From the NCBI RefSeq assembly GCF_001021045.1, contig NZ_CP011545.1:1116001-1180000 (forward strand): 64,000 nucleotides of DNA, given 5' to 3'. Both the position numbers and the translations under genes were made by a program. Below the pieces are notes generated by a model that had not been told where the DNA came from, did not search any database, and saw nothing but the letters and a program-made list of their open reading frames with translations. The DNA is from Corynebacterium testudinoris (GTDB taxonomy: Bacteria; Actinomycetota; Actinomycetes; Mycobacteriales; Mycobacteriaceae). Numbering within the stretch: position 1 is the stretch's first letter; each line of letters begins with the position of its first letter. This document shows positions 1 to 64,000 of this stretch, in pieces.

Positions 1-245
1 GCCGCCCCACCAAGGTGCGTGACCCGGACCGAGGAAGGATCGGACACGACATCCTCGATGATCGCGGCCATCCACCGCATGTACTCGAAATCGAGCTGAT
101 CAGGCCGGCCGATCTGAATATGCGATGACGGCACGCCGTTGACCATGAGGGTCCAGGCATCCGGGTAAAAGTCATCCGGCACCAACTCAGCCGTGCCGGT
201 GGAGATCTCATAGCTCCCCGTCGGCTTGTTTCGCGTTCTGCCCAT
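1..245 (-). CDS. Spermidine synthase-like methyltransferase-fold protein (5' part only)
   Basis: Only the first 81 codons lie in the window; the gene runs off the left edge. The ATG is at 245-243 on the minus strand. The protein begins MGRTRNKPTGSYEIS and continues with a segment containing VNGVPSSHI, EYMRWMAAII and VTHLGGA. This is the typical N-terminus of actinobacterial spermine/spermidine synthase-family proteins, in which HLGGA opens the Rossmann nucleotide-binding fold. Whether it aminopropylates a polyamine cannot be judged because the catalytic part is missing. It is divergent from mnmA, with about 90 bp between the two start codons. Confidence 0.7.
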   Translation of the reverse strand, partial: MGRTRNKPTGSYEISTGTAELVPDDFYPDAWTLMVNGVPSSHIQIGRPDQLDFEYMRWMAAIIEDVVSDPSSVRVTHLGGA

Positions 246-337
246 GGCTGCCGAGTTTAGAGCAGGGAGTATTACACTGTGGGATCTGTACTCGATAGCG
301 GGCAGGAAAATAGGGCACGAATATACGGAAGGAAACA

Positions 338-1411
338 ATGCGCGTTCTGGTAGCGATGAGTGGCGGAGTCGATTCCTCGGTGGCCGCCGCCCGCATGGTG
401 GAAGCGGGGCACGACGTCGTGGGCGTCCACCTCGCACTGTCACGCGATCCGCAGGCAGTGCGTGAATCCTCCCGTGGTTGCTGTTCGCTCGAGGATTCAG
501 CCGATGCGCGCCGGGTGTGCGACAAGCTGGGTATCCCTTTCTATGTGTGGGACTTTTCCGATCGCTTCCAGGCCGACGTCATCGATGATTTCGTCGCCTC
601 CTATGAGGTGGGGGAGACCCCGAACCCCTGCCTGCGCTGCAACGAGAAGATCAAGTTTGCCGCGCTCCTCGAACGGGGCTTGGCCTTGGGGTTTGATGCC
701 GTGGCTACCGGCCACTACGCCTCCATCGATGCCGATGGTCACCTGCGCCGTTCCACCGATCCCGACAAGGATCAGTCCTATGTCCTTGGTGTGCTCACTC
801 GCCACGAACTCGAGCATTGCCTCTTTCCCATCGGGGATACGCCCAAGCCGCTCATCCGCGAGGAGGCCGCCCGCCACGGCTTTTCCACGGCGTCGAAGCC
901 CGATTCCTATGACATTTGCTTCATCCCCGACGGCAACACCCAAGCCTTCCTCGGCGCGCGCATCGGCGTTCGTCCCGGCCTCATCGTGGACACATCGGGA
1001 ACGCCGTTGAAGGAGCACGACGGCGCCTGGAACTACACCATCGGACAACGTAAGGGCCTTGACCTGCGCAACCCGGCCGACGATGGTCGCCCGCGTTACG
1101 TCACGGATATCGACGCCGCCACCGGCACCGTCACCGTCGGGCCCCGCGCCGCGCTTGCCGTCACCGGAATCACCGCCGACCGGCTCAAGGTGCTGCACCC
1201 GGCCATGACCGGATCCTTGGACGCGATCGTGCAGGTCCGGGCCCATGGTGGCATCGCTGCCTGCCGCGCCGTCATCGACGGCGACACCATGACGCTGACC
1301 TTGGACAGCCCGTTGCAGGGTGTTGCGCGCGGCCAGGCCGCAGTACTGTACCTGCCCGACCCGGACGGGGACATTGTCCTCGGGTCCGGAACGATCAGCG
1401 GCACCCGATGA
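338..1411 (+). CDS. mnmA: tRNA-specific 2-thiouridylase MnmA
   Basis: MnmA (TrmU) activates U34 of Lys, Glu and Gln tRNAs with ATP and inserts sulfur at C2, in the cytoplasm. The 357-residue product has the PP-loop SGGVDSS at residues 9-15. It also has both conserved cysteines, one in NPCLRCN near residue 99 and the persulfide cysteine in YDICFI near residue 196. Length is normal for the family. The start ATG has a strong GGAAGGA ribosome site six bases upstream. The stop overlaps the start of the next gene (ATGA), so the two are translationally coupled. Confidence 0.96.
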
Positions 1412-2364
1412 CCGCGTATGGCTTGGGCGTCCTCCCCGGCACCTCGCTTATCGACGCCGCCGATGTCATCATCTCCGAAACCGGCCAGCTTCCGCACATC
1501 CCCCAACTTCCCGCCCGCGGGATCAGCTCCGATGCGGTCGGCCGCACGGCCGCCCTGCTCGAATCAGTAAGCGTCGATCGGGGACCCCGCTCCTGGATCC
1601 TCACTGACCGCCCCCAGCTGCTCACCCGACGCGTCGAGGACCAACTATCCCGCGACCTCGATGGCTGCGAAGAGGCCTGGGGTACCACTCTGGAGACGGT
1701 CAAGGTGCAGGTCACAGGCCCCTGGACGTTGGCCGGTTCCATCGAATTGGCCAACGGTCACCGCGTGCTCACCGATGGCGGCGCTCTCCGCGATCTCGCG
1801 GATGCCCTCATCGAGGGAATTCGCACCCACATGGCCGATGTCCACCGTCGGTTCGGAGCCGAGGTCATCGTGCAGCTGGATGAGCCGTTGCTGCCGATTG
1901 TCAACGTCGGCATGCCCGGCGCTTCCGACTTCCACCCCGTCCGCCCCGTCCACGCCAAGGACCTCGCCGAGCTGCTGTCCCGAGTCGTGGGGGGAGTACC
2001 GGGTCCGGTCTATCTCAACCAGACCGGCTACGCCCCGCTGTGGTCCGTCGCCCGCGAGTCGGGGGTAGAAACCGTCCAGGTCACCGTAGACCAGGTGTCC
2101 GGCACCACCCAGCTCGATTCGCTGGGCCAAGCAATCAGCTCCGGCCTGCGAGTCGGGCTCGGAATCACCACCCCGCGCGCCACGGAGTGCGAGGTCATGG
2201 GCCAGATCGCCCGGCTGTGGGATGAACTCGGCCTCGACCCCGCGCTGCTGGACACCCAGGTGGACATCCACCCGCGGGGAGGCTTCCCCACGGGATCGCT
2301 TCTCGACGCCGCCCGGGCCTACCGCCTCGCCGCCGCGATCCGGCCCGCGGAGGCTCTTTCTTAA
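1408..2364 (+). CDS. MetE-like (UROD/MetE barrel) protein without the zinc cysteines
   Basis: A 318-residue protein of the cobalamin-independent methionine-synthase-like type that actinobacteria encode between mnmA and ligA. It resembles the C-terminal barrel of MetE (motifs [28 protein letters not shown]) but is less than half the length of MetE. The only cysteines are in DGC near residue 88 and ECEV near residue 254, so the His/Cys/Glu/Cys zinc site that activates homocysteine in MetE is not visible. True methionine synthesis is therefore doubtful. The ATG overlaps the mnmA stop by four bases. Confidence 0.75.
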
Positions 2365-2426
2365 CGGAGAAAACGCCGGGGAGGTGATGCTCACCACGGT
2401 GGGTGATGAATATAAGGTTATCCTCC

Positions 2427-3368
2427 ATGGCCGTGTCCCCGCAGTCTCAGCAGTCTCAGCAGCCGGAGCTCCCGCCGGTGGGTCCCGCGTGGGCTGGCAC
2501 CCTCATGGGCACCTCCATCTCGTCGACGCTGAGCCTCATTCACGGATGGACGTGGCTGGCCTATGGCTTTCTCGTCATCGCCACCGTTGTCCTCGTCGTG
2601 TTGAGTATGGGCTGGCTAAGACACCGCAACCCGGGTTTTCACCAGGAGTTCATGGGCCCGTGGGGCATGGTCGCCATGGGCGTGCTGGCACTGGGAGCTG
2701 CCTGGACCGGTGTCACTGGAATGTGGAGCTTCCAACTCATCGCCTACGCGATCGCCTTGCCGCTGGGCCTGATCACCTGCCTGTGGCAGCTGCGTAAGTT
2801 CTCTGGCGCCCCGACGTTCCTCTGGGGGCTTGGCTTGGTGGCTCCCATGGTCGCGGCGACCTCGGGCGGGCAGCTCTTTGCTGCGGGGGTGTTGCCACGG
2901 GCCTTCTGGGTGATCTCGGTGGGCTGTTTCGCCCTCAGCTTCCTCACGGCCGTGCCCACCTTCGCCCGGGTCTACCTCGCCCTCATTCGGCGAACGACCT
3001 CCATTCCCGCGAGCATGGCCGGAAGCACGTGGATTCCCCTGGGCATCGCCGGGCAGTCCACCGCCGCCGCCCAGGTCCTCTTTTTCGGCGACAAGGCAGC
3101 GGTCATCTACGGCACGACCTTCTTCGTCGTGGCCATACCCATGTTCATCTATGCCGCTTATCGATACTGGGGAGCTGCCTTCACGTGGGCCAACTATTCC
3201 CCGGCGTGGTGGGGCGCCACCTTCCCCATTGGCACGATGAGCCTGGGCTGCCACTACCTTTCCTTGGCCACCGGCCTGGGATGGTGGGATGCCCTCAGCA
3301 GGATTTTCCTCGCCCTGGTGATCATCCACCTCTCCCTCAACACAGTTCGGGCCCTTAAGACTGCATAG
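2427..3368 (+). CDS. TDT-family (TehA/SLAC1-like) membrane transporter
   Basis: An integral membrane protein of about 313 residues with roughly ten hydrophobic segments. The signature PAWWGATFPIGTMSLG near the C-terminus is typical of the tellurite-resistance/dicarboxylate transporter family, whose members move small anions such as malate, sulfite or chloride. The substrate is not predictable here. I chose the ATG at 2427, preceded by AAGG at nine bases; an in-frame GTG/ATG pair at 2403/2406 would add eight residues but lacks a well-placed ribosome site. The 3' end overlaps the convergent exonuclease gene by 14 bp. Confidence 0.8.
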   Translation: MAVSPQSQQSQQPELPPVGPAWAGTLMGTSISSTLSLIHGWTWLAYGFLVIATVVLVVLSMGWLRHRNPGFHQEFMGPWGMVAMGVLALGAAWTGVTGMWSFQLIAYAIALPLGLITCLWQLRKFSGAPTFLWGLGLVAPMVAATSGGQLFAAGVLPRAFWVISVGCFALSFLTAVPTFARVYLALIRRTTSIPASMAGSTWIPLGIAGQSTAAAQVLFFGDKAAVIYGTTFFVVAIPMFIYAAYRYWGAAFTWANYSPAWWGATFPIGTMSLGCHYLSLATGLGWWDALSRIFLALVIIHLSLNTVRALKTA

Positions 3369-4023
3369 GCCAACTCGTGTTGACCGTCTTCGGGTCCTTG
3401 CCCTGGCCTTCTAGGTAGCGGGCGAAATCCTTCTGCCGCTCGTAGTAGCCCACCGCCTGCGTTTCCATGAGCTCATCCGAATCCATGGTTCCCAACTCCG
3501 GCCACTGCTTCACCTGCTTCCAGGCAATCCGCGCGGCAGCCAACGCATCGGAGGTGGCCTCATGCGCATTTTCTAGCCGCACGCCATAGTGCTCCGACAA
3601 ATCAGTCAGCGTTCGACGCCCAGGGCGGTAGCGGTCCTTGATCTTGTCCACCACGAATGGATCAAACACCGGTCCGGTGACAGTGAAATCACCGGTGAGC
3701 TTGCGCAAGACCGTCAGATCGTAGCTGGCATTAAACACCACGAGGGTGAGGCCATCCGCCCAGGCCTGCCGAATGGCCTGCACCGTATCCGCGAGCACTT
3801 CATCGTGGGGGCGGCCCTCGGCCCGAGCCTTCTCCGTGGTGATGCCGTGAATCTTCGCGGCCCCCTCCGGGATCTCCACCCCCGGATCGGCGAGGTGCTC
3901 GACGGCGCTGACATCCCTGCCATCAATGCGCACGAGGGCAGAGGTAACAATGCGTGCCTCCAGGGGGTTGGCGGAGGTGGTTTCCAAGTCAAAAGACAGC
4001 ATTCGGGTGGCGTCGAAGTTCAT
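3355..4023 (-). CDS. DnaQ-like 3'-5' exonuclease
   Basis: A 222-residue DEDDh exonuclease of the DNA polymerase III epsilon superfamily. Exo I is FDLETT at residues 10-15, Exo II is NASYDL near residue 98, and Exo III is HEATSDALAA near residue 155, so all metal and catalytic residues are present. No polymerase-binding tail is visible; a role in repair or RNA processing is as likely as proofreading. The start at 4023 is preceded by GGGTGAG; reading further upstream gives low-complexity sequence. It converges on the TDT transporter gene and lies downstream of a small membrane-protein gene on the same strand. Confidence 0.88.
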   Translation of the reverse strand: MNFDATRMLSFDLETTSANPLEARIVTSALVRIDGRDVSAVEHLADPGVEIPEGAAKIHGITTEKARAEGRPHDEVLADTVQAIRQAWADGLTLVVFNASYDLTVLRKLTGDFTVTGPVFDPFVVDKIKDRYRPGRRTLTDLSEHYGVRLENAHEATSDALAAARIAWKQVKQWPELGTMDSDELMETQAVGYYERQKDFARYLEGQGKDPKTVNTSWPMQS

Positions 4024-4028
4024 GCCAC

Positions 4029-4259
4029 TCACCCTAGCTTGCGCCCCAGACATGAATAGGCGAACGCCGCTGCATGCGCTGCTAGCAGCAGCGCAATGAT
4101 CCACCACACCTCCACCCAGGGCAGCTTCCACGTCGCACTGATGATGAAGGCAAGCAACCACGTCGCCACCAGATCAGTCAACGAGGGGCGTTTCCGGAGA
4201 GACAGCACCAGGCTGCCGATGAGAAACAGGGCCAATCCCCAACCGATGAGCGCTCCCAT
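4029..4259 (-). CDS. Small two- to three-span membrane protein
   Basis: A 76-residue hydrophobic protein with predicted spans near residues 3-20, 29-46 and 50-66, and a basic C-terminus (GRKLG). It has no recognised family. Its ATG directly follows the TAA of the serine-hydrolase gene with no spacer, and the exonuclease gene starts six bases after its end. It therefore looks like the third gene of a regulator - hydrolase - membrane peptide transcript. Its function is unknown. Confidence 0.6.
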   Translation of the reverse strand: MGALIGWGLALFLIGSLVLSLRKRPSLTDLVATWLLAFIISATWKLPWVEVWWIIALLLAAHAAAFAYSCLGRKLG

Positions 4260-5216
4260 TTAGATCGACCCCCACAGTGCGTACGCAATGTCCTCGACCC
4301 CGAGGTCAGTGTCACCGACGACGTACACCGCCTTGTTCGTGGCGCGATCCACAATGAGTATCGAAGAATAGCCAAAGGTCCCGCCATTGTGGGCCCGCGA
4401 GCCGTCCTCGCGCACGACCCAAGCAACGTCGGGGACAGTAGCGTGGCGGGCATATCGGGCCATATCGGCGGCGGTGGACCGCAGGCCGCCGGCCGGGAGG
4501 TAACTATCCATCTCCCAGGGCTCGGCTTCGCGGCCCGCAGCATTAAAGCCGCGGGGAGCATCTGGGGGCACGGAGCCGAACGTCATGAGGTAGCTGTCAT
4601 CCATCCCGCTGGGGCCGAGGACTACGTCGTGGAGCAATTCTTCATAGGTGGTTCCCGCTTCCATGGCGAGGAGGTGACCCAACAAGGCGCTTCCCAGATT
4701 GGAATAGTTAAACTCACCGCGCTGGGAAAGCTCACTATCGGCGACCTCGGCCAGCAGCTCGTCGCGAGTGTGACCAGCGTAAGGGTTCCCGGCAGTCATC
4801 TGTAGGTAGATATCGCGGAACACGTTGGTCTTTCCCAGCCGGGGGAGCCCAGAGGTGTGATCGGCCAGCTCCCGCAGGGTGACATCAGCAATAGGCGCGC
4901 CGGGGACGTCGATGATCTCCCCGACGGTCTGCGAATCATCCGTCCGCGCCAGAAGCTCGGCGGTGAAGGTTTTGGTGATGGAGCCGATCTCGAACTCGGC
5001 GTTCTCGTCGGCGCCTAACCCGGCGAAGGTGGTGTCGTCGCCCACCATGGTGAAGGCCGAAAGATGATGGTGGCCGCGTTGGGTATGCTCAGCGAGCAAG
5101 GCTGCCAGGGCGGGGTCTCCCGTCCGCTCGTCGGAGACCGTTACTCGACTCGGCCCAAAGACTATCGCTACGGCTAAGACGGCCAATCCGGCCAGGATGC
5201 TCAATACAATGCGCAT
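4260..5216 (-). CDS. Serine hydrolase of the beta-lactamase / class C family
   Basis: A 318-residue exported protein with an N-terminal hydrophobic anchor (residues 2-20). The SxxK nucleophile motif is SITK near residue 79, followed by YSN near residue 147 and the third-box motif HNGG near residue 275. This is the beta-lactamase/D,D-peptidase/esterase EstB fold, acting outside the membrane on peptides or esters; true beta-lactamase activity cannot be inferred. The start was set at the ATG that overlaps the upstream regulator's stop (TAATG). Upstream codons read as Pro/Arg-rich noise. Confidence 0.85.
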   Translation of the reverse strand: MRIVLSILAGLAVLAVAIVFGPSRVTVSDERTGDPALAALLAEHTQRGHHHLSAFTMVGDDTTFAGLGADENAEFEIGSITKTFTAELLARTDDSQTVGEIIDVPGAPIADVTLRELADHTSGLPRLGKTNVFRDIYLQMTAGNPYAGHTRDELLAEVADSELSQRGEFNYSNLGSALLGHLLAMEAGTTYEELLHDVVLGPSGMDDSYLMTFGSVPPDAPRGFNAAGREAEPWEMDSYLPAGGLRSTAADMARYARHATVPDVAWVVREDGSRAHNGGTFGYSSILIVDRATNKAVYVVGDTDLGVEDIAYALWGSI

Positions 5217-5641
5217 TAGTGTTCCTCCGTTGCGGCGATGATGGTGAGGAGGGGAATGACCCGGGTGGGGCGGAGGGAAAACACTCCGGCCTGTTCCTTG
5301 GCCACCCACCCGCCGGCCTGCAAGGCCCCGAGGTGGTGGTAGGCAGTGCCGGTGGAGGTGACCACACGGTCGTCGACAAGCTCGGCGACGGTCGAAGGCG
5401 CCTGCAGGAGGCGCTGGAGGATGGCACCGCGCACCGGGTGGGCGAGGGCGGCGAGCCGGTCGAGGTGATCCGTCCACGTGGTGTCGATAAGAAACTGCGC
5501 GGGGCGGTTCCATTCGTAGACAACACCTCCGTGAGTTCCGGTGAAGGAGATGAGGTCATCGACATCGGAAAAGTCTGGCCGTGTGCCCTCCAGGGCAGCG
5601 AGCCGGGATTCTATGGCGGCCAATCTCTCGTACAATTCCAT
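5216..5641 (-). CDS. ArsR-type winged-helix regulator
   Basis: A 141-residue protein with a short coiled N-terminus (YERLAAIESRLAALEG) and a winged helix at roughly residues 70-130 (LAALAHPVRGAILQRLL, TGTAYHHLGALQAGGWV). This is the ArsR/HTH_20 pattern. It is the first gene of a coupled three-gene unit with a serine hydrolase and a small membrane protein, and probably controls that unit. The start ATG at 5641 was chosen as the first Met before the coiled segment. A GGAA sits close upstream, and the region also contains repeated AATTCC motifs that could be its operator. Divergent from ligA. Confidence 0.8.
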   Translation of the reverse strand: MELYERLAAIESRLAALEGTRPDFSDVDDLISFTGTHGGVVYEWNRPAQFLIDTTWTDHLDRLAALAHPVRGAILQRLLQAPSTVAELVDDRVVTSTGTAYHHLGALQAGGWVAKEQAGVFSLRPTRVIPLLTIIAATEEH

Positions 5642-5643
5642 AA

Positions 5644-7734
<2,091 letters not shown>

Positions 7735-7753
7735 TGTGGGTTACATTGGGGTC

Positions 7754-9682
7754 ATGAATACCTCACGGACAATGACCCTCACGGCCGTCATGAGCACGAC
7801 GGCGCTGCTCCTGGCCGCCTGTGGTGGACCGAGCGACAGTGATCCACCGGCACCCACCACCTCCCATGCCGCCCCGGCGAGTGCCCCGACAGTCGAGCCA
7901 CTTAACGCCACCAACTGCCAGGTGGAGGCGGCGGACACCGCCGACTCCTCCGCAGCGGCAGCGGCCGATAGCGACCGAGACATCACTACCAACCCGGAGA
8001 TCGCCACCGGCTACCGCTCCGGCATGCAGGCGGTGGCCAGCGAGAACTTCTCCGTCGCCACCGCGAATCCATTGGCAACCAAGGCGGCCTGCGACGTCCT
8101 CATGGACGGCGGCACAGCGGCGGATGCGCTCGTGACTGCCCAATTCGTCCTCGGCCTCACCGAGCCGCAATCCTCGGGCATTGGTGGCGGGGGATACATC
8201 CTTTACTACGACGCCGCCTCCGGGCAGACCTCGGCCATCGATGGCCGGGAGGTTGCCCCGCTGGCTGCGGATGAGAACTATCTCCAGGATGCGGTGCCGG
8301 ATGCGCGCCGTTCGGGTCGCTCCATCGGAGTCCCCGGAATTGTCGCGGCGCTCGGTGAATTGCACGAGCGCCAGGGAGCCCGCGCATGGTCGGACAACCT
8401 GACTCCGGCGGCGGAGCTCGCCACCGCAGGCTTCGAGATCTCGCCAAGGATGGCCGCGTCCGTGGCCGACTCGGCCGAGGACCTCGCCCGCGATCCGGAA
8501 GCTGCCGCCTACTTCCTCGACGATGGGGTGGCGAAGCCAGCCGGGACGAGGATGCAGAACCCGGAGTACGCCGCGGTCGTCGATAAGCTGGCTGCAGAAG
8601 GCCCGGACGCGCTGTACACCGGTGAGCTGGCGCAAGCCATTGTGGACAAGGCGGCATCCACCGACGGTGGGATGACTCCCTCGCTCATGACCACCGCTGA
8701 CCTGGCCGGCTACACCCCGGTGACCCACGAGGCGCTGTGTGCGCCCTACCGCTCCTTCGAGGTATGCGGCATGCCGCCGTCCTCATCGGGAGGAGTCGCA
8801 GTCCTAGAGACCCTGCGCCTGCTCAACGCCTATGACCTGGCGCAATACGCCCCCGCCGAGGCAGGGCCAAATGGCGCCCTGCCGGCCGCCGAAGCCGTGC
8901 ACCTCGTGTCGGAGGCCGAGCGACTCGCCTACGCCGACCGCGATGCGTACATCGCCGACCCCGCGTTCACCGACATCCCCGGTGGCGTGGGAGTATTCCT
9001 CAGCGACTCCTACATCGCGGAACGGGAAACGCTCATCGACCCCGAGAAGTCCATGGGCAGCGCCCAGCCCGGCGAGCTGGTTCCCGCGATGGCCCGCGGG
9101 GCCGACCTGCCCGAACAAGGTACGACGCACATCAGCATCATCGACGGCCAGGGAAATGCCGCCTCCGCGACGACGAGCGTCGAAGCCGCGTTCGGCTCCT
9201 TCCACATGACGAACGGATTCCTCCTCAACAATCAGCTCACCGACTTCAGCGCGGACCCGGTCGGGGAGGACGGCCAACCAGTGGCTAACCGAGTCGAGCC
9301 GGCCAAGCGGCCGCGCTCGTCAATGGCGCCGATGCTGGTGTTTGACGACGGCCAGCTCAGCATGGTCGTCGGCTCACCCGGTGGCTCGCTCATCATCCAG
9401 TACGTGACCAAAACACTGGTCAATATCATTGACTGGGAGATGAATCCGCAGCAGGCGGTCTCCGCGCCCAACTTCGGTGCCCGCAATACCCCGGTCACCG
9501 GCATCGGCGGCGAGCATCCCCTCATGGATGACCCGGGAGTCTTGCTCAGCCAGCTCGAAAGCCTGGGGCATGAGATATCGGTAGATGACCAGTCCAGTGG
9601 GCTATCTGCCCTCGTGGTCACAGACACGGGAATTCTCGGCGGCGCCGATCCCCGCCGGGAGGGAACAGTCCTGGGCGGCTAG
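7754..9682 (+). CDS. ggt: Gamma-glutamyltransferase (lipoprotein)
   Basis: A 642-residue exported gamma-glutamyltranspeptidase, cleaving and transferring gamma-glutamyl groups from glutathione-like peptides. The N-terminus carries a lipobox (LLLAAC), so it is probably membrane-anchored on the outside. The autoprocessing/catalytic threonine is in QGTTHISIIDGQGNAAS near residue 460, splitting large and small subunits. The glycine-rich SSGIGGGGY and VGSPGGS motifs are intact. Start chosen at 7754: TACATT lies six bases upstream, matching the leaderless pattern; an upstream GTG would add six residues. The stop codon shares CTAG with the convergent ACT gene. Confidence 0.93.
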   Translation: MNTSRTMTLTAVMSTTALLLAACGGPSDSDPPAPTTSHAAPASAPTVEPLNATNCQVEAADTADSSAAAAADSDRDITTNPEIATGYRSGMQAVASENFSVATANPLATKAACDVLMDGGTAADALVTAQFVLGLTEPQSSGIGGGGYILYYDAASGQTSAIDGREVAPLAADENYLQDAVPDARRSGRSIGVPGIVAALGELHERQGARAWSDNLTPAAELATAGFEISPRMAASVADSAEDLARDPEAAAYFLDDGVAKPAGTRMQNPEYAAVVDKLAAEGPDALYTGELAQAIVDKAASTDGGMTPSLMTTADLAGYTPVTHEALCAPYRSFEVCGMPPSSSGGVAVLETLRLLNAYDLAQYAPAEAGPNGALPAAEAVHLVSEAERLAYADRDAYIADPAFTDIPGGVGVFLSDSYIAERETLIDPEKSMGSAQPGELVPAMARGADLPEQGTTHISIIDGQGNAASATTSVEAAFGSFHMTNGFLLNNQLTDFSADPVGEDGQPVANRVEPAKRPRSSMAPMLVFDDGQLSMVVGSPGGSLIIQYVTKTLVNIIDWEMNPQQAVSAPNFGARNTPVTGIGGEHPLMDDPGVLLSQLESLGHEISVDDQSSGLSALVVTDTGILGGADPRREGTVLGG

Positions 9683-10350
9683 CGGAGGATCGCGCCGACG
9701 ATCCGCCCCAGGTGGCCCAGGTGCTCCACCTCGCTAGCGAGGAAGTCCGGGCCACCGGTACGCCCCACGACCAAAACCAAGCCGGTGCCCTCCAACGGGG
9801 TGACGGCGAGGGAAGAGTCGAGCAACCCCCATGACGCGGGAACCCAGTCCTCCATATCGGGGTTGAGGATGCGGGCAGCGGTGACGGAAATGTCAACGGG
9901 GCTCGAACCATCGTCCTCGGGTGCGGCCTGGGAAGCGGCCACGCGGGTGATGGAGGTATTCGCCTCCACATCATCAAGCACGATGCCCCACGACGCAGTC
10001 ATGGACTGGGGAGTGACCTTGACCAGCTCCTCCATGGCGCGGGGGATGTTGCCCGAGTGGGCGGCCACTTTAGAGAGCATCTCGATCTGTCCCCGGCGAT
10101 CCACGCGGCCAGAGAAGGGCCGGATGGAATCGACCTCGACGCCGTCGATGGAATTGGCGGCCGTGATGAGCGTATCGGCCATGACATCGTTGGGCAGCTC
10201 CACGACGATGTCATCCATGACCGTGCCATCAGGGAAGGTCTCGACAACGTCAACGGACATAATATTGCCGCTGACCACGCCAATCGCCTCCGCTAGTTCA
10301 CCTAAGCTTCCCGGTGCATCGGGGAGCAGAACGCGGATGAGGAAGGACAT
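9679..10350 (-). CDS. ACT-domain protein
   Basis: A 223-residue protein starting with an ACT domain (residues 1-75: [22 protein letters not shown], typical beta-alpha-beta with a Gly at the ligand site). The second part, about residues 85-220, contains the conserved [13 protein letters not shown] and [13 protein letters not shown]. Conserved beside gatC in corynebacteria. The ACT fold suggests amino-acid sensing, but no catalytic domain is attached, so the ligand is unknown. Its stop overlaps that of ggt in a shared CTAG, and it is divergent from gatC. Confidence 0.8.
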
Positions 10351-10534
10351 GGTGAGTGGGCCACCTTTTCAATCAATTGCTTGCCGGATACATCAGTGTG
10401 AGTTCATCTTAGATACAAAACTGCCCAAATTGGGGAACCTCTCCGTTTCGCCCGCGCAATCTTCGGCCGGGATGGCAGCTGCAGTACCATGGGAAAAGTT
10501 CATTCGTAGACGTGTAGTAAGGATTGAGCCTAAA

Positions 10535-10834
10535 GTGTCCGAAATTTCGCGTGACGAGGTCGCCCACCTCGCGAAGCTGTCCCGCCTGGCGCTCAGCGAA
10601 GAAGAGCTGAAGCAGTTCGCTGACCAGATCGACGGGATCGTCGATAGTGTCTCCGCCGTCCAGCGGGTCGATACCAGCGGGGTGGAGCCCATGAGCCACC
10701 CGCATTCGATCACGACCTCCATGCGCGAAGACGTCATCGTCCCGACGCTCACCGCTGAGCAGGCTCTCGACCAGGCTCCCGCCGTCGAAGATGGTCGTTT
10801 CGTCGTTCCGCAGATCCTCGGGGAGGAGCAGTAA
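10535..10834 (+). CDS. gatC: Asp-tRNA(Asn)/Glu-tRNA(Gln) amidotransferase subunit C
   Basis: The 99-residue GatC stabilises the GatA-GatB complex that converts Glu-tRNA(Gln) and Asp-tRNA(Asn) to the amidated forms. It has the family N-terminus [22 protein letters not shown] and the C-terminal REDV...[14 protein letters not shown]. Start is GTG at 10535, with AAGGA about 12 bases upstream. It lies two bases before gatA; gatB is separate, about 6 kb downstream. Confidence 0.93.
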
Positions 10835-10836
10835 CC

Positions 10837-12324
10837 ATGAATTACACCGTTCCGGATTCTGGCTTGACGTCCCTCTCGGCCGCCGAGCTCGCCGAGAAGA
10901 TCCACTCCCGCGAGGTCACCTCACGTGAGGTCACCCAGGCGCACCTCGATCGCATCGCCGAGACCGACGATCAAGTCAACGCATTCCTCTACGTCGGCGC
11001 GGAGCAAGCTCTGGCCGCAGCCGACGCCGTCGACGCCTCTCTGGATCAGGGCGAGGCCCCGGCCTCGGCGCTAGCTGGCGTCCCCCTGGCGCTCAAGGAC
11101 CTGCTCACCACCACCGATGCGCCCACCACCGCGGCGTCGAAGATGCTCGACGGGTGGATGAGCCCCTACGACTCGACCGTTACCGCCAAGATCCGCGCGG
11201 CCGGCATCCCGATCCTGGGTAAGACCAACCTGGATGAGTTCGCCATGGGTTCCTCCACGGAGAACTCGGCCTACGGCGTCACCCGCAACCCCTATGACCT
11301 TGAGCGCACCCCGGGTGGTTCCGGTGGCGGCTCTTCAGCGGCTCTGGCTGCGGGTCAAGCCCCCATCGCCATTGGCACCGACACCGGTGGTTCCATTCGC
11401 CAGCCGGCCGCGCTGACCAACACCGTTGGCGTCAAGCCCACCTACGGCACCGTCTCCCGCTACGGTCTCATCGCCGCAGCGTCCTCGCTGGACCAGGCTG
11501 GCCCCACGGCCCGCACGGTCCTGGACACCGCACTGCTGCACGAGGTCATCGCCGGATACGATTCTTTCGACGCCACCAGCGTCAACCGGCCTGTCGCCCC
11601 GGTCGTCGCGGCAGCCCGCGAAGGCGCCAACGGTGACCTCAGCGGCGTCAAGGTCGGCGTGGTCAAGCAGTTCGACCGCGCAGGTTGGCAGCCCGGTGTC
11701 ATGGAGAACTACCATGCAGCCCTGCGTCAGCTCACCGAGCAGGGCGCGGAGATCATCGAGGTGGATTGCCCCCACTTCGATGACGCGCTGGCCGCGTACT
11801 ACCTCATCATGCCCTGCGAGGTGTCCTCCAACCTCGCTCGCTTCGACGGCATGCGTTACGGCTTGCGCGCCGGTGATGACGGCACTCGCTCGGCCGAAGA
11901 AGTGATGTCTCTCTCGCGGGCCGAAGGTTTTGGCCCGGAGGTCAAACGCCGCATCCTCATCGGCACCTACGCCCTGTCGGTGGGCTACTACGACGCCTAC
12001 TACCTGCAGGCTCAGCGTGTTCGTACCCTCATCGCCCAGGACTTCGCCGCTGCCTACGAGAAGGTGGATGTGCTGGTCACGCCGACGACCCCGTCGACGG
12101 CCTTCAAACTGGGGGAGAAGGTCTCCGATCCACTGGAGATGTATAACTTCGACCTGTGCACGCTCCCGCTCAACCTCGCGGGACTGTGCGGTATGTCGGT
12201 GCCCTCCGGTTTCGCCTCGGACACCGGGCTGCCCGTCGGCCTGCAGATCATGGCCCCGGCGTTTTTCGACGACCGTCTCTACCGCATCGGTTCTGCCTAC
12301 GAAGCGGGCCGCCTGGTACCTTAG
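10837..12324 (+). CDS. gatA: Glutamyl-tRNA(Gln) amidotransferase subunit A
   Basis: The 495-residue glutaminase/amidase subunit, releasing ammonia from glutamine for transfer by GatB. The amidase signature is complete: catalytic Lys in GVPLALKDL near residue 84, the serine-rich loop [14 protein letters not shown] near 165, and the nucleophile Ser in [12 protein letters not shown] near 187. Normal length. It is directly behind gatC, and its stop lies within an inverted repeat preceding the next gene. Confidence 0.97.
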
Positions 12325-12335
12325 GGTCACCTAAG
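12320..12335. promoter_or_regulatory. Inverted repeat CTTAGG-N4-CCTAAG, possible iron-regulator site
   Basis: A perfect 6-4-6 inverted repeat lies just before the ribosome site of the siderophore-interacting protein gene and overlaps the gatA stop codon. The half sites resemble the outer arms of the DtxR box (TTAGG ... CCTAA), but the spacing is shorter than the 19-bp consensus, so DtxR binding is uncertain. A small RNA hairpin is the alternative. Confidence 0.35.
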
Positions 12336-12355
12336 CCAATCAGGAGGTTCGTCCC

Positions 12356-13084
12356 TTGTCCCACGCCACCGTCACCGCTGTCCGTCGCCTCACCAACGAC
12401 CTGGTGCGTATCAGCTTCGATTTCCCCGATCTCGTCGGGGCGGAACTGCCGCACACCGATCACTACATCAAGATCGTGTTCGGTGAATCGGTGACCCGGA
12501 CCTATACGTTCCGTCGGGCCGACACCACGACGGGACACGTCGACATCGACTTCGTCACCCACGGCGACGAAGGGTTGGCTGGCCCGTGGGCCCAGCGGGC
12601 CCAGGTCGGGGATACTATCGAGTACCGCGGGCCGGGCGGGGCCTGGCACCCGGGGGACTATGACCACTTCGTCCTCGCCGGGGATGAATCGGCTGCCCCG
12701 GCGATTGCCGCGGGCCTAGACAAGCTCCCGGCCGGGGCGAGCGCCGAAGTCTACATCGAGGTAGAAACCTGCGACGACACCTTCGAGATGCCCGAACCAG
12801 CAGGAGTCACCGTGCATTGGGTGCCCCGGCAGGGCGCGACCCACGGCACCCGGCTATCGGAGGCCGTGCGGGCCGCGGGCATTCCGCCGCAACGCACGGG
12901 GTGGTTCATCCACGGCGTGGCGGAAATGATCAAGGAAATGCGGCGTTTTCTGTTCATTGACGGCGACGTCGATCGGAAAGACGTATCCATCTCCGGCTAT
13001 TGGCGCATCGGCATGACCGAAGACCAGTGGCAGGCGTCTAAGCGCGAGTTCAACGCGGAACTGGACGCCGCCGAACAGGCCTAG
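12356..13084 (+). CDS. Siderophore-interacting protein (FAD-dependent ferric reductase)
   Basis: A 242-residue protein of the SIP/ViuB family. An N-terminal FAD-binding beta barrel carries TRTYTFRRAD (residues about 44-53) and a second domain has VLAGDESAAPAIAAGLDKLP for NAD(P)H binding. The C-terminal GYWRIGMTEDQW is characteristic. These cytoplasmic enzymes reduce iron in imported ferric siderophores. Start is TTG at 12356, supported by a consensus AGGAGG eight bases upstream. Its stop overlaps that of a convergent membrane-protein gene (CTAG). Confidence 0.9.
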   Translation: MSHATVTAVRRLTNDLVRISFDFPDLVGAELPHTDHYIKIVFGESVTRTYTFRRADTTTGHVDIDFVTHGDEGLAGPWAQRAQVGDTIEYRGPGGAWHPGDYDHFVLAGDESAAPAIAAGLDKLPAGASAEVYIEVETCDDTFEMPEPAGVTVHWVPRQGATHGTRLSEAVRAAGIPPQRTGWFIHGVAEMIKEMRRFLFIDGDVDRKDVSISGYWRIGMTEDQWQASKREFNAELDAAEQA

Positions 13085-13398
13085 TGGCGGTCAGCTAGGT
13101 AATGTGCGGCCCCGGCAGCTACCGCCGTCACCGAGATGACGGCGGGCCAGGGGCCGATTTTCTTTGCCAACGGGTGCGAGGCGCCGAACGCGCCGACGTA
13201 CAACGCGCCCAAACCAACGGCGGTCACCGGCCCGGACGTGGCCAGCCAGCTGCGCACTGCCCATCCTCCGGCCGCGGCGAGCAGCACCCCGCCGAGCGGG
13301 CGCACGCCGGTCTCGCGGGCGGTGAGCCAGCCTCCGACCAGACCCAACGCGACGACTGGGGCGGTAGCAACTTCTTCTGGTTTCTTGAGATCGATCAT
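13081..13398 (-). CDS. Small membrane protein of unknown function
   Basis: A 105-residue protein beginning MIDLKKPEEVATAPVV, followed by hydrophobic, Gly/Ala-rich segments near residues 12-25, 32-50, 52-70 and 78-98. No recognised family. The start at 13398 is set by a -10 hexamer (TAAGAT on the minus strand) seven bases upstream, with no ribosome site, so leaderless initiation is expected. It is divergent from an exporter gene, with only 28 bp between the two start codons. Confidence 0.6.
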   Translation of the reverse strand: MIDLKKPEEVATAPVVALGLVGGWLTARETGVRPLGGVLLAAAGGWAVRSWLATSGPVTAVGLGALYVGAFGASHPLAKKIGPWPAVISVTAVAAGAAHYLADRH

Positions 13399-13405
13399 GT
13401 TTTTG

Positions 13406-13419
13406 ATCTTAGTTACACT
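13406..13419. promoter_or_regulatory. Back-to-back -10 hexamers of a divergent leaderless promoter pair
   Basis: Minus-strand TAAGAT (13411-13406) and plus-strand TACACT (13414-13419) are separated by two bases. Each lies exactly seven bases from the start codon it serves (13398 minus, 13427 plus). No ribosome site precedes either start. Confidence 0.55.
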
Positions 13420-13426
13420 CGTGCGA

Positions 13427-14785
13427 ATGAACACGGTCCTTCCCAAACCCCAGGCGTGGCGTGCACTCGCCGCGCTCTGTCTCGGGTTCTTCATGATCTT
13501 GGTCGATCAGACCATCGTGGCCGTGGCCATGCCGTCCTTTGTGGAGTACTTCGACGCCTCGCTCAACCAGGTCGTGTGGGTCACGTCGGTGTACCTGCTG
13601 TGCATCGTCGTGCCGCTGCTGTTCACCGGCCGATTGGGGGATCGGTTCGGGCAGCGCGCGGTGTACCAGACGGGCGTGGCAATTTTCACGCTCGCGGCGG
13701 TGGCCTGCGCCTTCGCCCCCACGATTGAGGTGCTCATTGCCTGTCGTGCCGTCCAGGGCCTCGGCGCGGCGATCCTTACCCCGCAGACGATGAGCGTGAT
13801 CAACCGTGTCTTTGCCAAGGAAAACCGGGGTGCCGCGCTCGGTGTGTGGGGTGCAGTCGGATCTGTTGCCAGCCTCGTCGGCCCGGTCGTGGGCGGGTTC
13901 ATCGTTGGCACCGTCGGCTGGCAGGGCATCTTCTTATTGCACGTCCCCGTGGGCGTGCTGGCGATCGTGCTGTCCGGGTTGTGGGTCCCGCGCCTGCCCA
14001 CTTACGCGAAGAAAATCGACGTCCCTTCGGTCATCGTCTCCTTCGTCGGCATGACCTCGCTCGTCTTTGCCATCCAACAGGGCCCCGAATTTGGCTGGCC
14101 GTGGTGGTTGCTCATCGTCGGGTTTATCTGCCTGTACTGGTTCGTTCGCCTTCAAGCCAGGGTGGACGAGCCGCTGGTTCCGCTGGGGATTTTCCACAAC
14201 CGCAACTTCTCCCTCGCCGCGTTTTCCATCGCGACCATGGGATTTACCGTGTCCTCGATGATGCTGCCCATCATGGTGTGGCTGCAGGATGGCCGTGGAC
14301 TTGATTCCTCCCGCGCGGGCCTGATGATGGTTCCCATGGCGATCATCGCCATGATCGGCTCCCCGCTCGTGGGTCCCTTCTCTGACCGCTACCACCCGCG
14401 GGTGATGTCCATGGTGGGCTTCGGTATTTCCGCCGTCTCCCTCGTGGTCGCCAGCTGGATCATGCTGTCCGACGCCCCCACGTACTATTTCCTTTTCGCC
14501 ATCGGCCTGTACGGGCTCGGCAGCTCCTTCATCTGGGCACCGAATTCTGCCACGGCGATGCGCGACGTCGACCTCGCGTACATGGGTGCGGCGTCCGGGG
14601 TCTACAACACGACCCGCCAGATCGGTTCCGTTCTTGGTGCCGCGATGGTGGGTGCAGCGATGCAAGTGGGATCGGTCGCACTCGGACTTGAACACGGCAT
14701 GGCAATCGCCCTGCTCATTCCTGCTGTCGCCCTGGGTCTTGGCTTCGTCGCCGTCTCCTTCTTCCGTCCCAGCCTTCGCGTGTAG
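13427..14785 (+). CDS. DHA2-family major facilitator exporter
   Basis: A 452-residue multi-span protein of the EmrB/QacA drug:H+ antiporter type. It has [15 protein letters not shown] in the first span (motif D1-like), [16 protein letters not shown] in the loop after the second span (motif A), and [25 protein letters not shown] (motif C region). It probably exports a toxic compound or metabolite; the substrate is unknown. The ATG at 13427 is chosen from the -10 TACACT seven bases upstream; a GTG at 13421 is less likely. Confidence 0.88.
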
Positions 14786-14811
14786 GCGGACGCGGGGATA
14801 GAGTGGAGGTC

Positions 14812-15843
14812 ATGCGACTTGCCACCCTTACCTCCGGCGGCGACTGCCCCGGACTCAACGCAGTTATCCGCGGAATCGTCCGCACCGCCAGCGCCGAATT
14901 CGGCTCGACAGTCGTCGGGTACGAAGACGGCTGGGTCGGTCTCATGGAGGACCGTCGCGTGGATCTCTACGACGACGAGAACATTGACCGCATCCTGCTG
15001 CGCGGTGGCACCATCCTCGGCACGGGCCGTCTGCACCCGGATAAGTTCAAGGCCGGCCTCGACCAGATCAAGGCTAACCTTGCGGACGCCAAGATTGATG
15101 CCCTGATCCCCATCGGCGGCGAAGGCACCCTCAAGGGCGCCAAGTGGCTCTCCGATAACGGCATTCCGGTTGTCGGCGTGCCCAAGACCATTGACAATGA
15201 CGTCTACGGCACCGACTACACCTTCGGGTTTGATACTGCCGTGGCCGTGGCCACCGATGCGGTGGATCGCCTCCACACCACCGCGGAGTCTCACAACCGC
15301 ATCCTCATCGTGGAGGTCATGGGCCGCCACGTGGGCTGGATTGCTTTGCACGCTGGCCTCGCCGGCGGCGCCCACTACACCGTCATCCCCGAGGTGCCCT
15401 TCGACATCGCGGAAATCTGCAAGGCCATGGAGCGCCGTTTCCAGATGGGCGAGAAGTACGGCATCATCGTCGTCGCCGAAGGTGCCGCCCCGAAGGAGGG
15501 CACTATGGAGCTGCGTTCCGGCGGCGTTGACCAGTTCGGCCACGAGCTGTTCACCGGCATTGGCCAGCAGGTCGCCGACGAGATTCACGCTCGCCTGGGC
15601 CACGATGTCCGCACCACCGTCCTGGGTCACATTCAGCGCGGCGGCACCCCCACCGCCTTCGACCGCGTCCTGGCTACGCGCTACGGCGTGCGCGCCACCC
15701 GCGCGGTGCATGAGGGCAAGTTCGGAACCTGTGTCGCGCTCGATGGCGAGCGGATCATCAACATCCCCCTCGACGTCGCCGTGGGTCACCTCAAGACCGT
15801 GCCGCTGGATCGCTACACCACCGCGCAGGCGATGTTTGGCTAG
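14812..15843 (+). CDS. pfkA: 6-phosphofructokinase
   Basis: The 343-residue enzyme phosphorylates fructose 6-phosphate to the 1,6-bisphosphate, the committed glycolytic step. Motifs: [13 protein letters not shown] near residue 10, IGGEGTL near 102, catalytic [12 protein letters not shown] near 124, and VMGRHVGW near 165. The Gly/Lys pair at the positions equivalent to E. coli 104/124 is the actinobacterial type, generally ATP-dependent. The start has GGAGG six bases upstream and also TAGAGT seven bases upstream, so either leadered or leaderless initiation is possible. Stop shares CTAG with the convergent gene. Confidence 0.94.
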
Positions 15844-16766
15844 AAGCCTTCGCCGTCCATGATGAGGCGGGCGCTGCGGGCAAGTGCAACCCACTCCAAC
15901 TCGCCGTCCACTACTGAAGCCGAAACCGTCACGGTGCCCTTCGGGTGCCGGAGGACGGTTTCTGTGCTTGGTGGCCGATCAGCAATGGTGCCGCCGAGGG
16001 CGAGCGCGCCACCAATGCCGAGGATGCCTGTCGCAGGCAGGGCATGGTGGACCCGCCCAACCGAGGTCATGAGAACGGGCAACGGATCTCCCTCGCCGAG
16101 TAACGCCAGGCGGGGAAGCACGGGGCCGTCCAGGCCCATGAGGCCTGCCGCTTCCTGGCGAATTTCCTCGAGTCGGTCGAGGAGTTCCTCATCGGCGTTG
16201 AGCGCGGCCGGAGTGGCACACGTATCTATGCCCACGTCAGCAGCCCGCAGCATCGCAATCGGATTGGCGATGTCGACGAGGCTGGCCTCAAGGCCACTGT
16301 CCGGGAGGATGACTCGCGGGCCGAGTGTGCCGGGGGCGAGGAAGCGGACGTCGATACGCTCACCTGAATGGGAAAGCTCGAAGATGCTGTCGGTGTTGGC
16401 ATTCCACACGCGGACGGTCTCCCGCGGGCTTATCAGCCCGTGGTGGACGGCAAACGTCGAGATGGCGGCAGAGATATTGCCGCAATTGCCAGACCAATCG
16501 ACGTGGGGCTCGGTGGGGGAGACCTGCGCGAACACACTGACCAGGTCGACAGTCGGCGGACAATCTGGATGCTCAGGCGGCAGGCCAACAAACATCACCT
16601 TGCTGTTGGACGAGACCCCGCCACCGAGCCCATCAATGGCCAGGGGATCGGGGCTTCCGATCAACCGCAGGCACAGCTCATCGCGATCGGCCGGGAGAGC
16701 AGGCAGATCACGCAGGTGAAGGAAGACTGCTCGGCTGGTTCCGCCGCGAATGATGGAAAGTCTCAT
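15840..16766 (-). CDS. PrpF-like (2-methylaconitate isomerase family) protein
   Basis: A 308-residue protein with the PrpF-family N-terminus [18 protein letters not shown], then [16 protein letters not shown] and [14 protein letters not shown], where the cysteine in NCGN is the catalytic acid/base of the DapF-like fold. Members isomerise 2-methylaconitate or related tricarboxylates. No prp genes are adjacent, so the substrate is open, and the protein is somewhat shorter than typical PrpF. Expressed from a symmetric promoter shared with the YCII gene, with -10 TAGGAT six bases before the ATG. Confidence 0.8.
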
Positions 16767-16771
16767 TCCCG

Positions 16772-16780
16772 TATCCTATA
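16772..16780. promoter_or_regulatory. Symmetric bidirectional -10 element
   Basis: The 9-bp sequence TATCCTATA reads TATAGGATA on the other strand. TATCCT (16772-16777) lies six bases before the YCII ATG at 16784. The minus-strand TAGGAT (16778-16773) lies six bases before the PrpF-like ATG at 16766. One DNA element can thus serve two leaderless divergent genes whose start codons are only 17 bp apart. Confidence 0.6.
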
Positions 16781-16783
16781 AAA

Positions 16784-17179
16784 ATGCCCCGCTACGCACT
16801 GATCAAGCACTATCGCGGCGTCCCCGCCGACTTCCCTCCCATGTCCACGTGGACACCGGACGATGTTCGCGCCCACGTCGACTACATGGAACGATTCGCC
16901 GACAAGCTGCGCGCCAGCGGTGAGTTCGTGGACAGTCTCGCGCTGTCGGAGGAGGCCGAATTGATCACCGCCGGCGGCTCCACCCGCGCGGTCCCCGCTT
17001 CCAAGGCCCTGGTGGCTGGCTGGATGCTTATCGACGTCCCCTCGGCCCGCCGGGCCAGGGAACTCGCCGCCGAGCTCGCGGCCGCTCCCGGCAAGGATGG
17101 GGTGCCACTACGAGAGTGGTTGGAGCTGCGCCCGGCCTACGGCGCCCCGATGGCGGACGATGAGGGCGAGACGGGCTAA
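16784..17179 (+). CDS. YCII-related domain protein
   Basis: A 131-residue small protein resembling the YCII/DGPF family: [14 protein letters not shown] at the start, then the helix [23 protein letters not shown] and the strand [10 protein letters not shown]. The fold is a ferredoxin-like dimer related to muconolactone isomerase; no reaction is established for most members. It is leaderless from the symmetric promoter and ends immediately before gatB, so its stop codon forms part of the gatB -10 hexamer. Confidence 0.75.
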
Positions 17180-17182
17180 AAT
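17177..17182 (+). promoter_or_regulatory. -10 hexamer of leaderless gatB promoter
   Basis: TAAAAT is seven bases before the gatB ATG. Its first three bases are the stop codon of the preceding gene. No ribosome site precedes the ATG. Confidence 0.5.
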
Positions 17183-17189
17183 CTGGCCC

Positions 17190-18695
17190 ATGACTGCCCC
17201 GATGTATGACTTGATGGATTTCGACGACGTTCTGGAGAAGTTTGACCCCGTCATGGGCCTGGAGGTCCACGTTGAATTAGCCACGGAGACGAAGATGTTC
17301 TCCGCAAGCTCCGCTCATTTCGGTGCGGCCCCGAACTCTCACGTTGATCCCGTCTCCCTCGGACTGCCCGGTGCGCTGCCCGTGGTCAATGCCAAGGGCG
17401 TTGAATGGGCCATCAAGATCGGTCTGGCACTGAACTGCTCCATCGCGGAGTCCTCGCGTTTCGCCCGGAAGAACTACTTCTACCCGGATCAGCCGAAGAA
17501 TTACCAGATCTCCCAGTACGACGAGCCGATCGCCTACAACGGTTACCTGGACGTCCAGCTCCTCGACGGCACCGAGTGGCGCGTGGAGATTGAGCGCGCC
17601 CACATGGAAGAAGACACCGGCAAGCTCACCCACCTGGGCGGCACCTCGGGGCGCATCCACGGCGCCACTGCTTCGCTGGTGGACTGCAACCGCGCGGGCA
17701 TCCCCCTCATCGAGATCGTGACCAAGCCGATCGAGGGCGCAGGCTCGCGTGCCCCGGAGATTGCCAAGGCCTATGTCTCCGCCCTGCGTGACCTGGTCAA
17801 GGCGCTCGGGGTGTCCGATGCCCGCATGGATCAAGGTTCCATGCGCGTGGATTCCAACCTCTCGCTGCGCCCCATTGGCCAAGAGGAATTTGGCACCCGC
17901 ACCGAGACGAAGAACATCAACTCCCTCAAGTCCGTCGAGCAGGCCGTGCGCTTCGAGATGATGCGCCAGGCAGCCGCCATCGAAAATGGCGAGGTCATCG
18001 TCCAGGAAACCCGCCATTACCAGGAGACGGACGGCACCACCTCCAAGGGGCGCCCGAAGGAGACCTCCGAGGACTACCGCTACTTCAACGATCCGGATCT
18101 GCCGCCGGTCATCGCCCCGAAGGAATGGGTGGAAGAAATCCGGGCGACGCTGCCCGAGCTGCCGTGGGTCCGCCGCGCCCGCATTCAGCAGGAGTGGAAG
18201 CTCCCCGACGCCGAGATGCGCGACCTCGTCAACGCTGGCGCCTTGGAACTGATCATCGCCACCGTCGAGGAAGGCTCCACCCCAGACGAGGCCCGCGCCT
18301 GGTGGGTCAACTACCTGGCGGCGAAGGCAAAGGAAGCCGAGGCGGATCTGGATGCCCTGGCAATCACCCCGGAACAGGTCGCCCGCGTCATCGCCTTGGT
18401 CAAGGAAGGGAAACTGACCACCAAGCTCGGGCGCCAAGCCGTCGACGGCGTCCTCGCCGGTGAGGGTGATGTGGACGAGGTCGTCGCCCAGCGCGGCCTG
18501 GAGGTCGTGCGCGATGACGGCGCCATCGAGGCCGCCGTCGACGAGGCCCTGGCCGCTAACCCGGACATCGTGGAAAAGTACCGCGCGGGCAACACGAAGG
18601 TCACCGGCGCAATCGTCGGAGCCGTCATGAAGGCCACCCGTGGCAAGGCCGATCCGGCCCAGGTGAACAAGCTCATCGCCGAGAAGCTGGCGTAG
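17190..18695 (+). CDS. gatB: Asp-tRNA(Asn)/Glu-tRNA(Gln) amidotransferase subunit B
   Basis: The 501-residue tRNA-binding kinase/amidotransferase subunit that works with GatA and GatC. Motifs: [12 protein letters not shown] near residue 18, [18 protein letters not shown] near 95, [11 protein letters not shown] near 140, [14 protein letters not shown] near 165 and RVDSNLSLR near 217. The C-terminal YqeY-like domain includes [17 protein letters not shown]. Starts [15 protein letters not shown] at 17190. In this genome it is separated from gatCA by the exporter and pfkA regions. Confidence 0.96.
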
Positions 18696-18700
18696 CTGCG

Positions 18701-19939
18701 CTACGTCAACAGCTTGGCGATCTCGGTGACGCAGATAAACACGAACGACGCCGAAATGATCGCCATGAGGGTGTTGCTAAACCACCCGTTGCGCCACTCC
18801 TGTGGTGTGCGTTTCGTGTTGAGCAGGATGAGCAGGGTCAGCCCGAGGAATGGCATGAAGAACGCGCCTAGGACGCCATAGGCGATGACCAGCGCCGTCG
18901 GGCGGCCCAGGAACAGCAGGAGCATCGGGGGGAACGTTAACCACAGGATGTACCAGCGGTAGTATTTCCCGCCCGAGCGGGTATCGGGATGATCCTTGGG
19001 GAGCTTGCGTAGGTGGCCGATGAAGTCGGCGAACATCATGGACACGCCGTTCCATACGCCGATGACGGAGGACACGGCTGCGGCCCAAAATCCCACGAGG
19101 AATACGGTGGCCATTCCTGATCCATACCGGTCATTGAGCACCTCGGCCAGGTCCACGAGACCCTTATCGCCGGACGACACCGCGATGTTTGCACTGTAGA
19201 GCAGGTCGCCGCCGACAATGAGCATGGCGACGACGAAAATGCCGGTGACGATGTAGGCCACTGAATTGTCCAGGCGCATGACCTTCATCCACGGTGGTGA
19301 GTCCCATTTCTTTTCATGCAGCCAGTAGCCGTAGGCGGCGAGCGTGATGGTGCCGCCCACACCTCCGGCGAGGGAGAGGACGTAGACAAAGGATCCCTCG
19401 GGAAGCGTCGGGATGAGACCGGTGAGAATTTCCGGCAGGTTACGCAGTGACAAGGTGGCGATACCCACCACCGTGAGGAACATGATTGCCACGAGAAACG
19501 CGATGACCTTCTCGAACATTTTGTAGTGGCCCAGCCACGTCAGGCCGAAGCCGATCAAGCCGGAGAACACCGCCCACATGAGGAGGGGAGTTCCGGGGAA
19601 GAGGGCGGCCAGCGCCATGCCGGAGGCGCTCATGGCGGCAGCGCCGTACACGAAGCCCCAGATAACGATGTAGGGGGCGAAGTACCAGGTCGTCCACTTA
19701 CCCAGCGTGGACCAGCCGTGGAAGATGGTGTTGCCGGTGGCTAGCGTATAGCGGCCCACCCCCTCGACGAGGACGATTTTCATGAGCGTTCCAGCTACGC
19801 ATGCCCAGAGGAGTGCGTAGCCATAGCGCTGGCCGGCGATGAGCGTGGCCACGAGGTCGCCAGAGCCGACGCCGGTGGCCGCTGCCACCAGACCGGGGCC
19901 AATGACCGTCCATTTACGGGAGGTGGGTGGTGAGGACAT
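18701..19939 (-). CDS. Nramp-family membrane protein lacking the canonical metal ligands
   Basis: A 412-residue protein with about eleven spans and Nramp-family features across its length. The Nramp TM1 metal motif DPGN is not present: the first span reads GPGLVAAATGVGSGDLVATL. The TM6 MPH motif is replaced by GGVGGTITLAAYGYW. Other actinobacteria have the same variant. It is therefore not safe to call it a Mn(II)/Fe(II) importer. The start at 19939 has AAAGGA nine to ten bases upstream; an ATG at 19957 has none. Confidence 0.8.
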   Translation of the reverse strand: MSSPPTSRKWTVIGPGLVAAATGVGSGDLVATLIAGQRYGYALLWACVAGTLMKIVLVEGVGRYTLATGNTIFHGWSTLGKWTTWYFAPYIVIWGFVYGAAAMSASGMALAALFPGTPLLMWAVFSGLIGFGLTWLGHYKMFEKVIAFLVAIMFLTVVGIATLSLRNLPEILTGLIPTLPEGSFVYVLSLAGGVGGTITLAAYGYWLHEKKWDSPPWMKVMRLDNSVAYIVTGIFVVAMLIVGGDLLYSANIAVSSGDKGLVDLAEVLNDRYGSGMATVFLVGFWAAAVSSVIGVWNGVSMMFADFIGHLRKLPKDHPDTRSGGKYYRWYILWLTFPPMLLLFLGRPTALVIAYGVLGAFFMPFLGLTLLILLNTKRTPQEWRNGWFSNTLMAIISASFVFICVTEIAKLLT

Positions 19940-20086
19940 CGCGGAGGGTCCTTTCATTGAGAGGCATAGGCCTGACCGTCAATGTGACGAGGCTAACACA
20001 GGATTCGGTCATTTGGTAGATATAAATACGCTGAGAATTTAAGCGTGGAGGTCCACCGGCCTGGTCCACTGGCACAATGGTTCTCT

Positions 20087-21169
20087 ATGAGCACCTATCA
20101 CCCGTCAGATAACCGCTATGACTCCATGCCGTATCGCCGAGTGGGACGGTCGGGCCTGAAACTGCCCGCCATCTCCCTCGGCATGTGGCACAACTTCGGC
20201 GACGACAAGCCGCTAGAGACCCAGCGCTCCATCCTGCGGCGCGCCTTCGATCGGGGAGTCACCCACTTCGACCTGGCCAACAACTACGGCCCGCCGATCG
20301 GCTCGGCGGAGACCAACTTCGGTCGCATCTTCGCGGAGGATTTCAAGCCTTACCGCGACGAGCTCGTCATCTCCTCCAAGGCCGGCTGGGATATGTGGCC
20401 GGGGCCCTACGGCTTCGGTGGCTCGCGCAAGTACCTCATGGCCTCGCTTGATCAGTCGTTGGAGCGCATGGGCCTGGACTACGTGGACATCTTCTACCAC
20501 CACCGTCCGGACCCGGAGACCCCCCTGGAGGAAACGATGTACGCCCTGCGCGACATTGTGGCGTCCGGCAAGGCCCTCTACGTGGGTATTTCATCCTATG
20601 GTCCCGAGCTCACGGCCGAGGCCGCGGAGTTCATGGCCGAAGAGGGCTGCCCGCTGCTGATCCACCAGCCGAGCTATTCCATCGTCAACCGTTGGGTCGA
20701 GGAACCGGGCGAGGATGGCGATTCGCTCCTCACCGCTGCTGCCGACAATGGACTCGGTGTCATCGCCTTCTCGCCGTTGGCGCAGGGCCTGCTCACCAGC
20801 CGTTACCTGAAGGGCGTGCCGTCGGGGTCGCGCGCAGCTGCGCAGAAGTCCCTCTCGGGTGAGATGCTCAGCGAGGAAAACCTGGAGATGGTGTCCCGGC
20901 TCAACGACATCGCTCAGGAGCGCGGGCAGTCGCTCGCCCAGATGTCGCTGGCATGGGTGCTGCGCGAGCAGGGTGACTACGGGGCAGAGACCGTAACGTC
21001 CGCGCTCATCGGATCGTCCTCGGTGACCCAGCTGGATGAGAACCTCGACACCCTCAACCACTTGGAGTTCAGCGCCGCCGAACTCGCTGCCATCGATGAG
21101 GTTGCCCGAGACGCTGGGATCAACATTTGGGCGGACGCCACGGCCTCCCGGATCCACGGCGACGAGTAA
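20087..21169 (+). CDS. Aldo-keto reductase (YghZ / glyceraldehyde-3-phosphate reductase type)
   Basis: A 360-residue NADPH-dependent (beta/alpha)8 oxidoreductase. The catalytic tetrad is visible as Asp and Tyr in HFDLANNYG near residue 63-71, Lys in ISSKAGWDMW near 100, and His in YHHRPD near 138. The sequence NYGPPIGSAETNFG and the C-terminal ALIGSSSVTQL match the AKR14/YghZ group, which reduces L-glyceraldehyde 3-phosphate and methylglyoxal. The ATG at 20087 is preceded by a CACAAT-like -10. It converges on lysE with one base between the two stop codons. Confidence 0.88.
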   Translation: MSTYHPSDNRYDSMPYRRVGRSGLKLPAISLGMWHNFGDDKPLETQRSILRRAFDRGVTHFDLANNYGPPIGSAETNFGRIFAEDFKPYRDELVISSKAGWDMWPGPYGFGGSRKYLMASLDQSLERMGLDYVDIFYHHRPDPETPLEETMYALRDIVASGKALYVGISSYGPELTAEAAEFMAEEGCPLLIHQPSYSIVNRWVEEPGEDGDSLLTAAADNGLGVIAFSPLAQGLLTSRYLKGVPSGSRAAAQKSLSGEMLSEENLEMVSRLNDIAQERGQSLAQMSLAWVLREQGDYGAETVTSALIGSSSVTQLDENLDTLNHLEFSAAELAAIDEVARDAGINIWADATASRIHGDE

Positions 21170-21170
21170 G

Positions 21171-21854
21171 TTACATCAGGATCAGCTTGAGGGCGAGGGC
21201 GACCAGGACGCCGGTGATGATGAAGTTGAGCCAGCGCCACACCTCGGGCTTAGATAGTGGCTTGCGCAGGAGTCCAGCGCCGTAGCCGACGAGTGGGAAC
21301 CAGAGGAAGGTCGCGCCCAAGGCTCCAAGGCCGAAGAGCCAGCGGCCTTCCTCGCCATACTGATTGGCTATGCCGCCGACCATGACCACCACATCGACGT
21401 AGGCGGCGGGGTTGAGCCAGGTCAGTGCGATGGCCATGAGCATCGGTTTGAACCACACCGGTCGTTGCGTCGCGTGGGTTCGTTGCCGGAGCCTGGTCTT
21501 GGTCAAGACCGCGCTGCCCCCGCCGGTGCCTTCGGGCTGTCTGGTCGGGGCCTCGTCGACGACGGTCACGGAGCCCGGGTGCAGGGCGTCTTTGAAGGTG
21601 CGCCAGGCAAACCAGAGCAGATAGACCGCGCCTCCCCAGCGCAGGACCTCGAGAACGAGGGGGGCCTTTTCCACGAGGATGCCTACACCGGCGATGCCAC
21701 CGGTGATGAGGACGATGTCGGAAAGCACACAGACGATGATGACGGCGGTGATGCCTTCGCGGCGGATACCCTGCTTGATCAGCAGGATGTTCTGCGGCCC
21801 GACCGCGATGATGAGGGAGAGTCCGAGGAAGAACCCGGCGAGCATAATCGACAT
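21171..21854 (-). CDS. lysE: L-lysine/L-arginine exporter LysE
   Basis: A 227-residue integral membrane exporter. It has the LysE/RhtB-family N-terminus GFFLGLSLIIAVGPQNILLIKQGIRRE with the conserved GPQN in the first span, and WLNPAAYVD in a later span. It relieves excess basic amino acids in corynebacteria. AAAGGAG lies about eleven bases before the ATG. It is divergent from lysG, the regulator that activates lysE when Lys, Arg or His is bound; this pairing supports the identification. Confidence 0.93.
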   Translation of the reverse strand: MSIMLAGFFLGLSLIIAVGPQNILLIKQGIRREGITAVIIVCVLSDIVLITGGIAGVGILVEKAPLVLEVLRWGGAVYLLWFAWRTFKDALHPGSVTVVDEAPTRQPEGTGGGSAVLTKTRLRQRTHATQRPVWFKPMLMAIALTWLNPAAYVDVVVMVGGIANQYGEEGRWLFGLGALGATFLWFPLVGYGAGLLRKPLSKPEVWRWLNFIITGVLVALALKLILM

Positions 21855-21912
21855 GAGCGATATTCTCCTTTAGCTGAGAACTTAAGACCAATTACATTTC
21901 TGCAACCTGGTT

Positions 21913-21918
21913 TAGAAT
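21913..21918 (+). promoter_or_regulatory. -10 hexamer of leaderless lysG promoter in the lysE-lysG spacer
   Basis: TAGAAT lies six bases before the lysG ATG. The 70-bp spacer (21855-21924) must also hold the lysE promoter and the LysG binding site. It contains the palindrome CTTAAG (21890-21895), but I cannot assign the LysG site to bases. Confidence 0.55.
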
Positions 21919-21924
21919 TGCTTC

Positions 21925-22809
21925 ATGAACCCGATCCACCTGGAAACACTGCTCGCCGTCGTCGACGAAGGCAGCTTTGAAATCGCCGCCGCGGTGCTGG
22001 GAGTGTCCCCATCGGCGGTGAGTCAACGGATCAAGGCGCTGGAAGCTCAGGTTGGCCGAGTGCTTGTTCAGCGCACCAGCCCGGCCAGCCCGACCGAGGC
22101 CGGCGAGGTCATGGTGCAGGCCGCCCGCCGCATGGCTTTGCTCCAGGCGGAAACCAACGCGCAGCTGAGCACCCGCCTGGAGCGCGTCCCGCTGTCCGTG
22201 GCGGTCAACGCGGATTCCCTGGCGACGTGGTTTCGCCCCGCGCTCGCCGACGTCGCCCGCATGGGCTCCGCGGTCCTGCGGCTGCGAGTAGAAGATGAGG
22301 CCCGCACGCTAGCCCTGTTGAGGCGGGGAGATGTGCTCGGGGCGATCACGCGGGAGGCTACCCCGGTGTCCGGGTGCGACACGCTAGAGCTCGGCGTGAT
22401 GCGCTATCGGGCGGTGTCGACACCGCAGCTCAAGGAGGACTACACCGTGGACGGAACCATCGATTGGGCTCGCATGCCCGCGTTGAGGTTCGGGCCCAAT
22501 GATGCGTTGCAGGACGCCGACCTCGACGGCCGTCTTGATGAAACGGTTCGGCGCCAGCGTGCCATCTCGCAGATCCCCTCGTCCGAGGCCTTTGTGGAGG
22601 CCACGCGCGTGGGCCTGGGGTGGGCGTTGTTGCCCCTGCTTCAGGCTTCCGAGCTGGTGGAGTCGGGGGAGTTGGTCACGTTGGATGACGACATCGTGGA
22701 CGTGCCCTTGTATTGGCAGCGCTGGCGGCTCGAATCGGAGCTGGTGGAGCGGCTCACCACTGCCGTGCGGGATGCCGCTAGCGTATTGCCTCCCGCCCAT
22801 GCGGGGTGA
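21925..22809 (+). CDS. lysG: LysR-type regulator LysG (ArgP/IciA family)
   Basis: A 294-residue LysR-family activator. Its N-terminal winged helix is MNPIHLETLLAVVDEGSFEIAAAVLGVSPSAVSQRIKALE (shown here only by its key parts: LETLLAVV, SPSAVSQRI). The C-terminal effector domain contains VEATRVGLGWALLP, typical of ArgP/LysG. It activates lysE with basic amino acids as co-inducers. Its 3' end overlaps the convergent reductase gene by 32 bp. Confidence 0.92.
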   Translation: MNPIHLETLLAVVDEGSFEIAAAVLGVSPSAVSQRIKALEAQVGRVLVQRTSPASPTEAGEVMVQAARRMALLQAETNAQLSTRLERVPLSVAVNADSLATWFRPALADVARMGSAVLRLRVEDEARTLALLRRGDVLGAITREATPVSGCDTLELGVMRYRAVSTPQLKEDYTVDGTIDWARMPALRFGPNDALQDADLDGRLDETVRRQRAISQIPSSEAFVEATRVGLGWALLPLLQASELVESGELVTLDDDIVDVPLYWQRWRLESELVERLTTAVRDAASVLPPAHAG

Positions 22810-23761
22810 GCAGACCGGATAGGTCGGGGCCCTTGGGTACGATCTGGGTGGGATTGACTTCCTTGTGCACCACGTAATAGTGCTCCTTGATCTGCTTGAA
22901 ATCGGTGGTATCACCGAATCCGGGCATCTGGTAGAGCTCGCGCAGGTAGCCCCAGAGGTGGGGCATTTCGGTGATCTTGTTGCGGTTGGCTTTGAAATGC
23001 CCGTGGTAGACGGCATCAAAACGCACGAGGGTGGTGAACAGGCGGATGTCTGTCTCGGTGATGTGATCGGTGACGAGGTAACGGCGGGTGCTCAAGCGTT
23101 CTTCCAGCTTGTCCAAGGCTGTCCACAGGCGGTCGTAGGCCTTGTCGTAGGCCTCTTGGGATCCGGCGAAGCCGCAGCGGTAGACGCCGTTGTTGACCTC
23201 GGTGAAGATCCACTCATTGACCTGGTCCATCTCCTCCACATGATCGGCGGGCCACAGGTCTGGGGCGTCCGGGCGGGCATAGTCGCCCCATTGGGTGATG
23301 AGGTCGCGCACTAGTGAGGGATAGTCATTGGTCACGACCTGACCGGTGGGGATGTCCACCATCGCGGGAACAGTGATGCCGCGGGGATAGTCGGGGAATC
23401 GTTTGAGGTAGGCGTCCTGCAGGCGGGGGATGCCCAGAACGGGGTCGAGGCCGTCCGGGTCCAGGTCAAAGGTCCACGAGCGCTTGTCGTGGGTGGGGCC
23501 CGTCAGGCCGAGGGAAATAACGTCTTCGAGTCCCATGAGTTGGCGGACGATGACGGCGCGGTGGGCCCAGGGGCACGCGCGGGCGGCGACGAGGCGGTAG
23601 CGGCCGGTCTCGACGGGCCAATGGAAGGTGCCGTCGGGCTGTTCGACGACGTCATCGACGGTGTTGACGATCCGGTCGTCGATGTAGTTGGTATCGCGGA
23701 CGAATTCGCCGTCGGTCGAGGCGTTCTGGGCGTCGCCTGCCCATTCCTTAGTTGATGTCAT
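22778..23761 (-). CDS. Xi-class glutathione S-transferase-like (hydroquinone) reductase
   Basis: A 327-residue protein with the Xi-class signature ARACPWAHRAVIVRQLMGLE near residue 60. The Cys of CPWAHR is the catalytic thiol in glutathionyl-hydroquinone reductases. The C-terminal helical domain contains DKLEERLSTRRYLVTDHITETDIRLFTTL. Since corynebacteria make mycothiol rather than glutathione, the natural thiol is probably mycothiol; this is inference. Full length. It is divergent from a secreted nuclease gene and overlaps lysG at the 3' end. Confidence 0.88.
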   Translation of the reverse strand: MTSTKEWAGDAQNASTDGEFVRDTNYIDDRIVNTVDDVVEQPDGTFHWPVETGRYRLVAARACPWAHRAVIVRQLMGLEDVISLGLTGPTHDKRSWTFDLDPDGLDPVLGIPRLQDAYLKRFPDYPRGITVPAMVDIPTGQVVTNDYPSLVRDLITQWGDYARPDAPDLWPADHVEEMDQVNEWIFTEVNNGVYRCGFAGSQEAYDKAYDRLWTALDKLEERLSTRRYLVTDHITETDIRLFTTLVRFDAVYHGHFKANRNKITEMPHLWGYLRELYQMPGFGDTTDFKQIKEHYYVVHKEVNPTQIVPKGPDLSGLLTPHGREAIR

Positions 23762-23817
23762 ATCAACAACCCTACACGATTGTTGTGTCTGGGGTGGTTG
23801 CTACGGTGTGAGGCGAC

Positions 23818-24528
23818 ATGAAAAGGATCGCGCTCCTCATCGCCATTGTGTTCGTCGCCGTCGGCGGCGGCCTGCTTGTCGACGTACCCGCGCCCACCAC
23901 CGTCGTCAGCGTCGTGCCGGCCGCACCAGTGGTCCCTGCGGACCTCGACGCCCTCGAGGTCAAGGGGCGCGCGCCCATGACCGGCTATGACCGCGACCTG
24001 TTCGGCCAGCGGTGGAGCGATGACGTCCGGGTGGAAGGGGGCCATAATGGCTGCGATACTCGCAACGATATTTTGCGCCGGGACCTCACTGACCCGCAGA
24101 TCAGACCCGGAACTTTTGGCTGCCTCGTAGAATCCGGAACACTCGACGACCCCTACAGCGGCACACCCATCGCCTTCGTCCGCGGCGACAACCAACTCCA
24201 CATCGATCACGTGGTCGCATTGGCGGATGCGTGGGCCAAGGGTGCGCAGACCTGGGACGAGGACACGCGCCGTGACTTTGCCAATGACCCGCTGAACCTG
24301 CTGGCCGTTGATGCCGGGCTCAATCAACAAAAAGGCGCGGGTGATGCCGCGACGTGGCTGCCGCCCAACAAGGCATTCCGGTGTGACTACGCCCAACGCA
24401 TCGTCGCTGTGAAAGGTCGTTATGGCCTGTCAGTCACGGCTGCGGAGAAAGATGCGTTGGCCCGAGAATTGGCCCGGTGTGACGGCTCGCCGGGTATGGT
24501 CGCAGGAAAAACGGGGTCGGTGTCATAA
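23818..24528 (+). CDS. Secreted HNH (DUF1524/GmrSD C-terminal-type) nuclease
   Basis: A 236-residue protein with an N-terminal signal/anchor (KRIALLIAIVFVAVGGGLL). The metal-finger core has IDHVVALADAW near residue 123 and NDPLNLLAVDAGLNQQKGA near 158, the His-Asp...Asn pattern of the DUF1524 HNH fold. Cysteines near 79, 101, 190 and 218 could form disulfides outside the cell. Such proteins are common single-gene extracellular nucleases in actinobacteria. TGAGG four bases before the ATG supports the start. Confidence 0.82.
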   Translation: MKRIALLIAIVFVAVGGGLLVDVPAPTTVVSVVPAAPVVPADLDALEVKGRAPMTGYDRDLFGQRWSDDVRVEGGHNGCDTRNDILRRDLTDPQIRPGTFGCLVESGTLDDPYSGTPIAFVRGDNQLHIDHVVALADAWAKGAQTWDEDTRRDFANDPLNLLAVDAGLNQQKGAGDAATWLPPNKAFRCDYAQRIVAVKGRYGLSVTAAEKDALARELARCDGSPGMVAGKTGSVS

Positions 24529-24531
24529 CCT
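24526..24531 (+). promoter_or_regulatory. -10 hexamer of leaderless DoxX gene promoter
   Basis: TAACCT overlaps the stop codon of the nuclease gene and lies seven bases before the DoxX ATG at 24539. The intervening GGCAGGC is not a good ribosome site. Confidence 0.4.
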
Positions 24532-24538
24532 GGCAGGC

Positions 24539-25351
24539 ATGAGCGAGAAAAACCTGACCCCGGACAACGCCAATTCTCCCGACAATGATGGCATTGACGT
24601 TCCCACCTACTCCTCTCAGCAGGAAACCACCATGTTCGACCGGGCGGGCCGCGTCCCGCCGCAAGAGATCCCGGCCGCCGAACCCAGCTACCGCGACCAG
24701 GACTTCGCACCGACGCCGGCTCCGTCGTATGAGACCGTGTCTTTTGATCGCGAGCCGGTTGCCCCTGCTCCCGCCGCCTTCACCTCTGATCCTTTCGTGG
24801 CTACGGAGGTAGAAGAGACCGCCGCCCCGGACTACCGCCGAGGCACCACTGACTTCGGTCTGCTGATCGTCCGGCTGCTGCTGGGCGTGTGGCTCATCCT
24901 CGAGGCCGTGGGCACCTTCTTCCGTCTCGGCGGCAACGCTGGCATCTCCGGGTTGGAAGCGGAGTTCGCTGGTTACCTCGTACCGAGCGCTCTGGCGATT
25001 ATCATTCCTTCGCTGCAGCTGGCCGCGGGCGTGTTCTTGGTGCTTGGCCTCATTACGCCGTTCTTCGCCATGATCGCGACGATCGCCTCGTCCTTCACCG
25101 CATTGCACGCCCTCACGGGCACCGGCGCCGGACTCAACGTCTTCGCCTGGTCCGAGGCTGTCTGGCTCTCGGTGGTGTTGCTGGGGATCTCCGTGGCGCT
25201 GCAGTTCACCGGCCCGGGCTTGTACTCCTTCGACTATGGGCGTAGCTGGGCCCGTCGTCCGCTCGTGAGCTCCTGGGTCTTCGTCCTCCTGGCCATCGCC
25301 GGCGGCGTCGCCCTGTGGTGGTTCGGCGCGGGCACTAATCCGCTGAACTAA
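24539..25351 (+). CDS. DoxX-family membrane protein
   Basis: A 270-residue protein. The first hundred residues are polar and rich in Pro, Ala, Asp and Glu, with no domain. A DoxX-type four-span domain follows from about residue 105: LLIVRLLLGVWLILEAVGTFFRLGG, then LQLAAGVFLVLGLITPFFA and an extra terminal span. DoxX proteins associate with respiratory or redox membrane systems; the role here is unknown. The gene ends inside the convergent mannosyltransferase gene (17-bp overlap). Confidence 0.78.
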   Translation: MSEKNLTPDNANSPDNDGIDVPTYSSQQETTMFDRAGRVPPQEIPAAEPSYRDQDFAPTPAPSYETVSFDREPVAPAPAAFTSDPFVATEVEETAAPDYRRGTTDFGLLIVRLLLGVWLILEAVGTFFRLGGNAGISGLEAEFAGYLVPSALAIIIPSLQLAAGVFLVLGLITPFFAMIATIASSFTALHALTGTGAGLNVFAWSEAVWLSVVLLGISVALQFTGPGLYSFDYGRSWARRPLVSSWVFVLLAIAGGVALWWFGAGTNPLN

Positions 25352-26597
25352 CCGGAACTTTCCGCAGGTTGACGGCGATGGCGATCATCGTCGCGATCGC
25401 CAACCACACGAAGTCGGAGATGAGGAACTTCTCCACGTAGGTCAGGGAGTGGACGTCGTAATTGTCTCCGTACCACCACTTCGGCGGCTCCTGCAGGACC
25501 AGCCAGGTCCACACAAGCGTCAGCGCGCTGAGCCCCACGGGTACCCCGAATGTGGTCACGCAACGCCAGCCGAGCACCGGAAGGGCTAGCGCCAGCCAGA
25601 CCCAGTGGTGGGACCACGACACCGGTGAGACCAGCAGCATGATGAAGGCGTTGACCAGGGCGGCGTCGATAAGCATTCCCCTTCGGATCAGTGCCCACAT
25701 CAGCCACCCACCCAACCCGATGGTGAGGACGACAAGTCCGAGCCAGATGATGTTGACCTGCGTGCCATGTGCCGCGAGGCTGTCTGCGCTGGAGTACCAG
25801 CGCATGATCATGCCTTTGAGGGAGCTGTTGGACTGGTAGGTCGAGTCCACGCCGAACTCGGCTTCCGTGCCCATGCCCAGCAGCACGGAGGAAAAGAACT
25901 CCACGGTGGCATCCCAACGCACGAGCGCCGCCGCCCCGGTGGCGATGAGCGCGGACGCCACCGCCACGAAGATAGGGCGAAGCTTCCCACGAAGAAGGAA
26001 GTACAACAGCATCGCCAGCGGGGAGAGCTTGATGGCCGCCGCGATTCCGATGAGCGTTCCCTGCGGTAGCCAGCGCTTGCGCGGGACGATGTCGAGGATG
26101 ACCAACGCCATGAGGATGACGTTGATCTGCGCATAGCTTGAGTTGAGATAGACCGGCTCGATGAGCATCATGGCCGCCCATGCCACGGACGACAGCGCAT
26201 AGAGCGACAGGCGATCAACCTTGCCGGCGGTGACGGTGCGCAGAACAAAAAACAGGCACACCAGGATCAACACCGCCGACACCGACAGCATGATATTGCC
26301 GGCCTGGTCATCGGAAAAGACGCCCGGAATGGACAGCGGCACGAGCACGAGGGCGCCAAACGGCGGGTAGATGAACGGCAGCTCGGTGCTCCCGGCGGGC
26401 ATGCGCACGGAATACATCTCGCGGCCTTCGAGGAAAGCGACCACGCCTTCGCGGTAGACCACCATGTCCACCGGGAAGGTCGTGAACTCAATTTGCCGCC
26501 CTATAGCGCCGAGACCCGCCAGCAATCCCAGCACAGTCACCATCTTGAGGATGAAGGACTGGGGGAGTGTGGCGGGTTCTTTAGCTGCGGTAGTCAC
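25335..26597 (-). CDS. GT87-family polyprenyl-phosphomannose-dependent mannosyltransferase
   Basis: A 420-residue polytopic GT-C glycosyltransferase of the DUF2029/GT87 type, with about ten spans. The conserved first-loop region has FPVDMVVYREGVVAFLEGREMYS, where an acidic residue is catalytic in this family, then LPFIYPPFGALVL. Relatives add alpha-1,2-mannoses to lipoarabinomannan or PIM on the outer face of the membrane. The start is a GTG at 26597 with AAGGTGG five bases upstream; codons further upstream overlap ilvD and look non-coding. It follows ilvD after ten bases. Confidence 0.85.
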   Translation of the reverse strand: MTTAAKEPATLPQSFILKMVTVLGLLAGLGAIGRQIEFTTFPVDMVVYREGVVAFLEGREMYSVRMPAGSTELPFIYPPFGALVLVPLSIPGVFSDDQAGNIMLSVSAVLILVCLFFVLRTVTAGKVDRLSLYALSSVAWAAMMLIEPVYLNSSYAQINVILMALVILDIVPRKRWLPQGTLIGIAAAIKLSPLAMLLYFLLRGKLRPIFVAVASALIATGAAALVRWDATVEFFSSVLLGMGTEAEFGVDSTYQSNSSLKGMIMRWYSSADSLAAHGTQVNIIWLGLVVLTIGLGGWLMWALIRRGMLIDAALVNAFIMLLVSPVSWSHHWVWLALALPVLGWRCVTTFGVPVGLSALTLVWTWLVLQEPPKWWYGDNYDVHSLTYVEKFLISDFVWLAIATMIAIAVNLRKVPVSSAD

Positions 26598-26607
26598 CGC
26601 GACCACC

Positions 26608-28452
26608 TTAGTCGACCTGTCGGACGGCACCCTTATCGGCGGAGGTGGCCATCTTGGCGTAGGCGCGCAATGCCTTGGACACGTGGCGCTCGCGGCGAGG
26701 CGTCCAGGGATTCTCCGAAGCCTCCATTGCTTGCTTGCGTCGTGCAATCTCCTCATCCGGCACATCCAACGAGAGTCGGCGAGTATGCACGTCGATGGTG
26801 ATGGGGTCACCGTTTTCGATGAGCCCGATGAGCCCGCCGTGGGCGGCCTCGGGGGAGATGTGGCCCACCGAGAGCCCCGACGTGCCACCGGAGAAACGGC
26901 CATCGGTGATCAGCGCGCACTTCTTGCCCAGGCCCGCCCCCTTGAGGAAGGACGTGGGGTGGAGCATTTCCTGCATGCCGGGGCCACCAGCGGGACCCTC
27001 ATAGCGAATGACCACGACCTCGCCGGCCTGGACCTCGCGCTTGAGGATGACGGAGACCGCCTCCTCCTGGCTATCGACCACGCGGGCCGGGCCGGTGAAC
27101 GACCACAGTTCTTCCTCCACGCCCGCGGATTTGAGCACGGAGCCGTCGGGAGCGAGGTTGCCGCGCAGCACGACGAGGCCGCCGTCCGCGCTGTGGGCGT
27201 GCATGACATCGTGGATGCACCCGTTGACCGCATCGGTGTCGAGGGTGTCCCACCGGTTCGACTGGGAGAACGGCTCGGTCGTGCGCACGCCACCTGGGGC
27301 GGCGTGGAAGAGCTCCTCGGCGGCATCGATGGCCTTGCCGCCGCGGATATCCCAGTCATTGAGCCAGCCATCGACCGTGTCGTAGGCGACGGTGTGCACG
27401 TCTTCGTTGATATGCCCGGCCCGACGCAGCTCACCGAGGATGGCGGGGATGCCGCCGGCGCGGTGAACATCCTCGATGTGATAGATGCCGTTCGGAGCCA
27501 CCTTGGACAGGCAGGGAACGCGGTGGGAGATCTCCTCGATGTCATGGAGGGTGAAGTCGATCTCGCCTTCCTGCGCCGCGGCGAGGGTGTGCAGGATCGT
27601 GTTCGTGGAACCGCCCATGGCCATATCCAACGCCATCGCGTTAGTGAAGGCATCCTTCGTGGCGACGTTGCGGGGGAGGACCGACTCGTCCTCCTCGCCG
27701 TAATAACGCCGGCACATGTCGACGATCATGTCACCGGCCTTGGTAAACAGATCGCGGCGAGCCGTGTGGGTGGCCAGCGTGGTGCCGTTACCTGGCAGGG
27801 ACAGCCCGAGCGCCTCGGTGAGGCAGTTCATCGAGTTCGCGGTGAACATGCCGGAACAAGAACCGCAGGTCGGGCAGGCCGATTCCTCAATGGTGGCAAG
27901 GTTGGCATCCGAGACCGACTCATCCGCCGACGCAGAAATAGCGGTGATGAGGTCCGTCGCGTGGGCGGTGCTGGCCACCCCATCGATCACCACGGCCTTG
28001 CCCGCCTCCATCGGGCCGCCAGAGACGAAAATGGCGGGGATATTAAGGCGCAGGGCGGCGTTGAGCATGCCCGGGGTGATCTTGTCGCAGTTAGAGATGC
28101 AGACCATGGCGTCGGCGGTGTGTGCGTTGACCATGTATTCCACGGAATCTGCGATGATCTCGCGGCTGGGCAGCGAATAGAGCATGCCACTGTGGCCCAT
28201 GGCGATGCCGTCATCGACAGCGATGGTGTTGAATTCCTTCGGCACACCACCGGCCGCGCGGACGGCCTCAGCGACGATGTCGCCGACGTTTTTCAAATGC
28301 ACATGCCCCGGGACGAACTGGGTATAAGAATTAACGATAGCCACGATGGGCTTACCGAACTCGTTTTCCTTGGTGCCCGTGGCGCGCCACAGTGCGCGGG
28401 CCCCGGCGGCATTTCGGCCGACCGTGGTCACGCGTGAACGAAGAGGGATCAT
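26608..28452 (-). CDS. ilvD: Dihydroxy-acid dehydratase
   Basis: The 614-residue enzyme dehydrates 2,3-dihydroxy-isovalerate and -methylvalerate, the third common step of Val, Leu and Ile synthesis. Its Fe-S cluster cysteines are in [11 protein letters not shown] near residue 122 and [18 protein letters not shown] near 193. The C-terminal [19 protein letters not shown] signature carries the catalytic Ser. The ATG overlaps the stop of the upstream PH-domain gene (ATGA) and has a GGAG site. It is thus the third gene of an mscCG - PH protein - ilvD transcript. Confidence 0.97.
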
Positions 28453-28961
28453 TGCTGGCTCCTCGGAGTCTCGGGATTAGCTGCTAGACGTGCAGCGTAC
28501 TCTTCCTTCGTCAGCAGAATCTGATCACCATCTCGGTTGATGATGACCACTTTCTCGTCGGCAGCGTCGCGGCCCGCGGTCAGCGCATCGGGGATCCGAC
28601 CATTCGACGCCTTCGACAGCTCGGGCAGCGAATTAAAGGTAACGCCCGGCATGGGATATTCCTTGCCGTCCTTCGTCGTCGCCAGGGCCCGGGCGCCCTT
28701 GAACCCAACCCCCTTGAGGTCATCCCACCCAATCGACGTGCCTGGCCGGAAGGCGTAAGTAATATCAATCCCTTCGTCCCCCACGATTGTCCTCGCCCGG
28801 AGGATCCAGTACACGAAGGCCAGCGGGAACAGCAGGATCCACAAGTACTGCCACATGGTGCCCAGGACGAGGCCGGCAATGGCAATGATGAGGAACGCCA
28901 CGATGAGGTTGGCGCGTTCGGGGCGGAAAGTAACGGGGGCGTCGGAACTCATGCCGACCAT
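28449..28961 (-). CDS. PH-domain membrane protein
   Basis: A 170-residue protein with two spans (residues about 20-55, [35 protein letters not shown] split by a short turn). A bacterial PH-like domain follows ([33 protein letters not shown]). The same gene order next to mscCG and ilvD is known in C. glutamicum; its function is unknown. The ATG at 28961 is one base after the mscCG stop; an in-frame ATG three codons later is an alternative. The stop overlaps the ilvD start. Confidence 0.78.
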
Positions 28962-28962
28962 G

Positions 28963-30399
28963 CTAGTTCAGGGTCGGAGTGGGCTCTATCTCTGGGGTCG
29001 CCGCTGGGGTGGGGGTTTCCGCTGGCGTTGCCTCGGGTGTTGGCGTGACCCCCGTCGGCGTGGGCGTCGGGGTGTCCGTCAGGGTCGGCGTCGGCGTGGG
29101 GGACTGGGTGTACGTCGGCTCCGGCGAATACGTCGGTTCCGTCGGCACGACCTCGCTGGTGGTCACCGGAGTCTCCCTCGGCGGAGCGAGCACTCCACTG
29201 TTGCCGTCCCAGCTGGCCGCCGTTTCCAGCGTCAAGCCTTTAAGAATGAGGAGCACAAACAGGGCAACAAACAAATAGCTTGTCGACGGCCGCACGCGTC
29301 CCCCCAGGGACGCGAACCTCTTCCACCCGGAGTTGAACTCCTCAGAGCGGAAAACATTCGATTCCTTCTCTTCCTTTACTTCTCCGTCATCCACCGCAGG
29401 ATCGTGGTCCGCGGGGAAGGTGTCGGGAACGCGGGAGCGTTCATCGCTGGTGGATTCGTGCGGACTGGGGGTACGGGGGGCGTCGAGAAGCTTGGTGGCA
29501 TCGAGCGAAGTGGCGATGACCGTTTCGCGGACCTCGCCCGTGATGGTGGTGGCCGAGCCGTACTCGTCCCAGAATTCCTCGAGGATCGAGGTGCGGATGG
29601 CGCGCTCCACCAGCCATTGGGAACCGGCCTTCACCTGCACCATAAACCGCATGTTCACCGTCCACGGCATGCCCACAGTGGACGGCGGGTTGATCCCCAC
29701 CGCCGGATGAACATCCAACTCGCCGAGCAACTGCCGGGCGACATCCTCGCGGCGCAAGGCACGACGGGTGGCGGCTTCCGAACGCTCGATGGTTTCCTGT
29801 GGGCTACGAGACCCCAACAGGGGAACCGGCATGACCACCACCGCCCGCGACCAATAGTTCGACGAGTTGATGCATACGCGCGCCGTCGAGTTCGGAATGA
29901 TGACCGTCTCCTCGGCCAACGTCCTGATCCGGGTCGCGCGCATGGTCACCTGGATGACCGTTCCCTCGACCTCGATTCCATTGCCCTGGAAGCGAACCCA
30001 GTCGCCGACGCCGAACTGCTTCTCGGTGAGGATGAAAAATCCGGCGAGGAAGTCCGCGATGATCGATTGCGCGCCAAAACCGACGGCCGCAGAGGCCACC
30101 GTCGCGGGGATGGCGGCGCCCGCGAGCGAGAAGCCCATCACCTGGAGGAAGAAGACCAACAGGAGGAAAAAGACGATCATCTGGGCGATGTACACCGAGA
30201 CACCCGCCACAACGAGGCGGGTTTTAGATTCATCCTCGTCGCCGGTTTCTTCCACTCCGCGATTGATCCACCGCTGCGCAAACCGGCCGACGCGGGGCAC
30301 CAATAGCGCGATGACCAGCAATAAAGCCAAGGACAAGCCTTGATCGGCGATCCACTGCCAGAACCTAGTTAGCATATAAGCGACGGGCATGCCGACCAC
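28963..30399 (-). CDS. mscCG: Mechanosensitive channel MscCG (glutamate exporter type)
   Basis: A 478-residue MscS-family channel. The first three spans and the pore helix (SLAGAAIPATVASAAVGFGAQSIIADFLAGFF) are followed by the cytoplasmic vestibule (QFGVGDWVRFQGNGIEVEGTV, ETVIIPNSTARVCINSS). The C. glutamicum-type extension follows: a charged linker, a fourth span near residue 395 (YLFVALFVLLILKGL), and an extracellular tail of about 75 residues rich in Pro-Thr. This architecture marks the glutamate-excreting channel of corynebacteria. I favour GTG at 30399, because its product aligns best with the known N-terminus; ATG at 30390 is possible. Confidence 0.92.
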   Translation of the reverse strand: MVGMPVAYMLTRFWQWIADQGLSLALLLVIALLVPRVGRFAQRWINRGVEETGDEDESKTRLVVAGVSVYIAQMIVFFLLLVFFLQVMGFSLAGAAIPATVASAAVGFGAQSIIADFLAGFFILTEKQFGVGDWVRFQGNGIEVEGTVIQVTMRATRIRTLAEETVIIPNSTARVCINSSNYWSRAVVVMPVPLLGSRSPQETIERSEAATRRALRREDVARQLLGELDVHPAVGINPPSTVGMPWTVNMRFMVQVKAGSQWLVERAIRTSILEEFWDEYGSATTITGEVRETVIATSLDATKLLDAPRTPSPHESTSDERSRVPDTFPADHDPAVDDGEVKEEKESNVFRSEEFNSGWKRFASLGGRVRPSTSYLFVALFVLLILKGLTLETAASWDGNSGVLAPPRETPVTTSEVVPTEPTYSPEPTYTQSPTPTPTLTDTPTPTPTGVTPTPEATPAETPTPAATPEIEPTPTLN

Positions 30400-30425
30400 G
30401 ATACGACGATCCCGGAACGAGTGTG

Positions 30426-30431
30426 TATCAT
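30426..30431 (+). promoter_or_regulatory. -10 hexamer upstream of the ilv leader peptide
   Basis: TATCAT ends seven bases before the ATG of the leader peptide, so the peptide would be read from a leaderless 5' end and the ilvB start would lie about 240 bases downstream. The mscCG start is on the other strand only 39 bp away. Confidence 0.5.
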
Positions 30432-30438
30432 CAAGGCC

Positions 30439-30471
30439 ATGATCAACATTCGACTCGTGGTAATTACCTAA
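30439..30471 (+). CDS. Leader peptide of the ilvBNC attenuator
   Basis: The ten-codon frame encodes MINIRLVVIT: three Ile, two Val and one Leu, that is six branched-chain residues out of ten. Ribosome stalling at these codons when charged branched-chain tRNAs are scarce would favour an antiterminator. A terminator hairpin follows 44 bases downstream, and ilvB begins after that. An ilvB leader peptide with attenuation is established in C. glutamicum; the peptide here is read directly from the sequence. Confidence 0.8.
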   Translation: MINIRLVVIT

Positions 30472-30514
30472 CGGCGCTCGCCGCTTCGGCCTTACCCAGT
30501 CGTCTCGACAAGCG

Positions 30515-30555
30515 CCCTCGACTAGCACCCACCATTAGTGCTAGACGGGGGTTTT
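30515..30555 (+). terminator. Attenuator terminator hairpin before ilvB
   Basis: CCCTCG-A-CTAGCAC pairs with GTGCTAG-A-CGGGGG across a nine-base loop. This gives a 13-bp stem with one A.A mismatch and one G.U, followed directly by TTTT. A competing pairing exists between GGCGCT (30473-30478, just after the leader stop) and AGCGCC (30511-30516). That pairing overlaps the first two bases of the terminator stem and is a candidate antiterminator. Confidence 0.75.
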
Positions 30556-30677
30556 GTCATTGTGGTCGCTGTTTAATCTGTCGTCGACTTGGCTCATTTC
30601 AGACCTCTCACACCCCGGGGTCGATGGTGCGCCGCCCCGCCAATTAAAAAAGTCCTGTGAATTAGGAGCTAGATAAC

Positions 30678-32552
30678 GTGGCAGCTTCGCAATCGCCCAC
30701 CCCGGCAACGGTCGCCAAAAAGGTTTCCGCAGCTGCAGGGACCCCCGAGCGCATGACTGGCGCTCAGGCCATCGTCCGCAGCCTGGAAGAACTTGGCACT
30801 GACATAGTCTTCGGACTGCCCGGTGGAGCCGTACTCCCTCTGTATGACCCGCTGTACTCGTCGACCAAGCTACGTCACGTACTGGTGCGCCACGAGCAGG
30901 GTTCCGGCCACGCAGCGACCGGCTACGCCCAGGCCACCGGCAAGGTTGGCGTGTGCATTGCCACCTCCGGCCCCGGCGCCACCAACCTGGTCACCCCGCT
31001 GGCGGATGCCAACCTGGATTCCGTCCCGATCGTCGCCATCACCGGCCAGGTCGGCAGCAGCCTCCTCGGGACCGACGCTTTCCAAGAGGCCGACATCCGT
31101 GGCGTGACCATGCCTATCACCAAGCACAATTTCATGGTCACCGACGCGAAGGACATCCCGCAGGCGATGGCCGAGGCTTTCCACCTCGCCCACACCGGCC
31201 GCCCGGGACCCGTCCTCGTCGACGTGCCCAAGGATGTCCAAAACGCCGAGCTAGATTTCGTGTGGCCGCCGAAGATTGATCTCCCGGGCTACAAGCCGGT
31301 TACCTCGCCGCACTCCCGGCAGATTTCGCAGGCCGTCCAGCTCATCTCGCAGGCCGAGCGCCCCGTCTTCTACATCGGCGGCGGCGTCATCAAAGCCGAC
31401 GCGAATAAGGAACTGCTCGAACTCGTCGAGTACACCGGAATCCCCGTGGTCACCACCCTCATGGCCCTCGGCGCATTCCCGCATTCCCACCCGCTCAACA
31501 TGGGCATGCCCGGCATGCACGGTTCCGTTCCCGCCGTCGGCGCCATGCAGCAGTCCGATCTGCTCATCGCCATCGGCACGCGTTTCGACGACCGCGTCAC
31601 CGGCGACGTCGACAGTTTCGCCCCCGATGCGAAAATCATCCACGCCGACATCGACCCCGCCGAGATCGGCAAGATCAAGGAAGTCGCCGTCCCGATCGTC
31701 GGCGATGCCCGCGAGGTCCTCTCGGCATTGGCACGCACCTACAAGTCCTCCAAGAACTTGGCGGCCCCGGAAGTGGGCGCATGGGTCGACTACCTCAACA
31801 GCCTCAAGGAGCGCTTCCCGCGCGGCTACGAAAAGCAGTCGGACGGGATGATGAGCCCGCAGTACGTCATTGAGACGCTGTCCAAGGTTGTGGGCCCCGA
31901 CGCCATCTACTGTGCGGGCGTTGGCCAGCACCAGATGTGGTCCGCTCAGTTCCTCGACTTTGAAAACCCCCGCACCTGGCTCAACTCCGGTGGCCTGGGA
32001 ACGATGGGCTACTCCGTCCCCGCCGCCATGGGTGCCAAAGCGGGCCAGCCCGACGTCGAAGTCTGGGCCATCGATGGTGACGGCTGCTTCCAGATGACCA
32101 ACCAGGAGCTCACCACGTGCGCCGTCGAAGGCTTCCCCATCAAGGTGGCCCTCATCAACAACGGCAACCTCGGCATGGTGCGCCAGTGGCAGACCCTCTT
32201 CTACGGGGGCCGCTACTCCAACACCAAGCTGCGCGAACAGGGCGAATACGTCCCTGACTTCGTCGGGCTATCCGAGGCACTGGGCTGCGTCGCCATCCGC
32301 GTCACCCGCGAGGAAGACGTCATTCCCGCGATCGAGAAGGCGCGCTCCATCAACGACCGCCCCGTGGTCATCGACTTCATCGTGGGCGAGGACGCCCAGG
32401 TGTGGCCGATGATCTCCGGCGGAGCCTCCAACTCGGAGATCCAGTACGCCCTCGGCCTGCGACCCTTCTTCGACGACGAGGAGTCCGCCGCCGAAACGCC
32501 CGCCGACATCGATGCCGCCATCGACGAATCAGCTCAGCAGAAGGAGAACTAA
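30678..32552 (+). CDS. ilvB: Acetohydroxyacid synthase large subunit
   Basis: The 624-residue ThDP/FAD enzyme condenses pyruvate with pyruvate or 2-oxobutyrate, the first common step to Val, Leu and Ile. Motifs: [16 protein letters not shown] near residue 40, catalytic Glu in [14 protein letters not shown] near 75, and GPGATNL near 100. The ThDP-Mg motif is [14 protein letters not shown]...INNGN near 465-495. Start is GTG at 30678 with TAGGAG ten bases upstream. It is preceded by the leader peptide and attenuator and followed by ilvN and ilvC. Confidence 0.97.
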
Positions 32553-32557
32553 GTCTC

Positions 32558-33073
32558 ATGGCGAATACTGACATCACCCGCCACACCCTCAGCGTCTTGG
32601 TGCAAAACGTCGACGGCATCATCTCCCGAGTCGTCGCGCTATTCACCCGTCGTGGCTACAGCCTCGTGTCCATCGTGTCGGCGGACACCGGCACCCCGGG
32701 CATCAACCGCATCACCATGGTCGTGGACGCAGATGAGCTCGTCATCGAGCAGATCACCAAACAGCTGAACAAGATCATCCCGGTGCTCAAGGTCGTCCGC
32801 CTTGAGGAAGAGTCCACCATTGCCCGCGCCATCATGCTGGTCAAGGTCAATGCGGACAATTCCAACCGCCCCCAAGTTGTCGATGCGGCCAATATTTTTC
32901 GAGCGCGCATCGTCGACGTGGCCCAGGACTCCGTGGTCATTGAAGTCACCGGCACCCCCGGCAAGCTCAAGGCCCTCCTGGAAGTGCTCGAGCCCTTCGG
33001 TATCCGCGAGCTCATCCAGTCCGGACAGATTGCTCTGAACCGCGGCCCGAAGACCATGGCACCCTCGAAATAA
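32558..33073 (+). CDS. ilvN: Acetohydroxyacid synthase small (regulatory) subunit
   Basis: The 171-residue regulatory subunit confers valine feedback inhibition on IlvB. It has an N-terminal ACT domain (HTLSVLVQNVDGIISRVVALFTRRGYSL: the GIISR segment is at the effector interface) and the C-terminal ALS_ss_C domain with ELIQSGQIALNRG. It starts six bases after the ilvB stop; AAGGAG within the ilvB end serves as ribosome site. Normal length. Confidence 0.96.
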   Translation: MANTDITRHTLSVLVQNVDGIISRVVALFTRRGYSLVSIVSADTGTPGINRITMVVDADELVIEQITKQLNKIIPVLKVVRLEEESTIARAIMLVKVNADNSNRPQVVDAANIFRARIVDVAQDSVVIEVTGTPGKLKALLEVLEPFGIRELIQSGQIALNRGPKTMAPSK

Positions 33074-33083
33074 GCCAATTTGT

Positions 33084-33114
33084 CCCATCTGGTGAGAAAA
33101 TTCGCCAGATAGGG
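33084..33114 (+). other. Inverted repeat in the ilvN-ilvC spacer
   Basis: CCCATCTGG and CCAGATAGGG can pair, with one bulged A, across a 12-base loop. No T-run follows, so it is not a typical terminator. It may stabilise the processed ilvC message or lie near a separate ilvC promoter in this 112-bp spacer (33074-33185). Confidence 0.4.
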
Positions 33115-33164
33115 CGGATTTCATCTCATGATGTGATACAACAACATGGGAACCATTCTTTTAG

Positions 33165-34199
<1,035 letters not shown>

Positions 34200-34215
34200 G
34201 AGCAGCGGTTGATAG

Positions 34216-34264
34216 CCCTTCGGAGGCGAGACGCGTGATGGCTTCTCGCCCCGGAGGGTTCTTC
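34216..34264 (+). terminator. Terminator after ilvC
   Basis: CCCTTCGG-AGGCGAGA and TCTCGCC-CCGGAGGG form a long, slightly imperfect stem with a 10- to 11-base loop, followed by TTCTTCT. It lies 17 bases after the ilvC stop. Confidence 0.65.
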
Positions 34265-34292
34265 TGTGTCCGGCTGGGTTCTCTTGGGGCGG

Positions 34293-34427
34293 CTAGAACG
34301 GTGGTGGTTCTGGTTCTGGCGGGGGCGGTGGTGGTCCTTCCCGCTCGAGCTCTTCGCGTTTTTGGGCTTGAGACTCCGACCTGATCCTCGCCCTACGTTT
34401 GGCTATCCGCTGGGACACGGTCTGCAT
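34293..34427 (-). CDS. Possible small Arg/Glu- and Pro-rich protein
   Basis: A 44-residue frame downstream of the HNH gene on the same strand: a highly charged helix (QRIAKRRARIRSESQAQKRE) followed by a Pro/Glu tail ending PEPEPPPF. An upstream GTG at 34478 would extend it into the end of the HNH gene. The ribosome site is poor. The composition is protein-like, but no family is recognised. The rest of 34265-34447 holds nothing else I can identify. Confidence 0.3.
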   Translation of the reverse strand: MQTVSQRIAKRRARIRSESQAQKREELEREGPPPPPPEPEPPPF

Positions 34428-34447
34428 CCACCGGCGCTCACTTGCCG

Positions 34448-35590
34448 CTAGTGGCCGTCTCCTTCTGACTCGGTCCACGTGCCATCAGCAAACAGGAAAT
34501 ACTTCCGCCTCGTGATGGGGTCCATGACGTAGAAGACCCGACGATCCGTTTTCATCGCATGATGTCTGACACATAATGCTGCGAGGTTGGCTGCCGTGGT
34601 GGGCCCACCATCAGCGTGATTAATCCGGTGATCCATCTGTGCTTTATGGGCTGGGCCATCACACCCGCCCATCGCACAGGTCCCATCCAATCCAACTACG
34701 AGGGAGCGGATATCAGCGGGGGTGGCATACGCTGAGGAGACTTTCGTCCCGATCGCATCCATTTCAACCTGACTGTCCGCCCGGTCGAGGAGGTGCTGGG
34801 TTTTAGAGCGGGGCAGGTATCCTAGTCCGCTGACCCACGCAGGAGCGTTCGGGATGTCACAGGCTTGGTAGAGATTGATCGTGACGGTGGTAGTGCCGTC
34901 TCCTTTGATCAGTGCTACTAGTGCTTGGGCCTGACTGATCCCGTGGGTGGTGGCGTAGTTGCGGACTCGTTGGTCAATCTCGTGGGCGGTGAGGTCATCA
35001 ACATCAGCTCTGATCATCCCTCTACCGTCGGTGAAGGTGATGGAGAGGCTATCGGCTGGGGCTGGGGCAGGATCGTCGGCGGAGATGGATTCGTCGAGCA
35101 TGATGATGATCGCGTTGAGGCGTTTTTTGATTGCTCCTACGGTGGGGAGGGCTTGGTTGGTTCGGGTGGGGGTGAGGAATTCTGCGAGTTCGGTGTCGAT
35201 GAGGTCGAGGTGTTTGTCGATGGTGGTGTCTGCTTTGCATAGGACACTGTCGATGGCTTTTAGGCGGGGGAGATCGAGGTGGTAGTAGTGTTCCTGGATG
35301 TCTTTGAGGGCGGGGAGTTCCTGCAGTCGTTGGTGGGCGCTAATTGCGGACATGAGGTAGCCATCGCCGCGGCCTAATGACCGGCGTAGTCGAGCAAGGA
35401 CGAGGTCGATGTCGTCGTTGCTATCGGGGAGGATGGATTGCCAGAGGTGGTGGTCGTCTCGTCGTAGTTGTGTTCCCCGGCGGGCGATGGGGTCGTGGGG
35501 TGAGCTGACGGTGTAGTAGTACTTCAGACGGTCTAGATAGCGTTGGAGTGCTGCTTCTACGGGTGAGTGGTAGGTATTGGTGGTGGTCAC
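34448..35590 (-). CDS. HNH endonuclease-domain protein (13E12/DUF222-like)
   Basis: A 380-residue protein with a helical N-terminal region and a C-terminal HNH motif at roughly residues 305-350: CAMGGCDG, then MDHRINHADGGPTTAANLAALCVRHHAMK, with the Cys pairs and His residues of the metal-binding HNH fold. It resembles the abundant actinobacterial 13E12-repeat proteins whose role is unknown. Base composition and codon use differ from neighbours, with many more A/T-ending codons, suggesting recent transfer. It sits between ilvC and an ABC transporter operon. Confidence 0.8.
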   Translation of the reverse strand: MTTTNTYHSPVEAALQRYLDRLKYYYTVSSPHDPIARRGTQLRRDDHHLWQSILPDSNDDIDLVLARLRRSLGRGDGYLMSAISAHQRLQELPALKDIQEHYYHLDLPRLKAIDSVLCKADTTIDKHLDLIDTELAEFLTPTRTNQALPTVGAIKKRLNAIIIMLDESISADDPAPAPADSLSITFTDGRGMIRADVDDLTAHEIDQRVRNYATTHGISQAQALVALIKGDGTTTVTINLYQACDIPNAPAWVSGLGYLPRSKTQHLLDRADSQVEMDAIGTKVSSAYATPADIRSLVVGLDGTCAMGGCDGPAHKAQMDHRINHADGGPTTAANLAALCVRHHAMKTDRRVFYVMDPITRRKYFLFADGTWTESEGDGH

Positions 35591-35691
35591 GGGTGCTCAC
35601 CCCCCTTGTGGTGTCGCTTGCGTGTCCTAATCACAATGTTAGAACAGACCTGCTAATACCGCAAGGGGTGGAGATGACTTTGTTGGCAGCG

Positions 35692-36408
35692 CTAGCTGTG
35701 GAGGAGTCCGAGCAGTTCGCGGCGGAGTTCGGCGGGAACCTCGACGTCGTGGCGCGGGCGGGGGAGGTCGACGGCGATGTCCGCGATGATCGTGGCGTCG
35801 GGGCTGGGGGACATGACGAGGATGCGGTCTGAGAGCAGGATCGCCTCGTCGACGTCGTGGGTGACCATGACGACGGTGCGGCGATCGGATTCCCAGAGGT
35901 CGAGGAGGGCGAGCTGCAGCTCGCGGCGGGTGAGGGCGTCCAATGCACCGAAGGGTTCGTCGAGAAGCAAGATCTCCGGCTCGACGGCGAAGGCGCGGGC
36001 GATGCCGACGCGTTGTTGCATGCCGCCGGATAGGCGGGCGGGGCGGCGATCGGCGGCGTCGATAAGCCCGACCTCGGCGAGGCGACGATCGGCGACCGCG
36101 CGGCGCTCCTCGGATGACAGTGAGGGGCGGGCGGAGCGCAACCCGAATTCAATGTTGGCGCGGGCGGACATCCACGGGAGGAGGGCGTGGTCTTGGAACA
36201 CAACGGCGAACAGGCCTTCGACGTCGACAGTGCCGGTGGACGGATTGTCGAGGTTGGCGAGCATGGAGAGGATGGTGGATTTGCCGCAGCCGGACGGGCC
36301 AAGAAGGGAGACGAACTGGCCCGGCTCAATGTCCACGGAGGTGGGCGCGATGATGCGGGTGGAGCCGTAGGAGCGGGTGATGCTGTCGAGGGAGATGGCG
36401 TTAGTCAT
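35692..36408 (-). CDS. ABC transporter ATP-binding protein (SsuB/TauB/NrtD type)
   Basis: A 238-residue ATPase with Walker A GPSGCGKST at residues 37-45, a Q-loop in FQDHALLPWMSARANIEFGL, signature LSGGMQQRVGIARAF and Walker B ILLLDEPFGALD, then the switch His in VTHDVDEA. This is the nitrate/sulfonate/taurine importer subgroup. Its ATG overlaps the end of the permease gene by eight bases. It energises uptake by the adjacent permease and the Tat-exported binding protein. Confidence 0.9.
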   Translation of the reverse strand: MTNAISLDSITRSYGSTRIIAPTSVDIEPGQFVSLLGPSGCGKSTILSMLANLDNPSTGTVDVEGLFAVVFQDHALLPWMSARANIEFGLRSARPSLSSEERRAVADRRLAEVGLIDAADRRPARLSGGMQQRVGIARAFAVEPEILLLDEPFGALDALTRRELQLALLDLWESDRRTVVMVTHDVDEAILLSDRILVMSPSPDATIIADIAVDLPRPRHDVEVPAELRRELLGLLHS

Positions 36409-37168
36409 AGCGAACCGTCTTCTGCAGGGCGGAGACCAGGTGGTCAAGAATGAGGCCGGTGAGGCCAATGAGGATGATGGCGACGACGATGGCGTTGATA
36501 TCGAGGCGGTTCCACATGTTCCACACGAAGAAGCCGATTCCTTGGCCACCGACGAGCATCTCGGCGGCGATGATGACCAGCCACGACGTGGACAGGGACA
36601 GTCGCAGGCCCGTGATGATGCCGGGCAAGGTGGCCGGGAGCCACACCTGCGTGATGCTCAGCCACAGCGGTGTGCCGAGCGTGGAGGTGAGCTTGAGGTA
36701 GGTCGGATTGATGGTACGGACGGCGTCGATAGTGTTGAGCAAGATGGGCCACAGGGCGGAAAGCACAATGACGAAGACAGCGGTGCGCTCCGCGTCCTGG
36801 AGCAGGGCCAGGCCGATGGGCAGCCACGCGAGCGGGGAGACCGGGCGGAGGATTTGCACCAAAGGGTCGATAGCCCAGCGGAGGATCTGCAGGCGCCCGA
36901 GGAGGAAACCCAGGGGGATGGCGATCACTGCCGCGAGGAGGAAGCCGGTGAGTACGCGCCGCAGCGATGTCACCAGGTGCCAAAAGATTCCGACGCTCGC
37001 GGGACCGTCACGGTAGAAGGGGTCAGAGAGGATCTCGACGCCGCGATTCCACACGCCGAGCGGGGTGGGGGCGATGGCGGCGAGGTGGTCGGCCGACAAC
37101 TGCCAGGCGGCGATGGCGATGACGAAGAGGACGAGCCCGAGGAGGCCCGCGCGGATGCGATCGCTCAT
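36401..37168 (-). CDS. ABC transporter permease (SsuC/NrtB type)
   Basis: A 255-residue inner-membrane permease with about six spans and the family cytoplasmic loop LTSTLGTPLWLSITQVWLPATLPGIITGLRLSLSTSWLVIIAAEML (the EAA-like region, residues about 150-195). It is of the BPD_transp_1 sulfonate/nitrate subgroup. Its start overlaps the binding-protein stop by four bases, and its end overlaps the ATPase start, so the three are one translationally coupled operon. Confidence 0.9.
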   Translation of the reverse strand: MSDRIRAGLLGLVLFVIAIAAWQLSADHLAAIAPTPLGVWNRGVEILSDPFYRDGPASVGIFWHLVTSLRRVLTGFLLAAVIAIPLGFLLGRLQILRWAIDPLVQILRPVSPLAWLPIGLALLQDAERTAVFVIVLSALWPILLNTIDAVRTINPTYLKLTSTLGTPLWLSITQVWLPATLPGIITGLRLSLSTSWLVIIAAEMLVGGQGIGFFVWNMWNRLDINAIVVAIILIGLTGLILDHLVSALQKTVRYD

Positions 37169-38136
37169 GCCAGCCCCCAGCGGGTGATCTGCTCAGACAT
37201 CCAAGCGGTAGCCTTCGGATCGGTGGCGTCACCGAAGTGGATGCGCTCGGGATCGATGACGTCCTCGCCGGCCCAATTGCGGTAGGCGCCCTCGAAGACC
37301 GGCTCGATGAGGGCTGCCTGCTGGTTGAGGTATTTCTCCTGGGAGAGCGTGGCCGCCGCGGCGGCGTGATTGCCCGGTGCGTTGAGGAAGTCGCTGGCTT
37401 CGGCGAGGGCCTCGGTGATTGCGGTCGCTTCGCCGGGGTGGGCGGTCATCCAGTCGGTGCCCATGGAGACGGAGCAGCAGGGGTGGCGATCCCACCATTC
37501 CTTCGTCATATTCAGTACCCGGCCAGCCCCGGAGACGAGGGCGCGTTGGTTGAAGGGTTCGGGGCCGACGAAGCCGTCGATGCCGCCAACCTCGAGCTGG
37601 GCGACCATGTCGGCGGGGCGGAGGAGGCGGAGCTCCAGGTCAGCGATGGGATCGATGCCGCGGGAGGCGAGGGCATCGCGAAGCAAGAGGGCGTGGATCG
37701 AGTACTCGAAGGGGATGCCGATGACGCGGCCGCGGAGGTCTTCCAGCCCGTTGACCTGGGAGTGGAGATCGGAGGCGATGGTGAGTGCCTGGCCATTGGT
37801 GTTGAGGGTGTAAGCCAGGGTGGTGGGGCGCGAAGTCGGTGTCACGGCCATCGGCGCGAGCATGTGCGTGACGTGGAGTTGCCCGGTGAGAAAGGCCGTC
37901 CATAGTTCGGCCCAGCCGGCGTAGCGCTTGAGGCGGATGTCGAGGCCGCGGCGGGCGAAGGCTCCCGTGGCGTCGGCAAGCAGGAGGGGAGACGAGCAGG
38001 CAATCGGAACATATCCGACGGTAATGGCACTGCCATTTGCGCCCGCGGGGGAGGCAGTGAGCTTCTGCGCACCGAGCAGCCCAAGGGTGCCGAGGGCTGC
38101 GGCACCGAGGAAGGTGCGGCGAGTGAGCGTCGACAA
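37165..38136 (-). CDS. ABC transporter substrate-binding protein (NrtA/SsuA-like, Tat-exported)
   Basis: A 323-residue binding protein with a twin-arginine signal (TRRTFLGAAALGTLGLLG). The body resembles the nitrate/sulfonate/thiamine-precursor group: VGYVPIACSSPLLLADATGAFARRGL, GLEDLRGRVIGIPFEYSIHALLLRDAL and DGFVGPEPFNQRAL. Sequence alone does not separate nitrate from organosulfur substrates; an McbR-like site upstream favours a sulfur compound. The start is a TTG at 38136 with GGAGG eight bases upstream. Confidence 0.85.
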   Translation of the reverse strand: MSTLTRRTFLGAAALGTLGLLGAQKLTASPAGANGSAITVGYVPIACSSPLLLADATGAFARRGLDIRLKRYAGWAELWTAFLTGQLHVTHMLAPMAVTPTSRPTTLAYTLNTNGQALTIASDLHSQVNGLEDLRGRVIGIPFEYSIHALLLRDALASRGIDPIADLELRLLRPADMVAQLEVGGIDGFVGPEPFNQRALVSGAGRVLNMTKEWWDRHPCCSVSMGTDWMTAHPGEATAITEALAEASDFLNAPGNHAAAAATLSQEKYLNQQAALIEPVFEGAYRNWAGEDVIDPERIHFGDATDPKATAWMSEQITRWGLA

Positions 38137-38153
38137 GAAGGAAACCTCCGAGC

Positions 38154-38169
38154 TAGACAGGATGGTCTT
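38154..38169. promoter_or_regulatory. McbR-like operator before the ABC importer
   Basis: TAGAC-N6-GTCTT, nine of ten positions of the McbR consensus TAGAC-N6-GTCTA described in C. glutamicum. It lies 18-33 bp before the binding-protein start codon, downstream of the likely promoter, where a repressor would block transcription. Thirteen of its 16 bases recur at 45013-45028. Confidence 0.55.
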
Positions 38170-38253
38170 TTAAGGATCGACCAAACTGTACAGATCGGTT
38201 CATTGAATTGTCGACATTTCATTCACTAAGAAGATTATTAGGGTGCTCAGGGC

Positions 38254-38259
38254 TAGACT
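38254..38259 (+). promoter_or_regulatory. -10 hexamer of leaderless DUF262 gene promoter
   Basis: TAGACT is seven bases before the ATG at 38267, with no ribosome site between. The spacer to the divergent ABC operon (38137-38266) also holds the palindrome CTGTACAG (38186-38193). Confidence 0.55.
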
Positions 38260-38266
38260 CGACCCC

Positions 38267-40054
38267 ATGGGCTTTACCACGCCAAGCTACGACTTGACCG
38301 ACCTTATCGCGCAGATCAACCGCGGCGACCTCCAATTGCCGGACTTTCAGCGCTCCTACGCCTGGGATGTTGATCGCATCCGGGCCCTCCTTGTCACCGT
38401 GTTGCGCGGCTATCCGGTGGGCTCACTGCTTTCCCTGGATACTCGAGACGCCCCGATGCGCTTTCGTCCCCGCCCCATCGCCGGCGCACCCGACACGGGA
38501 GTCGAGCCCGGCTTGCTCCTCCTGGATGGCCAACAGCGCCTGACCACCCTCTATCACTGCTTGGCTGGGGATGGGGGAGTGGACACCGTTGATTTCCGCT
38601 CCAAGCGGATCCGCCGCACCTTCTACGTCGACGTCACCCGCGCCGTAGAGGCCCAGGTCATGCCCGACGAGGCTGTCTTTGCCGTCGATGAGTCCGGTAC
38701 CGTCATGTCCCACTTCGGGCCGTCGATCCCGGGCGGGGTGACCAGCCGCGAAGCCGCCGTCGCCGCGGGCTGCGTGCCTGTTGCCGACCTGCTGTGGGAA
38801 TCCGGAACCGACTTCCTCTTCGACCTGGGCGCCGAGCCCGGCATGCGCGACACCGTCAAGCGTTTCTATGACCGCGTCGTTCGCCCCCTATCCGCCTATG
38901 ACATCCCCATGGTGCTGCTCAACCGCGAGACCGCCCAGACCGGCGTGGGCTCCATCTTCGCCCAGGCCAATTCCACCGGCTTGCAAATGGACGTGTTCGA
39001 GCTGCTTACCGCCGTCTTCGCTACCGAGGACCCCAGTTTTAGGCTCTCTGAAGATTGGGAAGCCACCGAGGCCATCCTGCGCCGCTATCCGGCACTGGAC
39101 AACGTCAACCGCACTGATTTCCTCACGGCGGTGGCCTTGTTGGTCTCCGCGCGGAAGGGCCACTCGGCGGGTCAACGCGAGGACATTCTCAACCTCACTC
39201 TGTCCGACTATCTGCAGGCCCGCCACGAGCTGCGCATCACCTTCCGGGAGTCGGCGGAGTTCCTTTCCCAACGCTGTATGCTCACCATCGAGCAGGTGCC
39301 CTATACCGCGCAGCTCATCCCGTTGGCCGTCATCTTCGCCGTCCTCTCCGATCATCCCCGTGCGCTCGCCTCCACCCGCGCGTGGGACCGCCTCAACCAG
39401 TGGTTCTGGTGCGGCATCTTCGGTGAGCTCTATGGGTCCTCAGCTGTGATCAGCCGCTCGGCCCGCGACGTCGACCAGGTCACCGCCTGGATCCTCGAGG
39501 ACACCGACGAGGTACCCAAGACCGTCCGGGATGCGTCCTTCTCCGAGTCGCGCCTGTTCTCCGTGCGGGAGAATTCCGGTGTCTACCAGGGTATTTACGC
39601 CCTGCTCATGGCGCGAGGTGCCCGCGATTGGCGCACCGCCCAACCCTTCGATCGGTGGACCTTCCCGGAGCTTAACCCGGGGTTCTTCCGTGTCTTCCCC
39701 CTTCAATGGTGCATCGATCACGGCATCGACCCGGTTTTGGCTGACAGCGTGCTCAACCGCACCCCGATGGGTAAGCGCACCGAGGTGGTCATTGACGGAT
39801 ACGGCCCGTCCCGCTACTTGGCTCGGGTGCAGTCCAAGTCGCTCATGGAAGATGACGAGTTCGATGCCGTGCTGGCAACCCACGAACTAGATCCGGACAT
39901 GCTCCACCACGATGACATGCGGTCGTTCCTGCGAGACCGGCGTACTCGCATTCTGGAGATCATCGAACACTCCATGGGCAAGCCGATTATTCGCGATGTG
40001 GATGATTCGGACTATTCGGGTGGAGAAGAAGGGCCGAACGCCTTCGAGTCTTAA
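38267..40054 (+). CDS. DUF262-domain protein (GmrS-like), stand-alone
   Basis: A 595-residue protein. The DUF262 domain occupies about residues 10-300, with the family motifs LPDFQRSYAW (24-33) and LLLDGQQRLTTL near residue 86, which form the nucleotide-binding/hydrolysing site of GmrS-type and DndB-related proteins. The C-terminal half is not a recognisable DUF1524 HNH nuclease; it has no His-Asp-His metal finger. DUF262 proteins occur in type IV restriction (GmrSD) and other phage-defence systems. Here no partner gene is adjacent. Leaderless start. Confidence 0.8.
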   Translation: MGFTTPSYDLTDLIAQINRGDLQLPDFQRSYAWDVDRIRALLVTVLRGYPVGSLLSLDTRDAPMRFRPRPIAGAPDTGVEPGLLLLDGQQRLTTLYHCLAGDGGVDTVDFRSKRIRRTFYVDVTRAVEAQVMPDEAVFAVDESGTVMSHFGPSIPGGVTSREAAVAAGCVPVADLLWESGTDFLFDLGAEPGMRDTVKRFYDRVVRPLSAYDIPMVLLNRETAQTGVGSIFAQANSTGLQMDVFELLTAVFATEDPSFRLSEDWEATEAILRRYPALDNVNRTDFLTAVALLVSARKGHSAGQREDILNLTLSDYLQARHELRITFRESAEFLSQRCMLTIEQVPYTAQLIPLAVIFAVLSDHPRALASTRAWDRLNQWFWCGIFGELYGSSAVISRSARDVDQVTAWILEDTDEVPKTVRDASFSESRLFSVRENSGVYQGIYALLMARGARDWRTAQPFDRWTFPELNPGFFRVFPLQWCIDHGIDPVLADSVLNRTPMGKRTEVVIDGYGPSRYLARVQSKSLMEDDEFDAVLATHELDPDMLHHDDMRSFLRDRRTRILEIIEHSMGKPIIRDVDDSDYSGGEEGPNAFES

Positions 40055-40168
40055 GGTTTTCTACGCGTAGGTGAATTTAATTGGAGGTTCGGGTACTGCT
40101 GGAAAAGCCAGCGACTAGAGTGTCATTCGGTCCATACCGTAGTTGTTGAGAAGCAGGAGTAGCCCCTC

Positions 40169-41755
40169 GTGAGCAAGCCCGTTGTTCTGATCGCCGATAA
40201 ACTCGCCCCTTCCACCGTTGAAGCACTCGGAGATTCCGTGGAGGTGCGTTGGGTTGACGGCCCGAACACCGCGGAGCTCCTGGCAGCGGTCCCCGAGGCG
40301 GATGCTCTCCTCGTCCGTTCCGCGACAACGGTTACCCGCGAGGTCCTGGAAGCCGCGCCGAACCTGAAGATTGTTGGCCGCGCCGGCGTCGGTCTGGACA
40401 ATGTTGACATCGCCGCCGCTACCGACCGTGGTGTCATGGTGGTCAACGCCCCGACCTCGAACATTCACTCCGCCTGCGAGCATGCCATCGCGTTGCTCAT
40501 GGCCACCGTTCGCCAGATCCCCGCTGCCGATGCCACCCTCCGTGAGGGCGAGTGGAAGCGTTCGGCGTTTAACGGCGTCGAGATCTTTGGCAAGACCATC
40601 GGTGTTGTTGGCTTCGGTCACATCGGTCAGCTGTTTGCCCAGCGTCTTTCCGCTTTTGAGACCAAGATCATCGCCTTCGACCCCTACGCTAACCCGGCCC
40701 GCGCCGCGCAGCTGGGCGTTGAGTTGGTCGACCTCGATGAGCTGGTCTCTCGCGCCGACATCATCACCATTCACCTGCCCAAGACGAAGGAAACGGCCGG
40801 CATGTTCAATGCTGAGCTGTTGGCCAAGTCGAAGAAGGGCCAGATCATCATCAACGCCGCCCGCGGCGGGCTTGTCGACGAGCAGGCGTTGGCCGATGCC
40901 ATCAAGTCCGGCCACATTTGGGGCGCCGGGTTCGATGTGTACTCCACCGAACCCTGCACGGATTCTCCGTTGTTTGATCTCCCGCAGGTCATCGTCACCC
41001 CGCACCTGGGTGCTTCCACCGCTGAGGCGCAGGATCGTGCCGGAACCGACGTAGCCGATTCCGTGCTCAAGGCCCTGGCCGGCGAGTTCGTGCCGGATGC
41101 GGTCAACGTCTCCGGCGGTCGCGTCGGCGAGGAGGTCGCCCTGTGGCTGGAGCTCACCCGCAAGCTCGGTCTGCTGGCTGGTCGCCTGCTGGATGCCGCC
41201 CCGGTTGCCCTCGAGGTCGAGGCCCGCGGCGAGTTGTCCACCGAGGATGACCTCTCCGTCCTTGGCCTGTCTGCTGTTCGTGGCCTGTTCTCGGGCATCA
41301 CCGATGAGCCGGTCACCTTCGTCAACGCCCCGACCATCGCTGAGTCCCGTGGCCTTGACTACCAGGTTGATACGGCCTCCGAGTCCAGCACGCACCGTTC
41401 CTCCGTCGAGGTCAAGGCGATTGCCTCCGACGGTTCCACGTCCATTGTCGTCGGTGCTCTCACCGGCCTGGAGCGGGTGGAAAAGATCGTGCGTATCGAC
41501 GCCCGGGGGGTCGACATGCGCGCCGAGGGCCGCAACCTCTTCCTGCAATACACCGATGCCCCCGGTGCCTTGGGCAAGGTTGGCTCCCAGCTCGGCGATG
41601 CGGGTATCAACATCGAAGCCGCCGCCCTCACGCAGGCGGCGAAGGGCGACGGCGCGACCCTCATCCTGCGGGTCGACAGCGAGATCCCCGAGGCGCTGGA
41701 GAAGTCCATCGCCGAGTCCCTCGGGGCTACCTCGGTGCAGATCGATCTGTCTTAG
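40169..41755 (+). CDS. serA: D-3-phosphoglycerate dehydrogenase
   Basis: The 528-residue long-form (type I) enzyme oxidises 3-phosphoglycerate, the first step of serine synthesis. NAD-binding is at [16 protein letters not shown] near residue 150, with catalytic Arg near 235 ([11 protein letters not shown]) and the His in [16 protein letters not shown] near 283. An intervening ASB domain and a C-terminal ACT domain ([24 protein letters not shown]) follow, the latter consistent with serine feedback. Start is GTG with a GGAG site. It ends in TTAG shared with the convergent gene. Confidence 0.96.
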
Positions 41756-42690
41756 TTAATAACACCGACGGCGACGGCGAGGTCTTCCCAGCTCATACCC
41801 ACGCACTTGAACACGCGTGGGCGAATGGGATCGACCTCGGCCACGCCATGAACGAGGTCGACGAGATCTATGAGGGAGTCCTCCGCGAGGACTCCCTCAT
41901 TGATCGGTTGGATGACATCCCCAGCCTCCCGCATCGCGGTGGCGTGATCTTCCACGAAGACCTGCGCGCGCGATAGCAGCGCGGAATCGAGTTCGCGAGC
42001 CTCGGGCTCGTGCGAACCCATGGCGACGACGACGGCATGGTCGGGGACGAGGGAACCGTCGAAAAGCGGGGTGGCTGCGGACGTGCAGCAGACGATGAGA
42101 TCGGCCTGGCTGACGTCATCGGCGCCGCCCGCACGGGCGATCGGAATGCCCGCGGCGAGCCCCGCCTCGACGGTAGCGGCGATCTTGGCATCGTCGCGGC
42201 CACAGACGACGAGTTCGCGGATCTCACGAACCTCCGCCATCGCGGAGATGTGGCTTAGCGCCTGGGGGCCGGTACCGAACAGCACCATCCGCTCGACGGG
42301 CTCGCGCCGCGCCAGATAATCCACCGCGACGGCGCTGACGGCCGGGGTGCGCAAGGTGGTGAGCGCGTTGCCCTCCATGAGGGCCTGCGGAGTGAGGGTG
42401 TCAGCATCCATGAGCAGATAGATCGCCTGGATGCGGGGCGCGCCCTTCGAGGGGTTGTCGGGGGCGACGGTGGCAATCTTCGTACCTGTCCAGTCGCTGA
42501 GGACCGACGGCATGAGCAGCACGTGCCCGGTGTCGCCGACCGGAATATTGATGCGCGCGGGGTCGGTGGCGGGCTGGAACCCGGACAGCAGTGCCTGCTC
42601 CAGGAGCTGACGGGCGCGCTGAACGCTGACCGCGGCGCTGATGTCGTCGGCCGTGATCCAACGGGGGGCGGTGGAGTGGGGGGAAGTCAT
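41752..42690 (-). CDS. Ornithine cyclodeaminase / mu-crystallin family protein
   Basis: A 312-residue NAD(P)-binding protein. The Rossmann segment VERMVLFGTGPQALSHISAMAEVREI is near residue 133. The substrate-side motifs are RINIPVGDTG and VAMGSHEPEARELD near 225. The family includes ornithine cyclodeaminase, alanine dehydrogenase and ketimine reductase; the activity here is not predictable. It is downstream of an MHS-family transporter (12 bp apart) and probably co-transcribed, so it may process the imported compound. Confidence 0.85.
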   Translation of the reverse strand: MTSPHSTAPRWITADDISAAVSVQRARQLLEQALLSGFQPATDPARINIPVGDTGHVLLMPSVLSDWTGTKIATVAPDNPSKGAPRIQAIYLLMDADTLTPQALMEGNALTTLRTPAVSAVAVDYLARREPVERMVLFGTGPQALSHISAMAEVREIRELVVCGRDDAKIAATVEAGLAAGIPIARAGGADDVSQADLIVCCTSAATPLFDGSLVPDHAVVVAMGSHEPEARELDSALLSRAQVFVEDHATAMREAGDVIQPINEGVLAEDSLIDLVDLVHGVAEVDPIRPRVFKCVGMSWEDLAVAVGVIN

Positions 42691-42702
42691 GACGATGGTG
42701 CC

Positions 42703-44052
42703 TTAGGAGGTAGTCGTGGATGCGTTGGTGGCTTCAAGGGCCGCTTCATTCGCTGCTTCTCGGCGAGCGATGGCCGGGGCGAAGGCTACCGCCAACAGGG
42801 AAATGGCTGCGGCAATGATGATGTAGATAGCGATGGGGTGCCAGTCATTGTTGAACTCGTGGAGCAACCAGGTGGCGATGAGCGGTGCGGTACCGCCGGC
42901 GAGCGCGGCGCCGATCTGGTAGCCCAAGGTGACCCCGGTGTAGCGGATTCGGGGAGAGAAGATCTCCGAGCTCATGGTACCCAGCGTCGCGGTGACCGGT
43001 GGCCACACCACTCCCAAGCCGATGACCACGGCGGCAAAGACCGCCCAGTTGGCCCCGGTATCGAGGAGGAGGAAGAAGGGGAAGGCGAAAGCCGCGATGG
43101 CGACAGCGCCGGTGACGTACACCCGGGTTCGCCCGACGCGGTCAGACAGCGCGCCCATGATGGGAATCATGATCGTCGACGCCAGCGCGCCGAGGCTCAC
43201 CGCGTTGAGGACCGTAGAGCGCTCAAAGTCGAGGGTGCCCGTGGCATAGGACGCGACGAAAGTGGCGAAGATATAGAAGGGCGCGGTCTCGACGACCTTG
43301 ATGCCCACGGCGACGAGGACGGCGGGGAAGTGGTGGGTGAGTGTTTCCAGCAGCGGGATCTTGGCCACATCGCCGCTCTTGCGGGCCTTTTCAAAGTCTT
43401 CGGTTTCGCCGAGCCCGGAGCGGATCCACAGGCCGACGAAGACCAAGATGATGGAGGCGATAAACGGAATACGCCAGCCGATGCCGAGGAGGAACTCGTC
43501 GCCGAATGCGGACACGATGGCGAAGGCGAGCGAGGAGAGGAGCATGCCGATGGTGATGCCCATCTGTGGCACTGAGCCGAAGAATCCGCGGCGGCCCTTC
43601 GGTGCATTCTCGAAGGCGAGGAGCATGGCGCCGCCCCATTCGCCGCCAATGGCCAAGCCCTGGATGATGCGGCAGATCACGAGCAGGATGGGCGCTGCGA
43701 TGCCGATCTGGTCATAGGTGGGGATGAGGCCGATGGCGACGGTGGCCGCGCCCATCATGGTGAGGGTGACCACGAGGGTGACTTTGCGTCCCACTCGGTC
43801 GCCGAAGTGGGAGAAGATGATGCCGCCGAAGGGGCGGACGAAGAAGGTGAGCGCCAGCGTCAGGTAGGACAGCATCTGCGAGACGAAGGGATCTTCGGTG
43901 GGGAAGAACTGGTGGTTGAAGATTAGTGCGGAGGCGGTGGCGTAGAGGAAGAAGTCGTACCACTCAATGGAGCTTCCGGAGAGTGCGGCGGTGAGGACCC
44001 GGGCGTGCTTTCGCTTAGTTTCTCGAGGCGGAGTGGTGACAGGTTCGGTCAT
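42703..44052 (-). CDS. MHS-family metabolite:H+ symporter
   Basis: A 449-residue MFS transporter of the metabolite:H+ symporter family (ProP, ShiA, KgtP relatives). Signature parts are SSIEWYDFFLYATASALIF, FFVRPFGGIIFSHFGDRVGRK and RIIQGLAIGGEWGGAMLL. It probably imports an organic acid or betaine; the substrate is unknown. It heads a unit with the cyclodeaminase-like gene, and upstream lies a GntR-type gene on the same strand with a likely operator between them. Confidence 0.88.
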   Translation of the reverse strand: MTEPVTTPPRETKRKHARVLTAALSGSSIEWYDFFLYATASALIFNHQFFPTEDPFVSQMLSYLTLALTFFVRPFGGIIFSHFGDRVGRKVTLVVTLTMMGAATVAIGLIPTYDQIGIAAPILLVICRIIQGLAIGGEWGGAMLLAFENAPKGRRGFFGSVPQMGITIGMLLSSLAFAIVSAFGDEFLLGIGWRIPFIASIILVFVGLWIRSGLGETEDFEKARKSGDVAKIPLLETLTHHFPAVLVAVGIKVVETAPFYIFATFVASYATGTLDFERSTVLNAVSLGALASTIMIPIMGALSDRVGRTRVYVTGAVAIAAFAFPFFLLLDTGANWAVFAAVVIGLGVVWPPVTATLGTMSSEIFSPRIRYTGVTLGYQIGAALAGGTAPLIATWLLHEFNNDWHPIAIYIIIAAAISLLAVAFAPAIARREAANEAALEATNASTTTS

Positions 44053-44125
44053 GTGCGCGGCCTTTACTGGTTCGGGTTGGCATCCGGCCCGGTGTGTTAT
44101 GAGCCGTCACCACCAATGTAAGTGA

Positions 44126-44141
44126 TGTACGGCACAGTACA
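44126..44141. promoter_or_regulatory. Candidate GntR-family operator
   Basis: TGTAC-N6-GTACA is a perfect 5-6-5 inverted repeat in the 135-bp spacer between the GntR gene and the MHS transporter gene. Its position, about 75-90 bp before the transporter ATG, suits control of the transporter/cyclodeaminase unit by the adjacent FCD-type regulator. Confidence 0.45.
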
Positions 44142-44187
44142 ATGTTACTGGGTCCCGCGTCTAGGTTTCTGCAGAAAAACCGGCCCG

Positions 44188-44898
44188 CTACGTCACCGCG
44201 GAGTTGCCCGCCCACACGCCGGTCACGTGACCCAAATGCCTACTGATCAGCGATGACATCGTCTCCGGGTCGCGACGGGCAATGGTCTCCACCAGATCAA
44301 TGTGTTCCCGGGCGGTATTCTCCAGCTGGCCGGAATCGGCGAGGTCGCGCAACCCTGACAACCTGGCCATTGAGCGCAGCGAGCGGATGTGGCGCACCGC
44401 CACCGCGTTGCCCGCCGCGGCCAGCAGGCCCAGGTGGAGCGACGAGTCGAGCCGAATGAACTCGATGAGGTCCCCACTGATGGCCGCCTCCAACCCATCG
44501 GCGGCCAAAGAGCGCGATGAAGCAAGCAGGGAGTCTGGGATTCCCTGTTCGGCGAGCCGCACCATGAGGGGGATCTCAATGAACCGGCGCAGCTCGAGGT
44601 GCTGGGCGTGGACCTCCGGCGAAACCTCCACCACGCGGTAGCCCTTGTAGCGCAGGGCGACGACGTGACCTTCGTTGGCCAGGTCCAGCATGGCCTCGCG
44701 GACAGGAGTGGCGGAGATGCTGAACTTCTCTGCCAGGGTGGGGGCGCTGAGCACTTGGCCGGGGGCAAGCTCGCCAACGATGATGGCGTGGCGGAGGTGC
44801 TCGGCGACCTGTTCGCGCAGGGGGCTGTCGCGCGGCTCGTCGAGGCGGGGGAGTCGACGGGCATCGGTGAGCGCGGAAGGTGGAGGTGTGCCGGGCAT
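44188..44898 (-). CDS. GntR-family regulator with FCD domain
   Basis: A 236-residue regulator. The GntR winged helix is at residues about 22-85 (LREQVAEHLRHAIIVGELAPGQVLSAPTLAEKF, SATPVREAMLDLANEGHV). The all-helical FCD effector domain follows (LRRFIEIPLM, LDSSLHLGLLAAAGN), with the Asp and His metal ligands plausible. It probably senses the acid transported by the downstream MHS carrier. The ATG at 44898 has minus-strand CATAAT seven bases upstream, so it is leaderless; a Met three codons earlier is unlikely. Confidence 0.88.
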   Translation of the reverse strand: MPGTPPPSALTDARRLPRLDEPRDSPLREQVAEHLRHAIIVGELAPGQVLSAPTLAEKFSISATPVREAMLDLANEGHVVALRYKGYRVVEVSPEVHAQHLELRRFIEIPLMVRLAEQGIPDSLLASSRSLAADGLEAAISGDLIEFIRLDSSLHLGLLAAAGNAVAVRHIRSLRSMARLSGLRDLADSGQLENTAREHIDLVETIARRDPETMSSLISRHLGHVTGVWAGNSAVT

Positions 44899-45012
44899 AG
44901 TCCGCATTATGCCTCAGGGGCCGCCGGCCCCGGAGCGAATTGTTTTATTCACCCCCTTGTCGCCGCGTCGTTGCAGTTCAGCCATGCCAATCCAGTCGGC
45001 CGTGAAACAAAA

Positions 45013-45028
45013 TAGACAGGACGGTATG
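45013..45028. promoter_or_regulatory. McbR-like operator before the OsmC operon
   Basis: TAGAC-N6-GTATG matches eight of ten positions of TAGAC-N6-GTCTA. It shares 13 of 16 bases, including five of the six spacer bases, with the site at 38154-38169. It lies 76-91 bp before the OsmC start. The surrounding 205-bp spacer also carries the leaderless GntR promoter. Confidence 0.45.
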
Positions 45029-45103
45029 TTATGGGTGAACTAGTCGGTGCTATGTTGTCGGGAGTAATACTGACACCTCAACAATCCAGGGAGCACACCC
45101 CAC

Positions 45104-45652
45104 ATGTCTGACCTCACCCCGAACCACCAGCCCGGCGAGCCGCTGCAGCCCATCGACGCTGAGAAGCTCGCCTCCTTGGCCGAGAAGAACATCAACAACC
45201 CGGAGGGCGGACGCAAGACCATCCGCACCCACACGGAGGCGGACGGCCTCTTCCGCAATTACACCCAGATCCGCAACCTGGAGCCGGTCTTGGTGTCCGA
45301 GCCGCCGCAGCTCCTCGGCGACGATTCCGCCCCCAACCCCACGGAGGTCGCCCAGTCCGCGCTGGCGGCGTGCATCTCGGTGGGCATCCAGGCCATCGCT
45401 ACTAACCGTGGCGTCACCTTGACCAAGATCGCCATCGACATCGAGTCCGATATCGACATTTCCCCGACCTGGGGTGTGGGCGACCTCAACGATGACAAGC
45501 GTCCGGGCGTGTCTGATGTACGCGTCAAGATTGATCTCGAAGGCGATGCCGACCGCGAGACCCTCGACCAGATTCAAAAGGATGCCATCACCTGGTCGCC
45601 CGTCGTCAACACCTACACCCGCCCCGCCACGTTGACGTCTGAGTTGATCTGA
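45104..45652 (+). CDS. OsmC-family protein
   Basis: A 182-residue OsmC/Ohr-fold protein. The second conserved cysteine region is LGDDSAPNPTEVAQSALAACISVGIQAIA (peroxidatic-type Cys near residue 91). The first Cys of Ohr-type thiol peroxidases is not evident, so peroxidase activity is uncertain. AGGGAG lies nine bases before the ATG. Its stop overlaps the next gene's start (TGATG), making it the first gene of a three-gene unit with a flavin monooxygenase-like protein and a flavin reductase. Confidence 0.85.
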   Translation: MSDLTPNHQPGEPLQPIDAEKLASLAEKNINNPEGGRKTIRTHTEADGLFRNYTQIRNLEPVLVSEPPQLLGDDSAPNPTEVAQSALAACISVGIQAIATNRGVTLTKIAIDIESDIDISPTWGVGDLNDDKRPGVSDVRVKIDLEGDADRETLDQIQKDAITWSPVVNTYTRPATLTSELI

Positions 45653-46704
45653 TGACCACGACGACAACCACCGTGGTCGAGCCGGAGGTCCTGGCCACCA
45701 TCGCTGACCGTGCCAAGGCGGTGGACAAGAACGAGATTCCCGCCCGCTACGGCATCGAGCTGTTGGGGCAGCGCGGGGAGATCCTGCGCGAAGACTTGTT
45801 GGAGCGGGCTCGCCAGCTCCGAGAGATCGCCTCCGTGGATCTGTCCGTCGCCTTCGGGTTGTGGGCCCATTCCATGGTGGCTACCTACCTCCAGACCGCG
45901 GACACCGCTTACGCCCGCGAGATCTTGCCGACCGTGCTGCAGGGCCGGCGCCCTGGCGTCACCGGCATGGCCGCGGCCTTCAAGGAGGCCGCCGGCGCCG
46001 GGGAGATCGATCTCCACGCCGAGCGAGTCGAGGACGGCTATGTCCTCACCGGCAAGTTGAATTGGGCCTCCAACCTCGCCGATGACGCCATCATCGTCAC
46101 CGCCGCCAAGACTGAGGCCGGTGAGCGGGTGCTAGTCGTGCTCGATGGCAATGCCCCCGGCGTCACCCTGGGCAAACCTTTTGCATTGCTGGGTCTCAAT
46201 GCCACCTCCTCGGCGTGGGTGTCCCTGGACGGGGTGTTCATTGCCGACGAGCAGGTGCTCAGCACCGACTTCGAGTCCTTCGTCGCCGCCGTGCGACCCA
46301 CCTTCGTCGTGCTCCAAACCTCCGAATGCCTCGGCGTCGCCGAAGCCGCCATCGAGGCAGCCGCCCAGCGCCTCCACGGCGTCAATGAGGTGCTCACCGA
46401 CGACGTGGAGGAGACCGCAGAGCGGATCCACGCGCTCGTCGATAAGCAAGAGGACCTCGCGCGACGCATCGACGAGCGCGGGGCAGTGACCAAGGTCGAG
46501 CTGCTGGAGCTGCGCCTGGCCGCAGCCGAAGCCGCGGTCGCCGCCGCCAACCTCGAGGTTCGCCTCGCGGGTGGGGCGGGGTATGCCCAAAGTTCGCCGG
46601 CCTCGAGGCGCTTCCGCGAGGCCGCGTTCATCCCCGTGCAATCGCCCTCAGAGACCCAGTTGAAGTGGGAGCTGCAGCGCGCCCGCCAACAGCAGGAGGG
46701 CTAA
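45652..46704 (+). CDS. Acyl-CoA dehydrogenase-fold flavin monooxygenase-like protein
   Basis: A 350-residue protein with the acyl-CoA dehydrogenase fold: N-terminal helices, a beta-domain segment (GVTGMAAAFKEAAGAGEIDLHAERVEDGYVLTGKLNWASN split over two strands) and C-terminal helices. The usual catalytic Glu and acyl-CoA motifs are not obvious. Adjacency to a flavin reductase suggests a two-component FMNH2-dependent monooxygenase of the DszC/SfnC type rather than a beta-oxidation enzyme. That group attacks sulfur- or nitrogen-containing compounds. Substrate unknown. Confidence 0.75.
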   Translation: MTTTTTTVVEPEVLATIADRAKAVDKNEIPARYGIELLGQRGEILREDLLERARQLREIASVDLSVAFGLWAHSMVATYLQTADTAYAREILPTVLQGRRPGVTGMAAAFKEAAGAGEIDLHAERVEDGYVLTGKLNWASNLADDAIIVTAAKTEAGERVLVVLDGNAPGVTLGKPFALLGLNATSSAWVSLDGVFIADEQVLSTDFESFVAAVRPTFVVLQTSECLGVAEAAIEAAAQRLHGVNEVLTDDVEETAERIHALVDKQEDLARRIDERGAVTKVELLELRLAAAEAAVAAANLEVRLAGGAGYAQSSPASRRFREAAFIPVQSPSETQLKWELQRARQQQEG

Positions 46705-46707
46705 GGC

Positions 46708-47196
46708 GTGCACGTGAGCGCAGAACGCCTTCGGGCGGCGGCCGGGACTTTTCCCACCGGCGTGACCATCGTGACCACCCATACCCCGGAGGGGCAGGAC
46801 GTCGGGCTCACCGTCAGCGCATTCTCCTCGCTGTCGCTTGACCCCGCGATGGTGGTGCTCAGCGTGGACAACGCCTCCACCTCGCTGCCGTACCTCCAGC
46901 TCGGCGGGCCCATCGGGGTGTCGGTGCTCGCAGAAGGCCAAGACCACCTCGCGCGGCAATTCTCCCGCCGCGGCATCGACCGCTTTGAGGGCGTGCACAC
47001 CGAACGACACGCGAATAACGTGCCCACGGTGCACGGCGCGGCAGCCTGGTTCGTCGGCCACATCGCCCACTTCCACGCTGGCGGGGATCACACAATCATC
47101 ACCGTCGCGGTCGAGGACTGTGGGACCGATGAATCCACCCGCCCGCTGTTGTATCAGCGCGGGCAGATCCACCTATTCCCGGAGTATCAGATCTAG
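46708..47196 (+). CDS. Flavin reductase (HpaC-like)
   Basis: A 162-residue flavin-reductase-like domain protein: RAAAGTFPTGVTIVTT at the start, SLSLDPAMVVLSVDNAS and ISVGVSVLAEGQ-type segments bind FMN and NAD(P)H. It would supply reduced flavin to the preceding monooxygenase-like protein, from which it is separated by three bases. Start GTG at 46708. Its last nine codons and stop lie in the 63-bp repeat. The stop originally shared CTAG with efeB, before the islet inserted. Confidence 0.88.
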   Translation: MHVSAERLRAAAGTFPTGVTIVTTHTPEGQDVGLTVSAFSSLSLDPAMVVLSVDNASTSLPYLQLGGPIGVSVLAEGQDHLARQFSRRGIDRFEGVHTERHANNVPTVHGAAAWFVGHIAHFHAGGDHTIITVAVEDCGTDESTRPLLYQRGQIHLFPEYQI

Positions 47197-47225
47197 GCGA
47201 ACAGACCCTCGCCGACGAAATTCGC
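47163..47225. repeat. 63-bp direct repeat, left copy (islet boundary)
   Basis: Matches 51717-51779 in 62 of 63 positions (A at 47175, G at 51729). It holds the last codons of the flavin reductase gene plus, on the other strand, a copy of the last 11 codons of efeB (reading ANFVGEGLFA-stop). Sequence identity stops abruptly at both ends. It behaves like a duplicated attachment site bounding the 4.49-kb islet. Confidence 0.85.
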
Positions 47226-48000
47226 CGCTTTGAGCTAGCCGAAGTATTGCGCATGCACACCTGTGGACGTGCACTTCTGCTCAGTTGCAGTCAACCGATT
47301 TCACCGGACGCGCGGAACATAGATTGAGGGCGAGGCCAGCGGCGGGGCGGCCTGCCGTGGCGTCGTAAAAGTGCCTACGTCCCTTCTCCGGCCTGATTCG
47401 GTGTGCCTCAGGCGGCACGGCGATGCGCAAGCAGGGATTGCAATACATCTGCCTGAACTATTAGCGCTCGATCTGCTCCCAGTCCATCAATGCGAAAGAT
47501 GTGTCGGCCCTAGTAGGGAAGCGGCTCCAAAGGTGCCAGCTCCTTGCTGGTAGATGGAATTGGACGCTTCTGCATTCTGGTCGAGTTGTGTTGCTGCAAG
47601 CTACCGGATGATCCTCGCTCGCGTGCAGCGTTCGACGCCGATTGGCACTTCATCAACGGAGGGCGCTGAACCAACGGCTTGCGATCCGCCTCGTTCGAGG
47701 CTCATCGTGCCGTGAACGTTGCGCGGATAACGGAGATCGAAGCAGTCGACAATCCTGACAACGTGAGCATTACTCTGGAGCGGCTATGTCAGCGGGCCAT
47801 ACTGGTGTTGATCGATGCACTCCACAGGTTTCCTCCCGCGCCGAGGGGCAAAAGCCGAGCATCGAGCCTGGCATCAGCGCAGGATACTGCGTTACGTACA
47901 TAGACTGGGGCTGGATTTCAAGCGGTTTAGACGCAACCGTTTCTATATCCCCACAGCGTTGTGCACTCGGCGTGGTTCAGTCATCGATGGTCCCGACCCG
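47226..48000. other. Gene-less stretch of the islet
   Basis: No open frame here has a ribosome site or a recognisable family; frames are short and overlap on both strands. A plus-strand frame at 47815-48039 contains HQRRILRYVHRLGLDFKRF, which looks protein-like but ends in unrelated residues. This could be the N-terminal remnant of a lost gene. Otherwise I see nothing in this stretch beyond the left repeat and, at its end, the TetR promoter. Confidence 0.5.
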
Positions 48001-48014
48001 TTTACATACTTTTA

Positions 48015-48038
48015 CATACGTGTTAGCATGTTTGTATG
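48015..48038. promoter_or_regulatory. Operator-promoter overlap of the islet TetR gene
   Basis: CATAC-N14-GTATG spans the -10 hexamer TAGCAT (48024-48029) and includes the ATG itself. A second CATAC lies at 48005-48009. TAGCAT is six bases before the ATG, so the message is leaderless and a TetR dimer bound here would block its own promoter and that of the following exporter. Confidence 0.4.
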
Positions 48039-48617
48039 AGACGCACGGCTGAGGAAGCCGCACGGACGCGGGAAGCGCTGTTACGTGCGGCATTAATGGC
48101 CTTCGAAGAGAAGGGGTGGCGGGGGGCAACGTTTGAGCAAGTCGCCGAACGGGCTGGAGTTACTCGCGGCGCCCTTAATCACCACTTCCGGTCCAAGGAG
48201 GCCTTGCTGTCGGATGCACTGGAGTGGGGCTGGGGAGAGTACGGCGACCGCCTGTTCACGCAGGAAGTGCCCGTGGCGGATGCCGCGACGTGGCTCCACA
48301 CCCTGCTGGCGGACTTCGTCAGTGCACTGCGTTCGGATGAGTTGTTCCGGGCGCTGGCTTCAACGACGGTGCTAGTCGCGCCTCAGTCCGACGGCAACAC
48401 TACGAGCAAGCACACGGCACTGGATAGCTGGCGCGAACAGATCGCCACCACCCTGGCCCACGAGAAGACCTCAATCCCGCCGCGAGTGGTCGCGGGCCTG
48501 GTGCTGGTGCTGCTGCAAGGACTCACCGTGACCGCGGTGACTCGACCCCATGATCTTCCGCAACCCGAAAACCAGGACGCCGCAGTTGCGGCGTTGGTGA
48601 GGGGGTTGCTCTCTTAG
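48036..48617 (+). CDS. TetR-family regulator of the islet exporter
   Basis: A 193-residue AcrR-like repressor. Its DNA-binding helices lie at residues about 10-55 (ARTREALLRAALMAFEEKGWRGATFEQVAERAGVTRGALNHHFRSKE by parts: TFEQVAERAGVTRGALNHHF). The C-terminal half resembles the MDR-type ligand domain. It is 17 bp upstream of an MFS exporter and presumably represses it. Leaderless start. Confidence 0.88.
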   Translation: MRRTAEEAARTREALLRAALMAFEEKGWRGATFEQVAERAGVTRGALNHHFRSKEALLSDALEWGWGEYGDRLFTQEVPVADAATWLHTLLADFVSALRSDELFRALASTTVLVAPQSDGNTTSKHTALDSWREQIATTLAHEKTSIPPRVVAGLVLVLLQGLTVTAVTRPHDLPQPENQDAAVAALVRGLLS

Positions 48618-48634
48618 AAAGGACTCGTCACCTC

Positions 48635-49831
48635 ATGACGACACACGATCCCGCCTCGCCTGGTCGAGGCACCACCCCGACCCGCGCCCTCATCGTCGGC
48701 GCGGCCGCGATGTTCACCGACATGCTCGTGCACGGCCTTGCCGTTCCCGTGCTCCCGCTGCTTCCCGCCGTGGTCGAGCAAGGGCCAGCGGCCACCGGCA
48801 TCCTATTCGCCTCTTACGCGGTCGCGATGATCGTCGCGACGTTGTTCGCGGGGCGTCTCGTCGATCGACATGGACCGAAGACCCCGCTGCTGATCGGACT
48901 CGTCGGTCTTGCTGCCGCGACGCTGCTGTTCGCCACCGGCGGCCCCTACTGGCTTCTGTTGATCGCCCGCCTTGCCCAGGGCATTGCTGGGGGTATGTCC
49001 TGGGTTGCTGCGCTTTCCCTGATCGCGGCGACCACGAGCTTCGACAAGCGCGGACAAGCGATGGGCATCGCGATCTCTAGCCTCACCCTCGGTGTGCTCC
49101 TCGGCCCGCCTGTTGCCGGATTCATGGTCGAGCACCTAGGCACAGCCTCCCCGTTCCTCCTCGCAGCCGGTATCGCCCTAGCTGACGGGGTACTGCGCAT
49201 CGTCCTTGTCAAAGGCACACCACGGGTTATCGACGACACTGCGGGTCCGCTTGCAGTGCTGCGGGTGCCTGGCTCGGTCTCGATCGTGCTTGCCATTGCT
49301 ATTGGCGCGGGTGTCCTTTCGGCGATCGAGCCGGTGCTTCCCGTGCACTTGGGGGTAGGTTCGCTCGTTATCGGGCTGCTTTTCGGACTGGCCTCGCTGG
49401 CAGCGATCATCGCGAACCCCGTCGTCGGAAAGTACGTGGCTACGGCGTCGTCAAAGGTGCTCATCGGTGCAGGCGTGGTCGCTGCTGCCAGTTCACTCTT
49501 GGTCATTGGCTGGGCGGGTGAGCTGTGGCAGACCTGCGTGGGGATGGCACTCCTTGGCATTTCTTCCGCACTGCTCCTGGCCCCTGCGACCACCCTTATT
49601 AGTGAGCAAGGCTTCCGTTCGAAGCCACCAACCCTTGGTGGTTCGTTCGCGCTCTACAACTTCGCCTACGCAGTAGGGCTCGCGATCGGGCCGCTTCTGG
49701 CCGGCTTCGGGGTGCAGCAGATCGGATTCTCCGCGGCGATGACGATAGGTTCTGCGGTCTTGGTCGCGATCGGTGCTATTGCCCTGACACGGCTTCCCGG
49801 ACGGCAGCACGAGAATGCGCCAGGAAAGTGA
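48635..49831 (+). CDS. MFS drug-type exporter (islet)
   Basis: A 398-residue twelve-span DHA1-type transporter. The loop after span 2 reads AGRLVDRHGPKTPLLIG (motif A), span 4 has RLAQGIAGGMSWVAALSLI and span 5 LGVLLGPPVAGFMVEHLG (antiporter motif C). It is probably an efflux pump controlled by the preceding TetR protein; AGAAAGGA about 10 bases upstream of the ATG is its ribosome site. Substrate unknown. The next 185 bp (49832-50016) hold no gene I can identify. Confidence 0.87.
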   Translation: MTTHDPASPGRGTTPTRALIVGAAAMFTDMLVHGLAVPVLPLLPAVVEQGPAATGILFASYAVAMIVATLFAGRLVDRHGPKTPLLIGLVGLAAATLLFATGGPYWLLLIARLAQGIAGGMSWVAALSLIAATTSFDKRGQAMGIAISSLTLGVLLGPPVAGFMVEHLGTASPFLLAAGIALADGVLRIVLVKGTPRVIDDTAGPLAVLRVPGSVSIVLAIAIGAGVLSAIEPVLPVHLGVGSLVIGLLFGLASLAAIIANPVVGKYVATASSKVLIGAGVVAAASSLLVIGWAGELWQTCVGMALLGISSALLLAPATTLISEQGFRSKPPTLGGSFALYNFAYAVGLAIGPLLAGFGVQQIGFSAAMTIGSAVLVAIGAIALTRLPGRQHENAPGK

Positions 49832-50016
49832 CTTTCCTGCTCGGTAGTGGGCGTGTTCGGTCCAACGACACTGGGTAGGACGCGCCTGGCTGCAGTAACC
49901 AAACTGGGAACTACGCGAACCCCAGAGCAACGCCGCACCTCTTGTGCTTGTCTGTGGGGTCCATGTTCGAGGTAGTACTGCACACATGGGCCTTGAACGA
50001 CGTTGGTTCACCCAAC

Positions 50017-50469
50017 CTAGTCGGTGATCGGAGCGGCGAGGGCTTCGGTCGTGCCTGCTTCCGCAACAACAGCAAGCGCACATCCAAGTTTCTGAAGGTC
50101 TTCACACGTCTCGACGGAAACGACTTTGCCCCATACCAAAGTCATGAACTGGAACACCGTGTTCTCGTACCTCGTGCCATCGGGCAGTTCGCCACTGATC
50201 GAGGCACGCACAGCGATTCGAGTGCGCCACGGGCCGCCGTCGACGAGCACATCACGGATGTTGAATTGCGCACCCGGCAACAGGTCCATAACGCGCTCCC
50301 ACCAGCGGATCATCGACTCACGTGTGGTGCGGCGTCCTCCCAGCGCGTGGTCACCGTGGAAACGGTACTCGAAAGAGGGGGCAAGGCCGTCGACCATCGC
50401 CATGTAGTCGCCTGCGTTGATCCGTTCAAATACGCCTCTCACTTTGGCTCTGACGATCCGCTTATACAT
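50017..50469 (-). CDS. SnoaL-like / NTF2-fold protein (islet)
   Basis: A 150-residue NTF2-like protein: RAKVRGVFERINAGDYMAMVDGLAPSFEYRFHGDHALGGRRTTRESM is the typical first half, followed by beta strands FNIRDVLVDGGPWRTRIAVR. The fold includes polyketide cyclases, isomerases and many proteins of unknown role. The start ATG at 50469 has AAAGG six bases upstream; a TTG two codons earlier is too close to the site. It is divergent from a TetR gene with a palindrome between them, so it is the likely target. Confidence 0.8.
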   Translation of the reverse strand: MYKRIVRAKVRGVFERINAGDYMAMVDGLAPSFEYRFHGDHALGGRRTTRESMIRWWERVMDLLPGAQFNIRDVLVDGGPWRTRIAVRASISGELPDGTRYENTVFQFMTLVWGKVVSVETCEDLQKLGCALAVVAEAGTTEALAAPITD

Positions 50470-50500
50470 TGTCAACCTTTCCCAAGTCCGTCACGATTTA

Positions 50501-50517
50501 TGTTACCGTGAGTAACA
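50501..50517. promoter_or_regulatory. TetR operator palindrome in the SnoaL-TetR spacer
   Basis: TGTTAC-CGTGA-GTAACA is a perfect 6-5-6 inverted repeat three bases before the TetR start codon and 32 bp from the SnoaL-like start. Its position between divergent genes fits autoregulation plus control of the SnoaL-like gene. Confidence 0.6.
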
Positions 50518-50519
50518 CT

Positions 50520-51134
50520 ATGGTTCGTTCAGGGCGTCCGCGCAAGAGTCAGATCAAGGACAATATCGTCGAAGCGATGGCTGAGTTAGTCGCGGAACAC
50601 GGATACGCCTCCGTCACACTCGATCAAGTGGTCACCAGAGCAGGCAGCAACAAGCCCGCGTTTTATCGCCGGTTCCGGCACCTCGCCGACGTGGTGCCTC
50701 ACATCCTCGCCTCACGGCACGGAACCGACGAGGACATTGACACTGGCAGCCTCGTTGGCGATTTAATCGAGGTGCAGCGCCGCCAGTACAGACTCTTCAC
50801 CGATCCGGTGATCACCAGGGGGCTGACGGGATGGCTCGCGCATGTCGATAGCGATCCAGAGGTCGGCGCCCCGTTTTTCCGCGACTATCTCATACCCCGT
50901 CGCGCCTATACGCGAGTCATCCTCGACCGTGCCCGGAATCGCGGTGAGGTCACTGCCGATGTGGACGCCAATTGGATTGCTGACCTGCTGACTGGCCCTT
51001 TGTTCATGCGAGCCGTGATGCCTGGATTGCCACCGATCGACAGTGCGCTTATTGCTCAGAGCATCCACGCGGCACTCGACTCGGTCGGGTTTCACGGAAA
51101 TCGACCGAACATTGAGAGGCTCATCGCAGGCTAA
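50520..51134 (+). CDS. TetR-family regulator (islet)
   Basis: A 204-residue regulator beginning MVRSGRPRKSQIKDNIVEAM. The helix-turn-helix spans about residues 28-55 (ASVTLDQVVTRAGSNKPAFYRRF). The C-terminal domain (TRGLTGWLAHVDSDPEVGAPFFRDYLIPRR) is of the TetR_C_11-like type. The start at 50520 was chosen because the operator palindrome lies just before it; an upstream ATG at 50469 would place the operator inside the gene. Probably regulates itself and the divergent SnoaL-like gene. Confidence 0.85.
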   Translation: MVRSGRPRKSQIKDNIVEAMAELVAEHGYASVTLDQVVTRAGSNKPAFYRRFRHLADVVPHILASRHGTDEDIDTGSLVGDLIEVQRRQYRLFTDPVITRGLTGWLAHVDSDPEVGAPFFRDYLIPRRAYTRVILDRARNRGEVTADVDANWIADLLTGPLFMRAVMPGLPPIDSALIAQSIHAALDSVGFHGNRPNIERLIAG

Positions 51135-51203
51135 GGGCCGCAGAAGAAGGACGATCAAGATCGGGCATTTTTGCTCCGCCACAGCATTCCACACTCGACG
51201 TAG

Positions 51204-51476
51204 TCATCCGTTGACGGTTCGTCCGGCGTCGATGACGCTGCTGATTGCGTCTCGCGAGGCGACGAGTGCTTCGATAGATGCTTCGAAGCGGGCTTGTTCG
51301 CGGTGAAGATCTTCGATCGTGTCTGAGCAGATCGGTGTGAGTTGTCCCGCGCGATCGGTCAGGCACGGCAGCACCGTGTGGATCGTGGCAGTGCTCAGCC
51401 CGGCGTCGAGCAACTGACGGATGCGCTGGCCGTGGCGCGGTGGACCCATCGACACGACAGTGACGTGCACCGTCAC
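51204..51476 (-). pseudogene. MerR-family regulator lacking its DNA-binding domain
   Basis: The frame contains GQRIRQLLDAGLSTATIHTVLPCLTD and ends with a helix (EASIEALVASRDAISSVIDAG). This is the part of a MerR protein that follows the winged helix, plus its coiled dimerisation helix. The N-terminal 35-40 residues with the DNA-binding motif are missing and replaced by unrelated sequence (MTVHVTVVSMGPPRH). It is therefore a truncated remnant. The adjoining 51477-51716 contains a protein-like plus-strand frame (FGPRSCRYEFLQEGFRGPKAM) that I cannot assign. Confidence 0.7.
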
Positions 51477-51716
51477 CGAATTCGGTCCAAGGTCGTGCCG
51501 CTACGAGTTCTTGCAAGAGGGATTCCGTGGGCCCAAGGCTATGTTCGCGCGGTTCTTCCTGAGTGAGGTCACCAGGAAGATTCCTCACTGCGCGGGGTGT
51601 CGTCAGCCAGCTCTGACGGTTCAGTCGGTAGGAAGTGCTTACTGCCCCTTCGCCGAGCCACGTTGTGCCCCTCAAGCATATGCAGGTCGGCATCGGCCCG
51701 GATTACGGCAGCCCAC

Positions 51717-51779
51717 GCAGATCCACCTGTTCCCGGAGTATCAGATCTAGGCGAACAGACCCTCGCCGACGAAATTCGC
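51717..51779. repeat. 63-bp direct repeat, right copy (islet boundary)
   Basis: Second copy of 47163-47225 with one mismatch. Here the efeB side is continuous with the intact efeB gene, whereas upstream of the repeat the flavin reductase sequence is absent. This shows that the left copy carries the native reductase end and the right copy the native efeB end. Confidence 0.85.
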
Positions 51780-53003
51780 AGAGTCGGCGAGCCCGGGCGG
51801 CACGATGTACACGCCCGAGTTCGTCGTCTTGAGGTACTCGATGAACATGTCGTCGCGGGCCATGTTGCGGTGTACCCGGGCAAAGCGCGCGGGGTCTTTC
51901 ACGTAGGCGATGAAGAACAGTCCGGCGTTGAGGCGCCCCTGATCATCGTTGCCGTCGATGAAGTTGTAGCCGCGGCGCAGCATCTGGATGCCGTCGTTGT
52001 TGTCGGGGTGGGTGCGGAACACGTGGGAGCGTTCGTCGATGACCGGTAGCCCGCGGGCATTGCGGGCGTGGAAATCGGGAGCATCGAACTCGTTTGTTCC
52101 GGTCGGCGGCGCGCCCTCAAATTTGTCGCGGCCGGTGACGCGCTCCTGCTCCTCCAGTTGGAGGGAATCCCACACCTCGATGGTCATGATGATCCTGCGG
52201 GCGATGAGGTAGGACCCACCGACGGCCCATTGCTGGCCCTGGTCGGGGCCGATCCACACGTGTTCTTCCAGCAACTCCGGCTCCTCGGCCTTGAGGTTGT
52301 TGGTGCCGTCTTTTTGGCCGAAGAGGTTGCGTGGGGTTTTCTGGCTTTCGGAGGTCGAGGAGGTGCGGCCGAAGCCCACCTGGGACCAGCGCAGCGCGGC
52401 CGTGCCCATGGCCTGGCGCGTGAGATTGCGGATGGCGTGTGAGGCCACCTGCGGATCGTTGGCGCAGGCCTGGATGCACAGGTCTCCGTCGCTGTGAACG
52501 GGGTCAATGAAGTCATTGACCATGACGGGGAGGTCCGCGAAGTCGGCGGGGAGGCGCTCGGTGAGGCCGAAGCGGTCGTCGAAAAGCGAACGGCCGAACC
52601 CGAAGGTGAGGGTGAGGCCGGATGGGCCGAGGTCGAAGGCTTCGCCGGTGTCGTCGGGTGGGAAGTTGGGTCCACCACCGAAGGCGCCGCGCGCGCTCAT
52701 TTCTCCGCCGATGACGAGGCGACGAGCGGCGGCGGTCCACCGTTCGAGCAGGTCGATGAGGTCCTCCCGGCTCGTGCCTTCCGCCAGGTCGAAGGCGGCG
52801 AAGTGGAGGCGATCCTGCGCCGGGGTGATGATCCCGGCTTGGTGCTCGCCCTCGAAGGGGTAGACCAGCTCGTCGGTTTCGGGCGGGGGATCGGGCTGGG
52901 CGATGGCGTAGCCGACTCCCGCTCCGGCCCCGGCGCCCGCGGCCGCGCCGAGCCCTCCGGCGCCGAGCAGTCCGAGCAGTTGGCGGCGATTCATGGTGGA
53001 CAT
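51747..53003 (-). CDS. efeB: Dyp-type heme peroxidase EfeB (Tat-exported)
   Basis: A 418-residue Dyp peroxidase that oxidises ferrous iron or extracts iron from heme outside the cell, in the EfeUOB uptake system. It has a twin-arginine signal (NRRQLLGLLGAGG), the GQKDGTNN motif (GXXDG) near residue 230, and the proximal heme His in RSHVFRTHPDN near 330. The start at 53003 lies five bases after the efeO stop, with GGAGT upstream. The 3' end lies in the islet's right repeat. Confidence 0.93.
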   Translation of the reverse strand: MSTMNRRQLLGLLGAGGLGAAAGAGAGAGVGYAIAQPDPPPETDELVYPFEGEHQAGIITPAQDRLHFAAFDLAEGTSREDLIDLLERWTAAARRLVIGGEMSARGAFGGGPNFPPDDTGEAFDLGPSGLTLTFGFGRSLFDDRFGLTERLPADFADLPVMVNDFIDPVHSDGDLCIQACANDPQVASHAIRNLTRQAMGTAALRWSQVGFGRTSSTSESQKTPRNLFGQKDGTNNLKAEEPELLEEHVWIGPDQGQQWAVGGSYLIARRIIMTIEVWDSLQLEEQERVTGRDKFEGAPPTGTNEFDAPDFHARNARGLPVIDERSHVFRTHPDNNDGIQMLRRGYNFIDGNDDQGRLNAGLFFIAYVKDPARFARVHRNMARDDMFIEYLKTTNSGVYIVPPGLADSANFVGEGLFA

Positions 53004-53008
53004 GTGGG

Positions 53009-54262
53009 TTACTCCGAGATGCTGAGCACGGTGCCCGTCAACCGCGAGAGCGGCTCGCGCAGGGCATCGATCTTGCGGGTGAGTTCGGCCTGTTGGGCGG
53101 CGGTGACTTCGTCGTACATGGTGAAGCCGGCGTCGAGGGAGCCGTATTCGTTGAGGAGGGCTTGCAGGTCGTCGAAACGCTTGTTGATCTCGGTGACTAG
53201 CTCGGTGCCTTCCTCGCCCTTGGACTCGGCGATGGGGGCGACGAGGTCGAAGGCGATGCGCGATCCTTGCAGGTTGGCCTGGAAGTCCCACAGATCGTAG
53301 TGTGACCACCAGTTTTCCTCGCCGGTCACCTTGGTCACGGCGATTTCTTCGAGCAGGCCGCTGGCACCGTTGGAGACGGTGGAGATGGTGATTTCCTGCT
53401 CGGCGGCGAAGTCTGGGGCGTGGACGGTGTCATAGAGCTTATCGACGTCCGCGATGAGCGTCTCACCAATCCGCTTGCGGTCCTCAGGCGTCGAGGGCTC
53501 CCAGCCCTCACGGGCCGGGGAGCCATCGGCATTGCGATCGTCTTCCGCCGGTGGCCACAGATCCTTCTCGATGCGGTGGAACCCGATCCATTCGGTGAAG
53601 GTCGGATCATCGGCTTGGAGGTCCTCGGCTTCGGCCAAGTAGTCGACCTCGCGGTAATCGATGCGGGGATCGAGGGTGCCCAGGGCCTCGGCGAGGGGCT
53701 CGATGCGCTCATAGTTGACGCGGGTGGGGGCGTAGAGGGCGCGGGCCTTCTCATCGTCGCCGTTGATGTAGGCGGTGGCGAACTCGTCGACGTTGGGGAC
53801 CAGCTCGGCAACCTCGTTCTTGACGAAGTTGACGTAGGAGGTCACCGCCTCATCGAAACGTTGCTGATCGGAAGCGTCGACCTCGAGGGCGTCGCCGGTG
53901 ACCTGGAAGGCGGCCTGGCCGACATTCGCGCCGCGCAGACCCGGCTTGCAGGCGGTGAAGTAGTCGCCCGGCGGCAGGGTGACGGTCAGGTCCGCGCTGG
54001 AACCCGGCGCGATGTTTTCCTTCTCAGAGACAATGCGCAGGCCATCGCTGCCCAGGAGGTAGAACTCCGTGACCTTGTCGCCGTCGTTGGTGATGGTGAA
54101 GGTGTGGTTGCCGCTGGTGACTGAGGCGGTGGACACCGTGCACTTATCGGACGTGGATGAGACGGTGATGGCACCATCCGCCGCCGTGTCCGAGTTGTCC
54201 ACGCAGCTGACCAACAGCAGGGTGGAGGCGGCAGTGAGGGCGCCGAGGGCGTATTTGTTCAT
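53009..54262 (-). CDS. efeO: Iron-uptake lipoprotein EfeO
   Basis: A 417-residue lipoprotein (lipobox LLLVSC near residue 20). An N-terminal cupredoxin domain (residues about 30-125: GNHTFTITNDGDKVTEFYLL, GDYFTACKPGLRG) is followed by an M75-type helical domain with the HxxE metal motif in GFHRIEKDLWP near residue 220. It binds and presents iron to EfeU. The ATG at 54262 has GGAG eight bases upstream. Second gene of efeUOB. Confidence 0.93.
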   Translation of the reverse strand: MNKYALGALTAASTLLLVSCVDNSDTAADGAITVSSTSDKCTVSTASVTSGNHTFTITNDGDKVTEFYLLGSDGLRIVSEKENIAPGSSADLTVTLPPGDYFTACKPGLRGANVGQAAFQVTGDALEVDASDQQRFDEAVTSYVNFVKNEVAELVPNVDEFATAYINGDDEKARALYAPTRVNYERIEPLAEALGTLDPRIDYREVDYLAEAEDLQADDPTFTEWIGFHRIEKDLWPPAEDDRNADGSPAREGWEPSTPEDRKRIGETLIADVDKLYDTVHAPDFAAEQEITISTVSNGASGLLEEIAVTKVTGEENWWSHYDLWDFQANLQGSRIAFDLVAPIAESKGEEGTELVTEINKRFDDLQALLNEYGSLDAGFTMYDEVTAAQQAELTRKIDALREPLSRLTGTVLSISE

Positions 54263-54293
54263 GGTCAATGCTCCAAGTGGTCGGGGATGAGGG

Positions 54294-55196
54294 TCAGTGG
54301 GAGGTGCGGGTCCGGAAGTGGGCCCGACGCAGGAAAGCGGGGAAAACAGCCAGGAGGTAGGCAGCCCAGCAGGTGACTTCCAACCAGGTCATCTGCGGGA
54401 CGAAGCCGATCGTGCCCTTGAGGAAGGCGGCGAGGACGCCACTGGGCTCAATGAGGTGTTCGACGTTGAATGCCCACCCGAAGGGGTAGGCCGCGCCCCA
54501 GAAGGGGTAGGCGTCGAACCCGGTGAGGACTTCACCCGTGCGTGGGTGGGTGGGGGCGATGGGGGCGCCGGAGAAGGGGCCAGGCAAGACCGCCGCCTCC
54601 TGCAGATCATGGATGCCGTAGGCGAGGATTCCGGCGGCAATGATGATGAGGAACACGCCGGACCAGGAAAAGAAGGAACCCATGTTGATCCGGATGGCGC
54701 CGCGGTAGAGGCCGTAGCCCAAGCCGACCGCGACGAGGATGCCCGTGAGCGCCCCGAGCAGGGCGACGGGGTTGCCGGCCCAGCCCCACAGCATGAGGGT
54801 AGTTTCAATTCCTTCGCGGGCTACTGAGACGAAGGCGATCCAGAAAATCGCCCGCGCGCCGGAGCTCAGTGCCTCGGCGGCTTCCTCCTCTAACTCGGCT
54901 TTCATGCGTCGTCCGATGCGCATCATCCAGAAGACCATCCAGGTCACCATCGCCACTGCCACCAACGACATGGTGCCGCCGATGATCTCTTGTGCCTCGA
55001 AGCTCAGGCCGTAGCGGCCAAAGGTGAAGATCGCGCCGAGGATGAGGGAGCCCACGACGGCGAGGCCGACGCCCCACCAGATGGATACCCGGGCGTCATT
55101 GCGGTCTTGGCGTTTGACGTAGGCGAGCAGGATGCTGACGATGAGCGCTGCCTCCATGCCCTCGCGAAGACCAATGAGAAAGGAGGCGAGGAACAT
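54294..55196 (-). CDS. efeU: Iron permease EfeU (FTR1 family)
   Basis: A 300-residue high-affinity iron permease with seven spans and both REGxE motifs: LREGMEAAL near residue 10 and AREGIETTL near 128, which carry iron through the membrane. Start at 55196 with GAAAGG eight bases upstream; an ATG five codons earlier has no site. First gene of the efeUOB operon, behind a DtxR-type box. Confidence 0.94.
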   Translation of the reverse strand: MFLASFLIGLREGMEAALIVSILLAYVKRQDRNDARVSIWWGVGLAVVGSLILGAIFTFGRYGLSFEAQEIIGGTMSLVAVAMVTWMVFWMMRIGRRMKAELEEEAAEALSSGARAIFWIAFVSVAREGIETTLMLWGWAGNPVALLGALTGILVAVGLGYGLYRGAIRINMGSFFSWSGVFLIIIAAGILAYGIHDLQEAAVLPGPFSGAPIAPTHPRTGEVLTGFDAYPFWGAAYPFGWAFNVEHLIEPSGVLAAFLKGTIGFVPQMTWLEVTCWAAYLLAVFPAFLRRAHFRTRTSH

Positions 55197-55220
55197 GGTC
55201 GAACCTTTCAAGAAATGGAG

Positions 55221-55239
55221 GAGGTAAGGCTAACCTTAA
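55221..55239. promoter_or_regulatory. DtxR box controlling efeUOB
   Basis: On the minus strand the core TAAGGTTAGCCTTACCT matches 15 of 17 positions of the DtxR consensus core TTAGGTTAGCCTAACCT. It lies 25-43 bp before the efeU start. Iron-loaded DtxR would repress iron uptake from here. Confidence 0.75.
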
Positions 55240-55377
55240 GGCCACCTGCGAGTGGAGGACATAGTTTTGGGGGTGTGGGCTAGGTCATGTAACCCCGGAA
55301 TGGGGGAGGAGTGAGGGTCGATGGCGACCTGCTAAGCTGTCGAGGAAGTCCATTAGGTGAGAAGGGAATTCCATACA

Positions 55378-56391
55378 ATGAAACTTGCAGTCATCGGCGG
55401 AGACGGCATCGGCCCCGAAGTGACCAACGAGGCACTCAAAGTTCTCCGCGCCGTCCGCGACGACGTCGAGACCACCGACTACGACCTCGGAGCCCGCCGC
55501 TACCTCCGCAACGGCGAACTCCTCACCGACGCCGACCTGGATTCCCTCCGCGAGCACGACGCCATCCTCCTCGGCGCCATCGGCGCGCCGGGCCTCGTCG
55601 CCCCCGGAGTCCTCGAACGCGGCCTGCTGCTGAAGATGCGCTTCGCCCTCGACCACCACGTCAACCTGCGCCCCTCGAAGCTCTATGACGGCGTGGAATC
55701 CCCCCTGAAAAACCCCGGCGAGATCGACTTCGTCGTCGTCCGCGAAGGCACCGAGGGTGCGTACACCGGAAACGGCGGCGGCATCCGCGTGGGCACCCCG
55801 CACGAGGTGGCCAACGAAACCTCCGTGAACACCCGCTACGGCGCGGAACGAGTCATCCGCTACGCCTTCGACCTGGCCATGACCCGGCGCAAGCACCTCA
55901 CCTTAGTGCACAAGACGAACGTCCTCGTCCACGGCGGCGGACTGTGGCAGCGCACCGTCGACGAGGTCGCGGCCGAGTACCCCGAGGTCACCGTCGACTA
56001 CGCCCACATCGACGCCGCCACCATCTACCTCATCACCAACCCCTCCCGCTTCGATGTCATTGTCACCGACAACCTCTTCGGCGACATCCTCACCGATGAG
56101 GCCGGCGCTGTCTCGGGTGGCATCGGCCTGGCCGCCTCCGGGAACATCGACGCCACCGGCACCAACCCGTCGATGTTCGAGCCGGTCCACGGCTCCGCGC
56201 CCGACATCGAAGGCCAAGGCATCGCAGACCCTACCGCCGCGATCCTGTCGGTGGCGATGCTCCTGCGCCACCTGGGCGACGAGGCCGCAGCGCTCCGCAT
56301 CGAGGAGGCCGTCGCCGCCGATGTGGCCACCCGAACTGGAGAGGTGCGCACCATTGAGGTGGGCGACCGCATCGTCGCGGCCCTGACCTAG
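55378..56391 (+). CDS. leuB: 3-isopropylmalate dehydrogenase
   Basis: The 337-residue enzyme oxidises and decarboxylates 3-isopropylmalate in leucine synthesis. Motifs: [15 protein letters not shown] at the start, the substrate loop [21 protein letters not shown] near residue 85, [10 protein letters not shown] near 130, and the metal/NAD motif [25 protein letters not shown] by parts near 230. Normal bacterial length. AAGGGA is about ten bases before the ATG at 55378. The spacer to efeU (55197-55377) holds the DtxR box and a likely leuB promoter. Confidence 0.95.
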
Positions 56392-56405
56392 GGTGCGTAG
56401 CGTGT

Positions 56406-56428
56406 CCTTGTAGCGGACTACTACAAGG
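56406..56428. promoter_or_regulatory. Perfect 8-7-8 inverted repeat between leuB and the lipoprotein gene
   Basis: CCTTGTAG-N7-CTACAAGG lies 15 bases after the leuB stop and 15 bases before the next ATG. No T-run follows, so it is either a regulator site for the lipoprotein gene or a non-canonical transcript end. Confidence 0.4.
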
Positions 56429-56443
56429 CAAGGGGAGACACGC

Positions 56444-57919
56444 ATGCGGCGTCTCATAGCAGCACTGGTCATGGCCACGAGTCTCGTGGCCATGACGGGA
56501 TGTTCCACCAATTCTCAGACCCCGGAAGCGCAGCAAGCAGCGCTGGAGATGTCCGGGTCGGAAGTCATCGCATCCGCCACGGGTGTGGAAACCTCGCAGC
56601 GGCTTTTCGACGCCGCCGAGGTCGTCGTCGTCTCCGCCGACTCCCCACCAGCACTGTCCCAAGCCGCCCACTACGCGGTCGCCGCCGGGGCCCCGCTCCT
56701 GCTCGCCGGCGATGACGCGGACGCGGAAATCGCCCGCCTCGGAGCCACCCGCGCGATCACGGTCGGTTCGGTGGGCCCATTGCCGGGGGGCGTGGACGTG
56801 ATAGAACCCTCCGAAGGCACGGAGGAGGTGCTCAGCGTCGCCGATGTAGCCGGCTTGGATCCCGGTAGCGCCAGCGGCGTCGACGGAGTCGAACACACCG
56901 ATCATCCCTTGAAAATGCCCACCATGTTGGCCACCGAGCGCACCTCGCTGCCATCGGTGGCCACCGCCCGCGCCGCCGGAGCCGAGGTAGAGGTACTGTC
57001 CTATCCCGACCCGCGGGTGAGCTCAGAATCGATGGCAACCGTCCAGGAAGGCGACGTCATTGCTCTAGGCCAGGAATTTGGTAGCCAACAACACCTCGCC
57101 ACCGCCATCGACCTGGCGAAAAATGGTGAGCTGCCCGGTGGCGGTGGACTCGTCTTCCCCGGACGGCGCATGGTCGCTTTCTACGGGCACCCCTCCGGTG
57201 GAGCGCTCGGCGTGATGGGGGAGCAGGGCCCGGAGGAGTCGGTCAAGCGGATTCAAGAGCACATCGCGAACTACCAGCCGCTGGAAGAACAGCCGGTGGT
57301 TCCGGCCTTCGAGATCATCGTCACCGTTGCCTCGGCGTCGCCCGGTGACAGCGGCCAGTACACCAACGTCGGCGATCCGGCCGAGTTTGTCCCCTACATC
57401 GACGCGATCACCGATGCCGGTGGCTATGCCTTCCTCGATCTTCAGCCAGGCCGGGCCAGCCTGCTGGAGCAGGCCAAGGTCTATGAGGACCTGCTGAAGC
57501 GCCCCAACGTCGGCCTTGCCCTCGACCCCGAGTGGAAGCTCGGGCCGGAGGACACCCCCTTGACCCAGGTTGGCCACGTGCAGGCCGCCGAGGTGAACGA
57601 GGTCGCGGACTGGCTCGCCGCTCTCGTGCGCGACAACAACCTCCCGCAAAAAGGCCTCATCCTCCACCAGTTCCAGAACCAGATGATCCGTGACCGCGAG
57701 CAGATCATCACCGATCGCCCCGAACTGGCCTTCATTCTCCACGCCGACGGCCATGGCAGCCCCGGGGAGAAGCTGGACACCTGGTACGCGGTCCAGGAGG
57801 GACTGGGCCCTGGTTGGTTCATGGCGTGGAAGAACTTCATCGACGAAGACACCCCGACGTTCTCGCCGGAGCAGACCTATGAGGTCGCGCCGCGGCCGTG
57901 GTTCGTGTCATACCAATAG
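56444..57919 (+). CDS. Lipoprotein with cell-wall-binding-repeat-like N-terminus
   Basis: A 491-residue lipoprotein (signal RRLIAALVMATSLVAMTGC, Cys at residue 20). Residues about 45-110 (AAEVVVVSADSPPALSQAAHYAVAAGAPLLLAG, then ITVGSVGPLP) resemble the cell-wall-binding repeat 2 family. The C-terminal half, from about residue 230, has alternating strand/helix elements (AFYGHPSGGALGVMGE, EIIVTVASASPGDSGQY, AFLDLQPGR, VGLALDPEWKLG, LILHQFQNQMIRDREQI), suggesting a TIM-barrel hydrolase. Catalytic residues are not assignable. AGGGGAG precedes the ATG. Single gene between leuB and the CBS protein. Confidence 0.7.
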   Translation: MRRLIAALVMATSLVAMTGCSTNSQTPEAQQAALEMSGSEVIASATGVETSQRLFDAAEVVVVSADSPPALSQAAHYAVAAGAPLLLAGDDADAEIARLGATRAITVGSVGPLPGGVDVIEPSEGTEEVLSVADVAGLDPGSASGVDGVEHTDHPLKMPTMLATERTSLPSVATARAAGAEVEVLSYPDPRVSSESMATVQEGDVIALGQEFGSQQHLATAIDLAKNGELPGGGGLVFPGRRMVAFYGHPSGGALGVMGEQGPEESVKRIQEHIANYQPLEEQPVVPAFEIIVTVASASPGDSGQYTNVGDPAEFVPYIDAITDAGGYAFLDLQPGRASLLEQAKVYEDLLKRPNVGLALDPEWKLGPEDTPLTQVGHVQAAEVNEVADWLAALVRDNNLPQKGLILHQFQNQMIRDREQIITDRPELAFILHADGHGSPGEKLDTWYAVQEGLGPGWFMAWKNFIDEDTPTFSPEQTYEVAPRPWFVSYQ

Positions 57920-57956
57920 TTTGTGCCTAAAAGGTACCCCGGCCCAGGTGCCCCAC

Positions 57957-57962
57957 TACGCT
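57957..57962 (+). promoter_or_regulatory. -10 hexamer of leaderless CBS/DUF294 gene promoter
   Basis: TACGCT lies six bases before the ATG at 57969; the same hexamer precedes the FAH-family gene at 60500. Confidence 0.45.
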
Positions 57963-57968
57963 AGGGAT

Positions 57969-59825
57969 ATGACGGTCGAACTTGAAGAGGTCCGCGATTT
58001 CATCGCCGACCTGGAGCCTTTCACCCGCCTGCCCGCCTTGGAATTGGATCATCTTCCGGCTCGGATGAGCATGAATTATGTTCGCCGGGGCGAGGAAATC
58101 GTCGCCGTGGGACAGCCCAATGACTTTCTCTACCTCATTCGTTCCGGCGCGATCGACATCGTCGGTGAGGGTGGGCTTCTGCTCGACCGACGCGATGCTG
58201 GACGGACCTTTGGTTACTCCACCCTCGTGGGGGAGAATGCGTCGCGATATTCCATGATCGCGGTGGAGGATTCGCTCCTGCTCACGTTGCCGCGGGAGGA
58301 CTTCGCTGCGCTCATCGACCGTAACCCGGACATCGGCCGCTTTTATCAGTCGCAATCCCATCGCATCCGCGCCGCCGCCAACGAGCTGCGGGATGATCCC
58401 TCGTCCGAGGTTCTGCGTACCCAATTGGATGATTTCAAGGTCTCCGACCCGGCGTCCATCACGCCGCAGTCGACGATCCAACAAGCGGCGCAACTCATGG
58501 AAGAGCGCCGGGTGTCGTCGTTGCTCATCACCGTCGACGGTCGGGTCCAGGGCATCGTTACCGACCGTGACCTGCGTGGTCGGGTGGTAGCCCAAGGCTT
58601 GGATATTCACTTGCCCATCACCGAGATCATGACCGCCAATCCTCGGACGGTCCCCTCGGACACCTTGGCGTTCGAAGCGATGTTGCTCATGGCCGAGTTG
58701 CGTATTCACCATCTGCCCATCGTCGATGAGGGGCAGTTGACGGGCATCGTTTCCACTGCGGATGTCATGCGACTGTTGCGCCACGATCCCATCTACCTCA
58801 CGGCTGATCTGTCGCGCCGCAACTCCCCGGAGGAATTGGCACACGCCTACGAGCAGGCCTCCGAGGTCGCTGCCCGCTTCATTGAGCGCGGGGCCTCCGC
58901 CGAAGAAACAGCCGGGATGATGACCATCGCCGCTGACTCCCTCGCCCGCCGCCTGCTCACGCTGGGCGAGGAGAAGTTCGGTGCCCCGCCGGTGCCGTAT
59001 GCCTTCGTGGTCGTCGGCTCCCAGGGGCGCCGTGAAATGGGATTGGCCTCCGACCAGGACAACGCCTTGGTGCTGTCCAATGATTTTGATGAGGCCGAAC
59101 ACGGCGCCTATTTTGCGCAGCTGTCCGAGTACGTCAACCGGGGGCTCGACACCGCCGGGCAGGTCCTGTGCCCCGGCGACATGATGGCCATGAACCCAAA
59201 GTGGCGCATGACGGTCAATGAGTGGACGAAGACCTTCCACACGTGGATCACCGCGCCCGACCCCGATGCCCTGCTGCATGCGCAAACCTTCTTCGATTTC
59301 CGCGCCATTCACGGCGACGCCGAGATGGCGGAACAAGTCCACGCCGATGCGGTGTCCATGGCGCACGGTGCGAGGCGCCTGCACGCCCACCTCGCCTCCC
59401 TGGCGGCGCGCCGTGAACCGCCGCTGGGTTTCTTCCGCGGCCTCGTCGTCGACCGTTCGGGCGAATATGCCAATACCCTTAACGTGAAGAAGGGTGGTAC
59501 CGCCGGCATCGTCCAGATGGCGCGGTTGTTCTCCCTGGCGTCCGGGGTTCAGGCCGTGAGCACTCGCCGCCGCCTCACCGAAGCGGCTCAGGCCGGGGGA
59601 GTCTCCGTCCGCGGCTCCCAAGATCTATTGGATGCTTTCGAGTACCTGCGCACCATCACCTTTCGCCATCAGGTGCTGCAGATCCGGGACAAGGTCACTC
59701 CGAACTACAACATCGACCCCAACAAGCTGTCCAAGCTCGATCGTGAGCACCTGCGCGACAGCTTCCAGATCATCAAGGACATGCAAAACGCCCTGGCCAC
59801 CAAGTACCCGGTGAGGAACATCTAA
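57969..59825 (+). CDS. cNMP-binding / CBS-pair / DUF294 nucleotidyltransferase-like protein
   Basis: A 618-residue multidomain protein. A cyclic-nucleotide-binding-like beta roll is at residues about 15-125 (VRRGEEIVAVGQPNDFLYLIRSG). Two CBS domains are at 160-275 (SSLLITVDGRVQGIVTDRDLRGRV, HHLPIVDEGQLTGIVSTADVM). A DUF294 nucleotidyltransferase-like domain starts near 345 (VVVGSQGRREMGLASDQDNALVL, with the GSxGR and DxD pattern), followed by DUF294_C. It probably senses nucleotides and modifies an unknown target. Its stop overlaps the next gene's start (TAATG). Confidence 0.88.
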   Translation: MTVELEEVRDFIADLEPFTRLPALELDHLPARMSMNYVRRGEEIVAVGQPNDFLYLIRSGAIDIVGEGGLLLDRRDAGRTFGYSTLVGENASRYSMIAVEDSLLLTLPREDFAALIDRNPDIGRFYQSQSHRIRAAANELRDDPSSEVLRTQLDDFKVSDPASITPQSTIQQAAQLMEERRVSSLLITVDGRVQGIVTDRDLRGRVVAQGLDIHLPITEIMTANPRTVPSDTLAFEAMLLMAELRIHHLPIVDEGQLTGIVSTADVMRLLRHDPIYLTADLSRRNSPEELAHAYEQASEVAARFIERGASAEETAGMMTIAADSLARRLLTLGEEKFGAPPVPYAFVVVGSQGRREMGLASDQDNALVLSNDFDEAEHGAYFAQLSEYVNRGLDTAGQVLCPGDMMAMNPKWRMTVNEWTKTFHTWITAPDPDALLHAQTFFDFRAIHGDAEMAEQVHADAVSMAHGARRLHAHLASLAARREPPLGFFRGLVVDRSGEYANTLNVKKGGTAGIVQMARLFSLASGVQAVSTRRRLTEAAQAGGVSVRGSQDLLDAFEYLRTITFRHQVLQIRDKVTPNYNIDPNKLSKLDREHLRDSFQIIKDMQNALATKYPVRNI

Positions 59826-60481
59826 TGTGGCCTTTCCGTTCCCATCCAGCGCGGAAGGCGACTGGGGCGCTGGCGGAGTTTTATCTGGCGACGCCACCGA
59901 GCGATGCCACGTCCTTGGATGATCTCCAGCTGCTCGCCGTCGACGTGGAAACCACCGGGCTCAAACCCGACAAGCACGAGCTGGTGTCGATCGGTTGGGT
60001 GCCCGTCAACGGCGCGACGATCGACTTGTCGGGCGCCGGCTACGTCGTGCTGCGCGGCGTCGAGGGCTTCTCCGTGGGTTCTTCCGCCACCATTCACCAT
60101 CTCACCGACGACGAGATTGCCGCCGGGGTGCCCGCCGCTGATGCTCTCGGCCAACTGCTGGAGGCCCTGCAGGGCAGAGCGCTGCTCGCGCACTTCGCGG
60201 CGATGGAGACGGGCTTTCTTTCTGCGGCGGCGAAAAAGCACTTCGGTGCTGGGTTGGACGTCCCCGTGGTGGACACCTTTGCCATCGAGCGCCGACACAT
60301 GGAGCGAATGGGAACCTATCCGCGGGGCGAGGACCTGCGCTTGGCGCGGGTGCGTGCCCGCTACGGCCTGCCCAGCTATCACAACCACAACGCGCTCACG
60401 GATGCCCTGGCGTGCGCTGAGCAGTACTCGGCGCATCGGGTAAATCTCCCGGCCACGACGCTGAAGGATCTCATGGATTGA
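59825..60481 (+). CDS. DnaQ-like exonuclease paired with the DUF294 protein
   Basis: A 218-residue DEDDh exonuclease. Exo I is AVDVETTGL near residue 38, Exo II HFAAMETGF near 122 and Exo III HNALTDALAC near 182. It is translationally coupled to the CBS/DUF294 gene, an arrangement found in many bacteria, so the two probably act together, for example in nucleotide or RNA turnover. That function is inference. Confidence 0.87.
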   Translation: MWPFRSHPARKATGALAEFYLATPPSDATSLDDLQLLAVDVETTGLKPDKHELVSIGWVPVNGATIDLSGAGYVVLRGVEGFSVGSSATIHHLTDDEIAAGVPAADALGQLLEALQGRALLAHFAAMETGFLSAAAKKHFGAGLDVPVVDTFAIERRHMERMGTYPRGEDLRLARVRARYGLPSYHNHNALTDALACAEQYSAHRVNLPATTLKDLMD

Positions 60482-60499
60482 TGGCGGCGGGGAAACAAG

Positions 60500-60505
60500 T
60501 ACGCT
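60500..60505 (+). promoter_or_regulatory. -10 hexamer of leaderless FAH-family gene promoter
   Basis: TACGCT ends exactly seven bases before the ATG at 60513, with no ribosome site in between. Confidence 0.55.
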
Positions 60506-60512
60506 GTCTCCC

Positions 60513-61313
60513 ATGCGCTTTGGAAGAATTGCCCACCCTGAAGGAATGTGTTTCGCCGTCATCGACGGGGAAGACGAGAACAATTTAGTCGCGAAGGAAG
60601 TCAAGGAGCATCCGTTTGTGGAGCCGGCGTACACCGGCCGCGAATGGCCGCTGAAGGACGTGCGTTTGCTGGCGCCGATGCTGCCCGGCAAGATCGTGGC
60701 CATTGGCCGCAACTACGCCGACCACGTCGCCGAGGTGTTCCAGCAGTCGGCGGAGCATCTTCCGCCGACGCTGTTCCTCAAGCCGCCGACGGCCGTTGTC
60801 GGCCCCGGGGTTCCCATCCGCATCCCGGACTTTGCCACGAAGGTGGAGTTTGAGGGCGAGCTGGCGATCGTCATCGCCAAGCCGTGCAAGAACGTCAAGG
60901 CTGAAGACTGGAAGTCTGTGGTCCTGGGTTACACGATCGTCAACGACGTTTCCTCCCGTGATCTGCAGTTCGCCGACGGTCAGTGGGCCCGCGCGAAGGG
61001 CATCGACACCTTCTGCCCGCTCGGCCCGTGGATCGAGACCGATATCGACAGCATTGACATCGAGAACCTGCCCATCAAGGCCCGCCTCACCCACGATGGC
61101 GTGACCTCGATTAAGCAAGACTCCAACTCGGACCAAATGATCATGACGATCCCAGAGATCATCGAGTTCATTACCGCCTCCATGACTCTCCTGCCGGGTG
61201 ATGTGATCTCCACCGGTTCCCCGGCTGGCACCGAGGCCATGGTCCCGGGCGATTTCATCGAGATTGATATCCCGGGCATCGGCAAGCTCGGGAATCCGGT
61301 TGCCCGCGCTTAG
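60513..61313 (+). CDS. Fumarylacetoacetate hydrolase family protein
   Basis: A 266-residue FAH-superfamily enzyme. The core has KIVAIGRNYADHVAE, FLKPPTAVVGPG, the metal-binding EFEGELAIVI (E-x-E...) and GYTIVNDVSSRDLQ, then TGSPAGTEAMVPGD near the end. Members hydrolyse C-C bonds or decarboxylate beta-keto acids such as oxaloacetate; the substrate is not determined. The gene is next to gltX in other corynebacteria; here it converges with the isochorismate synthase gene with a 38-bp gap. Confidence 0.88.
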   Translation: MRFGRIAHPEGMCFAVIDGEDENNLVAKEVKEHPFVEPAYTGREWPLKDVRLLAPMLPGKIVAIGRNYADHVAEVFQQSAEHLPPTLFLKPPTAVVGPGVPIRIPDFATKVEFEGELAIVIAKPCKNVKAEDWKSVVLGYTIVNDVSSRDLQFADGQWARAKGIDTFCPLGPWIETDIDSIDIENLPIKARLTHDGVTSIKQDSNSDQMIMTIPEIIEFITASMTLLPGDVISTGSPAGTEAMVPGDFIEIDIPGIGKLGNPVARA

Positions 61314-61351
61314 CTTATCGACGCCGAGGAGCTCACCGCCGCGGCGCGGTG

Positions 61352-62464
61352 CTACAGGCCGAGGGAACGCAGGATCGTCCGCAATTTAGCGGTCGTCTCC
61401 TCCAGCTCCTCCTCGGCATCGGAGTCGGCGACGATGCCGCCCCCGGCCCAGGCTCGGGCGGAGCGGCCGTCCCCGGCGACCTCGGCGCAGCGGATGGCGA
61501 CCATGTACTCGCCATCGCCGGAGTCATCACACCAGCCGACGGCCCCGGCGTAGAAGCTGCGATCGGATTCTGCGGTGTGAATGAGTGCCTCGGCGGCGTC
61601 GGTAGGTGTCCCGCAAACTGCTGGGGTGGGATGGGCGTGAAGTGCCAGCTCCAGGGCGGACAACGCAGGCTCGGCGAGCGTGCCCACGATCGGGGTGGCC
61701 AAGTGCCACATCTCGTTGGTCATGGTGACCTCGGGGAGTGCGGCGATGTCCAGGCGGGTGCAGAAAGGCGCCAGCGTGGAGCGTAGGTGCTCGACGACGT
61801 AGGCGTGCTCTTGTAAGTTCTTCGCCGAAGCCGCCAGCCTCTTGCCGATGAGCGTGTCGGTGGCTGGGTCCGGGTGCCTGGCAGCCGAACCCGCCAACGG
61901 ATAAGCCGACACGGTGGAGCCTTGGCGCTTGATCAACACTTCGGGGGAGGAGCCCACGAGCATGGCGCCTGGCACTCCGGCGGGGGACAGGTCGGCGATA
62001 AACCCATCACGGTTGACCGAATTGTCGATGAGCCGGGCGGCGACGAGCAGCGGATCCACCGGCGGATCGAAGGTGATGTCGACGGCGCGGGCGAGGACGA
62101 CCTTCTCCAACTTGGAGGCCTGAATGGTGCTGATCGCCGCCTCCACCCGGCGCAGGTGTTCCTCCGGCTCGGGGTCCACCCCCGCGAAGGTGGCGGACAT
62201 GAGCGACCCGGGGCCTTGACGATAATAGGCGTGGGGTTCCAGGGGACCATCTTCACGGATGACCGTCTCCGGGACCGTGAGAGCGGCGGGTGCGGAACGG
62301 TCGAAGGGGAGTGCTCCCACAACAATCGGCACGCGGCCAGCCTTGAGAGCGTCGATCGCAGCCCACGGGTCCGTGAACGACTCCACGCACCCTTGGGTGC
62401 GTACCGAGCCGTGTGCGCGGGACAACAGAAAGTCCGGCGCACTGGCGGGGCGATGGGCACACAT
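61352..62464 (-). CDS. Isochorismate synthase (MenF/EntC/DhbC family)
   Basis: A 370-residue chorismate-utilising enzyme: LEKVVLARAVDITFDPP near residue 120, FIADLSPAGVPGAMLVGSSPEVLI (Ser-Pro-Glu motif), AYPLAGSAARHPD, HAYVVEHLR near 230 and HPTPAVCGTPTDAA near 285. It converts chorismate to isochorismate, for menaquinone or a siderophore. No men or ent genes are adjacent, so the pathway is not decided. The start at 62464 has a TAAGGT -10 eight bases upstream. The gene ends with the motif AGGGIVADSDAEEELEE. Confidence 0.88.
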   Translation of the reverse strand: MCAHRPASAPDFLLSRAHGSVRTQGCVESFTDPWAAIDALKAGRVPIVVGALPFDRSAPAALTVPETVIREDGPLEPHAYYRQGPGSLMSATFAGVDPEPEEHLRRVEAAISTIQASKLEKVVLARAVDITFDPPVDPLLVAARLIDNSVNRDGFIADLSPAGVPGAMLVGSSPEVLIKRQGSTVSAYPLAGSAARHPDPATDTLIGKRLAASAKNLQEHAYVVEHLRSTLAPFCTRLDIAALPEVTMTNEMWHLATPIVGTLAEPALSALELALHAHPTPAVCGTPTDAAEALIHTAESDRSFYAGAVGWCDDSGDGEYMVAIRCAEVAGDGRSARAWAGGGIVADSDAEEELEETTAKLRTILRSLGL

Positions 62465-62499
62465 GGAGAAATACCTTACCGTCCGCTGGCCGTCGGCCG

Positions 62500-63648
62500 T
62501 TAGTCGTGCTGGTCCTCGCGGGGCAGGCGGGAACGCATCCGAAATGCGGAGGCAAACAGAGCGATTCCGCCGAGTAGTGCCGTCACTCCCAGGCCCCACG
62601 CCGTACCGGACAACACGCCGACGAAGGGCGCAGTGGTGCTGACCTGGGTGATCTCAGGAGTCGCCGGTGCCGGGGATGCTGCTGCGGGAGGCGCTGTCGC
62701 CGGGGTGCTCGTCTGCCCTGGGGTACTGGGGGCGGGTCGAGATGCGGGTGCGGCCGGAGCCGCTGGGTGGGCTGCGGCCTGCGGACGTGGTTGAGGCGCC
62801 GTGGGTGCCGGGCGGGAAGGAGATGCACTGGCAGGTGTCGGCGCAGTGGCGCTGCTCGGGGTAGTCGAGGGCGTGATTTCCTTCTTCACCGAATCCAGAA
62901 ACCCACCCATTGCCCTATCGAGTTTGCTCACTTCCTTGGTCACACCGGTGAGGTCGGCGGTCAGCTGCTCCACGGGTCCCTTCGGACTGCCGCTCCCGGT
63001 GGAGTTGTCGCAGGAGACGGTGACTGTCCCCGTGGCAGACTCTGCGATGGCCACGCTGCCGACGAGGAACATCGTCGAGATGTCGTGGGTGCCGTTGGCG
63101 GAAGTGGTGAAGCGGAAGGTCATCTCGTAGGCGCCGGGCTCGGTAAACGAGAATGCGGTGTGGGCGTGGGTGTTGGCGGGCAAATCCCAGGTGACCGAGG
63201 TGTCAGAGCTATCCAGGCGGGTGGTGGTGCCGAACAGGTCGCCTTGGTAGGCGGTCATCTGTCCCGGCCCGGAGAAGCTGGCAAGGCTGATGTCCGCCCC
63301 GTAGGACAGTCCCGTCGTGGAGAAACCCGGCCAGGGCAGGCCCGCCTCCTGGGTCTGCGGCAGGACCCAGCCGGTGGCGCTGCGGGCGCTGTCGGGGACT
63401 TCGAAGAGGAACTCCCCAGAGCTGAACGTCTCGCGGTGTTCATAATCCAACACCACCCCGTCAGAGCGCAGCAGCATGTCCTGGTGGCCGTCGGCGAAAG
63501 CCCGCTTTCCGCCCACCGCCTGGGTGCAAGCCTGGTCGGCGGCGAGTGCGGGGGGTGCCACGACCGTGAGCGCCCCGGTGGTGGGGGTAAGCAGCAGGCC
63601 GGTGATGAGGAGGGCAGGGAGGTGGCGGTGACGTCGTGTCCTGGTCAT
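62500..63648 (-). CDS. Choice-of-anchor M domain surface protein
   Basis: A 382-residue exported protein. A signal peptide (LPALLITGLLLTPTTGALTVVAPPALA) is followed by one choice-of-anchor-M type beta domain (GVVLDYEHRETFSSGEFLFEVPDSA; HAHTAFSFTEPGAYEMTFRF). A linker of about 70 residues rich in Pro, Ala, Ser and Thr, a C-terminal span (GLGVTALLGGIALFASAFRM) and a basic tail complete it. Such proteins accompany the actinobacterial anchored-repeat ABC transporters. Its ATG overlaps the stop of the permease gene (ATGA). Its ligand is unknown. Confidence 0.82.
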   Translation of the reverse strand: MTRTRRHRHLPALLITGLLLTPTTGALTVVAPPALAADQACTQAVGGKRAFADGHQDMLLRSDGVVLDYEHRETFSSGEFLFEVPDSARSATGWVLPQTQEAGLPWPGFSTTGLSYGADISLASFSGPGQMTAYQGDLFGTTTRLDSSDTSVTWDLPANTHAHTAFSFTEPGAYEMTFRFTTSANGTHDISTMFLVGSVAIAESATGTVTVSCDNSTGSGSPKGPVEQLTADLTGVTKEVSKLDRAMGGFLDSVKKEITPSTTPSSATAPTPASASPSRPAPTAPQPRPQAAAHPAAPAAPASRPAPSTPGQTSTPATAPPAAASPAPATPEITQVSTTAPFVGVLSGTAWGLGVTALLGGIALFASAFRMRSRLPREDQHD

Positions 63649-64000
63649 GACGGGGTGTCCAATCGGTGTCGGCCCGGATAGGTCTGCGGGGCTGGGTGGT
63701 CGGGACGGCGGCGAAGATAGCCGGTGAGCAGGCCCTGGCTGGGAGAGAGCAGCCAGGTGATGAGGAAGAAGGCGGTAACGGTGAGGACGATGGTGGCGCC
63801 GGTGGGAAGGTCGATGGCCCACGAGAGGTAGAGGCCGATGACCGATCCCAGCGCGCCGAATCCTGCAGAGAGGAACATCATGGTGGACAGCCGGTCGGTG
63901 AGCAGGCGGGCGGTGGCGGCCGGGGTGATGAGCAGGGCGAGGACGAGAATGTTGCCGATGGTGCGCACTGAGATGACCACGGCTGCGGTGACGGCCAAGT
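63645..64000 (-). CDS. ABC-3 type (metal/anchored-repeat) permease, 3' part
   Basis: The gene enters from the right edge; about 118 codons are visible. Hydrophobic segments include VISVRTIGNILVLALLITPAATARLL, the hallmark of ABC-3 (ZnuB/MntB-like) permeases, then MMFLSAGFGALGSVIGLYLSW and IVLTVTAFFLITWLL. Coupled by a four-base overlap to the choice-of-anchor M gene, it is probably the permease of an anchored-repeat ABC transporter that imports a metal. The ATPase and binding protein would lie beyond the window. Confidence 0.8.
   Translation of the reverse strand, partial: LAVTAAVVISVRTIGNILVLALLITPAATARLLTDRLSTMMFLSAGFGALGSVIGLYLSWAIDLPTGATIVLTVTAFFLITWLLSPSQGLLTGYLRRRPDHPAPQTYPGRHRLDTPS

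Follow-up and report, generated by a model that had tools for sequence, protein, structure and literature searches.

An islet bounded by a 63-bp direct repeat between two convergent genes of Corynebacterium testudinoris, a candidate insertion with long target duplication

Corynebacterium testudinoris DSM 44614 is a presumed animal commensal (PMC4520890). The window, that is, the whole 64-kb stretch of DNA analysed (positions 1116001-1180000 of one contig of 2,721,226 bases), belongs to the C. testudinoris genome, referred to as G000, and contains a flavin reductase gene and efeB in convergent orientation, separated by inserted DNA that is called islet A below; three sibling islets of the same genome are called B, C and D. 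The features at the locus are the following.

46708..47196, + strand: flavin reductase gene, left neighbour, whole (PF01613, E 3.1e-38)
47163..47225: left 63-bp copy, made of the last 34 bp of the flavin reductase gene and 29 bp of efeB tail; the mismatch base, apparently derived, is in this copy
47226..51716: inserted DNA, islet A, 4491 bp, G+C 61.0% against 63.8% for the window
47226..48014: left part of the islet, without recognised genes; longest relatives of 23-30 bp among 400 other genomes of the family
48036..48617, + strand: TetR-type regulator (PF00440)
48635..49831, + strand: MFS exporter
50017..50475, - strand: SnoaL-like gene (PF12680), divergent from the second TetR gene
50469..51134, + strand: second TetR-type regulator (PF00440, PF16859)
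51204..51432, - strand: MerR-type regulator, C-terminal piece (whole in L129 and L131)
51420..51562, + strand: AHSA1-like gene, internal piece (whole in L130)
51717..51779: right 63-bp copy, made of 34 bp of flavin reductase tail and the efeB end
51747..53309, - strand: efeB, right neighbour, whole, start probably at 53006 (TIGR01412)

The two copies of the repeat are identical at 62 of 63 bases, and identity falls sharply outside them, to 18/63 and 22/63 in the stretches offset by -60 and +63, respectively, in agreement with the sharp-edged duplication that an earlier note on this DNA had described. A search of the whole genome with the 63-bp sequence at E<=0.001 returned two matches, which are the two copies of islet A, and the longest exact direct repeat of the window measures 50 bases, whereas those of 30 triplet shuffles reach 15-18, which argues against a chance origin. 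Both neighbouring genes are whole, as had also been claimed, and the repeat does hold both of their 3' ends (the flavin reductase gene running to 47196 and efeB to 51747); that the two stops overlapped in CTAG at one original junction, which was part of the same claim, can be inferred from the two repeat copies, but such an empty form is present in none of the genomes examined.

The load of islet A includes two TetR systems and an exporter and has no recombinase, as the earlier note had listed, but the list missed the MerR-type and AHSA1-like pieces, which are fused across about 13 common bases and are both open inside. The TetR-MFS pair is present a second time in G000, and the version in islet A shows 78% identity both to this other copy and to a Dietzia plasmid; the other copy is 99.7% identical to the Dietzia plasmid across 2041 bp and has transposase-like ORFs nearby. 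Because of this likeness to the Dietzia plasmid, together with the gene pieces, the load looks like foreign pieces joined together. The left 789 bp of the islet find matches in 4 of the 400 other family genomes, each of 23-30 bp, and a 49-residue frame adjoining the right copy has matches in 97 of 242 genomes at E<=1, its own genome counted, the best other match having an E value of 0.0024. No recombinase was recognised by Pfam in the islet ORFs or in ten reading frames of the islet edges, the latter giving two sub-threshold matches alone (MerR-DNA-bind, E 0.087; DM, E 0.072), and no integrase, transposase, restriction-modification gene or terminal inverted repeat was recognised in the islet, the inverted repeat being judged by eye. 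A tRNA attachment site is made improbable by the finding of no tRNA genes within the window, a known structured RNA by the absence of Rfam matches at gathering score in 46500-52500, and a phage origin of the islet by the lack of any match among phages.

As a block, islet A is present in none of the 241 other genomes of the genus, while pieces of it, from 29 bp to about 1.75 kb, occur in 12 of the 241; no more than two candidates per genome were scored, which makes the number of pieces a lower bound. Relatives of the flavin reductase were found in 117 of 201 genomes, including its own, and among 29 loci (L004-L032, with about 1.5 kb of flank) a close efeB adjoins the flavin reductase gene in one, that of C. 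alimapuense (G137), where the two genes lie side by side with a single junction and without the islet. The restriction of the block to G000 and this single junction support the view, already put forward in the earlier note, that islet A is an insertion rather than a block common to all related species. The comparison of the junction among relatives, which that note had proposed, is informative in part: the genes do adjoin without an islet in C. alimapuense, but the junction has diverged there, the two stops being some 40-50 bp apart, and the sister genome, G029, lacks efeUOB. In G029, the flavin reductase is 94% identical and its stop is followed by 25 bp and then by the leuB region, islet A is missing, efeUOB was lost or never present, and the best efeB-type protein has 37% identity; an exact empty site for islet A was therefore seen neither in G029, which is without efeB, nor in the diverged junction of C. 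alimapuense. Two further genomes, G103 and G019, carry a different gene between these flanks, an oxidoreductase by our reading, and the interval between flavin reductase and efeB is thus variable among relatives.

At least four islets of this appearance, A among them, were found in the 39% of the genome that was surveyed. The survey, in which 1.064 Mb of the 2.72 Mb of G000 were set against 1.068 Mb of G029, yielded 20 insertions of at least 600 bp in G000, three of them with long flanking direct repeats (B, 87 bp; C, 102-108 bp; D, 81-93 bp); a further one, a gap of 8131 bp, contains both islet A and efeUOB, and the remaining 16 (17 when the gap with A is counted) have no such repeat at their edges. 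In G029, 14 insertions were found, and the two with long repeats (36 and 77 bp) are both IS1634-type insertion sequences. Islet B (2673 bp), first seen in the 264 kb around the window, is bounded by an 87-bp repeat with 86 identical bases that covers the 23-bp overlap of two convergent genes, for an ABC-type ATPase and a member of the arginase family; G029 has the exact empty site, one 87-bp copy joining both flanks, and both flanking proteins have the same ends in G000 and G029. Over these 87 bp, the copies of B have nine differences from G029 in common and one between them, and the common differences indicate that the duplication is derived from the host's own sequence after the species split. 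The cargo of B comprises an MmeI N-terminal piece and a transposase gene (Pfam rve), the latter within an insertion-sequence copy that is 99.9% identical to one elsewhere and is taken to be a later arrival. Islet C, a 5.2-kb set of aldehyde dehydrogenase, dehydrogenase, LysR and MFS genes with no restriction gene in its four ORFs, is located between purH and a TetR gene, which are convergent; G029 has a single site, and the repeat of C belongs to a family dispersed in G029 with many weaker relatives. Islet D is a 17.7-kb island whose products include DrmD-like and DruE-like proteins as well as a Type IIG restriction-methylase, and with 15 differences in 89 sites between its repeat copies it is either older or less clear; for these reasons, the dispersed repeat of C and the differences between the copies of D, neither of them is a clean case. 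Type IIG restriction genes or pieces of them are present in two of the three siblings (B and D). Three of the four islets (A, B and C) lie between convergent genes and D lies between same-strand genes, by our reading an rpsO-like gene and a gene without Pfam match, against a background of 178 convergent pairs in 968 in G029 and 189 in 961 in G000 obtained with a crude gene caller; the resulting excess (0.02, uncorrected) is weak, being post hoc, with A and B having helped to suggest the hypothesis. In this count, the left gene of B and the orientation of D were assigned by hand, and the larger gap holding A is labelled tandem by the gene caller because G029 is without efeB.

Insertion with long target duplication was described by Nobusato et al. 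in 2000 from the comparison of two Helicobacter pylori genomes (as cited in PMC1643837, PMC3031569, PMC4978471 and PMC11708052) and is reported to be frequently, though not universally, associated with restriction-modification genes (PMC1643837, PMC3031569, PMC4978471); a paper from 2024 that cites this study gives the hypothesis that restriction enzymes attack the target, with insertion into existing breaks as the alternative (PMC11708052). In structure, the sequence of islet A fits this type of event, since a long direct repeat of the target, in the range of tens to more than 100 bp, flanks the islet on both sides (62 of 63 bp identical), the lengths vary among the islets, and no recombinase is recognised in A. 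The single target copy in a related genome, another character of the H. pylori cases, is matched here by B, and by C with a dispersed repeat. The association with restriction genes is matched by the siblings B and D, as genes or pieces, but not by A, whose cargo consists of regulators and an exporter; moreover, H. pylori belongs to a different phylum, and A and B, unlike the H. pylori description, are placed where two convergent genes overlap at their stops. With these reservations, islet A would be a further case of a known, mechanistically open kind of insertion, and among the papers listed by literature searches for such anatomy none concerned Corynebacterium islets of like kind.

The explanation to which we give somewhat better than even chances is that islet A is an insertion with long target duplication, in which a piece of foreign DNA would have entered the junction of two convergent genes with overlapping stops and left 63 bp of the host junction on each side; duplicated in this way, the junction would have spared both genes from being cut. 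The repeat, with 62 of 63 bases identical, spanning both gene ends and present in G000 in two copies only, speaks for this reading, and the lack of a restriction gene in A and the 17 of 20 insertions without edge repeats speak against it. As to the process, the best guess is a break-and-fill capture, whereby the chromosome might be opened by a break or nick in each strand, the two being offset by about 60-110 bases, or copying might restart about the same distance back, the foreign piece would be joined in, and the single strands would then be filled, with the target doubled as a result. A restriction-linked origin is the leading guess, on account of the restriction genes, or pieces of them, that the siblings B and D carry. 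Ku genes are absent from G000, G029, G137 and G103 and present in G019; ordinary end joining is thus not at hand in G000, which weakens a Ku-dependent route. A broader proposition, held tentatively and with more doubt than belief, is that Corynebacterium may have a recombinase-free mode of DNA uptake doubling a target of 60-110 bp, for which the overlapping ends of convergent genes would be safe places to land, with restriction-type breaks, or IS1634-like activity on DNA without its ends, behind the several islets of G000.

The earlier note had likened the insertion to site-specific integration at gene ends, and islet A could be the remnant of an element whose integrase joined its attachment site to the gene-end junction and whose integrase gene was later lost. 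The islet resembles integrative elements at gene 3' ends in having a direct repeat by which the gene end is kept intact, and the variable interval among relatives would be in keeping with such an element; nevertheless, this origin is unlikely, as it would need an incoming 63-bp site identical to both host gene ends, and the identity extends over both genes rather than one. No integrase is recognised by Pfam in the ORFs and edge frames, the window has no tRNA gene and, within the sensitivity of the searches, neither the same attachment site in other elements nor a free element was found: 36 other efeB loci show no direct repeat over the efeB end, plasmids and phages gave only weak matches of 20-38 bases to the junction, and viral contigs gave no exact 28-base match. 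The sibling islets, with other repeats of other lengths and, in the case of B, a clearly host-derived one, also disagree with this reading.

Rather unlikely, although the trait of long variable target duplications is shared by the 63 bp of islet A, is the movement of passenger DNA by an enzyme of the IS1634/IS1549 type, acting in trans or by one end, with the ends since lost. Duplications of 8-514 bp have been reported for two members of this family, for which no mechanistic model had been proposed, according to the same source (PMC2266710). The family is present in G029 as five full IS1634-type copies, one without any flanking duplication and four whose duplications measure about 34, 35, 76 and 103 bp, a range that covers the 63-108 bp of the G000 islets, and G000 itself has two short pieces related to the insertion-sequence ends (67839-67938 and 2169935-2170054), outside the surveyed part. 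Against this, the IS1634-family transposase (NF033559) has no match in G000 versus eight in G029, the exact 12-base terminus of the G029 element is absent from the sampled 1.06 Mb of G000 in a search for exact matches only, and no inverted repeat is seen by eye at the ends of A and B; given that the repeat itself has accumulated a single base change, any neighbouring ends would be expected to have persisted intact as well. The lack of transposase and of an exact terminus in sampled G000 weighs likewise against an IS1634 insertion proper. The earlier note had also proposed that islet A may have been mobilised in trans or may have been inserted by recombination through a short shared segment, and either may still hold. 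In a Campbell-type version of the latter, a circle already carrying a piece of the junction, perhaps after excision from another strain, would have recombined via the 63 bp, which explains the host-type sequence in both copies without a recombinase and leaves direct repeats that would permit the reverse reaction; this is quite improbable, because the way in which the first copy became attached to the junction would still need an explanation, and such an event would have to be assumed separately at several loci that differ in cargo.

Bacterial gene gain without integrase or transposase is poorly explained, and by long target duplication DNA can be inserted without loss even where two genes overlap, leaving direct repeats that could allow excision or amplification. 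Several such islets in G000, together with the exact empty site for one of them in G029, make the mechanism testable in a relative that is harmless.

Regarding the age of the duplication, G029 carries the right-copy base at the single mismatch, so that the left copy, within the working flavin reductase gene, is, on this comparison, the changed one; this weakens the suggestion of the earlier note that the mismatch is the trace of an incoming copy from a related strain. Over 34 bp, the copies of islet A have two shared differences from G029 and one difference between them, which points weakly to a host origin of its own duplication. The insertion of islet A is probably young: the copies differ at 1 of 63 bases, against 169 of 492 fourfold-degenerate sites of three neighbouring genes that differ between G000 and G029, and the duplication therefore looks much younger than the species split, unless the copies have been homogenised by gene conversion.

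Comparison of the segment 47197-55328 of the window with the sister genome G029 shows that efeUOB is absent from G029 between the flavin reductase gene and leuB; in C. alimapuense, efeUOB is present at the same place. Just past the end of efeB, downstream, direct repeats were also seen in Tessaracoccus caeni (L077; 66 bp, ~2.6 kb apart) and in a Propionicimonas MAG (L085; 64 bp, ~2.9 kb apart).

The comparison of C. testudinoris (G000, contig C1) with G029 gave other insertions with long flanking direct repeats:

Islet B, C1:1016521-1019367 (L161:521-3367), 87-bp flanking repeat
Islet C, C1:748150-753566 (L187:12150-17566), 102-108 bp repeat
Island D, C1:1638052-1655958 (L218/L219), 17.7 kb, 81-93 bp flanking repeat

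The 87-bp repeat of islet B covers the overlapping stops of convergent genes, an insertion-sequence copy and an MmeI N-terminal piece lie within it, and the exact site is present in single copy in G029. Islet C lies behind purH and carries a gene set of catabolic type; its position is occupied by different DNA in two other genomes (~6.5 kb in G103, ~22.7 kb in G019), and by ~0.2 kb in C. alimapuense. Island D encodes a Type IIG restriction-methylase, whose end is repeated in a second, short ORF, together with UvrD-type, DrmD-like and DruE-like proteins.

Five near-identical IS1634-type copies were found in G029, with flanking duplications of ~35 (L280), 0 (L282), ~34 (L284), ~103 (L285) and ~76 bp (L286), and they offer a natural series for work on long target duplication. 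C. testudinoris has short fragments akin to the termini of this element (L281 and L283; C1:67839-67938 and 2169935-2170054); judged by eye, L281 resembles a small, transposase-free element in which both termini are present.

A second TetR-MFS pair of C. testudinoris (L128:9469-11509, near C1:1394500) shares 99.7% identity over 2041 bp with the Dietzia kunjamensis plasmid pDK2035-61, and is held in a 32-kb insertion absent from G029.
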